Shown: piece by piece, positions 1-47,127 of the stretch
Layout: every line of letters begins with the position of its first letter
Numbering within the stretch: the stretch's first letter is position 1
Assembly (NCBI GenBank): GCA_023267195.1
Contig: JAHFNT010000003.1
Span: forward strand, 74,841-121,967
Direction of reading: 5' to 3'
Source: Candidatus Nomurabacteria bacterium
GTDB taxonomy: Bacteria > Patescibacteriota > Minisyncoccia > Phycocordibacterales > UBA9973
Length of the DNA: 47,127 nt
The notes under the pieces: model-generated
The model's input: only the letters and a program-made list of their open reading frames with translations
Database searches by the model: none
What the model was told of the DNA's origin: nothing
Translations under genes and position numbers: made by a program

Positions 1-1
1 T

Positions 2-3000
2 GAATTATTGTGGCCAACAATATCTGAATTAGAAGAAACCAGAAGAGATCCTGAGGGGCTTAGAGACTTCAGAAGAACAGAACTCACGGAAACAGAGAGG
101 TTATCTGATGCCGCGGGATTGGCAGCCTCCGGTGCACCTGTTACCAAAAAGGTTACAGAACCGGAAACTGCAACGGGTTTAGGGGTAGATAGGGAAAAAA
201 CAGAGGAGGCCCGTGCGTTACAAAAAACAAGGGAGGAAGTTACCGTAAAGGCTACTCCTGTGACTACGCCGGACTCTGTGTCTGCACTAAAATCAGAAGA
301 ATTCTGGACAAGAGCAGGAATATCGGAACAAACCCCACCCACTCCCGATACTGTGGTAGAGCCTGAAGCAGTAAGACCTGCGCCTGTGCTATCACAACAA
401 CTACGTGGACCTAGAATAAATTTATTAAAGGAAGAAAATAGGAAAGCAAAACCCATCAACGTTGGAAAGAAACTAGCAAAAGATCTTGGTGGTAAAATGG
501 TAAGTGGATTAAAAAAACTTGTTACAAAAGAAGCTCCGACTACACCTAAAACTTCACAAGAGCAGGTTGCTGATTTTGTCGCCAAGTTTGATCTAGAATC
601 ATTACTCCCCGCAGAATTTGGAAGACTAGAAGAAGCACAAAAACTGAAAGTAATTCAGGATCTAAAGCGCAGAATCGTGGATATTGTAAAATCAGATGCG
701 CAGACACAATATTCGGAAGGTTTGAAAGAGAAACCACTTGCAAAATCTGTAGTTAATTCGATAGTCTTCTCTCCTGTAGTTAATTCCATATTTAGAGAAA
801 CAGATTTAAAAGATCTAGAAAAAAAAGTTTTTGAAAAATTAAAAGACTCTTTTGAAGGAAGAGAGTTAATTAGAAAAGATTTGGAAATAATCTGCAAAAG
901 AGTCTCCGCTCAGAAGGTTGAACAAAACTCAACCGGCGAAGCTTTTGTATTTTATCTAGACAATGAACTCCACACACCCGAGGAGGCTACTTTTAATTCC
1001 AAGGCTAATGAGTTTGCAAAAATACCATACGAATGGGGACAAGAGGGAGGCGGAAAACATAAAAAAGTTTATGGGAAAGCACGAGCGGAATACCAAAAAG
1101 CCAGAGAAGAATTATTAAGGATAGCGGGAACTAAATCTCCAGAAGAAAGAGAACGTACTCTACTAACACTGCTTGAAGCAGATAACGCTGTCCTAATGGA
1201 ACAGCTTTTGAATACCCACCCAGAATTTGAAGAAGCGTTAGATGATTTTGGGAAAAGCGCCGGTGGAAAAGAAATAATAAAAACCGGTTGGAATTTCTTG
1301 CAAACGCTAACTGGCGGAAAAAACACAACGAATAAATTGATAGCCGCTGGAGGATTCGGGGCCAGAATGCTTGCCAGGGGAGCAGCTGTCACCTCAGGCA
1401 CAACTATCATTACCGCCATCGCCGCGCCAATTATTGGAGGAGCGGTTGGTGGATTACGCGGTAGAATAAGGGCCAACGAAACTCTGGACGAAAAACTAAA
1501 AGGAGCACGACATGGAAAGAAGGACGAGAGCAAAGAAGCTGCAAATACCGTGAGTGCGGAAAATTTATCAAAGAGATTGGAGGATTTAATTAGAGCCTAC
1601 GAACAAGAACCAACTATGTGGTTTAGGGGCGGAGATCAGGAAGGAGAAGTGTTGCTCGCAGACGGTAAAGCGGTGGATAGGAAAGAGTCTAAATTGGTAA
1701 GCCACAATAGGATTGATCAACTGAAAAGAAGAATTGAATTCACAAGATCGAAAATTGAAGCAGGGTTGGTGGATTTTGGAGATGCAAAAAAAGCTTTAAA
1801 TAATCAATATAAATTAATAGAGAATTTGAATAGAGCTTTAGTTATCGGAGCTACTTTAGAAGATACAACCCGTAAAGATATTGATGCGAGATTGGAACAG
1901 TTTCTGTCATATAAACATGACAATATAATTGCAGCACAAAATGCATTTATAAAAAAACAAATGTGGAAGGGAGTGGCGATGGGCGCAGGATTTGCAACGG
2001 CTGGTTATACTTTGAGATACGTAGGAGAGCATTTGGGCTGGTGGGGAGAAAATGGAGCAGGGGGTGTTACTAAAAAAATTGAAACCCCTGGGTCTGGCTC
2101 ACACGGTTCTTTAGATAAATCTATAAAACTAACTAGTAGCCATGGAGGAGAGCAAGAAAAAATAGAGCTGGTGTCTTCGCATGACCACACAACTCCTAAA
2201 GTTGATACAGTTAAACTGGTAGCTTCACATGGAAAAGATGAAACCGAAATTCTTTCACCCTCAGAAACCACAGCCCCAGCCATTACCTTCACCGAACAAA
2301 GCATAAAATTTGAGCACGGTACGGGTGGAATCCAGGGAGTTATAGATTTGAGGGCACAAATTAAAGGCAGGTATCCAGATCTTTCTAAGGCTCCGCAAAG
2401 TGTACAGGATTTTATGAAAGAACCAAATGCTACAAAATTAGCCATTAAGCTGGGACTATTTCAACCAGGAACCGAAGATGGAAAAGAAAGTGCGTTGATT
2501 GGTGAAGGCTCAGTTTTAAAGTTTGATGAGCACGGAAATCTTTCTTTACATAACACATTAAATGGAAAAGAAAATACTTTGATCCACGGGAACAGCGCAG
2601 AAGTGGAAAAATACCATGGAAATATGTTTGATTCGGATCATAGCGCTCAAGTTCACATAGAGCCGAGCCCGGATGAGCAAATAGTAAAAATTCCAGAGGG
2701 AGCAAAATCATATCCTATTGATCACCCAGCTAATCCTGAAGTAGCAGCCGCTAGGGCAAAGGTGTTGGTTGGAATGGAAGAAGCAGCAAGTAAACAACAA
2801 GCTGGAAGTACGGCTGCAGAAACAGCCCAGGCGGAACATGTAACAACCGCAAAACCGGGGAGGGTAAATATGTTAGAAGAATATAAAAATATCAGAAAAG
2901 GAAATTCTCATTTTGCCAAAAATCCTTTCGATTTGACTCCAGCCAATCTAGTTGATGCTTATGAAACTCACCAAAGGAACATAAAATTTTTATTCCCCGA

Positions 3001-3253
3001 AGATAAAATCGGCGACTGGGAAGCTCTGAAAAAACTAAAAGCAAAAGACTGGGTGCAGGGAGGAGCTATCAGCGACGATTTTGATCCCTTTACGAAATAT
3101 CTTAACAAACTTTCAAATGCAACAGGACTTGACCCGAGGGGTTGGAGGCTTTTTGGTGGATACGAAACGAATGAATCATACATAGAGCGAGCACTACAAA
3201 AGGCAGCTAGTTTGCGGAAGTTAGGCAGGTTGGATTTAAAAGAATTGCAGTAA
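2..3253 (+). CDS. large membrane-anchored protein, family unknown (5' end probably outside window)
   Basis: I do not recognise this protein. The frame is open to the left edge of the window, and the track's TTG start has nothing promoter-like in front of it, so the real start may lie upstream. Visible layout, numbered from the track start: a charged, Thr/Pro-rich and probably disordered N-terminus (1-190); a long helical part (190-440); a Gly/Ala-rich hydrophobic stretch at about 445-485; a second hydrophobic segment at about 651-672 (MWKGVAMGAGFATAGYTL); a linker with three copies of a [KE]L[VT][SA]SH[GD] motif (about 705-745); and a C-terminal domain (about 985-1081). That last domain aligns by eye with the C-terminus of the 664-aa protein two genes downstream, through IKF...D...W..LK.LKA and FG..ET...Y. 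This suggests one envelope-spanning or surface complex. Location and function are inference. Confidence 0.75.
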   Translation, partial: ELLWPTISELEETRRDPEGLRDFRRTELTETERLSDAAGLAASGAPVTKKVTEPETATGLGVDREKTEEARALQKTREEVTVKATPVTTPDSVSALKSEEFWTRAGISEQTPPTPDTVVEPEAVRPAPVLSQQLRGPRINLLKEENRKAKPINVGKKLAKDLGGKMVSGLKKLVTKEAPTTPKTSQEQVADFVAKFDLESLLPAEFGRLEEAQKLKVIQDLKRRIVDIVKSDAQTQYSEGLKEKPLAKSVVNSIVFSPVVNSIFRETDLKDLEKKVFEKLKDSFEGRELIRKDLEIICKRVSAQKVEQNSTGEAFVFYLDNELHTPEEATFNSKANEFAKIPYEWGQEGGGKHKKVYGKARAEYQKAREELLRIAGTKSPEERERTLLTLLEADNAVLMEQLLNTHPEFEEALDDFGKSAGGKEIIKTGWNFLQTLTGGKNTTNKLIAAGGFGARMLARGAAVTSGTTIITAIAAPIIGGAVGGLRGRIRANETLDEKLKGARHGKKDESKEAANTVSAENLSKRLEDLIRAYEQEPTMWFRGGDQEGEVLLADGKAVDRKESKLVSHNRIDQLKRRIEFTRSKIEAGLVDFGDAKKALNNQYKLIENLNRALVIGATLEDTTRKDIDARLEQFLSYKHDNIIAAQNAFIKKQMWKGVAMGAGFATAGYTLRYVGEHLGWWGENGAGGVTKKIETPGSGSHGSLDKSIKLTSSHGGEQEKIELVSSHDHTTPKVDTVKLVASHGKDETEILSPSETTAPAITFTEQSIKFEHGTGGIQGVIDLRAQIKGRYPDLSKAPQSVQDFMKEPNATKLAIKLGLFQPGTEDGKESALIGEGSVLKFDEHGNLSLHNTLNGKENTLIHGNSAEVEKYHGNMFDSDHSAQVHIEPSPDEQIVKIPEGAKSYPIDHPANPEVAAARAKVLVGMEEAASKQQAGSTAAETAQAEHVTTAKPGRVNMLEEYKNIRKGNSHFAKNPFDLTPANLVDAYETHQRNIKFLFPEDKIGDWEALKKLKAKDWVQGGAISDDFDPFTKYLNKLSNATGLDPRGWRLFGGYETNESYIERALQKAASLRKLGRLDLKELQ

Positions 3254-3286
3254 AAATTAAATTTTAATGTTATCATTAGAGCAATT

Positions 3287-3592
3287 ATGGAGGCAAGCAA
3301 ACAAACATTAGTGGATTTATTTGAACTGGACAAAGTGGCTCCAGAAAAAGCAGTGGAGATGGCGGGACGCTTGAGTAAATTAGTGTTTCAAGCTGTCTTG
3401 GTACGCGCCTTGCCACTCCTATCTGAACCAGACTTGGCAGAATATGAAAAAATGGTTGATGCAAAAGAGAATGGAGAGATAATCTTTAAATTTTTAGGCG
3501 AAAAAGTTCCAGACTTTCAAAAAATAGTAGAGGAAGAAGCAGAACTTTTGCGCAAAGAATTGGCAAGGGAGTTTGAAAAAGCGGGGGTTTAA
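3287..3592 (+). CDS. small helical protein, 101 aa, unknown
   Basis: A short acidic, all-helical-looking protein without signal peptide or membrane segment, so probably cytosolic. It begins LVDLFELDKVAPEKA and has a middle helix rich in Leu/Val/Arg (RLSKLVFQAVLVRALPLL) followed by an acidic tail. The pattern resembles small conserved CPR proteins sometimes given DUF names, but I cannot assign one safely. It sits 33 bases after the 1081-aa protein and 20 bases before the 664-aa protein, so it is probably co-expressed with two proteins that share a C-terminal domain; an adaptor or chaperone role would be a guess. A TATCAT box lies about 12 bases ahead of the ATG, so it may also have its own promoter. 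Confidence 0.75.
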   Translation: MEASKQTLVDLFELDKVAPEKAVEMAGRLSKLVFQAVLVRALPLLSEPDLAEYEKMVDAKENGEIIFKFLGEKVPDFQKIVEEEAELLRKELAREFEKAGV

Positions 3593-3612
3593 AAAATATT
3601 TAAGAAAATAAA

Positions 3613-5607
3613 ATGGGAAAAGAAGATTTAACAAAAAAAGCAAGAAAGCGAATAAAACCAAGACAAGAAACTGCGCCCCTAACACAGAAAGAAGGAGAAC
3701 ATATAGAGAAAGATTTAGCTGCAGCACAAATACTTAAGGGGGTCAAGGGAAGAATAGATACGGGGAAAAAACTAAGAGAAAAATTAGAGGGTAATTTGAG
3801 TTTGGCACGTGCAGAACTATTTGAAAGAACAGCGTCAGTGAAAATAGCAGAGCCAGAAGAAGTGAAAGCAGCACTTGAAGAAGTAGAGGCACAGCAACCT
3901 ACGTCGCTAGAAAAAGTTGAAACTGTGGATGTTGCAGAATCAGTAGATACTAGTGATTTGCCAGAGGAGGTCAAAAAATTGATTAATGGCGAACTACAAA
4001 AAATAATAGATAAAACAAAATTAGCCAAAGACCTAGACGTTGCAAGTTTTTTGAAAACAGAAAAAGAACTGCTTAAAAGCAACCCTATAAAATATTTTAG
4101 CGAAAAAGCAATAAATACTGAAAAGCGTTTAAAACAAATTCAGGGAAGCAAAGTACTGCAAGAACTAGATGAAAGAACAGCGGAATCTTTAATTTTAAAG
4201 GATCGCACCGAAAACCTGCAAAAAATCTTAAGGGCATTAAGGGAGAGACGAGACGCCAGGCTATCATCAGCAAAATTTAATGAGATGGAGCCTATTTCCC
4301 GTGCCAATACAGAAAAAGTATTGGCGGCCATAGCTAAAGCTAAAACCACACAAATGGCACGTGGAGAAGAAGTTACACCCGCTCCTGTGCCAGAGGTGGT
4401 GGTAGAAGAAGGATCGGAATCGAAGGCAATAATTGAAAAAGCAAGAGGAACTTTAAAAGAAAGGGCGCTCAAGCTCGTTGAGCAAAGAAGAGAAGAAACA
4501 GAAGAGAACACGGGGAAGTCTTTATTTGGTAAAAAGTACAGAGTACTGATTACTGGAGCGGCAGCAGTATTAGCATCCGTCTTTTCATTGCATAAGCTAG
4601 ACAAAATTTTTGGGTCGGGGACAAAAATAGAAGATAAAAAATCTTCTATTTTGGCAGAAAGTGCAATCTCTGCAGAAGATAAAACAGTAATAAGAGAAAG
4701 ATTAGAAAAAGCTGGGGTAAAAATAAACCCACGGAGTTTTGAAAGAACAGTACCTGCAACATCAGAAACAAGTGCGGAAGAACCTCCGAAAGATGAAACA
4801 GAAATAGAAGAAGAGGAGGAGGACGAAGGAAACGAAAGAGTGTTTGGGTCTGTAACTGAAGCAAGGTCCAAAAAAATGAGGGCGCCAGAGGAACATGAAG
4901 AAAAACTGGAACCAGAACCAAAAATACATGGATTACCAAAACCTGTACTTCCTGTAGAGCCGGGAGAAGAGGAAAGATTGGAGTTTACAACAGAGGAAGA
5001 GACAGCGCCTGAAGATTTTATATTGAAACCTAAGGCAAAAAAGGAACCAGAAAAATCAGGGGGAGAAAAACTGACCAGAAGAGAACGAGAGAGAGAAGAA
5101 GTTTTAAGTAAATTAAAAATTACAAAATTTACTGAAGAAGAGGAACCTGAACCAGAGCCTGTACTGCAAACAGAACCAATTAAAGTTGAGACTTTGGATG
5201 AATACAGAAGGAGATTAGATGAAGGTGCGGTGGTACCAGAAGTAGAAGTAGAACAAAAACCTACTGAAGCTGAAAAAATAAAAGGGGAAATTGAAAAAAC
5301 AATGGATAATGCAGAAGCAGAAAAGGTAGTAGAACAAGAATCAGAAACAATAAATCCATTCCAGAACAGGGAAAACTTTATAAAATTTGTATGTAAAGAT
5401 GATTTGAAGAGATGGAATAATTTAAAAATCCTGAAGGCAGGATATGTGATAAAACATAAGATTACTGGGAAAAATGATCCGACTTTTGAACAATTAGTGC
5501 GATCTTTACGTGGTTTATCTGAATCGACGGGGAAAAAACCTAAGATTTGGTTCGGAAGAGAAACGGTTGGGGAATACGTAGATCGAATATTTGAAAGAAA
5601 AGGATAA
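3613..5607 (+). CDS. membrane-anchored acidic protein with C-terminal domain shared with the first gene
   Basis: I do not recognise a family. The N-terminal 300 residues are highly charged and predicted helical or coiled coil. A single hydrophobic segment lies near 308-328 (VLITGAAAVLASVFSLHKL). After it comes a very acidic, Glu/Pro-rich, low-complexity region (about 370-560) with runs such as EIEEEEEDEG, which is likely extended or disordered. The last 80 residues are ordered-looking and contain IKFVCKDDLKRWNNLKILKA and WFGRETVGEYVDRIFE. They match the end of the 1081-aa protein at IKF, D, W, LK.LKA, L..L...TG..P..W..FG.ET...Y. The overall plan (cytosolic coil, one membrane pass, long spacer, small terminal domain) suggests display of the terminal domain outside the membrane. 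The 517-aa minus-strand ORF opposite it is a codon-bias shadow. Confidence 0.8.
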   Translation: MGKEDLTKKARKRIKPRQETAPLTQKEGEHIEKDLAAAQILKGVKGRIDTGKKLREKLEGNLSLARAELFERTASVKIAEPEEVKAALEEVEAQQPTSLEKVETVDVAESVDTSDLPEEVKKLINGELQKIIDKTKLAKDLDVASFLKTEKELLKSNPIKYFSEKAINTEKRLKQIQGSKVLQELDERTAESLILKDRTENLQKILRALRERRDARLSSAKFNEMEPISRANTEKVLAAIAKAKTTQMARGEEVTPAPVPEVVVEEGSESKAIIEKARGTLKERALKLVEQRREETEENTGKSLFGKKYRVLITGAAAVLASVFSLHKLDKIFGSGTKIEDKKSSILAESAISAEDKTVIRERLEKAGVKINPRSFERTVPATSETSAEEPPKDETEIEEEEEDEGNERVFGSVTEARSKKMRAPEEHEEKLEPEPKIHGLPKPVLPVEPGEEERLEFTTEEETAPEDFILKPKAKKEPEKSGGEKLTRREREREEVLSKLKITKFTEEEEPEPEPVLQTEPIKVETLDEYRRRLDEGAVVPEVEVEQKPTEAEKIKGEIEKTMDNAEAEKVVEQESETINPFQNRENFIKFVCKDDLKRWNNLKILKAGYVIKHKITGKNDPTFEQLVRSLRGLSESTGKKPKIWFGRETVGEYVDRIFERKG

Positions 5608-5630
5608 ACTATTTGTGCTATATTTGATTT

Positions 5631-7649
5631 GTGATACACCCAAAAGATCATTTGGACGGTTTGAATGATAGGCAAATAGAGGCGGCGCTTCATCTCGAGG
5701 GTCCGCTACTCATTGTGGCGGGTGCGGGTGCGGGGAAAACTAAAACTATCACGCATCGCATCGTAAATCTGATTAAAAATGGCGTGGCACCGGAGAAAAT
5801 TTTGGCAGTCACCTTTACCAACAAAGCGGCGAAGGAAATGCGCGAGAGAATTATGTCTGCTATGGGCGCCGAGAATCTTCTTGAGTGGGGTCTCTCGCAG
5901 GCCGGCGGGCCGAGAGGGAGCGCTCCGAGAGCACGCGGAGACAGCGACCGCACGAGAGAAGGATTTTCGGCGCCTTTCGTCAGCACTTTTCACTCACTCG
6001 GAGTTTATATTATAAAAGAAAATGCCAGACTGCTCGGGTTGACGAAGTATTTCACCATTTTAGATGAAGGGGATACTACCACGCTCATCAAAAATATACT
6101 GAAAGATCTAGGAATAGATCCAAAAATGTATGATCCCAGAAAAATAAAAAATATAATCTCGCGCGAAAAGGGAAAGTTTGTGCATTTGACTGATTATGCA
6201 GAACAAGAAAATGGAACCTTGGGTAAAATAGTGGCGCAGGTTTGGAATTTATATGAAAAACAAAAAACGAAAGAAAATTCTCTTGATTTTGATGATTTGC
6301 TCTTAAAAGCAACGAAGCTTCTGAAAGAAAATGAGGAGATTCGCAAAATTTACCAAGAAAAATGGGAATATATCCACGTGGACGAATATCAAGACACGAA
6401 TGAAGTTCAATATTTGATGTCTAAATTGCTTTCGGAAAAAAATAGGAATATTTGCGTTGTGGGAGATGCTGATCAAAATATTTATTCTTGGCGAGGAGCA
6501 AATCTAAAAAATATTTTGAGTTTTGAAAAGGATTATCCAAATGCCAAAATAATTTTACTTGAACAAAATTATCGCTCCACACAAAATATATTGGAAGCGG
6601 CCAATGAAATAATTAAGAAAAATAAATACCGACCGGATAAAAATTTATTTACTAAAAACAAAACGGGTGAAAAAATCGGGTTGTATGAAGCGCTTGATGA
6701 GACAGATGAAGCAGAATTTGTGGCAACAAAAGTTTTAGAAATTATGGATAAGGGATCCGCTTTTAGCGAAATTGCAGTTCTCTATCGCGCGAATTTCCAA
6801 TCACGCGCGCTAGAGGAGGCAATGCTTCGATACAATATTCCATATCAAGTTTTGGGCGTTAAATTTTTTGAAAGAAAAGAGATTAAAGACACCTTGGCGT
6901 ATTTGCGCGCAGCTTTGAATCCGGATAGTTTGTCGGATATAAAAAGAATTATAAATTTCCCGACGCGAGGCATCGGCAAAGTGACCTTGGCAAAAATTTT
7001 TGCAAATGATAAGGAAAACCTGCCGACAAAAGTGAAAATAAAAGTAAATAATTTTTATGAAACATTAGAGGAAATAAGGAGGGAAATAAAAATTTTAAAA
7101 ACAAGCGAAGTGATAAAATTTGTAGTGAAAAAGTCCGGCATTGAACAAGAACTCGCGAGTGGAACGGAAGAGGATCGAGAAAGATTGGAGAACATTAAAG
7201 AGCTCGCGACATTGGCCCTGAAGTATGATAATTTAACGGAGGGAGCTGGGGTAGAAAAACTTTTAGAGGATGCTTCGCTGGCATCAGATCAGGATAGTTT
7301 GATAGAAAGAGGGACAAAAAAAGAATTAGTAAATGCGGTCAAACTTATGACTGTCCATGCTTCAAAAGGACTTGAGTTTAAAGGGGTTTTTATCACTGGT
7401 CTCGAAGATGGACTTTTCCCGCATGAACGGCAAAATGAAGTGGAGGGGCAAGATATGGAGGAGGAAAGGAGGCTTTTCTATGTTGCGCTTACTCGCGCCA
7501 AAGAAAAATTATTTTTATCCTTCGCCAATTTTCGCACCATTTTCGGCTCGCGCCAGATTAACACTCCTTCAGAATTTATCTCCGACATTCCAGCCGATCT
7601 GCTAGAGAGGGAAGGCGAGGCAAAAGGAATAAAAACTATTTACATATGA
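5631..7649 (+). CDS. uvrD: UvrD/PcrA-type superfamily 1 DNA helicase
   Basis: ATP-driven 3'-5' DNA helicase used in nucleotide excision repair and in removing protein or replication blocks. All SF1A motifs are visible in order: Walker A AGAGAGKT (about residues 31-38), motif Ia FTNKAAKEMRERI, motif II VDEYQDT, motif III GDADQNIYSWRGA, motif IV NYRST, motif V TVHASKGLEFKGVF and motif VI ERRLFYVALTRAK. At 672 aa it is slightly shorter than the usual 700-720. The start is GTG, 24 bases after the previous gene, with a TATATT-like box just ahead. Its TGA stop overlaps the ksgA ATG (ATGA), showing translational coupling and that TGA terminates. Between motif Ia and STFHSLG is a GC-rich stretch, LSQAGGPRGSAPRARGDSD, unlike the AT-rich surroundings. 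It looks like an in-frame repeat insertion. Confidence 0.95.
   Translation: MIHPKDHLDGLNDRQIEAALHLEGPLLIVAGAGAGKTKTITHRIVNLIKNGVAPEKILAVTFTNKAAKEMRERIMSAMGAENLLEWGLSQAGGPRGSAPRARGDSDRTREGFSAPFVSTFHSLGVYIIKENARLLGLTKYFTILDEGDTTTLIKNILKDLGIDPKMYDPRKIKNIISREKGKFVHLTDYAEQENGTLGKIVAQVWNLYEKQKTKENSLDFDDLLLKATKLLKENEEIRKIYQEKWEYIHVDEYQDTNEVQYLMSKLLSEKNRNICVVGDADQNIYSWRGANLKNILSFEKDYPNAKIILLEQNYRSTQNILEAANEIIKKNKYRPDKNLFTKNKTGEKIGLYEALDETDEAEFVATKVLEIMDKGSAFSEIAVLYRANFQSRALEEAMLRYNIPYQVLGVKFFERKEIKDTLAYLRAALNPDSLSDIKRIINFPTRGIGKVTLAKIFANDKENLPTKVKIKVNNFYETLEEIRREIKILKTSEVIKFVVKKSGIEQELASGTEEDRERLENIKELATLALKYDNLTEGAGVEKLLEDASLASDQDSLIERGTKKELVNAVKLMTVHASKGLEFKGVFITGLEDGLFPHERQNEVEGQDMEEERRLFYVALTRAKEKLFLSFANFRTIFGSRQINTPSEFISDIPADLLEREGEAKGIKTIYI
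5887..5961. repeat. GC-rich palindromic element inserted in frame in uvrD
   Basis: A GC-rich island in an AT-rich gene, with self-complementary blocks GGCCGGCGGGCC and GGGAGCGCTCCG. It encodes a Gly/Arg/Pro-rich segment placed in the variable loop after helicase motif Ia, where a length change is tolerated. The ends are approximate. Confidence 0.6.
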
Positions 7650-8491
7650 AAATATTTCATCAAGCAAAAAAATCTTTAGGGCAAAACTTTTTAAAGTCCG
7701 AGGTCGCGCTTCAGAAAATTATTGAAGCGGGAGAAATAAAACAAGATGATGTAATTTTAGAAATTGGTCCAGGGAGGGGAGCGCTGACTAAAAAGCTTTT
7801 AGCTTCTAGCTGTCAGCTTATAGCTGTGGAGAAAGACAAAGAACTCTTTGATTTACTGAAAGAAAAATTCAAAGAAGAGATTTTATCTGGTCAACTAATT
7901 TTAATATGTGATGATATCTTGAATTTTAATCTAAGCTATAAGCTATTAACTAAAAGCTATAAGCTAATCGCCAATATTCCTTACAACATAACCGGCGCAA
8001 TTTTAAAAAAATTTCTGACAGAGAAACAGCAACCGGAACGCATGGTTTTACTAGTGCAACACGAAGTCGCGAAGCGCATAGTCGCGCGTGACAACAAAGA
8101 AAGTGTTCTCTCTATCTCAGTGAAGGCTTATGGGGAGCCTAAAATGATAATGAAGGTGGAGGCTCGATATTTTTCACCAGCACCCAAGGTGGATTCGGCT
8201 ATAATTTCTATAAAAAATATTTCCAGAAAGAATTTTACCTCACCTCCGGCCCCTCTCCTTGCCAAGGAGAGGGTGGCCCAAAAGTCTTCCGGGCCGGGTG
8301 AGGTGAATGAAGAAAATTTCTGGCAAATAGTAAAAACCGGCTTCGCCCATAAACGAAAAAAGCTTGCTAGCAATCTAAAATCCCTAAAATATTTTAAGTC
8401 TATGGGGCAAAAAGAGAAACTGGAAAAGCTGGGCAACAAAAGAGCAGAGGATTTAACACTTTCAGACTGGATTTCACTAGCTAAACAATAA
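7646..8491 (+). CDS. ksgA: 16S rRNA dimethyladenosine transferase KsgA/RsmA
   Basis: Dimethylates two adjacent adenines in the 3'-terminal hairpin of 16S rRNA during late small-subunit assembly, using S-adenosylmethionine. Seen: N-terminal KSLGQNFL; SAM-binding motif I EIGPGRGALT; an acidic residue after strand 2 (VEKD); DDIL (motif III region); catalytic motif IV ANIPYNIT; and the basic C-terminal domain with AHKRKKL. At 281 aa it has the normal length plus an insert near residue 198. The insert (SPPAPLLAKERVAQKSS) is encoded by a 66-base nested palindrome, exactly 22 codons, inside the C-terminal domain. Two stretches (7792-7826 and 7932-7966) also match a separate AGCTATAAGCTA-type repeat, yet leave the protein its normal length there. 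It overlaps uvrD by four bases. Confidence 0.95.
   Translation: MKIFHQAKKSLGQNFLKSEVALQKIIEAGEIKQDDVILEIGPGRGALTKKLLASSCQLIAVEKDKELFDLLKEKFKEEILSGQLILICDDILNFNLSYKLLTKSYKLIANIPYNITGAILKKFLTEKQQPERMVLLVQHEVAKRIVARDNKESVLSISVKAYGEPKMIMKVEARYFSPAPKVDSAIISIKNISRKNFTSPPAPLLAKERVAQKSSGPGEVNEENFWQIVKTGFAHKRKKLASNLKSLKYFKSMGQKEKLEKLGNKRAEDLTLSDWISLAKQ
7792..7826. repeat. AGCTATAAGCT-type repeat, ksgA copy 1
   Basis: AGCTTTTAGCTTCTAGCTG followed by TCAGCTTATAGCTG. It resembles, in reverse orientation, the repeats at 16814 and 17539 (CAGCTGATAGCTTATAG). It encodes ordinary KsgA residues, so it may be partly coincidental. Confidence 0.4.
7932..7966. repeat. AGCTATAAGCT-type repeat, ksgA copy 2
   Basis: Contains TAAGCTATAAGCTA twice, separated by TTAACTAAA. 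It closely resembles the intergenic copies at 16871 and 17592, and encodes SYKLLTKSYKL just before the catalytic NIPY motif. Confidence 0.5.
8238..8303. repeat. nested palindromic element (CCTCACC family) inside ksgA
   Basis: Outer arms CCTCACCtCCGGCCC and GGGCCGGgTGAGG enclose an inner hairpin, CTCTCCTTgccAAGGAGAG. The unit is 66 bases, a whole number of codons, and is read through in frame. Related copies occur at 15944, 19450, 22010 and 32632. The CCTCACCCC...CCTCTCC sequence resembles REP-like elements that I recall from several unrelated phyla. Confidence 0.8.
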
Positions 8492-8500
8492 ACCCTAGGG

Positions 8501-8506
8501 TATAAT
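8501..8506 (+). promoter_or_regulatory. -10 box upstream of the Ca-binding-loop protein
   Basis: TATAAT just after ksgA. The predicted transcript start, about 8513, is 45-50 bases before the annotated TTG but only a few bases before an in-frame ATT (8516). Confidence 0.55.
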
Positions 8507-8560
8507 TAACTCATAATTAAATTATTTTGGTTAAAACACAAAAGGATACTCTCAATCGTT

Positions 8561-9448
8561 TTGGCGATGCTTTTTTTGGTCATCCTTGTTTTGATAAAAA
8601 ATGCCTCTTCGGTCAAAAATACCGTGAGTTCAATTTTAGGAATGAATAAAAATGGGCTTGTTTATAGTGGCGCTACGGTGGGCGAGTTGGTAAACAAAGA
8701 TACAGATGGAGATGGAATCTTGGACTGGGAAGAGCCATTGTATGGACTCGACCCCACCACCAAAGAAACCACCCCGGGCGTGCCGGATAGCTCGGTAATC
8801 AAGAAATTAAAATCGGAATCAGAATATAATTTAGATGGAGCAGATGGATCTTATCCCAGCCCCGAGAATCTGACGGAAACAGATAAATTTTCACAAGAAC
8901 TTTTTTCCACTGTTGCCACTTTAAATCAAACTGGGGGGTTAGACGAAATGACAGCAGATAAAATCAGCAGTTCCTTGGCTGAACATATAAAAAATTCGGT
9001 TCCTAAAAAAATTTATACTCTGGCTGATCTTAAAATAATCAATAGTGATAGTAATCAAACGATTCAAAATTATGCTGAGGTTTTGGATAATGTCTTCAAA
9101 AAATATCCAATGGATTACAGCATAAATGATGTGCTACAAAAGTTCGTGGTTGATGGAAATAATGTTGATACTAGTGTCTTAGTCGAACTTGATCCAATAA
9201 TAACGCAATTGAAAAAAGTTATAAGTGAAATGATAAAAATAAGCGTTCCAAAATCTCTATCTTCTCTACATTTAGACTTTTTGAATGGGCTAGAAAGGCT
9301 GTCTGAAAACCTAAGCGACATAAAACTCTATGACAGCGATGCTATCGTGGCACTCGGGGGCGTAAGTCAATATAAAAATAATTCCGCACTACTCGAATCC
9401 AGCGTGAAAAATCTTGCAGATGAGATCGCCAATAAATTGAACAATTAA
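8561..9448 (+). CDS. membrane-anchored protein with Ca-binding (DxDxDG) loop, first gene of the secretion cluster
   Basis: An exported 295-aa protein of unknown role. The N-terminus is a signal anchor. Just inside the mature part is NKDTDGDGILDWEEPLYGLDP (spread over residues 42-64), the Ca-binding loop seen in thrombospondin type 3/dockerin-like repeats. The rest is mostly polar helix with no family I recognise. The start is doubtful. In-frame codons from 8516 (ATT) encode KLFWLKHKRILSIVLAM, which supplies the positive charges a signal anchor needs and which the TTG/ATG starts at 8561/8567 lack; no ATG, GTG or TTG exists there. With TATAAT at 8501 the transcript would begin almost at this ATT. 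It precedes the T4SS-like genes on the same strand, so a role in the same surface structure is likely but inferred. Confidence 0.75.
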   Translation: MAMLFLVILVLIKNASSVKNTVSSILGMNKNGLVYSGATVGELVNKDTDGDGILDWEEPLYGLDPTTKETTPGVPDSSVIKKLKSESEYNLDGADGSYPSPENLTETDKFSQELFSTVATLNQTGGLDEMTADKISSSLAEHIKNSVPKKIYTLADLKIINSDSNQTIQNYAEVLDNVFKKYPMDYSINDVLQKFVVDGNNVDTSVLVELDPIITQLKKVISEMIKISVPKSLSSLHLDFLNGLERLSENLSDIKLYDSDAIVALGGVSQYKNNSALLESSVKNLADEIANKLNN

Positions 9449-9459
9449 CCGAAGAGATA

Positions 9460-9465
9460 TATAAT
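9460..9465 (+). promoter_or_regulatory. -10 box upstream of the secretion operon
   Basis: TATAAT 22 bases before the ATG at 9488, with a purine-rich AAGAAAG leader between them. Confidence 0.5.
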
Positions 9466-9487
9466 ATTAGGGCACAAGAAAGAAAAA

Positions 9488-12400
9488 ATGATTTTCAAAA
9501 ATAAAAAAATACAAAAAATTATTTCATCTCTTTTGGTCATTGCGGTGCTTGCCCCATCTCTGGTTTTCTTTGTTGCTCCCAAAAAAGTAAATGCTTCGGG
9601 TACGCCAGTTTTAGATTTTTTAGGAAATGCATTAAAGTATGTGGGAAATCTTTTTACACACTCAACAGCAGTATCCTCTGCCACAACCGCAAGTTATGCC
9701 GCGAAGGAATGGTATGAATTGATACTTGAGCAGGTTCTTCAGGCTGTTGCCAGAAAAGCCCTACAAGAAATAACTAAAAGTACCGTCAATTGGATAAATA
9801 GTGGCTTCCATGGAAGCCCGCTCTTCCTAGAAAATTCAGACTCTTTTTTCCAAGACATCGTGAAATCTGAAATAAAATCACTAGTTAATGAATTCGGATA
9901 TGATTCTTCTAGATTTCCTTTCGGTAAAGATTTTTCTTTAAACACAATAATGTCCTACAAGAGGACACTGGATGATAACGCTGTATACACTTTGAGTAAA
10001 GTCACCAATGACCCTGCGCTACTTAGAGCTTATCAAAACAATTTCAATGTTGGTGGCTGGAATGCTTTTCTCCTCAATACCCAATATCCACAAAATAATT
10101 ACCTGGGATTCAAAATGCTCGCCGAACAAGAACTTGCGAGAAGAATCTCTGCATCACCTGGCGCAAAAAATGCAATAACAAAAGTGAAAGAAGCCCTCCA
10201 GCAGGGAAATGGCTTTTTATCTCCACAGACTTGTCCTTCAAATCCCGCATACAATAATGGTTATAATGAATTCAATAAACCCTCCTTTAAGCCATCGGCA
10301 GACTACAACCCCCCACATCCTTATCCGGCAGACGATACAATTGGTTTTACAGCAAAAGAAATAGCAGAAAATGCATTGTATGATCAAACTTGGCAAGCGG
10401 GGGTCGCCATAGAAAAAACAAAGTTTGAAGCAAAAAATACCTGCCCCAAGGGACTGGTGGCTACTACACCAGGGGCAGTGGTATCAAACCAAATAACAAA
10501 CGCGCTGGGGTCGCAGTTGCGCCAGAGCGAACTTGGCGCCGCCTTGGGAAATAGTCTTTCTCAAATTTTTGACGCTTTGCTCAATAAACTTTTGGATGAA
10601 GGATTAAATGCTCTAGCAAGCAAAACTAATCCAGATCCAGAACCAGACAACTGGAGCTATGGAGGATTGCGTCTTGATGGATCCGATGGCACTAGCGATG
10701 ATCCGTTTGCTGGATTCGACGAAATAGTTTCACTAAAACAATTTAGAAAGTTGTTGGATGGATATTTTATAGGAACTTGCAGTAACATAAAGGATTCCAA
10801 TGGCAATGATCTAGCCGACCAGGAAAATGTGCCCAAGGAACAATGTGAATCTCAAAGCATCACTGGTTATAGCTTTGGAACCTGCTCCGGTATAAAAGTT
10901 AATGGCATTCAGTATCCAGATCAAGAGGGTATACCGAGAACGACCTGTGATGCTATTCCAGGCGCCACTTGGACAAAGGTGGGAACTATATATCCAAATA
11001 CAACCACCTGGACCAGAAACTCTCCACCATTGCAAGATTATATTCCTGGAGACATAGCCAATACCGAAGAAGAAATAGCCCTGCTAGATAATGGACAATT
11101 AACCAGCGGATCTGCCTCAAGTGTAAACCCAAATTCAATCGGCACCTGCACAGGCGAAGATCAGATAGGTTCTTATACTGCTCAGACCACTCAATCTGAT
11201 TGTACCGCAATAGGAGGGGTATGGACTCCGACCTATTCTTCCTCATCGTCTGGATTGGCCAGCTCTTCTGGCAATGCAAACTTGGGTATTCTCCAATTGG
11301 TAAAATTGATTCTGGAAAAAACTATAACCCTTGATCAGTGCATCCCTGGGCCAGATAAAGGCTGGGAAGATAGACTAAAAGCGGAACAGTCAAGGGTTGG
11401 GAAAAGATTAACTGACGATATGAGCGACGATGATCCACTAAAAGTAAAAGCCTCTAATGACATAATGCGCGAATTAAAATTTGCCGTAGATTCATTCAAG
11501 GACTGGATAAGTTTTGCCATGATAGGTAAGCCAGCCCCAAAACTTCCTAACCTTTCGCTTCCTAATTCAGTAATTTATATTGATGAGGTTAAGAAAATAG
11601 ATGATCTGCCTCAACAATCAAAAGAAGTGACAGATACCGTAAGAGTAAAACGCCAGACGCTAGCTAGACTGGAAGCACTAAAAGCAAACTTGGAAACAAT
11701 ATCAGACAATATTAAACCTTTAGAAGAGCCAACACCAAAAACTGCCTATGAAAATCAATTAATATCACTATGGAAACAATATAAAGCACTTCGAGCCTCA
11801 ATTTCATCCACAAATAGTATAGAAAATACTAGAAACCAAAGAACGGTACTAGAAGAATGGTCAAATAAGCTGGAAGAACCCGTAGACCCAAACGACTCAA
11901 GCAAGGGAACAAAAGGTTTAATTCCCGAATGTTTGACAGAAAGAACAACAATGGGTTGGGATGCACCTGACCCGACGGGCAAGGGAAATAGCAAACTAAC
12001 CACGTTAACTACTCCTCAGCAAATCATCAAAATATATGCAGTATTATCAACCAGAGAGGGAAATAGTACGGCAAGCATTATTGGCGGACTGACCGGTGGC
12101 TTGGTGGGTAGTATATTGGGTGGATTATTTGGTACAGAAACAATAGAAGATCGTATTGCAGAAATTGAGTATCCACTAAAGGGTACAGAAAATGAACAAT
12201 TCTGCGGCTTGCCAATTATCAACGGCTACAGCCACGGTGAAGTCATCAGACAAGATAGTTCCAATGAATTAATAACCACCAATGGAGCCGTCAGTGGCGG
12301 AGCTCCGGTTCCTTGTGATTCTGGATTGGATAATACTTCTCCAACAGATCCAGTTTCAAACAGTGCTGACAGTAGTGCGAGTGGTAGCGGGGGTACGAGA

Positions 12401-12772
12401 CAAACTGGTTTTTGTGGCAGTATTGGTGTCGACCCTACCGGGACCGGCACAAGTGGAGGCAGTAGTGGAACATTTATTGGGACTGGGCGAGAGCAATTTA
12501 CCTTTAGAAATCAAGCAGCCTCATATTTCTATCCGAATACGACAGATCCGATCACCGGTGAACAATATGCCGCCGGCACTAATGGATATACAAACTTACC
12601 GATGGTCAATGCGCAATATGTCTACGGCGACATCACTACTACTGGCGTGGCCAGCTGGGGAATAGGTTTGGGTTCTTCCAAAGATGAAAGAATAAGCATA
12701 GACATAGATTGCAACACCGTCTTCAAAGCCAACAGGACAGACTACACCCATGCAGGAGATCCGAGTTTTTAA
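9488..12772 (+). CDS. large secreted protein of the T4SS-like locus with cysteine modules
   Basis: A 1094-aa exported protein with no family I can name. Signal peptide about 1-36 (KIISSLLVIAVLAPSLVFF...VNASG). The mature N-terminal third is helical. Near residues 428-580 are three copies of a short cysteine module, GTC-(12-21 aa)-C, two of them ending in a Gly-x-Trp type motif; the same module occurs in the two other exported proteins of the locus. A helical, charged region follows (about 600-830). Then comes a Gly-rich hydrophobic patch, IIGGLTGGLVGSILGGLFG (about 860-880), which could insert in a membrane, and a Ser/Gly/Thr-rich tail. The position before VirB6, PrgI and VirB4 is typical of CPR secretion clusters and suggests an extracytoplasmic part of that apparatus. 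It ends 11 bases before the VirB6-like start. Confidence 0.85.
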   Translation: MIFKNKKIQKIISSLLVIAVLAPSLVFFVAPKKVNASGTPVLDFLGNALKYVGNLFTHSTAVSSATTASYAAKEWYELILEQVLQAVARKALQEITKSTVNWINSGFHGSPLFLENSDSFFQDIVKSEIKSLVNEFGYDSSRFPFGKDFSLNTIMSYKRTLDDNAVYTLSKVTNDPALLRAYQNNFNVGGWNAFLLNTQYPQNNYLGFKMLAEQELARRISASPGAKNAITKVKEALQQGNGFLSPQTCPSNPAYNNGYNEFNKPSFKPSADYNPPHPYPADDTIGFTAKEIAENALYDQTWQAGVAIEKTKFEAKNTCPKGLVATTPGAVVSNQITNALGSQLRQSELGAALGNSLSQIFDALLNKLLDEGLNALASKTNPDPEPDNWSYGGLRLDGSDGTSDDPFAGFDEIVSLKQFRKLLDGYFIGTCSNIKDSNGNDLADQENVPKEQCESQSITGYSFGTCSGIKVNGIQYPDQEGIPRTTCDAIPGATWTKVGTIYPNTTTWTRNSPPLQDYIPGDIANTEEEIALLDNGQLTSGSASSVNPNSIGTCTGEDQIGSYTAQTTQSDCTAIGGVWTPTYSSSSSGLASSSGNANLGILQLVKLILEKTITLDQCIPGPDKGWEDRLKAEQSRVGKRLTDDMSDDDPLKVKASNDIMRELKFAVDSFKDWISFAMIGKPAPKLPNLSLPNSVIYIDEVKKIDDLPQQSKEVTDTVRVKRQTLARLEALKANLETISDNIKPLEEPTPKTAYENQLISLWKQYKALRASISSTNSIENTRNQRTVLEEWSNKLEEPVDPNDSSKGTKGLIPECLTERTTMGWDAPDPTGKGNSKLTTLTTPQQIIKIYAVLSTREGNSTASIIGGLTGGLVGSILGGLFGTETIEDRIAEIEYPLKGTENEQFCGLPIINGYSHGEVIRQDSSNELITTNGAVSGGAPVPCDSGLDNTSPTDPVSNSADSSASGSGGTRQTGFCGSIGVDPTGTGTSGGSSGTFIGTGREQFTFRNQAASYFYPNTTDPITGEQYAAGTNGYTNLPMVNAQYVYGDITTTGVASWGIGLGSSKDERISIDIDCNTVFKANRTDYTHAGDPSF

Positions 12773-12783
12773 AATTTAGAAAA

Positions 12784-15195
12784 ATGAAAAAAATAGGATT
12801 ATACATTCTAATACTCATAGCTCTAGTTGGAATATTCGTTCCAAATGAAAAAGCGCGGGCACAGAGCCCGGATGGACAAGGCACGTGTTTTGATTCTGAC
12901 GATAAGCCAACCACTCTCAATCAAGCACAATGTGGATTAAATTCTGGAACATTAACTAAAAAGGCTTACTACTGGGTACCAACAGGTTCAAGCACCCCAT
13001 CAAACCCTCTCTCTGCTTATGACCAATGCGTAAAAGATAAAGGTAGTGCAGCAAGTTGCCAAGGTTTATCGGGGGCACCAAAAACTGATCCTAATAAATC
13101 AGCATTTGAACAAGAAGTTGAATCAAATATTTGTTCAATGAATCCGTTAAGTAGTGGCAGTTTCTGGCCTGGTTGTTTTATACAAGGTTTTTATGCCATT
13201 TTCTATGTTATTCCTGGCTGGATATTGTGGGTAGCGGCATACTTCTTTAATGTTTTAATATCCATAACATTGAGTAGTACTTTCTTCAAGATGGGCTTCG
13301 TTTCTGAAGCCTGGGGAATTGTGAGAGATATTTCAAATATCTTTTTCATTCTGATTCTCCTGTATGTAGCCATAAAAATTATTTTGGATTTAGGAGGACA
13401 CGAAGCGAAAAAAATGATTGCCAACGTAATAATTATTGCGCTCTTAATAAACTTCTCGATGTTTTTCACCCAAATTATTATTGACTCTGCAAACATAGTA
13501 GCACTTGTCTTTTATAACAAAGTGCAAGTTTCCACAAAAGACGCCCAAGGAAAGGAAAGGCCGTATCAAAACACAGGAAGCGGAGAAAAGGATGTCGCGG
13601 GCGGATTAGTAAACGCTTTTAACCCTACCAAATTAATAACTGAAAATTATTTAAATCAAGCTAAAACAACAACAGTAGATGTAAACGGGGTAGAAACAAC
13701 TGTTCCTGCCACCAGAGTTTCGCCAGGAATATTAATTGGGATGCTTCTTATCACTGGAGTACTAATGCTTTTTGCAGCTTATTGCCTTATTGTTGTTGGC
13801 TTAAGCTTTTTAGGAAGAATGATCGAACTTTTTGTTTTGATTATTTTCTCGCCCTTTGCCTTTATGTCTTTTACGGTACCTAAATTAGCGGGCGCTGACT
13901 ATATAGGGTGGAATAGTTGGTTTGATCGGCTAATTCAAGTGTCGTTTATGGCGCCGATTTTTATGTTCTTTTTATATTTTATATTTAAATTGGTTCATGC
14001 GGACATATTTGGTGGTCTAAAAAGTGGAACGACTTCAAGGATGATAGAGTCAATATTAATGATAGTGCTTCCAGCTTTGTTGATTTTAATTTTACTTCTC
14101 AAGGCTACAGAATTTGCGAAAAAGGGATCTGGAAAATTTGGAGAGATGGTGACAACCGGTGCCAAAATTGCTGGCGGACTGGCTGTGGGTGTAGCCGCCG
14201 GGGGAACAGCTCTAGTTGGCAGAGCTGCAATAGGGGGGACAACAGCTGCCCTTTCAAGGAGAGAGGGTGCAATGGCTCACGGAGAATATCTAAGGAATCT
14301 TGGTAAATGGAAACATGGACCAAAAACAACACCTCCTCCTATTGCTCCAAGAGCAAATATACTTGACAGGTTGGGTGGTAGAATTAATGCAAGCCAACTT
14401 AAATCAGGTGATATATCCCATGCTAGACATGAAATAGATGAGCTTAAAAAGAAAGCTGGGGTTGAAGGACTTTCAGACAAGCAGCTTTCTGGTGTAGATA
14501 AGAAAAACATGGAAATCTCTTTTGTTAAAGAAAAGAGATCTGAGGTTGAATCTGAAATACGTAAAGGATATGACGCAAAGGGAAGAGAGGTTAAAATTAA
14601 TGAAGATGATGCAAAAGATGCTGCGGGTAGATATTACACAGACGCAAATGGTAATAGAATAAATGCTACTGGTGAAAATGATTATAAGGCTCAGAGACGA
14701 CAAAAGCTTGTAGACGATTTGAAGGCTACACCTAGGGCTGGAGATTTGGACTCTTCTGGTGAACTTTCTGATCAAGGAAGAAAGAAGGTCGAAGATAAGT
14801 TGGGACAAGAATTTAATGAAATATTGAGAAAAGCGGCCCAAAGAATTGGTAGGGAAAGATATCGAGAACTAGAACATGAAGCCAAGGAAAAGGTTGGGGT
14901 TGGTAACCGATTAATAGCAAGAAGTACCAGTGGTTCATACGATCCTAGAAATCTTGCAAATATCAAAGCAGACAGAAGGGAAGGGTTGGGATTAAGATTT
15001 GGTACAGCATTAATTGCCGCAGTAGCTATGGGGATAAGACTTGGATTCAAAGAGGTGCCTAGCGCAGACCCAAAAAGGGACTTCTTGACCGAGATGAGGG
15101 ATATATTAGGAAACGCCATGAAGATAAAACTTGAAGTGAAGAGTGGTGGTTCACATGATGAAAGTCATAAAACTAGTGGTGGCGGACATCATTAA
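12784..15195 (+). CDS. VirB6/TrbL-like polytopic membrane channel protein
   Basis: Likely inner-membrane channel component of the T4SS-like machine. I chose the ATG at 12784 (803 aa), not the track's 12709, because it begins a clean signal peptide (MKKIGLYILILIALVGIF, ending ARAQ) and avoids overlap with the previous gene. After the signal peptide is one cysteine module (GTCFDSDDKP...C...W). From about 130 onward there are several hydrophobic segments, including VIPGWILWVAAYFFNVLI, ISNIFFILILLYVAIKIIL and a pair near 320-380. This spacing matches the VirB6 family of CPR genomes. Residues about 470-803 are a charged, probably cytosolic tail ending in His-rich GGSHDESHKTSGGGHH. The leader closely resembles that of the pilin-peptidase gene downstream (YILILI.L.G.F.P), suggesting common origin of the export signals. 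Confidence 0.85.
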   Translation: MKKIGLYILILIALVGIFVPNEKARAQSPDGQGTCFDSDDKPTTLNQAQCGLNSGTLTKKAYYWVPTGSSTPSNPLSAYDQCVKDKGSAASCQGLSGAPKTDPNKSAFEQEVESNICSMNPLSSGSFWPGCFIQGFYAIFYVIPGWILWVAAYFFNVLISITLSSTFFKMGFVSEAWGIVRDISNIFFILILLYVAIKIILDLGGHEAKKMIANVIIIALLINFSMFFTQIIIDSANIVALVFYNKVQVSTKDAQGKERPYQNTGSGEKDVAGGLVNAFNPTKLITENYLNQAKTTTVDVNGVETTVPATRVSPGILIGMLLITGVLMLFAAYCLIVVGLSFLGRMIELFVLIIFSPFAFMSFTVPKLAGADYIGWNSWFDRLIQVSFMAPIFMFFLYFIFKLVHADIFGGLKSGTTSRMIESILMIVLPALLILILLLKATEFAKKGSGKFGEMVTTGAKIAGGLAVGVAAGGTALVGRAAIGGTTAALSRREGAMAHGEYLRNLGKWKHGPKTTPPPIAPRANILDRLGGRINASQLKSGDISHARHEIDELKKKAGVEGLSDKQLSGVDKKNMEISFVKEKRSEVESEIRKGYDAKGREVKINEDDAKDAAGRYYTDANGNRINATGENDYKAQRRQKLVDDLKATPRAGDLDSSGELSDQGRKKVEDKLGQEFNEILRKAAQRIGRERYRELEHEAKEKVGVGNRLIARSTSGSYDPRNLANIKADRREGLGLRFGTALIAAVAMGIRLGFKEVPSADPKRDFLTEMRDILGNAMKIKLEVKSGGSHDESHKTSGGGHH

Positions 15196-15196
15196 T

Positions 15197-15225
15197 CCGA
15201 GTAGTAGAGCAAAGCTCACTACGGG
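15197..15225 (+). other. intercistronic hairpin
   Basis: GTAGTaGAGC-aaa-GCTCACTAC in the 45-base gap after the VirB6-like gene, without a following T-run. It looks more like an RNA stability or processing element than a terminator. Inference only. Confidence 0.4.
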
Positions 15226-15240
15226 ATAAGAATAAAATTT

Positions 15241-16329
15241 ATGGACAAAGAAGAATTACAAAAAAATATAGCGCTGTATTATTCGAAACTTCCACCAAAA
15301 CTGCAAGAAATGTTTTCTGGTATGAGCTGGCTTGAAACATTGAAGACAATAAGTTCAAAATATAATTTAACCGAAGACCAAATTCAAACCCTCGGCACTG
15401 AAACAACTCTGGTTTTGCTAGGCATAATTCACCCAGATGAATACGAAAAAAAGTTGAGAGCTGAGATAGTGTTATCAAAAGATTCCATAGATAAAATGCT
15501 GTTGGAAATAAACAGCTCTGTGTTGGCTGCTATTCGCCCAAGTCTTACTGAAACATTTAGTAAAAATACTATTCCTCAAACACCGGAGGAACAAGAAATA
15601 GGTCAGGAATTGGATGCACGTCTTGAGAAATTGCCAGAAAATATCAAAGACATTATCAGCCAATCAAACTACCAAACAGCCCTGTATGGCATTGCAAAAG
15701 ATTACAAACTCAATGTAATACAAATGGGCATATTGGAAACAAAAGTTATTGACCTGGTTCTGGGCAATTTACATCCAGATGAATTTGCAGATTCTTTGGA
15801 AACAGGCTTAGGGTTACCAAAAGAAAAAATTAGCATGCTTGTCAAAGACATCAATGAGAAAATATTTTTGAAGATTCGAGAATTGTTAAAATTGATGAAC
15901 ACTCCAGCTGGGGAGGAGCCGGTGGTGGAAGAAGAGGAATTTTCCCCCCTCCTTGTGGAGGAGGGGGCAGGGGGTGGTGATAGCTCTAGAACACCACCTC
16001 GCCCTTCGGGCACTCCTCCTCAGAAAGGAGGAGAAAAAAATAAAACCACAGAAATACTTAACAAGGCTGGGATTAGTTTAGTTGAACTGCCTGCTGGCAT
16101 AAATCAAAACGATGTGAAGCCAACAGAAAAAAGGGAAGATATCTTGGCAAAAATAGAAAAGCCGGAGCTTCACCCAATCCTCGCACAAAAATTGTCTGGC
16201 TTTTCTAAAAATCCAGTCGTGGAAACGGATCATTCGTTGCACAACCTTTCTTCCAATAAAACAGTTCCCACTGCCCCAGAAGTAAATAAAATACCAAAAG
16301 TTGATCCATACCGGGAAATTCCTGAATAA
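15241..16329 (+). CDS. cytosolic protein with two copies of an ~85-aa helical domain
   Basis: 362 aa with no signal peptide or membrane segment. Two copies of the same helical domain are evident: residues about 12-98 (LPPKLQEMF...LVLLGIIHPDEYEKKL) and about 131-217 (LPENIKDII...LVLGNLHPDEFADSL). Shared positions are LP..[LI]....S......L..I...Y.L...Q...L.T....[VL]LG..HP[DE]E[YF]...L followed by a Leu-rich helix. The C-terminal 145 residues are low in order and contain a 30-codon palindromic element (15944-16033) that translates into Pro/Gly-rich sequence. I know of no characterised homologue. It lies between the VirB6-like gene and prgI on the same strand, so it may be a cytoplasmic accessory factor of the secretion system; that is inferred from context. 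Confidence 0.75.
   Translation: MDKEELQKNIALYYSKLPPKLQEMFSGMSWLETLKTISSKYNLTEDQIQTLGTETTLVLLGIIHPDEYEKKLRAEIVLSKDSIDKMLLEINSSVLAAIRPSLTETFSKNTIPQTPEEQEIGQELDARLEKLPENIKDIISQSNYQTALYGIAKDYKLNVIQMGILETKVIDLVLGNLHPDEFADSLETGLGLPKEKISMLVKDINEKIFLKIRELLKLMNTPAGEEPVVEEEEFSPLLVEEGAGGGDSSRTPPRPSGTPPQKGGEKNKTTEILNKAGISLVELPAGINQNDVKPTEKREDILAKIEKPELHPILAQKLSGFSKNPVVETDHSLHNLSSNKTVPTAPEVNKIPKVDPYREIPE
15944..16033. repeat. compound palindromic element in frame in the tandem-domain protein
   Basis: Three hairpins in 90 bases (30 codons): CCCCCCTCCttgtGGAGGAGGGGG, GGGTGGTG with CACCACCTC, and CTCCTCCTcagaaAGGAGGAG, with GCCCttcGGGC inside. Same style as the ksgA and VirB4-end copies. Confidence 0.75.
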
Positions 16330-16356
16330 GTGCTAGGCTCTAAATAAAATATGTAT

Positions 16357-16362
16357 TATAAT
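16357..16362 (+). promoter_or_regulatory. -10 box upstream of prgI
   Basis: TATAAT in the 64-base gap, about 31 bases before the ATG of the PrgI-family gene. It suggests an internal promoter for prgI-virB4. Confidence 0.5.
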
Positions 16363-16393
16363 TAGGCTAAGCTAAAAATCATCACGCCTATTT

Positions 16394-16831
16394 ATGCAAT
16401 TCAAGGTTCCACAATTTTTGGATATAGAAGATAAAATTTTCGGCCCTTTTACTTTCAGGGAATTTGTTTATTTGGCCGGCGGCGCAGGTCTGTGTTTTGT
16501 TTTATATAGATTGCTTGGATTGGTGCTTGGCGCAATACCTATCTTGCTAGTTGGAGGGTTTTCTATTGCTCTTATTTATTATCGACCCAACAATAAACCT
16601 TTCATCAACATGCTCGAGGCGGGATTCAAATATTTTACCCAAAATAGGCTTTACATCTGGAAAAGAAATTTGAATAAAATTGGAAGCGAACGATTGCGCC
16701 TGGCACGGGAAAACAAAAATGAGGTAATGAAAGAATTCGGCTCCAGATTAGACAGTAGCAAGCTGCGAGACTTGGCTTGGAGCTTGGATGTATTAGATTT
16801 GAGCAAGCAAAAGTCAGCTGATAGCTTATAG
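16394..16831 (+). CDS. PrgI family membrane protein
   Basis: A 145-aa protein with the hallmark N-terminus of the PrgI family (QFKVPQFLDIEDKIFGPFT), two adjacent hydrophobic segments at about 25-68 with an RLLG turn between them, then IYYRPNNKPFINMLEAGF and a basic tail. PrgI proteins accompany VirB4 in Gram-positive and CPR type IV secretion clusters and are thought to be VirB3-like inner-membrane partners of the ATPase. Gene order here (VirB6-like, PrgI, TraC-like, VirB4) matches that. The stop codon lies inside an 18-base repeat, TCAGCTGATAGCTTATAG, that recurs at the end of the next gene. Confidence 0.85.
   Translation: MQFKVPQFLDIEDKIFGPFTFREFVYLAGGAGLCFVLYRLLGLVLGAIPILLVGGFSIALIYYRPNNKPFINMLEAGFKYFTQNRLYIWKRNLNKIGSERLRLARENKNEVMKEFGSRLDSSKLRDLAWSLDVLDLSKQKSADSL
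16814..16831 (+). repeat. 18-base direct repeat at the end of prgI
   Basis: TCAGCTGATAGCTTATAG, identical to 17539-17556. It contains the prgI TAG stop. The two copies bracket the 212-aa gene. Confidence 0.75.
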
Positions 16832-16870
16832 CTAATTAGAATGAATAAAATTATTAAAAAAATATAAAAT

Positions 16871-16903
16871 TTATAAGCTAACACCTAAAAGCTATAACCT
16901 AAC
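16871..16903. repeat. AGCTATAAGCT-type repeat before the TraC-like gene
   Basis: TTATAAGCTAACACCTAAAAG followed by CTATAACCTAA, directly before the ATG at 16908. Same family as 7932 and 17592. Confidence 0.55.
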
Positions 16904-16907
16904 CAAA

Positions 16908-17546
16908 ATGGCCTTAAACGCAAAAGCAACACAAGAATTCATACCGATAAAAGAAGTCCGCGACGGAGTAGTCGTACTAAAAGACGGCGACTTGCGGGCA
17001 ATCGTACTTGCCAATTCAGTCAACCTGTCTTTGAAATCTTCTGATGAACAGAAAGCTACAATTCTACAATTCCAAAATTTTCTAAATACTTTGGATTTTT
17101 CCGTGCAAATATCGGTGCAATCGAGAAGACTCGACATCCGGCCATATCTTCTCTTGCTAGAAAACAGAATCAAGGTGCAAAGCGAACCTCTATTAAAACT
17201 ACAAACAAAAGAATATATAGAATTTATTAAAAATTTTACCGAATCGGTCGCCATCATGACCAAAAGCTTCTTTGTGATAGTGCCTTACACCCACACCGCA
17301 CTGAAATCAGATTCCGGGGTATTGAGTAGATTGTTTTCTAGAAGAAACAAAGAAGAAGAGCGCGCGGCCAAGCAGGTAGACTTTGAAGAAAAGAGGTCAC
17401 AACTTGAAGAAAGAGTGGCGGTCATCCAGCAGGGTTTGTCTCGTTGTGGCATAAATTCGGCGCAACTTGGTACAGAAGAAGTGGTAGAGGTATTTTATAA
17501 AGTTTTCAATCCAGGAGAAGTGGAGGGAAAGATTAAAATCAGCTGA
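16908..17546 (+). CDS. TraC/VirB4 N-terminal-domain-like protein
   Basis: 212-aa cytosolic protein. It begins with a region (FIPIKEVRDGVVVLKDGDLRAIV, residues about 11-33) like the N-terminal domain of conjugative VirB4/TraC-type ATPases, followed by FQNFLNTLDFSVQISVQSRRLD and an acidic coiled tail. It has no Walker motifs. Because the next gene already has a full VirB4 plan with its own N-terminal region, I read this as a separate companion subunit, not as half of a frameshifted VirB4. In CPR clusters a small protein of this type commonly precedes VirB4. It is bracketed by identical 18-base repeats that also provide its own and its neighbour's stop codons, which hints at a past duplication or mobility event. 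Confidence 0.7.
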   Translation: MALNAKATQEFIPIKEVRDGVVVLKDGDLRAIVLANSVNLSLKSSDEQKATILQFQNFLNTLDFSVQISVQSRRLDIRPYLLLLENRIKVQSEPLLKLQTKEYIEFIKNFTESVAIMTKSFFVIVPYTHTALKSDSGVLSRLFSRRNKEEERAAKQVDFEEKRSQLEERVAVIQQGLSRCGINSAQLGTEEVVEVFYKVFNPGEVEGKIKIS

Positions 17547-17556
17547 TAGCTTATAG
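17539..17556 (+). repeat. 18-base direct repeat at the end of the TraC-like gene
   Basis: TCAGCTGATAGCTTATAG, identical to 16814-16831. Here the TGA within it is the stop codon of the 212-aa gene. Confidence 0.75.
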
Positions 17557-17591
17557 GTTTTAGGTTGTAGAAAATGTTACAATAATCTTTA

Positions 17592-17619
17592 AGGTATAAG
17601 CTATGAGCTAAAAGCTATT
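17592..17619. repeat. AGCTATAAGCT-type repeat before virB4
   Basis: AGGTATAAGCTATGAGCTAA followed by AAGCTATTT, ending right at the VirB4 ATG (17621). Family shared with 7932 and 16871. Confidence 0.55.
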
Positions 17620-17620
17620 T

Positions 17621-19480
17621 ATGGACTTTTTTAAAAAATTATTTGGAAAGGAGGGAGAAAAGGACAACGTAGAGGCGCAAGCGTCTACCTTAGCTGTTTT
17701 GCCGGAGGAAATTTATGAGTCTGCTACCCTGGAACTCCAAGACGTGATCGCCCCGTCCGCCTTAAAAATCGGCCCCAAATCAATAAATTTGGGTGAAAAA
17801 ATAGCCCAAACCTTTTTCATCATATCTTACCCGAGATTTTTAAGCGATAATTGGTTTTCTCCCATCATCAATCTGGATAAGGTTTTTGATATTTCAATTT
17901 TTATTCATCCAATAGATACTTCGCTCATGCTCAGACAGTTTCAGAAAAAGGTAGCCGAAGTACAGAGCCAAATAAGCGTACGGGAACAGAAGGGGATGGT
18001 ACGCGACCCGATGCTCGATACCGCTTATCAAGATTTAGAAGGTCTCCGCGACAACCTGATGCAAGCCCAGGAAAAAATGTTTGATGTGGGTATCTATATT
18101 ACCATCTATGCAGACAATGAATTTGACTTGTTTAAAATTGAAAACGAAATTAAATCAATGTTGGAATCTAAGCTCATCTATATCAAGCCGGCGCTTTTCC
18201 AACAAGAGGATGGTTTTAAGAGTGTACTGCCCATAGACACAGATATTTTAAATGTGAACCAAAAATTAAACTCGGAACCTTTATCCAGCGTTTTTCCTTT
18301 CATCTCTTTTGACCTGACTTCTGATAGAGGAATACTCTACGGCATCAATAGGCACAATTCAAGTTTGGTTATCTTTGATAGATTTTCTCTGGAAAATTAT
18401 AATTCAGTAACCTTTGCCAAGTCTGGTTCCGGAAAATCCTATGCGACAAAATTGGAAATTTTAAGGTCGCTGATGTTTGATACCGATGTTATCGTCATCG
18501 ATCCAGAAAGAGAGTATGAATTTCTTTCGGACGCTGTCGGGGGGAGATATTTCAGCATTTCTCTTTCTTCTGATCACCATATCAATCCTTTTGATCTGCC
18601 AATACCGCACGAAGGGGAAACCGCCGAAGATGTGCTACGTTCAAATATAATAAATTTGGTAGGACTTTTTAGGTTGATGTTAGGTGGACTCACCCCCGAA
18701 GAAGATTCTCTAGTAGATAGAGCCATTTCAGAAACTTATGCCATCAAAGACATCACGCCTGAATCTGATTTTTCAAATATTGAACCGCCGCTTCTCTCTG
18801 ATTTTGAAATGGTGCTCTCGGGCATGGATGGTAGCGACTCTATCGTGCAAAGATTAGTGAAATACACGCGAGGCTCTTGGGCGACATTTTTAAATAGGCC
18901 ATCCAATGTCGATATCAACAAAAAGTTCGTGGTATTTTCCGTCCGCGACATGGAAGACGAACTAAAACCAGTCGCCATGTATATCATCATGCATTATATT
19001 TGGAATACGATAAGGAAAAATTTGAAGAAACGCTTGCTCGTGGTGGATGAAGCCTGGTGGATGATGAAATCCGAAGACACCGCCTCGTTTTTATATTCTA
19101 TTGCTAAGCGAGGCAGAAAATATTATTTAGGACTTTCCACCATCACCCAAGACGCAGCCGACTTCATGAAATCCCCATACGGCGTGCCCATAATTACCAA
19201 CTCCTCAATCCAGCTTCTACTAAAACAGTCGCCGACCACTATCGATCTTTTGCAAAAAACTTTCAACCTCACCGACGAAGAAAAATATTTACTTTTGGAG
19301 TCTGGCTTGGGAGAGGGAATATTCTTCGCTGGATTGAAGCATGTCGCCATTAAAATAGTTTCTTCTTACACCGAAGACCAGATTATTACCTCTGACCCAT
19401 CGCAAATACTCTCCAACAGGAAAGCCAAGGAGGAACAAGAAAATGCAAACCTCACCCGACCTTCGGCCACCCTCTCCTGA
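17621..19480 (+). CDS. virB4: VirB4-family type IV secretion ATPase
   Basis: Cytoplasmic hexameric ATPase that powers type IV secretion or pilus assembly. 619 aa. Seen: N-terminal region with FIISYPRFLSDNWFSPIINL; long coiled segment about 110-160; Walker A FAKSGSGKSYATK near residue 266; VIDPEREYEFL; Walker B LLVVDEAWWMM near 472; and the sensor/RecA-like C-terminal part AKRGRKYYLGLSTITQD. This set is diagnostic for VirB4 rather than VirD4, since the extended N-terminal domain is present and there are no membrane helices. No relaxase or VirD4 gene accompanies it here. The last codons (NLTRPSATLS) and the TGA stop are supplied by a palindromic element at 19450-19503, so the native C-terminus has probably been replaced or extended. 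Confidence 0.92.
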   Translation: MDFFKKLFGKEGEKDNVEAQASTLAVLPEEIYESATLELQDVIAPSALKIGPKSINLGEKIAQTFFIISYPRFLSDNWFSPIINLDKVFDISIFIHPIDTSLMLRQFQKKVAEVQSQISVREQKGMVRDPMLDTAYQDLEGLRDNLMQAQEKMFDVGIYITIYADNEFDLFKIENEIKSMLESKLIYIKPALFQQEDGFKSVLPIDTDILNVNQKLNSEPLSSVFPFISFDLTSDRGILYGINRHNSSLVIFDRFSLENYNSVTFAKSGSGKSYATKLEILRSLMFDTDVIVIDPEREYEFLSDAVGGRYFSISLSSDHHINPFDLPIPHEGETAEDVLRSNIINLVGLFRLMLGGLTPEEDSLVDRAISETYAIKDITPESDFSNIEPPLLSDFEMVLSGMDGSDSIVQRLVKYTRGSWATFLNRPSNVDINKKFVVFSVRDMEDELKPVAMYIIMHYIWNTIRKNLKKRLLVVDEAWWMMKSEDTASFLYSIAKRGRKYYLGLSTITQDAADFMKSPYGVPIITNSSIQLLLKQSPTTIDLLQKTFNLTDEEKYLLLESGLGEGIFFAGLKHVAIKIVSSYTEDQIITSDPSQILSNRKAKEEQENANLTRPSATLS

Positions 19481-19503
19481 CGGGAGAGGGGCTGGGGGTG
19501 AGG
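19450..19503. repeat. palindromic element forming the 3' end of virB4
   Basis: CCTCACCCgacc at the left and ctgggGGTGAGG at the right, enclosing CCCTCTCCtgacGGGAGAGGG. The virB4 stop codon is in the loop of the inner hairpin. With its hairpin it could also act as a transcript stabiliser between operon parts. Confidence 0.75.
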
Positions 19504-19531
19504 TTAGCTTTAGAAAATAATGTAATTGGGG

Positions 19532-19537
19532 TATAAT
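19532..19537 (+). promoter_or_regulatory. -10 box giving a leaderless start for the secreted beta protein
   Basis: TATAAT with only six bases (TAGATC) before the ATG at 19544. Confidence 0.6.
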
Positions 19538-19543
19538 TAGATC

Positions 19544-20521
19544 ATGAGGTTTAGATTTTTGTATTTAATAATATTTATTTTTTCTGTAATAATTTTTCCT
19601 TTTAAGGTGAGTGCTGTATCCTCTAGCAGTATTTCAGTCAATGTGGTTCCAGAAAATCCAGCTCCGAATGAAAATGTGACCATTACCTTGAATAGCTATG
19701 GGAGCAACTTGGACAGCGTATTAATATCGTGGATTGTGGATGGGAAAAATGCACTTTCTGGAATTGGAAAAAAGTCTTTTTCTTTTAGAGCTGGGGAGGC
19801 CGGGGAAGCCACCAATGTTACCGCCACAGTATTTTTGCCGGATGGATCAATAGACAAGAGAATATTGATTCGGCCCGCCGTAATGACCCTCCTGTGGCAG
19901 GCAAATGATTCTTATGTCCCACCGTTTTATCGTGGCAAGGCCTTGCCAACGCCAGACAGTGAAATAAAAGTGGTCGCTATGCCAGAAATAAAAAGCGGCG
20001 CAACGCTGGTAGACCCGCGCAACATGACTTATGCCTGGAAGAAAGATTATACCAACAACGTGGACGGCTCGGGTTATGGTAAAAATTCTTTCGTTTACGT
20101 AAATGATTATCTAGAAGATGGAAATAATATCAGCGTGGTGGTCTCCACTGTTGACCAAGAACATTCCTCGCAGGCAAGCATAGACATAGGAACGACAGAG
20201 CCGAAGCTGGTGTTCTATAAAAGCTATCCGGACCTGGGAACGCTTTGGGACAGAGCGCTCGAAGATGGCCATATAATCAATGGAGCTGAAATAATAGAGG
20301 CGGCGCCATATTTCATCTCCCCGAAAGACATCCGTATACCGAGTTTGAACTTTGTTTGGTCCATTAACGACTCGCAAATTGCCGTACCGATTTTTAAGAA
20401 AAATATTCTGCCCCTCCAGGCGCAAACTGGAACTTCTGGAACGTCCAAAATTAAACTGGAAATAAATAACATCTACAAAATTTTTGAAACAGCCAATAAA
20501 GAAATCAACGTAAACTTTTAA
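19544..20521 (+). CDS. secreted beta-rich (Ig-like) protein of the T4SS-like locus
   Basis: 325 aa, exported. Signal peptide FLYLIIFIFSVIIFPFKVSA (about 5-24). The mature part begins with Ser- and Asn-rich beta sequence (ISVNVVPENPAPNENVTITL) that looks like an Ig or PKD-type domain, followed by a second domain with ATVFLPDGS. No cysteines or membrane anchor were noticed in the mature part. I do not recognise a named family. A TATAAT box six bases before the ATG implies its own, leaderless promoter although it is in line with virB4. It ends one base before the pilin-peptidase ATG, so these two are translationally linked and probably function together at the cell surface. Confidence 0.75.
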   Translation: MRFRFLYLIIFIFSVIIFPFKVSAVSSSSISVNVVPENPAPNENVTITLNSYGSNLDSVLISWIVDGKNALSGIGKKSFSFRAGEAGEATNVTATVFLPDGSIDKRILIRPAVMTLLWQANDSYVPPFYRGKALPTPDSEIKVVAMPEIKSGATLVDPRNMTYAWKKDYTNNVDGSGYGKNSFVYVNDYLEDGNNISVVVSTVDQEHSSQASIDIGTTEPKLVFYKSYPDLGTLWDRALEDGHIINGAEIIEAAPYFISPKDIRIPSLNFVWSINDSQIAVPIFKKNILPLQAQTGTSGTSKIKLEINNIYKIFETANKEINVNF

Positions 20522-20522
20522 G

Positions 20523-21656
20523 ATGAAAAAACTTTTTCCATACATTCTAATACTGATTTCATTAATAGGGTTGTTTAACCCGATCACTCAGACAGAAGCT
20601 CAAAGTCTTTTGGGAACTTGTACGTTTACCGATGGGAGAGAACCACTTTTAAATGTTCCAGCAGAAGAATGTACCTTTATTTTAAATGGTGGGTTTTGGA
20701 CTCAAAACCAAGGAACGGGGGGAGGAGCAACACAAACTACAAACTCAAACAGTTTAGGAACTTGCAGACAAGGCACAGCAGGTGAGCCAATCCAAAACAT
20801 GACAGAAAAGGATTGTAAAGCTCAGGGGGATGGATGGATCTGGATTTCTTATTATTATAATTTAGCCCCACTACCTTGTACTAGCACAGGCCCCAATGAC
20901 ACCTCCTGTGTTAATGGAAAACTTACAACTTTTGACCCTACCCAGCCCAACAACCTAGGCGCGTATCTGAATTTAATGCTAAAACTATTTATTGGTATTT
21001 GCGCGGTTTTGGCAGTCATAATGATTATCATGGGTGGAATCGAGTATATGACGAGCGAGATTGCTAATACTAAAGAAGACGGCAAGAATAGAATTACCAA
21101 CGCAATCTTCGGACTCCTCTTGGCTTTGGGTGCGTATATACTTCTTTTTACCATAAATCCAAATTTGCTGAACACTGAACTAAAAAGTTTGACGACTGTG
21201 ACAGTTAATGTAACTTTAGCTGATGCCATACCAAGCGATACAGGTACCCCACCCGGAATCACTAGTGGATGTAGCTCTGGAATAGTAAAAACTACTATCA
21301 GTATGTTCGCTTGCTCTGATATTCTTAATAACGTTAACGCGATGCTTGCTGCTTCTAAAAGCGCCGGACTTAATATAACCGGTGGAGGGTATAGATCATT
21401 TGAACAGCAAAAACAATTAAGAATAAAGTATTGCAAGGGTGATTATCAAAACCCAAATGCGCCATGTGATCCACCAACAGCACTCCCTGGAATGTCAAAC
21501 CATAATAATGGCAAGGCTTTTGATCTCCAGTGTGATGGAGTCTTTATTCAAACCAGAGACAATAAGTGTTTTGTATGGTTACAAGCAAATGCTGGCAAAT
21601 ATGGTCTTTATAATTTACCATCAGAGCCCTGGCACTGGTCAGTTGATGGAAGATAA
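20523..21656 (+). CDS. T4SS pilin (TrbC/VirB2-like) fused to an M15 (VanY-type) peptidase
   Basis: 377-aa fusion. Residues 1-27: signal peptide (ILILISLIGLFNPITQTEAQ). About 31-105: two cysteine modules GTC...C...W. About 145-211: two hydrophobic helices with IIMGGIEYMTSEIANTKEDG between them and LLLALGAYILLFTINPNLL after, which is the pattern of the CPR T4SS pilin family. About 245-377: a D-Ala-D-Ala carboxypeptidase/endopeptidase domain with GGGYRS (Arg291), SNHNNGKAFDL (His327, Asp334) and EPWHW (Glu368, His371). The Zn ligands and catalytic Glu therefore appear intact. M15 enzymes cut peptidoglycan peptides. The fusion would place a wall-cutting enzyme on the pilus subunit. Alternatively the two helices only anchor the enzyme and the protein is not polymerised. 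Confidence 0.88.
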   Translation: MKKLFPYILILISLIGLFNPITQTEAQSLLGTCTFTDGREPLLNVPAEECTFILNGGFWTQNQGTGGGATQTTNSNSLGTCRQGTAGEPIQNMTEKDCKAQGDGWIWISYYYNLAPLPCTSTGPNDTSCVNGKLTTFDPTQPNNLGAYLNLMLKLFIGICAVLAVIMIIMGGIEYMTSEIANTKEDGKNRITNAIFGLLLALGAYILLFTINPNLLNTELKSLTTVTVNVTLADAIPSDTGTPPGITSGCSSGIVKTTISMFACSDILNNVNAMLAASKSAGLNITGGGYRSFEQQKQLRIKYCKGDYQNPNAPCDPPTALPGMSNHNNGKAFDLQCDGVFIQTRDNKCFVWLQANAGKYGLYNLPSEPWHWSVDGR

Positions 21657-21668
21657 TAATTAAATTTT

Positions 21669-23036
21669 ATGTCAAAAAGAAATTTTATACTTTTAACAAT
21701 AGTCTTGATCATCATAGTTGCGGTGGTGTTTGGATTTCTCTATTTTAGAAAAGGCGCGACTCTGCCCGGAGAAGACGGCACTGGCACCAATTTTCTTTCA
21801 CAATTTAATCCTTTTGGTAGTGGCACGAAGACACCCCCTGCTACCACCCCTCCGGCCGACGTTTCTGGATATGAACCAACACCCAAAGCAGAGGTAAAAT
21901 TAAAAAAAGTTTCCAGTATGCCTATTGCCGGATTCACTGTTTATCAAAAGGAGAGATTAAAAGAAATTTCTACTCCGGAGCCGGTAGAATCTACAACACC
22001 AACTTCAGACCCCTCCCTAACCCTCCCCTTAGCAGGGGCGGGGAAAAATTCTAAAACAATTCCAACCCAACCACCGACAGAATTTATGCCAGCCTTGAGA
22101 TATGTCGCTCGTAACAACGGAAATGTTTATCAAACTTTTGCAGACAAGTTGGTAGAAAAGAAATTCTCCAACACCATAATCCCAAAAGTGTATGAAGCTC
22201 TTTTTGGTAGCGGGGGGGAGTCTGTGTTTATGCGATATTTAAAAGCGGATGGCAAAACGATTGAAACTTTCGCTGGGAATTTACCGAAGGAATTATTAGG
22301 GGAAGAACCGACAGGAGATAAAGAAATAAAAGGCTCATTTTTGCCGGAAAATGTCAAAGATATGAGCCTATCTCCAGATGCTTTTAGCTTATTTTATTTA
22401 TTTGAAGCCGAAGACAACATAGTAGGCACAACTTTAGACCTAGCAACCAACAAAAAAACCCAAGTGTTTGATTCAGCTTTTACTGAATGGCTATCGTGGT
22501 GGCCAAACAGCAAAACTATTACTCTCTCTACCAAACCTTCCTCTGGTATCCCGGGATATATGTATACCCTCGATCCTAGCAGTGCAAACAATAAAGGTCT
22601 AACACAAGTCTTGGGCAATATAAACGGACTCACTACTTTGATGAGTCCGGATGGCAAATTTATACTCTATGGTAACGACAACTTATCTCTGAGTGTTTAC
22701 CAGAAAGACACCAAAACTTCAGAACTACTCGGGGTGAGAACTCTACCGGAAAAATGTGTTTGGGGTAAAACAAGCGCGGTTGTTTATTGCGCCGTGCCAA
22801 AATTTATTGAATCAGGTGGCTACCCAGAGAAGTGGTATCAAGGGGAAACATCTTTTTCTGATCAAATTTGGAAGATAGATGTTGCAGATGGAAATGCAAC
22901 TATTCTGGTTGACCCGATAACCATCGAGGGAGGGGAGGAAATAGACGGCATTAAACTAATGGTAGATGATAGTGAAAATTATCTATTTTTTGTAAATAAA
23001 AAGGATTCCTTCCTTTGGGAATTAAAACTAAATTAA
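21669..23036 (+). CDS. membrane-anchored beta-propeller-like protein
   Basis: 455 aa. An N-terminal anchor (FILLTIVLIIIVAVVFGFLYF, spread over residues 5-25) is followed by a Pro/Thr-rich linker and, from about 210, repeated blocks such as MSLSPDAFSLFYLFE, WLSWWPNSKTITLST and LMSPDGKFILYGND. These are the S-P-D/W-x-P-[DN] strand motifs of TolB/WD40-like propellers. It would present a binding surface outside the membrane. The linker carries a short palindromic element (22010-22043) translated as PSLTLPLAGAG. It is the last gene of the plus-strand cluster, 12 bases after the pilin fusion, and ends four bases from the convergent jag stop with no visible terminator between. Confidence 0.75.
   Translation: MSKRNFILLTIVLIIIVAVVFGFLYFRKGATLPGEDGTGTNFLSQFNPFGSGTKTPPATTPPADVSGYEPTPKAEVKLKKVSSMPIAGFTVYQKERLKEISTPEPVESTTPTSDPSLTLPLAGAGKNSKTIPTQPPTEFMPALRYVARNNGNVYQTFADKLVEKKFSNTIIPKVYEALFGSGGESVFMRYLKADGKTIETFAGNLPKELLGEEPTGDKEIKGSFLPENVKDMSLSPDAFSLFYLFEAEDNIVGTTLDLATNKKTQVFDSAFTEWLSWWPNSKTITLSTKPSSGIPGYMYTLDPSSANNKGLTQVLGNINGLTTLMSPDGKFILYGNDNLSLSVYQKDTKTSELLGVRTLPEKCVWGKTSAVVYCAVPKFIESGGYPEKWYQGETSFSDQIWKIDVADGNATILVDPITIEGGEEIDGIKLMVDDSENYLFFVNKKDSFLWELKLN
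22010..22043. repeat. short palindromic element in the propeller-like protein
   Basis: CCCCTCCCTAACCCTCCCCT followed by tagcAGGGGCGGGG. The hairpin CCCCTtagcAGGGG belongs to the same broad family as the ksgA element and is read in frame. Confidence 0.6.
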
Positions 23037-23040
23037 CAAA

Positions 23041-23523
23041 TTAGATTACGCCGGTATATTTAATTACCACTCGACGTTCACGCCCTAAACCGATGGACTC
23101 GGTTTTTAGATCTTGCGCATCAGATAAAAATTCATGAACTATTCTACGCTCAAAAGCGGACATTGGATCAACCTCTATATTTGATTTAAAGTATCTGGCT
23201 CTCTCTGACATCATGTGAGCGACAGCCCTGATGTTTTCAATGTGTTTTTTCTGAAAACCATTCACATCAACCAAGACACCTAAACCCCTTTCTTCACCAA
23301 CATTCAACTTGGGAAGAAGTTTGGCTTCAATAATTCTATTAACAACGTGGTTTAGCGCATGTAAACCTTCTCCGTCGTGAGAAATAAAAAGATGTGGCTC
23401 ATTTACTTCTAGCGAAACCCAGACATTTTTAGGGCCATCTTCCACCACAGAAACTTCATTCAGTTTTATCATTGTTTTGGCAAACAACTCTTTTATTAAA
23501 TTTTGGATTTCTTCTTTTTTCAT
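23041..23523 (-). CDS. jag: Jag/KhpB-type RNA-binding protein (KH + R3H)
   Basis: 160 aa. A KH-like core with FISHDGEGLHALNHVVNRI (the Gly loop and helix of Jag proteins) is followed by an R3H domain with AFERRIVHEFLSD. The N-terminal Jag_N domain of longer homologues is missing, so this is a short CPR-type version. Jag proteins bind RNA and in Firmicutes act in cell elongation control. The gene classically sits next to yidC, as it does here (27 bases after it), in the order rpmH-rnpA-yidD-yidC-jag transcribed away from dnaA. Confidence 0.9.
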   Translation of the reverse strand: MKKEEIQNLIKELFAKTMIKLNEVSVVEDGPKNVWVSLEVNEPHLFISHDGEGLHALNHVVNRIIEAKLLPKLNVGEERGLGVLVDVNGFQKKHIENIRAVAHMMSERARYFKSNIEVDPMSAFERRIVHEFLSDAQDLKTESIGLGRERRVVIKYTGVI

Positions 23524-23550
23524 CTTTTTCTGTATAAATTTTACAACTTT

Positions 23551-24285
23551 CTATTTTATAACCATTTTGAAATTTTTCTCTCTCTTTACATATAACTGCT
23601 GGGCTACCATAAATAGGTTGCTAGTAATCCAATACAAAGCAACAGCCCCGGAAATACTGTAAGCAATAAAAGCTACTACGAACGGGAAAATATATTTCAT
23701 TTGCATATTCATACTTTTACTAAAACTCTCTGAAAAAGAGAGGGCGGAATTTGACCCACTTGGGGTGAGAACAGGTTTAGGCATAAAATGAGCCTGTAAA
23801 TACTGAGATACGCCAGCCAAAACCGCCAAAACTAAACTTTTTTGAGTTATGTCTAGAATACCCAAGAAAATCATATTGGCATGCTCCGGAGCCTGAATAA
23901 AAGAATAAAGGAACCCGCTTTCAAAGTTTATACCTTTGTAAAAAACATAATATAGCGCAAAAATAATAGGAATTTGGACCAAAACCAAAAGACACCCAGA
24001 GAATGGATTTACATTGTGTTTTTTATAAAGATCAAAAGTAAGGCGTGCTTGTTCTTCTTTGCTTGCTCCGCTTGCTTTAATTTTATTAAGCTCGGGAGTC
24101 AAAATATTCATCTCTGCCTGGCTTTCAATAGATTTTTGAGATAAAGGTAAAAGGATTAGTTTAACTAAGATAGTCAATATTATCACCGCTACGCCCACAT
24201 CCCCACCAGGAATAATTGAAACTAAAAAGGCCAAGGCGTTTATTAATGGATGATATAGAACAATGTTCCAGATATTGCTTAACAT
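23551..24285 (-). CDS. yidC: YidC/Oxa1 membrane protein insertase
   Basis: Inserts and folds proteins in the inner membrane. The 244-aa protein is the short form without the large periplasmic domain of proteobacterial YidC. Hydrophobic segments are visible around 12-50, 95-120, 140-165 and 195-225. The conserved first helix reads VAVIILTILVKLILLPLS: where most homologues carry an Arg in the hydrophilic groove (..R.LLLPL), this one has Lys. The cytoplasmic hairpin with PELNKIKASGASKEEQARL and LYKKHNVNPFSGCL is typical. The neighbours yidD and rnpA upstream and jag downstream confirm the call. Confidence 0.93.
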   Translation of the reverse strand: MLSNIWNIVLYHPLINALAFLVSIIPGGDVGVAVIILTILVKLILLPLSQKSIESQAEMNILTPELNKIKASGASKEEQARLTFDLYKKHNVNPFSGCLLVLVQIPIIFALYYVFYKGINFESGFLYSFIQAPEHANMIFLGILDITQKSLVLAVLAGVSQYLQAHFMPKPVLTPSGSNSALSFSESFSKSMNMQMKYIFPFVVAFIAYSISGAVALYWITSNLFMVAQQLYVKREKNFKMVIK

Positions 24286-24315
24286 TACTCCATTCTATAT
24301 GAAAAGAATTAAAAA

Positions 24316-24531
24316 TCAAACGAGAGGATCAATGTGATTCTTTTGCCAAGGATGACACCGCAAGATACGCCCGAGGCCTAAATAGGCACCCCGTAGCGCT
24401 CCGTATTTTAAAATAGCTTGTTTGGTGTATTCCGAGCAGGTCGGATAAAAAACACAGCTTGGTTTTTTTAGAGCAGAAATATTTTTCTGATAAAAATCAA
24501 TTAATTTTACTAAGTATGTTTTTAATTTCAT
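24316..24531 (-). CDS. yidD: YidD membrane protein insertion efficiency factor
   Basis: 71 aa from the ATG at 24531. Diagnostic sequence: LIDFYQKNIS, CVFYPTCSEYTKQAI (conserved three-Cys signature with an earlier Cys), GALRGAYLGLGRILRCHPW. This amphipathic membrane-associated protein assists YidC. I preferred MKLKTYLVK over the longer track start because it matches family length; the gene then overlaps the end of rnpA by 35 bases, a common arrangement. Confidence 0.9.
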   Translation of the reverse strand: MKLKTYLVKLIDFYQKNISALKKPSCVFYPTCSEYTKQAILKYGALRGAYLGLGRILRCHPWQKNHIDPLV

Positions 24532-24820
24532 TTTCAAGCATTGAAATATCTTTTGGGTATTTTTTAAAAACAAAAACCCCTAGAGTGCCGAGAGGGAAGT
24601 TTGGAAAATATTTTTTTAACAAAAAATAGCCAAGGCGCCTTAATAAATTCCTTTGCACAGCCAATTTAGCCACATTTTTGGGCACGATAAAAGAGATTTT
24701 TTTTTCTTGGGTGCCAGTATTTAAAAATTTGAAAGTTAAATGCCCGGAATTAATAAATTTCCCTTCCTTAAACACCCTTTCAACAGACTTTTTTTCGGCT
24801 CTGTTTTTTTTGGGAAGCAT
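24497..24820 (-). CDS. rnpA: ribonuclease P protein component
   Basis: Basic protein subunit that helps RNase P RNA cut 5' leaders from pre-tRNA. 107 aa from the ATG at 24820 (MLPKKNR), the usual family beginning; the track start adds five residues. Seen: VFKEGKFINSGHLTFKF and ISFIVPKNVAKLAVQRNLLRR, the latter being the RNR-type signature (A..RN..RR). It lies 18 bases after rpmH, the standard rpmH-rnpA pair. Confidence 0.92.
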   Translation of the reverse strand: MLPKKNRAEKKSVERVFKEGKFINSGHLTFKFLNTGTQEKKISFIVPKNVAKLAVQRNLLRRLGYFLLKKYFPNFPLGTLGVFVFKKYPKDISMLENEIKNILSKIN

Positions 24821-24838
24821 ATATTTAAAAGACAAAAA

Positions 24839-24973
24839 CTAAACGGAGAGTTTGGCGCGCCCCTTCCTCCTTCTTCGCAAAAGTACTTTTTGCCCAGTTT
24901 TTATTCTGGATCTAACTAAAAAACCATGGCTTTTGGCTCTTTTCCTCTTTTTAGGATTGTATGTGAATGACAT
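24839..24973 (-). CDS. rpmH: ribosomal protein bL34
   Basis: 44 aa, too short for the ORF track. The translation starts [18 protein letters not shown] and ends [12 protein letters not shown], matching bL34 (..P.KRKR.K.HGF..R). It is a component of the large ribosomal subunit. First gene of the minus-strand rpmH-rnpA-yidD-yidC-jag operon, divergent from dnaA. A TATTAT box lies 11 bases before the ATG on the minus strand, so the mRNA leader is very short. Confidence 0.95.
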
Positions 24974-25020
24974 AGATAGAGTCTATAATAAAATTAAGGA
25001 TTAGGCAACTAGGTATTTTT

Positions 25021-25040
25021 TTATCCACATCTTATCAACA
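25021..25040. promoter_or_regulatory. two DnaA boxes upstream of dnaA
   Basis: A perfect TTATCCACA at 25021-25029 and a variant TTATCAACA at 25032-25040, in the rpmH-dnaA gap. They probably serve autoregulation of dnaA and form part of the origin. Confidence 0.8.
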
Positions 25041-25082
25041 TAGTTAATAAGTTTTTAAAGATGCCGCTAAATTTATAAATAG

Positions 25083-25088
25083 TATAAT
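25083..25088 (+). promoter_or_regulatory. -10 box of dnaA
   Basis: TATAAT ending eight bases before the dnaA ATG, so the transcript is leaderless or nearly so. Confidence 0.65.
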
Positions 25089-25096
25089 ACTGAACT

Positions 25097-26437
25097 ATGA
25101 ATACAAAACAGCTGTGGAAGAATTGTTTGATGCAGATTGAATCGGGGATATCTAAAGCAAATTTCAGCACGTGGTTTAAAAACACCTCAATTGTAAAGGA
25201 AGAAACTGGGATTGTGTATGTGGGTGTGCCAAATGAATTCGTGCGTGATTGGCTTATAAACAAATATCATAAGCTTATCACCAAAACCATAGCCGATGCT
25301 TATGAAAGCATGCGCGCGGTGGAATATGTCATTACCAAAATAGAAACAGTTAAACCAGACACAATGGTAGCGAGTGAAGCAGTAGAAAAGGAGCTGCCAT
25401 TAAAAGATTTATACATAAATCCGGAGGACAATTTAAACCCGCGTTATCACTTTAATTCTTTCATTGTTGGAACATTCAACGAACTTGCCTACGCTGCTGC
25501 CCAAGCAATCATAGATTCCCCGGGAACAAAATATAACCCATTTTTCATTTATGGAGGCACGGGACTGGGGAAAACCCACTTAATCCAAGCTGTGGGAAAC
25601 GCGGTAAAGGATAAATATCCCAACAAAAAAGTGCATTACATGACTTTGGAAAAATTTGCAACGGATTTTATAAACTCACTCCAAAGCAATAAGGCAAACT
25701 CATTCAAGGAAAAGTACCGCAAATACGATCTTTTAATCATAGATGACATACAGTTTATAGGTAAAATGGAAAAAATTCAGGAAGAACTTTTCCACACCTT
25801 TAATACTTTCCACGAAAACAATAAGCAAATTATTTTTTCTTCAGACAAACATCCAAACTACATTCCAGAACTGGCCGATCGCTTAAAATCTCGTTTTTCT
25901 GCCGGAATGATTGTGGACATATCAGAACCTGAATATGAATCCCGCTTGGCTATTTTAAAAGTAAAATTGCGTGAGTTAAATATTGATCTTGGGGAAGATT
26001 TGATAGAGTATGTGGCAGAAACAGTACAAGGTAACATCCGAGAGCTGGAGGGAAGCCTCAATCTAATTGTATGCCAATATCGTCTCAAAAATAAGCCGTT
26101 GAATCTAGCGGAAGTTAAAAATCTGCTAAAAAACAACATGAAGCCGAAGAAAAACATAGCTATAAAGGATGTTGTGAAAATAGTAAGTGAATATTACAAG
26201 CTGGAGGAAGCTTCAGTTTATGAAAAAACCAGAAAAAAAGAAATTGTCAAAGCGCGCCAGGTGGTAATGTTTTTGCTTAGGGAAGATTTTAATGTTTCTT
26301 ATCCTTTAATAGGGCAAAAACTTGGGGGTAAAGACCATACGACAGTGATACATTCGTGTCTTAAAATAAAAACAGATCTAAAAAACGACCCACAACTTCT
26401 GCAGGAACTAGAACAGATAAGAATTATGTTTAAATAA
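25097..26437 (+). CDS. dnaA: chromosomal replication initiator DnaA
   Basis: Binds DnaA boxes and opens oriC in its ATP form. 446 aa, normal length. Domain I about 1-75 (LWKNCLMQIESGISKANFSTWFK), a short linker, then the AAA+ domain from about 105 with YNPFFIYGGTGLGKTHLIQA (Walker A) and LLIIDDIQFI (Walker B). The C-terminal HTH domain IV has the signature GGKDHTTVIHSC near 415-426. It is flanked by DnaA boxes on both sides and followed by dnaN, so it marks the replication origin. Confidence 0.98.
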   Translation: MNTKQLWKNCLMQIESGISKANFSTWFKNTSIVKEETGIVYVGVPNEFVRDWLINKYHKLITKTIADAYESMRAVEYVITKIETVKPDTMVASEAVEKELPLKDLYINPEDNLNPRYHFNSFIVGTFNELAYAAAQAIIDSPGTKYNPFFIYGGTGLGKTHLIQAVGNAVKDKYPNKKVHYMTLEKFATDFINSLQSNKANSFKEKYRKYDLLIIDDIQFIGKMEKIQEELFHTFNTFHENNKQIIFSSDKHPNYIPELADRLKSRFSAGMIVDISEPEYESRLAILKVKLRELNIDLGEDLIEYVAETVQGNIRELEGSLNLIVCQYRLKNKPLNLAEVKNLLKNNMKPKKNIAIKDVVKIVSEYYKLEEASVYEKTRKKEIVKARQVVMFLLREDFNVSYPLIGQKLGGKDHTTVIHSCLKIKTDLKNDPQLLQELEQIRIMFK

Positions 26438-26676
26438 TTGTTGATAAGTGGCTCAAAAAGCAATAATAAAGAAAGTAAAAGGTGTTAATAAAAATTTATA
26501 AAAATATACTTCTTACTTAAAAAAATAAAGTATTAATAAAATATAAAAAATTATTAGACTTCCAAAAATAAAATTATTGATAAAATAATCAAACAACAAA
26601 AGACCCTAAACACTTATCCACTTATCCACACCACTAATATTATTAATAATTTAAATATATAAAATATAAACAATAT
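26438..26676. other. probable chromosomal origin (oriC) between dnaA and dnaN
   Basis: A 239-base gap holding TGTTGATAA at 26439-26447 (a reverse TTATCAACA box), a very AT-rich stretch (about 26460-26600) suitable as the unwinding element, and two forward boxes overlapping by one base, TTATCCACT 26614-26622 and TTATCCACA 26622-26630. The TATA-rich stretch before the dnaN ATG probably also holds its promoter. Location and content match bacterial dnaA-dnaN origins. Confidence 0.85.
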
Positions 26677-27774
26677 ATGAAAATAGAATGCTCAATCGAA
26701 AAAATCAAAAATGCTATCTCACAAGTGGAAAGAATAACTGGTAAAAATTTAACCTTGCCAATTTTGAGTTCTGTTTTATTGGTTGCATCTTCAAACTCTC
26801 TAAAACTTAGATCCACAAATCTAAGTCTTGGTATTGAAGTTGAAATTCCAGCCAAAATTGAAAAAGAAGGGGTTCTAGCTGTTTCTGGGGCTGTGTTAAA
26901 TGCCGTTTTTTCCAATGTTTCCCAGAATGATACAGTGCAGCTTGAAGAAAAAGATGGAAATTTGTCTGTTAAAACAAAAAAGAGCCAAATAAAACTAAAA
27001 GGTCAACCGCATGAAGATTTTCCAACCATCCCAAGGGTTAGTGGAGCCAGTTTTGAAATAGACTCAAAAAAACTAATTGACGGAATAAAGTCAGTGTATT
27101 ACAGCTCTTCTGTTTCAGATATAAAACCAGAAATTTCAAGTGTTTTTTTATATGTAAATGCCGACAATTTAGTTTTTGTATCCACAGACTCCTTTAGGTT
27201 GGCGGAGAAAAAAATAAAAATGAAAGGTTTGGAGGAAACAACTAGAATCCTTATTCCATTTAAAAATGTTAATGAAATTCTTAGGGTTTTTGGAGATTAT
27301 CATGGTTTTATCAAGGTTTGCTTAAACAAGAACCAGATTTCTTTCTCATCTGAAAATATTTACTTGACCTCCCGTGTTATTGATGGAATTTTCCCTGATT
27401 ATCGACAAATCATTCCCAAAGAATTTACCACTGAAGTGGTGGTCTTGAAGCAAGATCTCTTAAATGCCCTCAAAATATCCAACGTCTTTTCTGATAAATT
27501 CAACCAAGTTAACCTTAAAATTACTCCAAAAGAAAAAGTTTTTGAACTTTCCTCTTCCAATAATGATATTGGGGAAAATAAAACATATTTGGATGCTGTC
27601 ATAAACGGAGAGGCGATAGAACTAAGCTTTAACTATAAATATTTTTTAGACTGTTTTCAGTCTATTGCTACAGATAGCATTTCTATAAAATTTTCAGGAA
27701 CCCAAAGGCCAATGGTTATATCTCCTGTTTCTGATACCTCCTTTCTTTATCTAATAATGCCGATGAATAGATAA
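26677..27774 (+). CDS. dnaN: DNA polymerase III beta sliding clamp
   Basis: Ring-shaped clamp that tethers the replicative polymerase. 365 aa, full length, with three similar domains. Seen: MKIECSIEKIKNAISQVERI at the start, LPILSSVLLVA, the middle-domain motif LVFVSTDSFRLAEKK and the C-terminal end ISPVSDTSFLYLIMPM, the usual P-M ending of beta clamps. Placed right after oriC and dnaA. A small gene follows after four bases. Confidence 0.97.
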   Translation: MKIECSIEKIKNAISQVERITGKNLTLPILSSVLLVASSNSLKLRSTNLSLGIEVEIPAKIEKEGVLAVSGAVLNAVFSNVSQNDTVQLEEKDGNLSVKTKKSQIKLKGQPHEDFPTIPRVSGASFEIDSKKLIDGIKSVYYSSSVSDIKPEISSVFLYVNADNLVFVSTDSFRLAEKKIKMKGLEETTRILIPFKNVNEILRVFGDYHGFIKVCLNKNQISFSSENIYLTSRVIDGIFPDYRQIIPKEFTTEVVVLKQDLLNALKISNVFSDKFNQVNLKITPKEKVFELSSSNNDIGENKTYLDAVINGEAIELSFNYKYFLDCFQSIATDSISIKFSGTQRPMVISPVSDTSFLYLIMPMNR

Positions 27775-27778
27775 TAAA

Positions 27779-28036
27779 ATGATTGAGATTAAGGATCTAT
27801 TGGCTAGATTTGATCACCTCCTCCTTTCCAAGGAGAGCAAACTAGAGTCTGTGAAAAATATTATTTCAGAAATAATAGGGGTGAATATTAAAAAAGAAGA
27901 AATAAAAATAAAAAATAATATAATTTATTTAAACATCAAACCAATTTATAAAAATGAGATTTTTTTAAAAAAAGATAAAATTTTCTCAAAATTTCAAGAG
28001 TCTTTTGGGACAAAGATTCCCCAAAATATCAAATAG
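27779..28036 (+). CDS. small DciA/DUF721-like protein
   Basis: 85 aa, basic, starting four bases after dnaN. The N-terminal helix (IEIKDLLARFDHLL) is followed by an alpha-beta part NNIIYLNIKPIYKNEIFLKK and a helix ending in FGTKIPQNIK. The order 'G-hydrophobic strand, then K-rich helix' resembles the core of DciA (DUF721), which helps load DnaB helicase and is often encoded near dnaA/dnaN in bacteria lacking DnaC. The similarity is weak and seen only by eye. It might equally be an unrelated CPR protein. Convergent with the PBP gene. Confidence 0.5.
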   Translation: MIEIKDLLARFDHLLLSKESKLESVKNIISEIIGVNIKKEEIKIKNNIIYLNIKPIYKNEIFLKKDKIFSKFQESFGTKIPQNIK

Positions 28037-28047
28037 CAACAAAATAT

Positions 28048-30582
28048 TTATTGTTGTTGTACTGTAAATGTTACAGTGGTTTCACTGCTATTGTGCACTT
28101 TGTCGTAGGAAATAATTTTTAACTCATTTTTATTTTGTAAGTTTTCTAACTCGCTGGGGATGAAAGAAAAGTTGAAAAATGGAGTTTCTCTGGTTTCTAT
28201 ATAAATACCATTAATAAAAATATCTATTTTTTCGAGAGGCAATGGTTTCTGGCTGGAAATTTTTAAATCTATTTTTTGATTAGGTAAATAATCAGTTGTA
28301 TTGTTTGGTTCAATGATTGAAACTATAGGTTTATTTGAATCAATATGTATATCATCCTCGGTGGTGGGTTTTTGATCCCAGGTTATCTCAGGATAATTGT
28401 GTTTATTTTGAGTCCACCAAGTCTGGACAGGTGTTTCCCAGTGGTTAAACTGGGAGTCACTCTCTGGGTTGGCGGGCACCGGACCAAGAATATCTTTTTT
28501 ATTTACCCAGTACAAAATAGAGTGCACATTGGTGATTACTTTTTCTTCTAGTGTTTCCTTGGGAGTGTTTTCTGTCGCCAATTTTCCTGAAATTTTATCT
28601 ATGAAAAAGTTTTCATTTCCTTGCCAAAATCCGCGCAAGACAGGCTTGAGAGTAGTGGGGTCGGTTTCTAAATCAGGTTTTTCAAAATTTTCATTAGGGA
28701 GATTTTTGAGCGCCTCGTTCATAAATTTATTCCAAATCGGTCCAGCCATTGCCGCTCCGCCCTTTTTCATTGGGGTATTTTCATTATTACCGGCCCAGAC
28801 CCCAACTACAATCGAGGGAGTATAACCTATGGTCCAAGCATCTTTGTTGCTGTTGGTCGTACCTGTTTTTACTGCAACATTTCTGTCTCCAAAATATAAG
28901 ACGGAGTGAATGCCGAAAGTCGGCTCTCGGGATACTTCATCCGATAAAATATCCGAAATGGTCAGCGCTGTATTCTTGGGCAGAACTTCTTGCGGGTTGG
29001 CTTGAAATTCTTCGAGGATATTTCCATTTAAATCTTCAACTTTTAAAATTCCAGTATAGGGATTTCTGGAGCCATTATTAGCAAAAACCCCATAGGCAGA
29101 AGTCATATCAAGGAGAGATACTTCTCCGCCCCCTATGACCAAAGTAAGACCATATCTATTGATATCACCTAGAGTGCTGATACCCATATTTTCAGCTGTT
29201 CTCAATGATTCAGGTAGTCCAGCCAGATAAAAAAGTTTTACCGCCGGAATGTTAATGGATTGAGCCAAAGCATTCCGAAGCGAAATCGGCCCGCGGTATG
29301 CCCCATCATAATTTTTAGGCATATAGCAATCTTCTTGATTGTGTCCCGGCAGAGCCTTGCCAGAAGCATCGCAGGTTGTTTGAAATTCTGTTGGCAGGTC
29401 AAAGAGTACTGTTTCGGGTGTAAAGCCCTCATTGAAGGCTGTAGCGTAAATAAATGGCTTAAAAGATGAACCAGGCTGTCTGGTGGCGGTAGCTATATTA
29501 AAATTTCCATCAATTGCTTTATCAAAATAATCTCTCGATCCAACCATGGTTAAAATTTGGCCAGTTTTGGGATCTATTGCCACCAACCCGGCATTTTTTC
29601 CATTCCAATCTTTTTCATTTTTTAGCGCCCCCTCTTTTACTATTTGTTCCGCTTTAGCTTCTAGGTCGGCATCAAGCGTGGTGGTAACTTTCAACCCCCC
29701 GTTTTCAACCATTTCTGCGCCATATTTTTGTTCTAAATAGTCTTTAATGAAAAAAACGAAATGAGGAGCCTTGATGCCAAAAGTCGCCTGTGGAACAAAA
29801 TTTACAACCTCCTTTTTGGCTTGATCATGTTCTTCTTTGGTAATGAACTTTAGTTCTAGCATTCTAGCCAGCACCAAATTTTTTCTTGCTTCCAATTTAT
29901 CTTTATTTTTCCCATAAGGGGAGAGTACAGTAGGAGATTGTGGTATGGAGGCTAGATACGCCGCCTCTGCCAAAGTCAGGCTCTCCGCATTTTTGTTAAA
30001 ATAATTTTTACTGGCAGCCCCTATTCCATAAATACTTCCTCCATATGGAATTTCATTTAAATATGCTTCTAAAATTTTTTCTTTAGGCAGGGAGCTATCT
30101 ATTTTCACCGCCAAAACCCATTCTTTTATTTTTCTTACATATCTAGCCAGACCACTGCTCGGTGTGAGCAGAGTATTTTTTACTAATTGCTGGGTGATGG
30201 TAGAGCCACCACCACCAATGCCGACACCAAATAAATTGGAGAGAACCGCTCTTAAAGTGGAAGTCACCCGTATTCCGCTGTGATTATAAAATTCAGAATC
30301 TTCTATGGCCACGGTGGCATTTTTTATATTCACCCCCATCTGCTCAAAAGGAATATTGGTTCTTTTTATGTTTTGGTGTATATCATAGAGCAAAATTTCT
30401 CCTGTACGGTCATAAATTTGGGTAGAATTCACCACCTTTCTGTTTTCAAAAGAGTGAAAATCTGGAATTCGCAAAGAAGAAAACCAAAAAATGACCACCC
30501 CGGATGTAAAAATAAAAATACCCGCGAAAAGCAGTATTAGGTTTTTGAATAATCTTTTGTTTCGTAAAATTCTAAGCACCAT
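28048..30582 (-). CDS. class A penicillin-binding protein 1A
   Basis: Bifunctional enzyme: glycosyltransferase and transpeptidase for peptidoglycan. 844 aa. N-terminal membrane anchor (LILLFAGIFIFTSGVVIFWF, residues about 16-36). GT51 motifs: EDSEFYNHSGI and GGSTITQQLVKN. Penicillin-binding motifs: SxxK in RQPGSSFKPF, SxN in AQSINIPAVK and KTGT in VAVKTGTTN. The C-terminal 120 residues are a beta (Ig-like) extension with IVSIIEPNNTTDYLP. An extended -10, TTGCTATAAT, ends only four bases before the ATG, suggesting a leaderless mRNA (the second codon, GTG, could also serve). Evidence that this CPR organism makes its own cross-linked wall. Confidence 0.95.
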   Translation of the reverse strand: MVLRILRNKRLFKNLILLFAGIFIFTSGVVIFWFSSLRIPDFHSFENRKVVNSTQIYDRTGEILLYDIHQNIKRTNIPFEQMGVNIKNATVAIEDSEFYNHSGIRVTSTLRAVLSNLFGVGIGGGGSTITQQLVKNTLLTPSSGLARYVRKIKEWVLAVKIDSSLPKEKILEAYLNEIPYGGSIYGIGAASKNYFNKNAESLTLAEAAYLASIPQSPTVLSPYGKNKDKLEARKNLVLARMLELKFITKEEHDQAKKEVVNFVPQATFGIKAPHFVFFIKDYLEQKYGAEMVENGGLKVTTTLDADLEAKAEQIVKEGALKNEKDWNGKNAGLVAIDPKTGQILTMVGSRDYFDKAIDGNFNIATATRQPGSSFKPFIYATAFNEGFTPETVLFDLPTEFQTTCDASGKALPGHNQEDCYMPKNYDGAYRGPISLRNALAQSINIPAVKLFYLAGLPESLRTAENMGISTLGDINRYGLTLVIGGGEVSLLDMTSAYGVFANNGSRNPYTGILKVEDLNGNILEEFQANPQEVLPKNTALTISDILSDEVSREPTFGIHSVLYFGDRNVAVKTGTTNSNKDAWTIGYTPSIVVGVWAGNNENTPMKKGGAAMAGPIWNKFMNEALKNLPNENFEKPDLETDPTTLKPVLRGFWQGNENFFIDKISGKLATENTPKETLEEKVITNVHSILYWVNKKDILGPVPANPESDSQFNHWETPVQTWWTQNKHNYPEITWDQKPTTEDDIHIDSNKPIVSIIEPNNTTDYLPNQKIDLKISSQKPLPLEKIDIFINGIYIETRETPFFNFSFIPSELENLQNKNELKIISYDKVHNSSETTVTFTVQQQ

Positions 30583-30586
30583 TCGA

Positions 30587-30592
30587 ATTATA
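30587..30592 (-). promoter_or_regulatory. extended -10 box of the PBP1A gene
   Basis: TGcTATAAT on the minus strand, four bases before the ATG. The same TTGCTATAAT string precedes the PilB/GspE gene. Confidence 0.65.
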
Positions 30593-30605
30593 GCAAAAAA
30601 TGTGA

Positions 30606-30611
30606 TATTAT
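30606..30611 (+). promoter_or_regulatory. -10 box of tyrS
   Basis: TATTAT seven bases before the tyrS ATG at 30619. Divergent with the PBP1A promoter. Confidence 0.5.
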
Positions 30612-30618
30612 TCGAGTT

Positions 30619-31818
30619 ATGAAAGTAATAACCGATAGAAAATTAATTGATGAGGTGGTGGAGATCGGGGTGGATGAAATTATTGAAAAAGACCATTTTA
30701 TCAACGCTCTAAAATCGGGGCGCCGCCTAAATATTAAATTTGGCATTGATCCGACCATGCCAGACTTGCATTTGGGGCACAGTGTCCCGCTCCGGAAGCT
30801 TCGCGCCTTTCAAGACCTTGGGCACCAGGCAATACTGGTGATTGGTGATGCCACGGCCATGATCGGAGACCCATCTGGCCGATCAGAAACCAGAAAAGTT
30901 CTAAGCAGTCAGGAAGTGAAGAAAAATATGAAGAATTACTTGAAGCAAGCTGGAAAAATTTTAGATATAAAAAATGCCAAGGTGGTTTACAACAGCAAAT
31001 GGTTCAGCCACAACATGGTGACGATACTTGAATTATCCAAGGCTGGGACGGTACAGCAAATTTTACACAGATCCGATTTTAAGAAAAGAATAGATGATGA
31101 TCAAGACATCACTCTCCTCGAAACTCTTTATCCTCTTCTGCAGGGATATGACTCGGTGGTAATCAAGGCGGATTTAGAAATAGGAGGGACAGATCAGAAA
31201 TTTAATTTGTTGACTGGCCGAAGAGTGCAGAGGCATTTTAAAATGCCCGAACAAGATGTCTTGACCCTGCCTCTCCTCGAAGGTACTGATGGGGTTAAAA
31301 AAATGAGTAAGAGTTATGGCAATTTTATTGCCCTAGATGAAAAGCCCGCGGAGATGTACGGTAAAATTATGTCCTTGCCGGATGCACTTATTGTTAAATA
31401 TTTTAATCTGTGCACGAATATTCCCGCCGAAGAAGTTTCTCAAATAAAAACCGCCATGGACACTCAAACTTTAAATCCAAAAGAAGCCAAAATGCGTCTG
31501 GCGCGGGAGATAGTGAAAATTTACCACGGCGAGAAAAAGGCCGAGGTTGCCGAAAAGATTTTTATCAGTACTTTTCAAAAAAAGGAAATTCCAGAAAAAA
31601 TGGAAGAAGTTAAAGCTCATACTGGCGAATTGTTGAGTGAAGTTCTGGTTCAAAACAAAGTTTTAGCTTCAAAAGGGGAATGGAAAAGATTGGTTTTAGG
31701 AAATGCGATCCATGCTTTAGACAAGCATCAAAACATAACGGATCAAAATCTAAAAGTTACAGAAGGTCTAACGCTAAAGATTGGCAAGAAAAGATTTCTG
31801 AAAGTGTTACTAAAATAA
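30619..31818 (+). CDS. tyrS: tyrosyl-tRNA synthetase
   Basis: Class I synthetase charging tRNA-Tyr. 399 aa. The HIGH-type motif is DLHLGHSVPL within KFGIDPTMPDLHLGH; the KMSKS motif is VKKMSKSYGN. DQKFNLLTGRR lies in the tyrosine-binding region, and a C-terminal S4-like RNA-binding domain begins at about 330. The family form is the TyrRS subtype with FGIDPT. No T-box-like leader is present, since the -10 box lies seven bases from the ATG. Confidence 0.95.
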   Translation: MKVITDRKLIDEVVEIGVDEIIEKDHFINALKSGRRLNIKFGIDPTMPDLHLGHSVPLRKLRAFQDLGHQAILVIGDATAMIGDPSGRSETRKVLSSQEVKKNMKNYLKQAGKILDIKNAKVVYNSKWFSHNMVTILELSKAGTVQQILHRSDFKKRIDDDQDITLLETLYPLLQGYDSVVIKADLEIGGTDQKFNLLTGRRVQRHFKMPEQDVLTLPLLEGTDGVKKMSKSYGNFIALDEKPAEMYGKIMSLPDALIVKYFNLCTNIPAEEVSQIKTAMDTQTLNPKEAKMRLAREIVKIYHGEKKAEVAEKIFISTFQKKEIPEKMEEVKAHTGELLSEVLVQNKVLASKGEWKRLVLGNAIHALDKHQNITDQNLKVTEGLTLKIGKKRFLKVLLK

Positions 31819-31858
31819 AAACACCCCAATATCATACCGGGGTGTTTTTATTTTAATT
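31818..31858. terminator. bidirectional rho-independent terminator
   Basis: AAAACACCCC-loop-GGGGTGTTTT followed by TTATTTTAATTTTT, starting in the tyrS stop codon. The A-run on the left makes it work also for the convergent acidic-protein gene. Confidence 0.85.
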
Positions 31859-31859
31859 T

Positions 31860-31994
31860 TTACCTATCCAAATGTCCTTCTTCGTCCTCACTTTCATCAT
31901 CTAGCCCTAAGTCTAAATCATTGGGGGCGTCCAAATCCGAGTCATCATCGCCCATTCCAAAACCATCTTGTATTTCTTCTTCGTCGTAACTCAT
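31860..31994 (-). CDS. 44-aa highly acidic protein
   Basis: Too short for the ORF track. The translation begins MSYDEEEIQDGFGMGDDDSD and continues with LDAPNDLDLGLDDESEDEEG, about half Asp and Glu. There are no membrane or signal features and I know no function. I believe similar short acidic proteins occur in other Parcubacteria, but cannot check. It shares a bidirectional terminator with tyrS. Upstream on the minus strand is a strong Shine-Dalgarno-like AAAGGAGG, but it lies about 45 bases before the ATG and so does not serve this start directly (see findings). Confidence 0.65.
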   Translation of the reverse strand: MSYDEEEIQDGFGMGDDDSDLDAPNDLDLGLDDESEDEEGHLDR

Positions 31995-32094
31995 ATAAAA
32001 AATAAATATTTTTTATTAGAAACCCTATTAATGCCTCCTTTGTATCAAAATCTAAAAAGCTTGGCAATAGCAAAATTACCTAAAATGTGGATAA

Positions 32095-32118
32095 CCCTTC
32101 GACAAGCTCAGGGCAGGC
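32095..32118. repeat. dispersed CCCTTCGACAAGCTCAGGG element downstream of ruvC
   Basis: CCCTTCGACAAGCTCAGGG, a hairpin-forming sequence (CCCT...AGGG, CGACAAGCTC), then CAGGC. It lies two bases after the ruvC stop. I recall this sequence type as widely scattered in metagenome-derived genomes. Confidence 0.65.
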
Positions 32119-32119
32119 T

Positions 32120-32608
32120 TTATCGTAAGTGTGCGAAAGCAGTGAGCGCTATAGCAATCGCATCTAATTCATCATCCGATTGTTTTTTTGCGTCTACTTT
32201 TACTAAAAGTTTTACCATTTTTATTATTTGGGTTTTGTCTGATCGGCCGTAGCCTGTCGTCGCTATTTTTATTTGGGGAGGGGAAGCCTCAAAAATCTTT
32301 AAGCCAGCTTTTGCTGCCTCATATACTACCACTCCGCGCGCTTCAGCGACTTGCATGACCGTCTTGTGGTTGGTATTTAAAAATAAAGTTTCAATCGAAA
32401 GAATTTCTGGTTTGTATTCTTTAATTATTTTTTTTACCTCTTCCCCAATTAATTTTAGGCGTTCTGAAAATTCTAATTTAGCAGAAGTGTTAAAACACTC
32501 CGAAAAAATTACTTGTTCCTTGCCCCGCGAAGCTTTAGCGAAGTGAGGTTTTTCAAGTATTGCGATTCCCAACCTTTCATATCCCGGATCGATTCCCAAA
32601 ATTCGCAT
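32120..32608 (-). CDS. ruvC: Holliday junction resolvase RuvC
   Basis: Endonuclease that cuts Holliday junctions after RuvAB branch migration. 162 aa. The acidic catalytic residues are visible: Asp7 in ILGIDPG, Glu in LSIETLF, and two Asp in SDDELDAIAIAL. GYGRSDKTQ is the conserved DNA-contact region. Residues 22-31 (HFAKASRGKE) are encoded by a palindromic repeat inserted in frame between strands 1 and 2. Upstream is ruvB on the same strand with a 100-base gap carrying another palindromic element. ruvA is not in the window. Confidence 0.93.
   Translation of the reverse strand: MRILGIDPGYERLGIAILEKPHFAKASRGKEQVIFSECFNTSAKLEFSERLKLIGEEVKKIIKEYKPEILSIETLFLNTNHKTVMQVAEARGVVVYEAAKAGLKIFEASPPQIKIATTGYGRSDKTQIIKMVKLLVKVDAKKQSDDELDAIAIALTAFAHLR
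32518..32548. repeat. palindromic element in frame in ruvC
   Basis: Contains CGCGAAGCTTTAGCGAAG (CTTCGCTAAAGCTTCGCG on the other strand). It extends the beta-hairpin after the RuvC Asp7 strand without breaking the frame. Confidence 0.65.
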
Positions 32609-32631
32609 AAAACTATTTTAGCATTTTTATT

Positions 32632-32708
32632 CCCCTCTTGAGGGGTGGCGCTTGCGCCGGGGTGGAAGAACCTCACCCCAGCCCTCTCCTGGCAAGGAGA
32701 GGGGGAGC
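32632..32708. repeat. compound palindromic element between ruvB and ruvC
   Basis: CCCCTcttgAGGGG, GGCGCttGCGCC, then CCTCACCCCAGCCCTCTCCT followed by ggcaAGGAGAGGG. It ends directly before the ruvB stop. It shares the CCTCACC/CCTCTCC core with the ksgA element and could form strong RNA hairpins in a ruvB-ruvC transcript. Confidence 0.75.
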
Positions 32709-33752
32709 TCAAATTAATTTATTTTGTAAACTAGCTGGAACATCAAACCCTAAATGCTCATAAGCCTTATTAGTAGCTACGCGTCCACGCGGGGAGCGTT
32801 CGAGGAGGCCGAGCTGGATCAAGTAAGGTTCAATCACTTCTTCGACGGTTGCTTCTTCTTCGGACATGGCGGCCGCCATAGTCTTGAGACCAACAGGTCC
32901 GCCGTTAAATTTTTCAATCAAGATTTCCAAAAATTTACGATCCGATTGATTCAAGCCAATTTCATCGATCGCGAGCATGTTGAGCGCATCTTTGACCGTT
33001 TTTAAATCTAAACTTTTTTTATGCACCTGCGCAAAATCTCGACAACGCTTTAAAAAATAATTAGCCGTGCGCGGAGTGAAGCGGCTGCGTTTCGCGATTT
33101 CTTTCAGAGCATCATTTTCTAATTCTGTTTTTAAAAGTTTACTAGATCTTTCGATGATTTTGGCAATTTCTTCGTTGGAATAAAATTCCAAACGAAAAAC
33201 CCCACCAGAAAAACGTGAGCGAAGCGGAGAGGAGACCATGGCGACGCGCGTGGTGGCGGCGATCAAGGTAAACGGTGGTAGATCGAGCTGGATCGTGCGC
33301 GCCGAAGGACCTTTGCCGATGATTATATCTAAAACTCCAGACTCCATCGCTGGATATAAAATTTCTTCTACCATTTTATTTAAGCGATGAATTTCGTCGA
33401 TGAAAAGGATGTCTCCCGAGGCAAGATTGGTCAAAATAGAAGCCAAATCACCCACTTTTTCAATCGCTGGGCCGGAAGTAATCTTCATTTGTCGGCCAGT
33501 TTCTTTGGCGATCAGATGCGCCAAAGTAGTTTTTCCTAGTCCAGGGGGGCCGTAAAAGAGGATGTGCTCCGGGATGTGTCCGCGCCCTTCGGCAGCCTGT
33601 AATAGTATTTTAACGTTGTCTTTTATGTGTTTTTGGCCAATATACTCGTCCCAATGGGTTGGACGCAGGGTTTGATCTAAAAAGGAGTCATCAGAAACAA
33701 CTCCTTTTTCCGAGCTTGAATTATCTATTTCGTTTGTTTTTTTGCTTGACAT
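32709..33752 (-). CDS. ruvB: Holliday junction branch migration ATPase RuvB
   Basis: AAA+ motor that drives branch migration with RuvA. 347 aa. Seen: LRPTHWDEYIGQKHIKDN (N-terminal RuvB hallmark), Walker A GPPGLGKTTLAH, Walker B ILFIDEIHRL, the sensor region TLIAATTRVAMVSSPLRSRF and the C-terminal winged helix ending GRVATNKAYEHLGF. It is divergent from the structured RNA upstream. A perfect plus-strand promoter (TTGACA at 33746) overlaps its first codons, so the RNA promoter and ruvB expression may interfere. Confidence 0.96.
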   Translation of the reverse strand: MSSKKTNEIDNSSSEKGVVSDDSFLDQTLRPTHWDEYIGQKHIKDNVKILLQAAEGRGHIPEHILFYGPPGLGKTTLAHLIAKETGRQMKITSGPAIEKVGDLASILTNLASGDILFIDEIHRLNKMVEEILYPAMESGVLDIIIGKGPSARTIQLDLPPFTLIAATTRVAMVSSPLRSRFSGGVFRLEFYSNEEIAKIIERSSKLLKTELENDALKEIAKRSRFTPRTANYFLKRCRDFAQVHKKSLDLKTVKDALNMLAIDEIGLNQSDRKFLEILIEKFNGGPVGLKTMAAAMSEEEATVEEVIEPYLIQLGLLERSPRGRVATNKAYEHLGFDVPASLQNKLI

Positions 33753-33774
33753 TGATTTTATATTATGCTATACT
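33746..33774 (+). promoter_or_regulatory. consensus sigma-70-type promoter pointing into the RNA gene region
   Basis: TTGACA (33746-33751), a 17-base spacer, and TATACT (33769-33774) with a TG extension (TGcTATACT). This is the best-formed promoter in the window, and its -35 lies in the 5' end of ruvB. Confidence 0.75.
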
Positions 33775-33876
33775 GGGGAAGTATTGTGAAAGTAAGGCTT
33801 TTATTAACACAGTATACACATAGCTATACACATTATAGCATTTGCGTTCTTTTACATATAGTATAATCTTCCCAGT
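33772..33876. repeat. inverted and direct repeats in the ruvB-RNA intergenic region
   Basis: ACTGGGGAAG (33772-33781) is repeated in inverted form as CTTCCCAGT (33868-33876), each abutting a -10-like box. Between them is a tandem repeat: TATACACATAGC, then TATACACATTATAGC. This may be an operator array or a short structured transcript. Confidence 0.5.
33862..33867 (+). promoter_or_regulatory. -10 box closest to the structured RNA
   Basis: TATAAT about 34 bases before the closing stem of the RNA. No clear -35 at 16-18 bases. Confidence 0.45.
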
Positions 33877-33900
33877 GTGTTTTTTGGGGAGATTTATAAG

Positions 33901-34053
33901 AAGGCATTAATCTCTAAGCAATCAGCCATCGGTTATACGAATTTGCGTAGGACGTTCTGGTTCTATTTATAGACCACTGGAACTATCCTATAATATTTTG
34001 TTACTCTCGGGGCCCAGCCCTGAAAGGATTGTTTAGAGATTAATGCTTTTTTC
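33901..34053 (+). ncRNA. structured small RNA, 6S RNA-like
   Basis: No ORF occupies this stretch, but it folds strikingly. A 23-bp closing stem pairs 33901-33923 (AAGGCATTAATCTCTAAGC...) with 34027-34049 (...GAGATTAATGCTTT), with only two G-U pairs. It is followed by a TTTTTTCTTTT run that would terminate transcription. Inside, a long hairpin uses TAGGA, GTTC, TGG and TCTAT against ATAGA, CCA, GAAC and TCCTA. Both strands between the stem and hairpin are largely unpaired, forming a central bubble, with a small GGGC-cca-GCCC hairpin on the 3' side. Length of about 150 nt, closing stem, large bubble and 3'-side mini-hairpin match 6S RNA, the RNA that mimics an open promoter and sequesters RNA polymerase. 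Family assignment is inference; the structure is directly visible. Confidence 0.7.
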
Positions 34054-34064
34054 TTTTGGAGTGT

Positions 34065-34070
34065 TATAAT
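34065..34070 (+). promoter_or_regulatory. -10 box of the 595-aa secreted protein
   Basis: TATAAT six bases before the ATG at 34077. It lies inside the track's longer ORF (34056), arguing for the later start and a leaderless mRNA. Confidence 0.65.
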
Positions 34071-34076
34071 TTAGGA

Positions 34077-35864
34077 ATGATTCAACCAAAAGAGAAAAAA
34101 ATAAAAAATATATTACCAATTTATTTTTTATTCGTTTTGAGTTTGCTAATTTTTTCTGGAGCTTCCTCGGCGGAAGCGATGGAAGTTGGAACTCTTTCTT
34201 TTAATCCTCTTACTGTGTCTTCTGGTGATACTCTCAATATAATTTTATCTGGGGTATCGGCTACTATTCCTGACAATACTGTTACTCGCCTCTGGATTGA
34301 TAAAGATGAAGGTTCTGGCTATTCTGGCGCCAAAGATTTCGGTTCCTGGGTAACTGTCGGTGATTTAAAGCGCGGGATTAAACGAATCATTAGTTGTAAT
34401 AAGTCAAAAAATTATACCCCAGGAGAAACGGTCAGTTTGTCTGGAAAATTATTGAAACAACAATTATATCTGACCTATGAAGGAACAGGCCAACGCTCCA
34501 ATACAGTGACCTACACAACCGATTGCCGGGGAGCATCGGAGATTTCCATGAAATTACTCAAGTTGCTGCCCGACTATACTGCTGGGGGTAAAAAATATAC
34601 AAATATGGGTGCTTTTAATGCTGATGTTTTTAGTACAAGTAAAGCCGGGCTTACCACTAATGTATTTTTTACTTATTATGATTATCGCCAGAATAACAAT
34701 GGAACTGTTGATTGGTCATATCCTTGTATGGTTGGGTATAGTAAATGTATAAGGCCTAACTCGTTATTAAAATCTTACGGAAATAAGACTGGCCGCCGAG
34801 TATTTTCTCTTGAAGATCCAATGAACCCTAAAATACAAGAATCTGGAACAATCTGGGATATAGATACGGACAATGATCAATATGGAGATGCGGCAGTTGG
34901 TCTGCGAACACGATGGGCCGTAACCAGTGACGATGGCGAATATTCAGCCATTACCAACTCACAGTATAATCTGTTTGCTCAACAAAAAGGGGGATCTTAT
35001 CGTTATATTGTAAATGCCAATGGGGGGGAAAGATTGGTTGGAATTATTAAAGCGGGGGCCAATACTTATTTGATTGGAAAGACGGGAGTTTATAATATGA
35101 CGAATTTAAAAAATCAACCAATTGTACAAGCTACAGGAGTTAATCGTTTTAGTAGTAATCAAAGTTATTTTAAAGATATGCCACCCAATACGCCAAACTC
35201 GAAAAATTTCTCTCCAGGAGATGGGGATGAAAATATTGTTTTAGGAGATACTTTTGCCAGGGTTGTCTTTGGCTATGCTGCCGGAAAAGATAGTACTAAT
35301 ATTCTTCAAACTCCCAAATTGGAAATGTATTCATTTAATCAGAGCTCGCCAGTCATCAGTTATCCATTGCCATCTTCAGTGCTTGGTGTCGGATTAATGG
35401 GGTTAAATTGGTTAAAAACAGGCCTAGTAACCCCAGACGGCAAAAAGTATGTGATTTTAGGGTCTGATAAAAAAATTTTTATTTACCAAGTTAGTTTAGA
35501 TGGTAAAACATTTATACCAATTGCGGAGAATTTAACTATACCTAATGTGTCTTTAGTGGGATCAGCTTATGTTACTTGGCTAGATAGTACTGTTGGAGTG
35601 GTGATAAATGGAGAGCCGGCGGTAATGATCTTTAATACAGATAAAGGTACAGTTAATCCTAAAATTTTTAAATTTTCAGATCTCAAAGAAGGCATCGTAA
35701 AAAATGTTCCCGCTCGAGTAGTGGGAGGGGGTATATCTAAAGTTCAAACGGCAGCGGCTTATATAAAAGGAAACACTACTTATGTGTACACCTCGAGTGG
35801 TCCTGGGTATGGCATTGGCGGTAGTAAACAAATCGCTGTTTGGGATTTGTCCGGGGTACACTAA
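34077..35864 (+). CDS. secreted protein of unknown function with signal peptide
   Basis: 595 aa from the ATG at 34077. Basic N-terminus (PKEKKIKN), then a hydrophobic core (ILPIYFLFVLSLLIFSGASS) and a likely cleavage after AEA. The mature protein begins with a beta domain (SFNPLTVSSGDTLNIILSGV) and has only a few Cys residues. The later part contains Gly-, Asn- and Tyr-rich repeat-like strands (YVILGSDKKIFIYQVSLDGK, PAVMIFNTDKG) that suggest a propeller or other beta fold. No known family is recognised. It stands alone between the 6S-like RNA and the convergent PilB/GspE gene, 17 bases from its stop, with no terminator seen. Confidence 0.8.
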   Translation: MIQPKEKKIKNILPIYFLFVLSLLIFSGASSAEAMEVGTLSFNPLTVSSGDTLNIILSGVSATIPDNTVTRLWIDKDEGSGYSGAKDFGSWVTVGDLKRGIKRIISCNKSKNYTPGETVSLSGKLLKQQLYLTYEGTGQRSNTVTYTTDCRGASEISMKLLKLLPDYTAGGKKYTNMGAFNADVFSTSKAGLTTNVFFTYYDYRQNNNGTVDWSYPCMVGYSKCIRPNSLLKSYGNKTGRRVFSLEDPMNPKIQESGTIWDIDTDNDQYGDAAVGLRTRWAVTSDDGEYSAITNSQYNLFAQQKGGSYRYIVNANGGERLVGIIKAGANTYLIGKTGVYNMTNLKNQPIVQATGVNRFSSNQSYFKDMPPNTPNSKNFSPGDGDENIVLGDTFARVVFGYAAGKDSTNILQTPKLEMYSFNQSSPVISYPLPSSVLGVGLMGLNWLKTGLVTPDGKKYVILGSDKKIFIYQVSLDGKTFIPIAENLTIPNVSLVGSAYVTWLDSTVGVVINGEPAVMIFNTDKGTVNPKIFKFSDLKEGIVKNVPARVVGGGISKVQTAAAYIKGNTTYVYTSSGPGYGIGGSKQIAVWDLSGVH

Positions 35865-35881
35865 AATTCAGCTTTGTAGTT

Positions 35882-37579
35882 TTATTCCTCGTTTAGATTA
35901 ACTACGCTCTGCACTTCTGCAAAAGAAGTAACGCCGTTTATTATTTTTACTAGGCCGTCTTGGCGCATAGATAGTATCCCTTGAGTGCTTGCCACTTTTT
36001 TTATTTCACGCTCACTTGGATTTTCTGGCATAATTTTTTCTATGGCCTCATCTGTCTTAATTGCTTCAAAAATCCCGATTCGTCCCTTATAGCCAGTCTT
36101 GTTGCATTTGTCGCACCCCACGGCAGCGAAAAGCCTTAAGGGCGCATCGGGGTTTAGATTATAATTCGAAAGTTTTTTGCCCTCAGCAATCATTCCGTTC
36201 ATGATTGATTTGATAGTTTCTATTTCTTTGGGTGTCACTTCTTTTTCTTTTTTACAAAATGCGCAAAGTTTGCGGACTAAACGTTGGGCCATAGAGACAG
36301 ATAAAGCCGAAACTAAAATTTTTGGATTTACTCCCAGATCTATAAGTCTAGGTATAACTCCCGCTGCATTGTTGGTGTGCAGAGTGGAGAAGACCATATG
36401 TCCAGTCAGAGAGGATTGCACGGCGATCTCGGCCGTGTCGCTGTCGCGGATTTCTCCGACCATGATTACATCGGGATCTTGGCGGAGTGCTGAGCGCAAT
36501 CCTTCAGGGAAAGTGTACCCTCTTTCAATATTGATTTGAGTTTGCGTTATCCCTTTTAGGTGGTATTCAACAGGATCTTCAATGGTGATTATATTTATTT
36601 CTGGCGTGTAAATTCTTCGCAAAAAGGCATAAAGAGTGGTAGTTTTTCCAGAACCAGTCGGTCCAGTGACTAAAATGAGCCCATTTGGTTTTATAATTTC
36701 TTCCTTTATGATTTCAAAAAGGCCGGGTTCAATTCCTAATTCTTCCATTTCTACCTGCAGGGATTTTGGATCCAGTATGCGCATTACGATCGATTCTCCA
36801 TAAGATCCCGGAATAAAAGAACTACGGATGCTTATCTCTTCATCTCCCTCCATAATATTAAAACGCCCGTCTTGCGCTATCGTGGAGGTCAACTTCATTC
36901 CAGAAAGAAGCTTGATGCGAGAATTAAGCAATCTATACACATCAGTTCCGAAGAAATTTATGTCTTGTAACACGCCATCTAAGCGCAGACGCAGACGGCC
37001 GCGTTCCTTTTCCGGTTCGATGTGGATGTCCGAAGCTTTGATAGCTATGGCGCCTGCTAAAATCACCTCCAGTAGCCGGGAAATTTTGTGAATTTTGTTT
37101 CCTTCCAATGTTTCCGCTACCATCTTCTGGATATCCTGCATCTTCTCTATCTTTTTGGCGGTTTCTCTCAGCACTTCTCCTGAAATATCCAAGCCTCCGA
37201 CCATCGAACTTTCCGCCATGGAGATTTCTTTATATCTTTCCCAAACTTTATTTATACTTGCCGTTGATGCCATGTAAAAAGTAGGAGTCAGGCTTTTTCG
37301 TTCCATCTCTTCTTTCAATTTATTTATCAAATCATCGGAAGGTATTTTTAGTGCGATAAAAATATTTTTGCCGAAAAGTTTAAAAGGCGCGATGTTCATT
37401 TCTCTGGAATCTTTTTCGCTTATGGCGCGGAGTGCTTCATTGTCTACCCCTAGTCGGTACAGATCAATATACGGGAGATGATACTTTGCTTCCGCTAGGG
37501 TAGCCACCAATTCCTCCTCTTCTTGTTTACGCAAATCCTCTAGTTGTTTGTTTTGTTTTTCGTCGTCAAATAAAGCCAT
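35882..37579 (-). CDS. PilB/GspE-type ATPase (type IV pilus / type II secretion)
   Basis: Hexameric ATPase that drives pilus extension or pseudopilus assembly at the inner membrane. 565 aa. N-terminal MshEN-like domain (about 1-140); then the catalytic part with ASDIHIEPEKERGRLRLRLDG, Walker A LVTGPTGSGKTTTLYAF (near 304-311), Asp box TIEDPVEYHL, Walker B RSALRQDPDVIMVGEIRD, His box SLTGHMVFSTLHTN, and the Zn-binding CxxC pairs CAFCKK (near 438) and CDKCNKTGYKGR (near 488). It is alone, so the other pilus genes must be elsewhere. Start ATG 37579, seven bases from an extended -10 box. Confidence 0.93.
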   Translation of the reverse strand: MALFDDEKQNKQLEDLRKQEEEELVATLAEAKYHLPYIDLYRLGVDNEALRAISEKDSREMNIAPFKLFGKNIFIALKIPSDDLINKLKEEMERKSLTPTFYMASTASINKVWERYKEISMAESSMVGGLDISGEVLRETAKKIEKMQDIQKMVAETLEGNKIHKISRLLEVILAGAIAIKASDIHIEPEKERGRLRLRLDGVLQDINFFGTDVYRLLNSRIKLLSGMKLTSTIAQDGRFNIMEGDEEISIRSSFIPGSYGESIVMRILDPKSLQVEMEELGIEPGLFEIIKEEIIKPNGLILVTGPTGSGKTTTLYAFLRRIYTPEINIITIEDPVEYHLKGITQTQINIERGYTFPEGLRSALRQDPDVIMVGEIRDSDTAEIAVQSSLTGHMVFSTLHTNNAAGVIPRLIDLGVNPKILVSALSVSMAQRLVRKLCAFCKKEKEVTPKEIETIKSIMNGMIAEGKKLSNYNLNPDAPLRLFAAVGCDKCNKTGYKGRIGIFEAIKTDEAIEKIMPENPSEREIKKVASTQGILSMRQDGLVKIINGVTSFAEVQSVVNLNEE

Positions 37580-37586
37580 TACATGA

Positions 37587-37592
37587 ATTATA
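37587..37592 (-). promoter_or_regulatory. extended -10 box of the PilB/GspE gene
   Basis: TTGCTATAAT on the minus strand, seven bases from the ATG; identical to the PBP1A promoter string. Confidence 0.6.
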
Positions 37593-37610
37593 GCAATAAA
37601 TGAGGAGCAT

Positions 37611-37628
37611 AAACAAATTCATTTGTTT
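37611..37628. promoter_or_regulatory. perfect inverted repeat, possible operator
   Basis: AAACAAAT-TC-ATTTGTTT (8-2-8) in the divergent pilB/polA intergenic region. Confidence 0.5.
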
Positions 37629-37647
37629 AATGTCCGAATGCAATTGC

Positions 37648-37664
37648 TATATGGTATCCATATA
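37648..37664. promoter_or_regulatory. second perfect inverted repeat upstream of polA
   Basis: TATATGG-TAT-CCATATA (7-3-7), ending 11 bases before the TATCAT -10 box (37675-37680) of polA. The position suits a repressor site. Confidence 0.5.
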
Positions 37665-37674
37665 TCTTAAGTGG

Positions 37675-37680
37675 TATCAT
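37675..37680 (+). promoter_or_regulatory. -10 box of polA
   Basis: TATCAT seven bases before the GTG start at 37688. Confidence 0.45.
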
Positions 37681-37687
37681 TTACATA

Positions 37688-40114
37688 GTGCCTGAAGTAA
37701 TAAATCACAATATAAAAAAGCTAGTTTTGCTCGATTCTCACGCCATAATTCACCGTGCCTATCATGCTCTGCCTGAATTTTTATCCTCCAACGGAGAACC
37801 AACTGGTGCTCTGTACGGGCTTGCTAGTATGTTGATGAAGATAATTACTGATTTGAAACCAGACTATATTATCGCTTGTTATGATTTACCCCAGAAAACT
37901 TTTAGGCACGAAGCGTATGATGCCTACAAAGCTGGCCGGGCGAAAGCGGACGAGGCGCTGATCGCGCAGCTAAAAAATTCCCGACAAATTTTTGAAGCTT
38001 TCAATATTCCCATTTATGATGCCCCGGGTTTTGAAGCTGATGATGTTTTAGGGACAATAGTCGAAAAATATAAAAAAAATAAAAACATAGATATTATTAT
38101 CGCTTCGGGAGACATGGATACGATGCAGCTCGTGGATGATAAAAAAGTGCAGGTTTATACTTTGAAGAAGGGAATCAACGACACGATTTTATACGACGAG
38201 GAGGCAGTTCTGGAGCGTTTTCATTTTAAGCCAAAATTTTTACCAGATTACAAAGGGTTGCGCGGAGATCCGTCCGACAACATTGTTGGTATAAAAGGTA
38301 TCGGAGAAAAAACCGCTGAAAATTTGATTGTAAATTTTGGAACAATAGAAGAAATTTATAAAAAAATTAAAAAAGATAAAGAAACCTTTTTGAAAATAGG
38401 TATTTCCGAGAGAATGATCGAACTTTTAAAAAATAACGAAGAAGAAGCCTTGTTTTCTAAAACATTAGCCACTATCCGCACAGATGCGCCGATCAATTTT
38501 GAATTACCGGAAAAAACTTTTTGGGAAAACGCGGATTTAAAAAAAATAGAACAAGTATTTATTAAATTTGAATTTCGCAGCTTATTTGCCAGATTAAAAA
38601 ACTTTTTTGGGAATGGGCAGAAGGCAAATCCAGCAGAATTTTCTCAGGTCCTCGGTTCTCCGGGGCCCCATACCCCGGCCAGACCATTCGAAAATTCTCT
38701 AGATTTGCCTTCTGCAAAAAAACTTCAAGAAGCCAGTATCGCTCTTTGGCTTATCAACTCTGACATTTCAAATCCCAAATTGGAAGATATTTTGATGTTC
38801 GCCAAGACTTCTTCCTTTGAAGTGGCTTATGAATATATTTTTAAAATATTGAAAGAAAAAAAACTAGATAAAGTTTATGAGGAAATAGAACTTCCGATCG
38901 TGCCAGTGGTGAAAGAAATGGAAGATCATGGAATTTTGATAGATAAAAAATATTTTGAAAAATTATCAGAAGAATATCACAAAGAATTAGATGTTTTAAC
39001 GAAAAAAATATACAAAATGGCCGGAGTGGAGTTCAATATAAATTCACCGAAACAATTAGGAGAAGTGCTTTTTGGCAAATTGGGCTTAAAATCAAGCAAA
39101 AAAAAGAGTGCCAGTGGTTCTTTCTCTACCAAGATCTCTGTCTTGGAAGAACTAGAAGAAGATAATTTAATTATCAAAGAAATAATGGCATATCGTGAAT
39201 TACAAAAATTACTCTCTACCTACATCGATGTAATTCCGAAAATGGTGGCGGAAGATGGACGTTTACACGCAAAGTTTTTACAAAACGGAACTACCACCGG
39301 AAGATTTTCTTCACAGGACCCAAATTTGCAGAATTTACCAATCAAAACAGAGTTAGGGAAGAAAATTCGCCATGGTTTTGTCGCCCAAAAAGGCTCGAAG
39401 CTTTCTGCTTTTGATTATAGTCAGATTGAATTGCGGGTGATCGCGATGCTTTCAGGGGATAAAAAGATGACGCAAGTTTTCAAAGACAAAAAAGATATTC
39501 ACGCGGGGGTAGCTTCTTTTGTTTTTGAAGTACCGATAGAAAAAGTCGATTTAGAGATGCGTCGTCAGGCGAAAGTGATAAATTTTGGCATTATTTATGG
39601 CATGGGTGTTTCGGCGCTTCGCAAGAATCTTGGAGGTACACGCGAAGAGGCGCAAAAGTTTTATAATAATTATTTTAATCAATTTTCCGGGGTGCGTGAT
39701 TATCTAGAAAGTATTAAGACTTTTGCTATTAAAAATTCTTATACCGAAACATTATTTGGGCGCAGAAGATATTTCCCCAATATTAATTCTAGAATTCCTT
39801 TTTTGAAAAACATGGCTGAACGTACCGCGACCAACGCTCCAGTGCAAGGGACAGCCGCAGATATTATTAAGCTTGCTATTAGACTAGCCGAGGAAGATTT
39901 GAAAAAAGCGAATTTGTTGGATCGGGTACATCTCGTGCTACAGATTCATGATGAGCTTGTTTACGAAATAGAAGAAAAAGTGCTCAAAGAAGCCGAAGTT
40001 ATCATAAAAAAAGCGATGGAAGAAGTTCTGGAACGCTCCTATCTACACTATAAAGCCGAGATACCTCTTTCCGTCCATTCTGGTTCGGGAGACAATTTGG
40101 GGGAAGTAAAATAA
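37688..40114 (+). CDS. polA: DNA polymerase I
   Basis: Gap-filling and Okazaki-primer-removing polymerase. 808 aa with a GTG start. The 5'-3' nuclease domain (about 1-295) shows LLDSHAIIHRAYHALP, FEADDVLGT and DYKGLRGDPSDNIVGIKGIG (H3TH). The middle part (about 310-400) is too short for an active 3'-5' exonuclease and lacks its motifs, so proofreading is probably absent. The polymerase domain has FDYSQIELRVIAML (motif A), RRQAKVINFGIIYGMG (motif B) and QIHDELVYE (motif C). A palindromic element at 38647-38685 (13 codons) lies exactly at the junction of the nuclease and middle domains. Divergent from the pilB gene, with two inverted repeats in the gap. Confidence 0.97.
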   Translation: MPEVINHNIKKLVLLDSHAIIHRAYHALPEFLSSNGEPTGALYGLASMLMKIITDLKPDYIIACYDLPQKTFRHEAYDAYKAGRAKADEALIAQLKNSRQIFEAFNIPIYDAPGFEADDVLGTIVEKYKKNKNIDIIIASGDMDTMQLVDDKKVQVYTLKKGINDTILYDEEAVLERFHFKPKFLPDYKGLRGDPSDNIVGIKGIGEKTAENLIVNFGTIEEIYKKIKKDKETFLKIGISERMIELLKNNEEEALFSKTLATIRTDAPINFELPEKTFWENADLKKIEQVFIKFEFRSLFARLKNFFGNGQKANPAEFSQVLGSPGPHTPARPFENSLDLPSAKKLQEASIALWLINSDISNPKLEDILMFAKTSSFEVAYEYIFKILKEKKLDKVYEEIELPIVPVVKEMEDHGILIDKKYFEKLSEEYHKELDVLTKKIYKMAGVEFNINSPKQLGEVLFGKLGLKSSKKKSASGSFSTKISVLEELEEDNLIIKEIMAYRELQKLLSTYIDVIPKMVAEDGRLHAKFLQNGTTTGRFSSQDPNLQNLPIKTELGKKIRHGFVAQKGSKLSAFDYSQIELRVIAMLSGDKKMTQVFKDKKDIHAGVASFVFEVPIEKVDLEMRRQAKVINFGIIYGMGVSALRKNLGGTREEAQKFYNNYFNQFSGVRDYLESIKTFAIKNSYTETLFGRRRYFPNINSRIPFLKNMAERTATNAPVQGTAADIIKLAIRLAEEDLKKANLLDRVHLVLQIHDELVYEIEEKVLKEAEVIIKKAMEEVLERSYLHYKAEIPLSVHSGSGDNLGEVK
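38647..38685. repeat. palindromic element in frame in polA
   Basis: Core CCGGGGccccataCCCCGG (38660-38678) inside GGTC...GACC ends. The 39 bases are 13 codons, placed in an interdomain linker. Confidence 0.65.
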
Positions 40115-40138
40115 TAGACTTGTGCTAGAATAAGGAGG

Positions 40139-40597
40139 ATGGACAATCAGACTCAAAAACAAAGCGTACATAAGATTTTAGCGCATTCATATGCGATGCA
40201 TTTTGGTCTATTTATCTTTGGTGTTGTTTTAGACGTGGTTTTTGGTTTAAAAGTTTTTACTAATTCAGTTTTGGTGTCTTTGGGAATTATTTTGTTGGTG
40301 TTTGGAAGCATTTTAATACCTTGGGCTCAATACACTTCTCATCGTCTAAAGAAGGAAAATATAACCAAAGAAACTTTTTGTCATGGACCTTATTGTTATA
40401 CACGCACTCCTACCAACTTCGGTCTTTTGTTTGTGACTTTGGGTTTTGGATTGATTATCAATGCTTTTTTTGTGATGGTTTTCTCTCTCGTGTCTTTTGT
40501 TTTCGCCAAGTTTGTTTTCTTAAAAAAAGAAGAACAACTCTTAGTTCTAAAATACGGCGCGCCATATTTAGAATATAAAAAATCCGTTCATTTTTAA
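40139..40597 (+). CDS. isoprenylcysteine carboxyl methyltransferase/PEMT-like membrane protein
   Basis: 152 aa with four hydrophobic segments (about 25-45, 48-70, 95-110, 110-130). The family signature is visible: HGPYCYTRTPTNFGLLF (G-x-Y-x-x-x-R-x-P) followed by a C-terminal E-x-x-L-x-x-x-x-G-x-x-Y-x-x-Y (KKEEQLLVLKYGAPYLEYKKS). Such integral membrane methyltransferases modify lipids or prenylated or other thiols using SAM; the substrate here is unknown. The usual R-H-P is R-T-P in this protein. AAGGAGG touches the ATG directly, so it could hardly serve as a Shine-Dalgarno for that codon, and TAGAAT lies just before it. Ten bases separate it from the next gene. Confidence 0.75.
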   Translation: MDNQTQKQSVHKILAHSYAMHFGLFIFGVVLDVVFGLKVFTNSVLVSLGIILLVFGSILIPWAQYTSHRLKKENITKETFCHGPYCYTRTPTNFGLLFVTLGFGLIINAFFVMVFSLVSFVFAKFVFLKKEEQLLVLKYGAPYLEYKKSVHF

Positions 40598-40606
40598 TTT
40601 ATTTAT

Positions 40607-41269
40607 ATGATCTATCTTTTTTCCGGGGATGATGCTAAGAATAAAATTATAAATTATGAAAAATTTATCAAGGCCCTGCCTGCGCAGGCAGGTATACCTC
40701 TCACGCAGATTTTTGCTGTGAATAGAAATGATTTTAATCAAATGCAAATTGAAAGTTTTTATTCCGGCTCCAGTTTGTTTTCAAATTTATCTGCAGTAAT
40801 ATTCCAAAACGTTCTGGAATACGAAGAAACGAGGGATTTTGTGTTGGAAAAATTGAAACTTATGGGAGATTCCGCTAATTCTTTTGTTTTTCTAGAAGGG
40901 AAGCTCAGTAAGCCGATACTGGATACTTTCAAAAAAGCGCGCGCCGAAATCAATGTTTTTGAATTGCCAAAAGAAAAAAAGGAAAAATTCGACAATTTTT
41001 TGGTTGCCAATGCTTTTGCCAACAAAGATAAATTGAACACTTGGATTTACTTTCGCCAAGCGATAGACGTCGGAGTAAGTCTCGAAGAAGTTTCGGGGGT
41101 TTTGTTTTGGAAAATTAAAGACCTGATCCTAAAAAAAAATTTTAGTAAATTTAAAGAAGAACAACTTAAAAATTTTATCATGAAACTTTCTTATCTTTTG
41201 CCTGAAGCCAGGAAAGAAGGTCGCGACGCCGAGTCCGCTTTTGAGCAATTTTTACTTGAGGTTTTTTAG
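40607..41269 (+). CDS. DNA polymerase III delta subunit-like (HolA) protein
   Basis: 220 aa. It begins MIYLFSGDDAKNKIINYEKF, the typical start of HolA (hydrophobic strand then G-D/E-D), continues with SLFSNLSAVIFQNVLEYEE, and ends in a helical part WIYFRQAIDVGVSLEEVSGVLFWKIKDL comparable with domain III of the clamp-loader delta subunit. It is shorter than the usual 330 aa, so it is a reduced form or a related protein. It would open the beta clamp with the tau and delta-prime subunits. A perfect 18-base palindrome, CCTGCCTGCGCAGGCAGG, lies inside the N-terminal domain and is translated in frame. Confidence 0.7.
   Translation: MIYLFSGDDAKNKIINYEKFIKALPAQAGIPLTQIFAVNRNDFNQMQIESFYSGSSLFSNLSAVIFQNVLEYEETRDFVLEKLKLMGDSANSFVFLEGKLSKPILDTFKKARAEINVFELPKEKKEKFDNFLVANAFANKDKLNTWIYFRQAIDVGVSLEEVSGVLFWKIKDLILKKNFSKFKEEQLKNFIMKLSYLLPEARKEGRDAESAFEQFLLEVF
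40675..40692. repeat. perfect 18-base palindrome in the delta-like gene
   Basis: CCTGCCTGCGCAGGCAGG, GC-rich and in frame. Similar sequences are, to my knowledge, scattered in CPR genomes. Confidence 0.7.
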
Positions 41270-41297
41270 AAATCTGGTATTATCAAACAGACAACAC

Positions 41298-41330
41298 GCG
41301 CCCGTAGCTGTTTTGGTAGGTCGTTAGATT
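41298..41330 (+). pseudogene. truncated copy of the tRNA-Lys 5' part
   Basis: GCGCCCGTAGCT, then TTGGTAG and TTAGA, repeat the 5' end of the true tRNA 37 bases downstream. The anticodon arm and 3' half are missing, so it cannot make a tRNA. Confidence 0.6.
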
Positions 41331-41334
41331 GTTT

Positions 41335-41407
41335 GCGCCCGTAGCTCAGCTGGTAGAGCAGATCCCTTTTAAGGATAAGGTCCTCGGTTCGATCCCGAGC
41401 GGGCGCA
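41335..41407 (+). tRNA. tRNA-Lys (anticodon TTT)
   Basis: 73 nt. Acceptor stem GCGCCCG/CGGGCGC, D-arm GCTC...GAGC, anticodon loop CTTTTAA (anticodon TTT), T-arm CTCGG-TTCGATC-CCGAG, discriminator A. The 3' CCA is not encoded (ACAG follows). A partial copy precedes it. Confidence 0.95.
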
Positions 41408-41413
41408 CAGATT

Positions 41414-41944
41414 TTATTGCTGATTGAGCCAATCAATCATTTTTTGGAAAGTCAGAACTCCTGCTTCTCCAGTCACCGGCAAACCTTCCGCTTTTTGGAA
41501 ATTCATAATATCAGTTTTTGTCCCTGGACCAAAATCATTATCTACTTTTTTAGAAGTGTTATTATAGATATTTAAAAAGGTTTGAAGGGTTCCGACTTGT
41601 GTTCCAGTTGATTTTAATTTAAGGACTGCTTTCTGGTCCAAGAGTTTTTGTAGGGAAGTGATAAGATCTTGGTATTTAGAAAGAGGTGGTTTTGTGGTGG
41701 TAGGATTAGTGTTCAGTGTTTGGTTTGCTGGCATCTCTTGTTTTGGTGGCTGCAAATCAGCTAGCTCGCTTTTTAATTTAGCTATTTCTTGTTCTAATTC
41801 TTTGTTTTTGGCTTCGAGTTCTGCTTGCCTTTCTTTGCTAACATGCAAATCTCCCGGTTCTATTGTCTTAAAAGCCCAATAGCCGACGATGCTCATGCCG
41901 CCGATAATCATTATTGAAATTAATATAAATTTAAAATTTTCCAA
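41414..41944 (-). CDS. membrane-anchored peptidoglycan-binding protein
   Basis: 176 aa. N-terminal membrane segment (FILISIMIIGGMSIVGYWAF), then a coiled coil (ERQAELEAKNKELEQEIAKL), a Thr/Pro linker, and a C-terminal PG_binding_1 domain with GTQVGTLQTFLNIYNN and GPGTKTDIMNFQKAEGLP. It would tether the membrane to the wall or locate an enzyme there; no catalytic domain is attached. The start codon is TTG (41944), nine bases after TGCTATACT, an extended -10. Its stop lies seven bases from the tRNA-Lys end, convergent with it. Confidence 0.85.
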   Translation of the reverse strand: MENFKFILISIMIIGGMSIVGYWAFKTIEPGDLHVSKERQAELEAKNKELEQEIAKLKSELADLQPPKQEMPANQTLNTNPTTTKPPLSKYQDLITSLQKLLDQKAVLKLKSTGTQVGTLQTFLNIYNNTSKKVDNDFGPGTKTDIMNFQKAEGLPVTGEAGVLTFQKMIDWLNQQ

Positions 41945-41953
41945 AGTAAATAT

Positions 41954-41959
41954 AGTATA
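41954..41959 (-). promoter_or_regulatory. extended -10 box of the peptidoglycan-binding protein gene
   Basis: TGcTATACT on the minus strand; the distance to the TTG start is nine bases. Same form as the boxes of PBP1A and PilB/GspE. Confidence 0.5.
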
Positions 41960-41974
41960 GCAAAAAAACAGAGC

Positions 41975-41980
41975 TATGAT
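41975..41980 (+). promoter_or_regulatory. -10 box of uvrB
   Basis: TATGAT ending 11 bases before GTG/14 before ATG of uvrB. Confidence 0.4.
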
Positions 41981-41994
41981 AAGATGACTTTGTG

Positions 41995-44130
41995 ATGTCT
42001 AATATTTTCAAAATAAAAAGTCCTTTTGAGCCAGCTGGAGATCAGCCAGTGGCTATTTCGAAGCTCTTGGAAGGTTTAAATAAAGGCATGCAAAAGCAGA
42101 CGCTTTTGGGAGCGACGGGGACGGGTAAGACTTTTACCATGGCGAATGTGATCGCGCAGTACAACAAACCGACGCTCGTGATTGCGCACAATAAAACACT
42201 TGCCGCTCAACTCGCGCAAGAATTTAGATTATTTTTCCCCGATGCGGCAGTGCATTATTTTGTTTCTTATTATGACTATTACCAGCCGGAAGCTTATATG
42301 CCAGCTTCGGACACTTATATCGAAAAAGATGCGTCTATCAATAAAGAAATAGATATGTTGCGTCATGCGAGTACTCAAGCGCTTCTTACTAGGCCGGATG
42401 TGATTATCGTCGCTTCTGTTTCTTGTATTTACGGCTTAGGCAGTCCAGAAGAATACGAAAAAGTGAACTTAAAACTCGAAATCGGAATGAAACTAGATCG
42501 ACTAACTTTAATGAAAAAGTTAATTGAAATTCACTTTGAGCGCACCAATGCGGATTTAACTCCGGGATCTTTTCGTTCGATCGGCGCGCGGGTGGAATTT
42601 ATGCCTGTTTCCGAGACAGTGATGTACCAGATAGAATTTGCAGATGGAAAAATTGCAAAAATTACAAAAGTAGATCCGATTTCTGCACAAATTATCAAAG
42701 AAGAAAAAAATATTTTTATTTTTCCAGCAAAACATTTCATTACTGAAGATAAAAAGAAAGCAAATGCATTAGTAGCAATTAAAAAAGAATTAAATACGCA
42801 ACTGAAAAAGTTTGAAAAAGAGGGAAAGCTACTCGAAGCGGAGAGAATCAAACGTCGAACCAACTACGATCTCGCGATGATCAAAGAGATCGGTTATTGC
42901 AACGGTATTGAAAATTATTCACGACACCTCTCCGGTAAAGCTGAAGGAGAACCACCAGAAACACTGCTATCGTATTTTCCGAAAACAGGATTTTTAACGA
43001 TTATCGATGAGTCACATGTAACCTTGTCGCAATTAAACGGCATGTATGCGGGAGATGCTTCGCGTAAAAATACCCTGGTGGAATACGGTTTTCGTTTGCC
43101 TTCAGCCAAAGACAATCGACCGCTTAAATACAATGAATTTCAAGAAAGAATTGGTCCAGTAATTTATACCAGTGCTACGCCGAGCGAAGTAGAACGCAAG
43201 GAAAGCGAGCAAATCGTCGAGCAAATCATTCGTCCGACGGGGTTGGTGGATCCAGAAACGATAGTGCGCCCGGTGAGTGAAAAAACAAGTTACAAAGGGC
43301 AAATTCAAGATTTTATTTCAGAAACAGAAAAAACAATCGCGAAAGGTTTCCGAGTTTTGGCGACGACCCTAACCAAAAAAATGGCAGAAGACCTTTCTGT
43401 TTATTTAAAGGATAAAAAAATAAAAGCAGAATATTTGCACAGTGATATTAAGACGATGGATAGAATTAAAATTCTTACAAGATTTAGAAAGGGAGGGCTT
43501 GCCCCGAGCGGAGCCGAGGGGTTTGACGTATTGGTGGGAGTGAACTTGCTTCGCGAGGGGCTCGATTTGCCGGAAGTGGCCTTGATTGGGATTCTCGATG
43601 CCGACAAAGCAGGATTCTTGCGTTCTGAAACTTCGCTCATTCAGACTATCGGCCGCGCGGCGCGCAACAGTGAAGGAAAAGTGATTCTCTATGCCGATGT
43701 TCTGACGGAAGCGATGGATTATGCGCTCAAAGAGACAGAGCGCCGTCGAAATATTCAGCTAGCTTATAACAAAAAGCATGGCATTACTCCAAAGACGATT
43801 ATGAAAAAGATCCAAGATATTACCGAAGAGATGGAAAGTGAGCATGGGAAAGTGGTAAATGCTGAACTCGGGCTTGATCTAGAAGTTTTCAAACGCGCTT
43901 ATGCTAAAGAATTAAAAAAAGATAAAAAATCTAATAAAAAAGTGCCAAATACCAGTTTGGGGCAATCTTATTTATCTGACGAAGAGATTGGTAATTTGAT
44001 TTACGAAAAAATCATAAAAATGAAAGAAAAAGAAATGAGTAAAGCCGTCAAAGAACTCGATTTCGAAACTGCTGCCATCTTGAGGGATGAGATTGGGGTA
44101 CTCAAATTGCGTTTGGAAAAGAAGCAATAA
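41995..44130 (+). CDS. uvrB: excinuclease ABC subunit B
   Basis: Damage-verifying helicase-like subunit of nucleotide excision repair. 711 aa from ATG 41995 (the track adds one GTG codon before it). Seen: FKIKSPFEPAGDQPVAI, Walker A LLGATGTGKTFTMAN, the beta-hairpin region YYDYYQPEAYMP and TYIEKDASINKEID, LTPGSFRSIGARVEFMP, the DEAD-type IIDESHVTL, motif V VNLLREGLDLPEV, motif VI QTIGRAARN, and a C-terminal UVR domain (MSKAVKELDFETAAILRDEI) that binds UvrC. A palindromic insertion (GLAPSGAEG, at 43491-43521) precedes FDVLVGVNLL. First gene of uvrB-uvrA-uvrC. Confidence 0.98.
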   Translation: MSNIFKIKSPFEPAGDQPVAISKLLEGLNKGMQKQTLLGATGTGKTFTMANVIAQYNKPTLVIAHNKTLAAQLAQEFRLFFPDAAVHYFVSYYDYYQPEAYMPASDTYIEKDASINKEIDMLRHASTQALLTRPDVIIVASVSCIYGLGSPEEYEKVNLKLEIGMKLDRLTLMKKLIEIHFERTNADLTPGSFRSIGARVEFMPVSETVMYQIEFADGKIAKITKVDPISAQIIKEEKNIFIFPAKHFITEDKKKANALVAIKKELNTQLKKFEKEGKLLEAERIKRRTNYDLAMIKEIGYCNGIENYSRHLSGKAEGEPPETLLSYFPKTGFLTIIDESHVTLSQLNGMYAGDASRKNTLVEYGFRLPSAKDNRPLKYNEFQERIGPVIYTSATPSEVERKESEQIVEQIIRPTGLVDPETIVRPVSEKTSYKGQIQDFISETEKTIAKGFRVLATTLTKKMAEDLSVYLKDKKIKAEYLHSDIKTMDRIKILTRFRKGGLAPSGAEGFDVLVGVNLLREGLDLPEVALIGILDADKAGFLRSETSLIQTIGRAARNSEGKVILYADVLTEAMDYALKETERRRNIQLAYNKKHGITPKTIMKKIQDITEEMESEHGKVVNAELGLDLEVFKRAYAKELKKDKKSNKKVPNTSLGQSYLSDEEIGNLIYEKIIKMKEKEMSKAVKELDFETAAILRDEIGVLKLRLEKKQ
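43491..43521. repeat. palindromic element in frame in uvrB
   Basis: CCCCGAGCGGAGCCGAGGGG (43502-43521) preceded by GGGAGGGCTTG, a GC-rich patch placed in a loop just before the conserved FDVLVG strand. Confidence 0.65.
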
Positions 44131-44178
44131 TATGATACATTGTGCCCATAGACACCCCCTAAGAGTAAGGCGGGGTGT
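44131..44178 (+). promoter_or_regulatory. uvrA promoter element and leader hairpin
   Basis: TATGAT right after the uvrB stop, then a leader with the hairpin ACACCCC-13 nt-GGGGTGT (44152-44178), without a T-run. Unlike most genes here, uvrA therefore has a leader of about 60 bases. Confidence 0.45.
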
Positions 44179-44204
44179 GAGTTGCGTTGTATAGAGAAAA
44201 ACAT

Positions 44205-46886
44205 ATGAAAAAAGAACCATTAGAAAAAATTGTGGTTAAGGGGGCTAGGACCCATAACTTGAAGAATATTAACGTAGAAATGCCACGCAATAAAATGGTG
44301 GTTATTACTGGCGTGTCTGGATCGGGAAAATCATCGCTTGCTTTTGATACTATTTTTGCTGAAGGGCAGAGAAGATATGTGGAATCTCTGTCTTCGTATG
44401 CTCGGCAGTTTTTAAACCAAATGCCAAAGCCAGACGTGGATGAGATCACAGGGCTTTCGCCAGCGATTTCGATTGACCAAAAATCTCGTTCGAATAATCC
44501 GCGTTCGACTGTCGCCACGATCACTGAGATTTATGATTATCTGCGGGTGATGTATGCGCGCATCGGGCATCCACATTGTCCGCAGTGCGGGGAGGAAATT
44601 AAAAAACTTTCGAATGAAGAAATTTTAAATTTTATTTTGGAAAAAGTTAAGAATTTTGACAAGAAAAATTTCTCCGGATTACTCCAGCCTGTGGCTGGAA
44701 CCTTCCCTGTTCGAAATTCTTCTTCTAAAAATTCAAAAAAAATACGTAAAGTCATGGGTGTGGAGTGGGACGAAACAGAAATCAGTATTTTTTCTCCAGT
44801 AGTTCGCGGACGTAAAGGGGAATACTATCAACTGCTTTATGATTTACTCGGTAAAGGTTTTGCTGAGATTCGTCTGGATGGAGTGATGAAGAAATTGCGC
44901 GAGCAAATTACTCTTTCCAAAAACAAAGCGCACAACATAGATATTTTGGTAGATCATTTTGCGGTGCATGAATTTGCAGATGACAAAGAGGGTAGCCGTA
45001 TGCGTTTAGCGGAGGCGATAGAACGCGCGCTGATAGAGTCGGATAACCTAGTGGCGATCAAAATCGGCGAGGAGGAATTTATTATGTCCGCTAAATTTGC
45101 TTGTAAAAATGATGGATTTTCTTTTCCGGAAGTGGAACCGCGACTTTTCTCTTTCAACTCTCCGTATGGTGCCTGCCCGGCTTGTAATGGCCTCGGCTCG
45201 AAATATTTTATGGGTGATGAACCTTGTGATGTTTGTCATGGAGCGCGGCTTCGCCCTGAAGCGTTAAATGTTTTTCTGGAAGCTGAAGTTGTCGGCCAAA
45301 AAGGAAAAACACAAAAAAGTAAAGTAAATATTTTGGATTTGGCTGAACTTTCGATCAAAGATGCGCATGATTTTTTCAAAAATCTAAAACTTTCTGAGCA
45401 AGAAAAAGAAATTTCCGTGCCAGTCGTGAAAGAGATAGAAGCCCGACTGCAATTTATGCTCGACGTGGGTTTAGATTATTTACAACTTTCTCGCAAAGCG
45501 AACACACTCTCCGGCGGAGAAGCGCAGCGTATTCGCTTGGCTTCTCAGCTCGGCTCACGGCTCGTCGGCGCGCTCTATGTGCTCGACGAGCCGACGATCG
45601 GGCTGCATCAGCGAGATAACGACAGACTGATCAGAACCTTGCAGAATCTTAGAGATTTAGGCAATACGATTTTGATCGTGGAGCACGACGAAGATACGAT
45701 TTATGCCTCGGATTATATCGTGGACATCGGGCCGAAGGCTGGAGTGCATGGCGGGCAAGTAATCGTTTCGGGATATTTGGAAGATTTACTGACGGCGAAA
45801 AAAAATACCAGCAATTCTCGCACTCTTTCATATCTGCGGGAAGAAACCAGAATAGAAATTCCAGAAAAACGTCGCGAAGCGAAAGGCGTGCTTCGTATTG
45901 CTGGCGGAAAAATTTTCAATATTAACAATCTAAACGTCGAAGTGCCTCTCGGCGTCATGACTTCGATCACAGGAGTTTCTGGTTCGGGAAAAAGTTCTTT
46001 CATGTATGAGATTTTGTATAAAAATCTGCAAGCGCGTTATGAAAGAAAATATCGCACGGCGCAAGTTTTCAACTGCTCTTCTTTTGCTGGTACCGAGTAT
46101 CTGTCTCGCGCGATTTTAATCGACCAATCACCGATCGGCCGGACTCCGCGTTCAAATATTGTTACTTATACTGGCGCTTTTACGCATATCCGAGATCTTT
46201 TTGCGACGACAGAAGAAGCGCGACTACGTGGCTGGAAAGCGAACCGTTTTTCTTTCAATGTCAAAGGCGGGCGCTGTGAAGCCTGTGAAGGAAACGGAGA
46301 AATAGCAGTGGAAATGCATTTCTTGCCGACTGTTTATGTCACTTGTGATGTGTGCAACGGTAAAAGATTTGATAAAGAAACTCTCACGGTAAAATACAAA
46401 AAGAAAAATATTTACGAAGTGCTACATCTGACCGTAGAAGAAGGTTTGAAGTTTTTTAAAGATATTCCAGCCATTTCTGACAGGTTGCAAACTTTGCTGG
46501 ATGTCGGTTTAGGATATTTAGAGCTAGGTCAATCTGCGACGACGCTTTCCGGTGGAGAAGCGCAACGGGTAAAAATCTCAAGCGAGCTCTACCGCCCTCA
46601 TTTAGAAAAAACTATTTATCTTTTAGATGAGCCGACTGTGGGGTTGCATTATGATGACGTGCAGAAACTCTTAGAAGTTTTGAATAAACTTGTTTCTAAA
46701 GGCAACACAGTAGTATTGATCGAACACAATCTTGATATTATCAAGAGCTCAGATTACATTATAGACATCGGCCCAGAAGGGGGAGTAAATGGCGGAAATA
46801 TTGTAGCTAAAGGCACACCGGAAGACGTTGCCAACAATGCAAAAAGTTTTACTGGTAAATATCTTAAAAAAGTTTTACGTAAATGA
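44205..46886 (+). CDS. uvrA: excinuclease ABC subunit A
   Basis: Dimeric ABC-type ATPase that recognises distorted DNA and loads UvrB. 893 aa from ATG 44205; the upstream TTG of the track lies in the leader. Walker A1 [22 protein letters not shown]; signature [17 protein letters not shown]; Walker [15 protein letters not shown]. Second half: [17 protein letters not shown], Zn module [14 protein letters not shown] and [34 protein letters not shown]. In the first Zn module the usual CxxC before FSF is CKND ([18 protein letters not shown]) although the later CPAC is intact. The last codons overlap uvrC by ATGA. Confidence 0.97.
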
Positions 46887-47127
46887 AGAAAATAAATCTA
46901 AAATTACCTGACCAGCCCGGAGTGTATTTTTTTACTAAAGGTAAAGAGACTTTGTATATCGGTAAAGCGACGAGTTTGAAAGATCGAGTAAAAAGCTATT
47001 TTGGGAAAGACTTGATAGAAACTCGCGGCCCGCTCTTGGTGGATATGGTTTTTAAAGCTGATAAAATAAAATATGAAGTTACAGATAGTGTTTTGGAAGC
47101 GATAATCCTCGAAGCCAATCTGATAAA
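46883..47127 (+). CDS. uvrC: excinuclease ABC subunit C, 5' part
   Basis: Incomplete at the right edge. The first 81 residues show a GIY-YIG nuclease domain: [20 protein letters not shown] (the GVY...LYIG pair), [13 protein letters not shown], then [13 protein letters not shown] (the catalytic Glu helix). This domain makes the 3' incision. Its start overlaps the end of uvrA by four bases, so uvrB-uvrA-uvrC is a complete excision nuclease cluster. Only the N-terminal region is in the window and the rest cannot be judged. Confidence 0.95.

Follow-up and report, generated by a model that had tools for sequence, protein, structure and literature searches.

The open frame at positions 20523-21656 of the window (the whole stretch of 47,127 nucleotides that was analyzed) encodes a T4SS pilin core joined to a VanY-type peptidase domain, and in related loci the same core, at the same position in the operon, is followed by other peptidoglycan enzymes. 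The pilin core is conserved, and the C-terminal enzyme looks like an exchangeable module, comparable to a tool head. That a wall enzyme accompanies a T4SS pilin had been the original prediction; the exchangeability of that enzyme goes beyond it and is the main point here. We put at about 60% the probability that the product is a pilin-like subunit docked on the T4SS, whose exchangeable C-terminal wall enzyme does the job of VirB1 in cis.

The fused protein and its operon

The gene is a single forward-strand frame, ATG to TAA, with a product of 377 amino acids; 1 nt separates it from the end of the preceding ORF and the following one begins 12 nt downstream, so that it is tightly operonic. GC content has no clear step across the junction between pilin and enzyme, and a tail of different base composition is accordingly dismissed. 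Beside the hydrophobic segment of the signal peptide there are two more, at about 145-178 and about 190-213, which as membrane helices with a short basic loop complete the arrangement typical of VirB2-like proteins; the usual small size of pilins lacking large extra domains, which is not strictly defining, is exceeded by this enzyme-bearing protein. Both cysteine modules have the pattern GTC...C...G.W. Modules of this kind (GTC...C...GxW) also occur in a large exported protein of the operon (9488-12772) and in a VirB6-like one (12745-15195).

The Pfam pilin family, PF18895 (T4SS_pilin), matches residues 150-206 with 27.5 bits, barely above its cutoff of 26.6, and in same-genus orthologs many scores are over the cutoff and some just under (for example at L007, L009 and L013). 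The VanY family, PF02557, matches residues 266-373 with 46.5 bits against a cutoff of 25. An AlphaFold2 (AF2) model built from seven sequences has a pLDDT of about 83 for the M15 domain and about 74 for a two-helix hairpin (145-177/181-211), with low confidence elsewhere, and the PDB structures matched by fold at E<=1e-3, 16 in number, are without exception VanY, LdcB or VanXY enzymes, the best being VanYB (5hnm, 2.1e-7). The metal ligands His327, Asp334 and His371 and the general base Glu368, correctly named in the original prediction, are intact within SxHxxGxAxD and ExWH motifs and are invariant across seven VanY-tailed relatives; alignment A5 of the pilin core (30 orthologs) has 14 invariant columns. 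ORF, Pfam and model thus agree on one polypeptide holding signal peptide, two cysteine modules, pilin and M15 domain, as had been proposed. The two findings named beforehand as telling against it, no homologs with both domains and no pilin family for the helices, were not encountered, as the fusion recurs in independent genomes and the helical part has its match. From profile, motifs and fold the M15 domain is predicted to be a zinc-dependent peptidase, which could, but need not, cut a wall. VanY and LdcB enzymes trim stem peptides, and neither VanY nor YkuD types, in the roles best known for them, make holes on their own.

Features of the pilin-enzyme gene and its T4SS neighbors in the window
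Feature	Positions	Strand	Evidence
PrgI/VirB3-like	16394..16831	+	PF12666, 34 bits; conserved order
212-aa ORF immediately before VirB4 ATPase	16908..17546	+	no Pfam match; order conserved
VirB4 ATPase	17621..19480	+	PF19044, 86.4 bits
325-aa exported protein, conserved upstream neighbor	19544..20521	+	immediately 5′ of pilin in nearly all loci
Signal peptide, residues 1-26	20523..20600	+	hydrophobic segment 3-22; N-terminus of like type in same-genus orthologs
N-terminal outside region of variable sequence, two Cys modules, residues 27-112	20601..20858	+	C33/C50, C81/C98
T4SS pilin core with two membrane helices, preceded by YxLLAPLP lead-in, both conserved, residues 113-216	20859..21170	+	PF18895; A5 alignment; AF2 hairpin
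Linker from pilin core to enzyme, residues 217-265	21171..21317	+	AF2 low confidence at 211-243
Predicted M15 (VanY-type) peptidoglycan peptidase domain, residues 266-373	21318..21641	+	PF02557; fold match; conserved residues
455-aa membrane-anchored protein, conserved downstream neighbor	21669..23036	+	immediately 3′ of pilin in nearly all loci

The order of genes, PrgI, VirB4, 325-aa gene, pilin, 455-aa gene, R3H/YidC and dnaA, is retained in nearly all of a set of over 100 loci taken from this organism’s genus, family and order. The 212-aa ORF and the 619-aa VirB4 ATPase (16908-19480) occupy separate frames, as they do in nearly every related locus reaching that far, and the former is possibly a split-off N-terminal part of VirB4. 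With one genome sampled per species and many assemblies fragmented, the pilin core was detected in 129 of 147 genomes of the family and 201 of 247 of the order; a related-locus scan of genome contigs yielded two loci only. In other families of the order (L113, L114) the same slot is occupied by a bare pilin of 131-145 aa, and the enzyme is therefore an addition to, or a loss from, an otherwise ordinary pilin gene. Elsewhere in the window, 41414-41944 encodes a PG_binding_1 domain on a small protein anchored in the membrane.

Tail domains and their exchange

In same-genus genomes the pilin core is recognizable almost everywhere, though sequence matches mostly end right after it, and the full frames of the orthologs show that the C-terminal domain differs genome by genome. 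The fusion of pilin and VanY, for which the original prediction had suggested a search, is present in six other genomes, and pilins with other wall enzymes in dozens; the VanY tail being one among many types, a single odd fusion can be dismissed. Pfam families exceeding their cutoffs on orthologous pilins are VanY, NlpC/P60, YkuD, Peptidase_M15_4 and SLT_2, and across 64 same-genus loci the tails are VanY, NlpC/P60, YkuD, M15_4, SLT or SLT_2, or belong to several unnamed enzyme-like families. No tail is present at 11 of the 64. Ten same-genus loci, most from a single clade, are without an enzyme tail, and at one more a contig end truncates the locus. A substitute hydrolase gene was looked for in the slot of the tail-less loci and none was found, which disposes of compensation by a separate gene there; with neither tail nor substitute, the enzyme is not always needed in these loci.

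Clustering of tails from genus, family and order gave, as the commonest group, one termed ‘HWH’ (26 members), followed by NlpC/P60 (14), SLT-type LysA (8), VanY (7), LysB, M15_4 and SLT_2 (6 each), YkuD (5), ‘NPGN’ (4) and smaller groups. When 105 tails were scanned with Pfam, 15 families were matched, 12 of which are peptidoglycan enzymes or close relatives of these (overlapping counts: NLPC_P60 14, SLT 12, VanY 7, M15_4 6, SLT_2 6, YkuD 5, Amidase_5 5, Extensin-like_C 5, SLT_3 3, CHAP 3, SLT_4 2 and Amidase_2 1); the remainder are three single stray matches. N-terminal parts of these proteins, 97 in number, served as an internal control: Pfam matched fn3, Ig-like and CBM_10 models in them and no wall enzyme. 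Active-site motifs are retained in 7/7 VanY, 6/6 M15_4, 5/5 YkuD and 11/14 NlpC tails; the motif pattern is departed from by three NlpC and three HWH tails, some of them visibly cut or degenerate.

The HWH tails (L015:1912-2427 and 25 relatives, alignment A7) have the motif GGTExWxH...H...TVDL...E..HWH, and invariant His and Asp and near-invariant Glu and His, together with their position, suggest that they too may be wall enzymes. Fold searches with their AF2 model (pLDDT 87, pTM 0.80) against PDB and viral structures gave nothing at E<=0.001, and comparing their profile with that of the VanY tails was equally negative. An M15-like descent is unsupported by these searches, and the HWH tail is a candidate for a new metal-enzyme fold. 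The ‘NPGNIGNTDDG’ tails (L023, L027, L033 and L082) have no match in Pfam, PDB or PHROGs. A lysozyme-like identity of the LysB tails was not upheld, the PDB matches being marginal with a mixed alignment and absent with a cleaner one, and PDB gave no support for one L099 tail as a chitosanase. Unnamed tails compared with PHROGs gave nothing significant, and PADLOC gave no match.

A locus tree of 66 same-genus loci was made from flanking genes (the 212-aa ORF, VirB4 and the 455-aa gene), and at least 38 changes of tail type are required on it. For the 53 same-genus loci with a classed tail the number is 35, compared with 37.5 ± 1.5 under shuffled labels (30 of 300 shuffles were as low), and for all loci it is 46, compared with 50.4 ± 1.7, a slightly stronger signal. 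Tail type and locus phylogeny are thus almost unlinked. The nearest sister of the window’s locus has an M15_4 tail, not VanY, and in close pairs, with VirB4 89-95% identical and the core 64-91%, tails of different classes are unrelated. Conversely, the window’s VanY tail and its counterpart in genome G033 share 75% identity, the cores only 64%. Some operons have two pilins with differing tails, NlpC and SLT-type in two cases (L054 and L103) and SLT-type and amidase-like in another (L090).

Outside the order most long pilin frames are extended at the N-terminus only. In a locus from another family of the phylum (L151) two pilins stand in tandem and bear SLT, Amidase_2 and GDSL-lipase domains, and one from the same class (L148) has a pilin with a His-rich tail unnamed by Pfam; the arrangement has therefore arisen or spread more than once. 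At L151 the pilin at 3925-6054 is fused to SLT and GDSL lipase, and an adjoining second pilin to SLT and Amidase_2. On the Iamia plasmid NZ_CP050950 (L177), a VanY-like gene adjoins T4SS genes. Its product is the nearest relative of the M15 domain in a plasmid collection. The gene is labeled a glycopeptide resistance gene (29.7% identity) but more likely encodes a conjugation wall enzyme, and it independently ties enzymes of this type to conjugation.

What the enzyme may do

Through its signal peptide and two helices the pilin core would insert with both ends outside. As the core is conserved and located in a T4SS operon, docking to the machine, at its channel or at the pilus base, is most likely. 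Docking would position the enzyme where the machine must cross peptidoglycan, and action there on a wall would be the cis equivalent of a separate VirB1. The enzyme would be replaceable, relatives placing other wall enzymes behind the same core in the same position. In the organism’s own genome, which is about 91% complete, no SLT enzyme (VirB1-type, PF01464) was matched; other wall enzymes, two M23 and one stand-alone VanY, are there, which counts against this reading. A bifunctional penicillin-binding protein is present, so that the cell makes a wall.

The same genome has six plain T4SS pilins (G000:C5:126682-128889; L143 and L163-L167) in a separate array far from the T4SS operon, and the fused protein is therefore probably a specialized or minor pilin-like subunit and not the sole pilin. 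One 271-aa frame of the array holds two pilin domains. A cultured Saccharibacterium has a comparable pilin series and cannot grow epibiotically without its T4SS and pilin array (PMC10633639). As to the original idea of a wall enzyme on a T4SS pilin, then, the T4SS operon and the lack of an SLT match in the genome favor it, and that the protein rides on a pilus is conjectural, keeping in mind the six plain pilins elsewhere.

The source organism is a tiny, probably parasitic bacterium. Because enzyme type swaps fast among relatives with near-identical VirB4, the evidence leans towards the target being a changing outside wall, for instance that of a partner, over the cell’s own wall during channel assembly, though neutral replacement may also account for the swaps. 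A tentative extension, for which we would claim perhaps one chance in three, would have tails swapped between lineages to suit the partner’s wall and so determining which bacteria can be exploited, with the pilin as a fixed chassis in a new T4SS design.

Slightly less probable again is that the tails are aimed solely at the partner (host) cell, as a surface or tip-exposed lysin with which to attack the host, attach to it or feed on fragments of its wall, the type of host wall imposing diversifying selection. This would fit the almost random scatter of enzyme classes over the locus tree and the adhesion-type modules in the N-terminal parts. It would also fit the occurrence, among M15 relatives, of phage endolysins and tail tape-measure proteins, whose target is a foreign wall, and the need for T4SS and pilin array in epibiotic growth of the cultured relative (PMC10633639). 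However, random replacement among equivalent enzymes acting on the organism’s own wall would yield an identical pattern.

That the helices are a mere membrane anchor for a general surface wall-remodeling enzyme, the T4SS link being incidental, was an alternative in the original prediction; it is weakened and now unlikely, though it retains some standing, since every known Gram-positive VirB1 homolog is membrane-anchored (PMC12857230) and the pilus could come from the six plain pilins. The core, with its invariant columns, is the conserved part and both ends are variable, unlike in a plain anchor; moreover, bare pilins share the slot in other families and the gene is always within the T4SS operon. 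More doubtful still are mostly non-catalytic tails serving as peptidoglycan-binding clamps by which the machine would be fixed in the wall. In favor of this, enzymes of the YkuD and carboxypeptidase types do not make holes, and a wall-binding role would permit exchange of folds; against it, catalytic residues are retained in almost every class. An artefact of assembly or gene calling can be set aside, as single open frames with the same junction region and no internal stops are found in dozens of independent genomes.

Relation to known systems

The reading preferred here, a T4SS subunit with VirB1’s work in cis, bears on a 2025 survey of Patescibacteria T4SSs. The survey reports that VirB2-like pilins are widespread and VirB1 is rare, with most VirB2-containing genomes having no VirB1, and concludes that the pilus may not need VirB1 (PMC12102498). 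Its main text makes no mention of enzyme tails on pilins (PMC12102498), and text searches with incomplete coverage of the literature found no published description of pilin-wall-enzyme fusions. The missing wall enzyme appears, for this lineage, to be joined to the pilin itself, where a VirB1 profile search would not look, and the exchange of enzyme type among near relatives makes the question of own versus host wall breach, and that of host range, directly testable.

Patescibacteria PF18895/VirB2-like pilins have, as here, a two-helix core, proximity to virB4 and several paralogs per genome (PMC12102498); those so far described are short, in contrast to the 377-aa fused protein. VanY/LdcB carboxypeptidases of the M15 type have the fold and ligand set in common with its enzyme domain, though known ones are stand-alone or plainly anchored and not fused to a pilin. 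Known VirB1 is a separate protein, membrane-anchored in Gram-positives (PMC12857230). VirB1-type hydrolases (VirB1 itself, PrgK of pCF10, TraG of pIP501 and Orf14 of Tn916) are likewise wall enzymes encoded in a T4SS operon, and those of Gram-positives are membrane-tethered like the fused pilin and sometimes have several enzyme domains. However, they have an ordinary membrane segment as anchor, with SLT, MUR, CHAP or LytM domains. In the present case a VirB2-like pilin core serves as tether, and many unrelated enzyme families replace one another at a single locus. An SLT-type domain, characteristic of VirB1, is absent from the 377-aa protein, though present as a tail in relatives; judged by its sequence the protein is not a VirB1 homolog, yet it may work in a VirB1-like manner. 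Modular exchange of enzymes behind a conserved delivery part is familiar from phage endolysins, tail lysins and polymorphic toxins; unlike in these, a T4SS pilin is the conserved part here, encoded on the chromosome in an operon adjoining dnaA.
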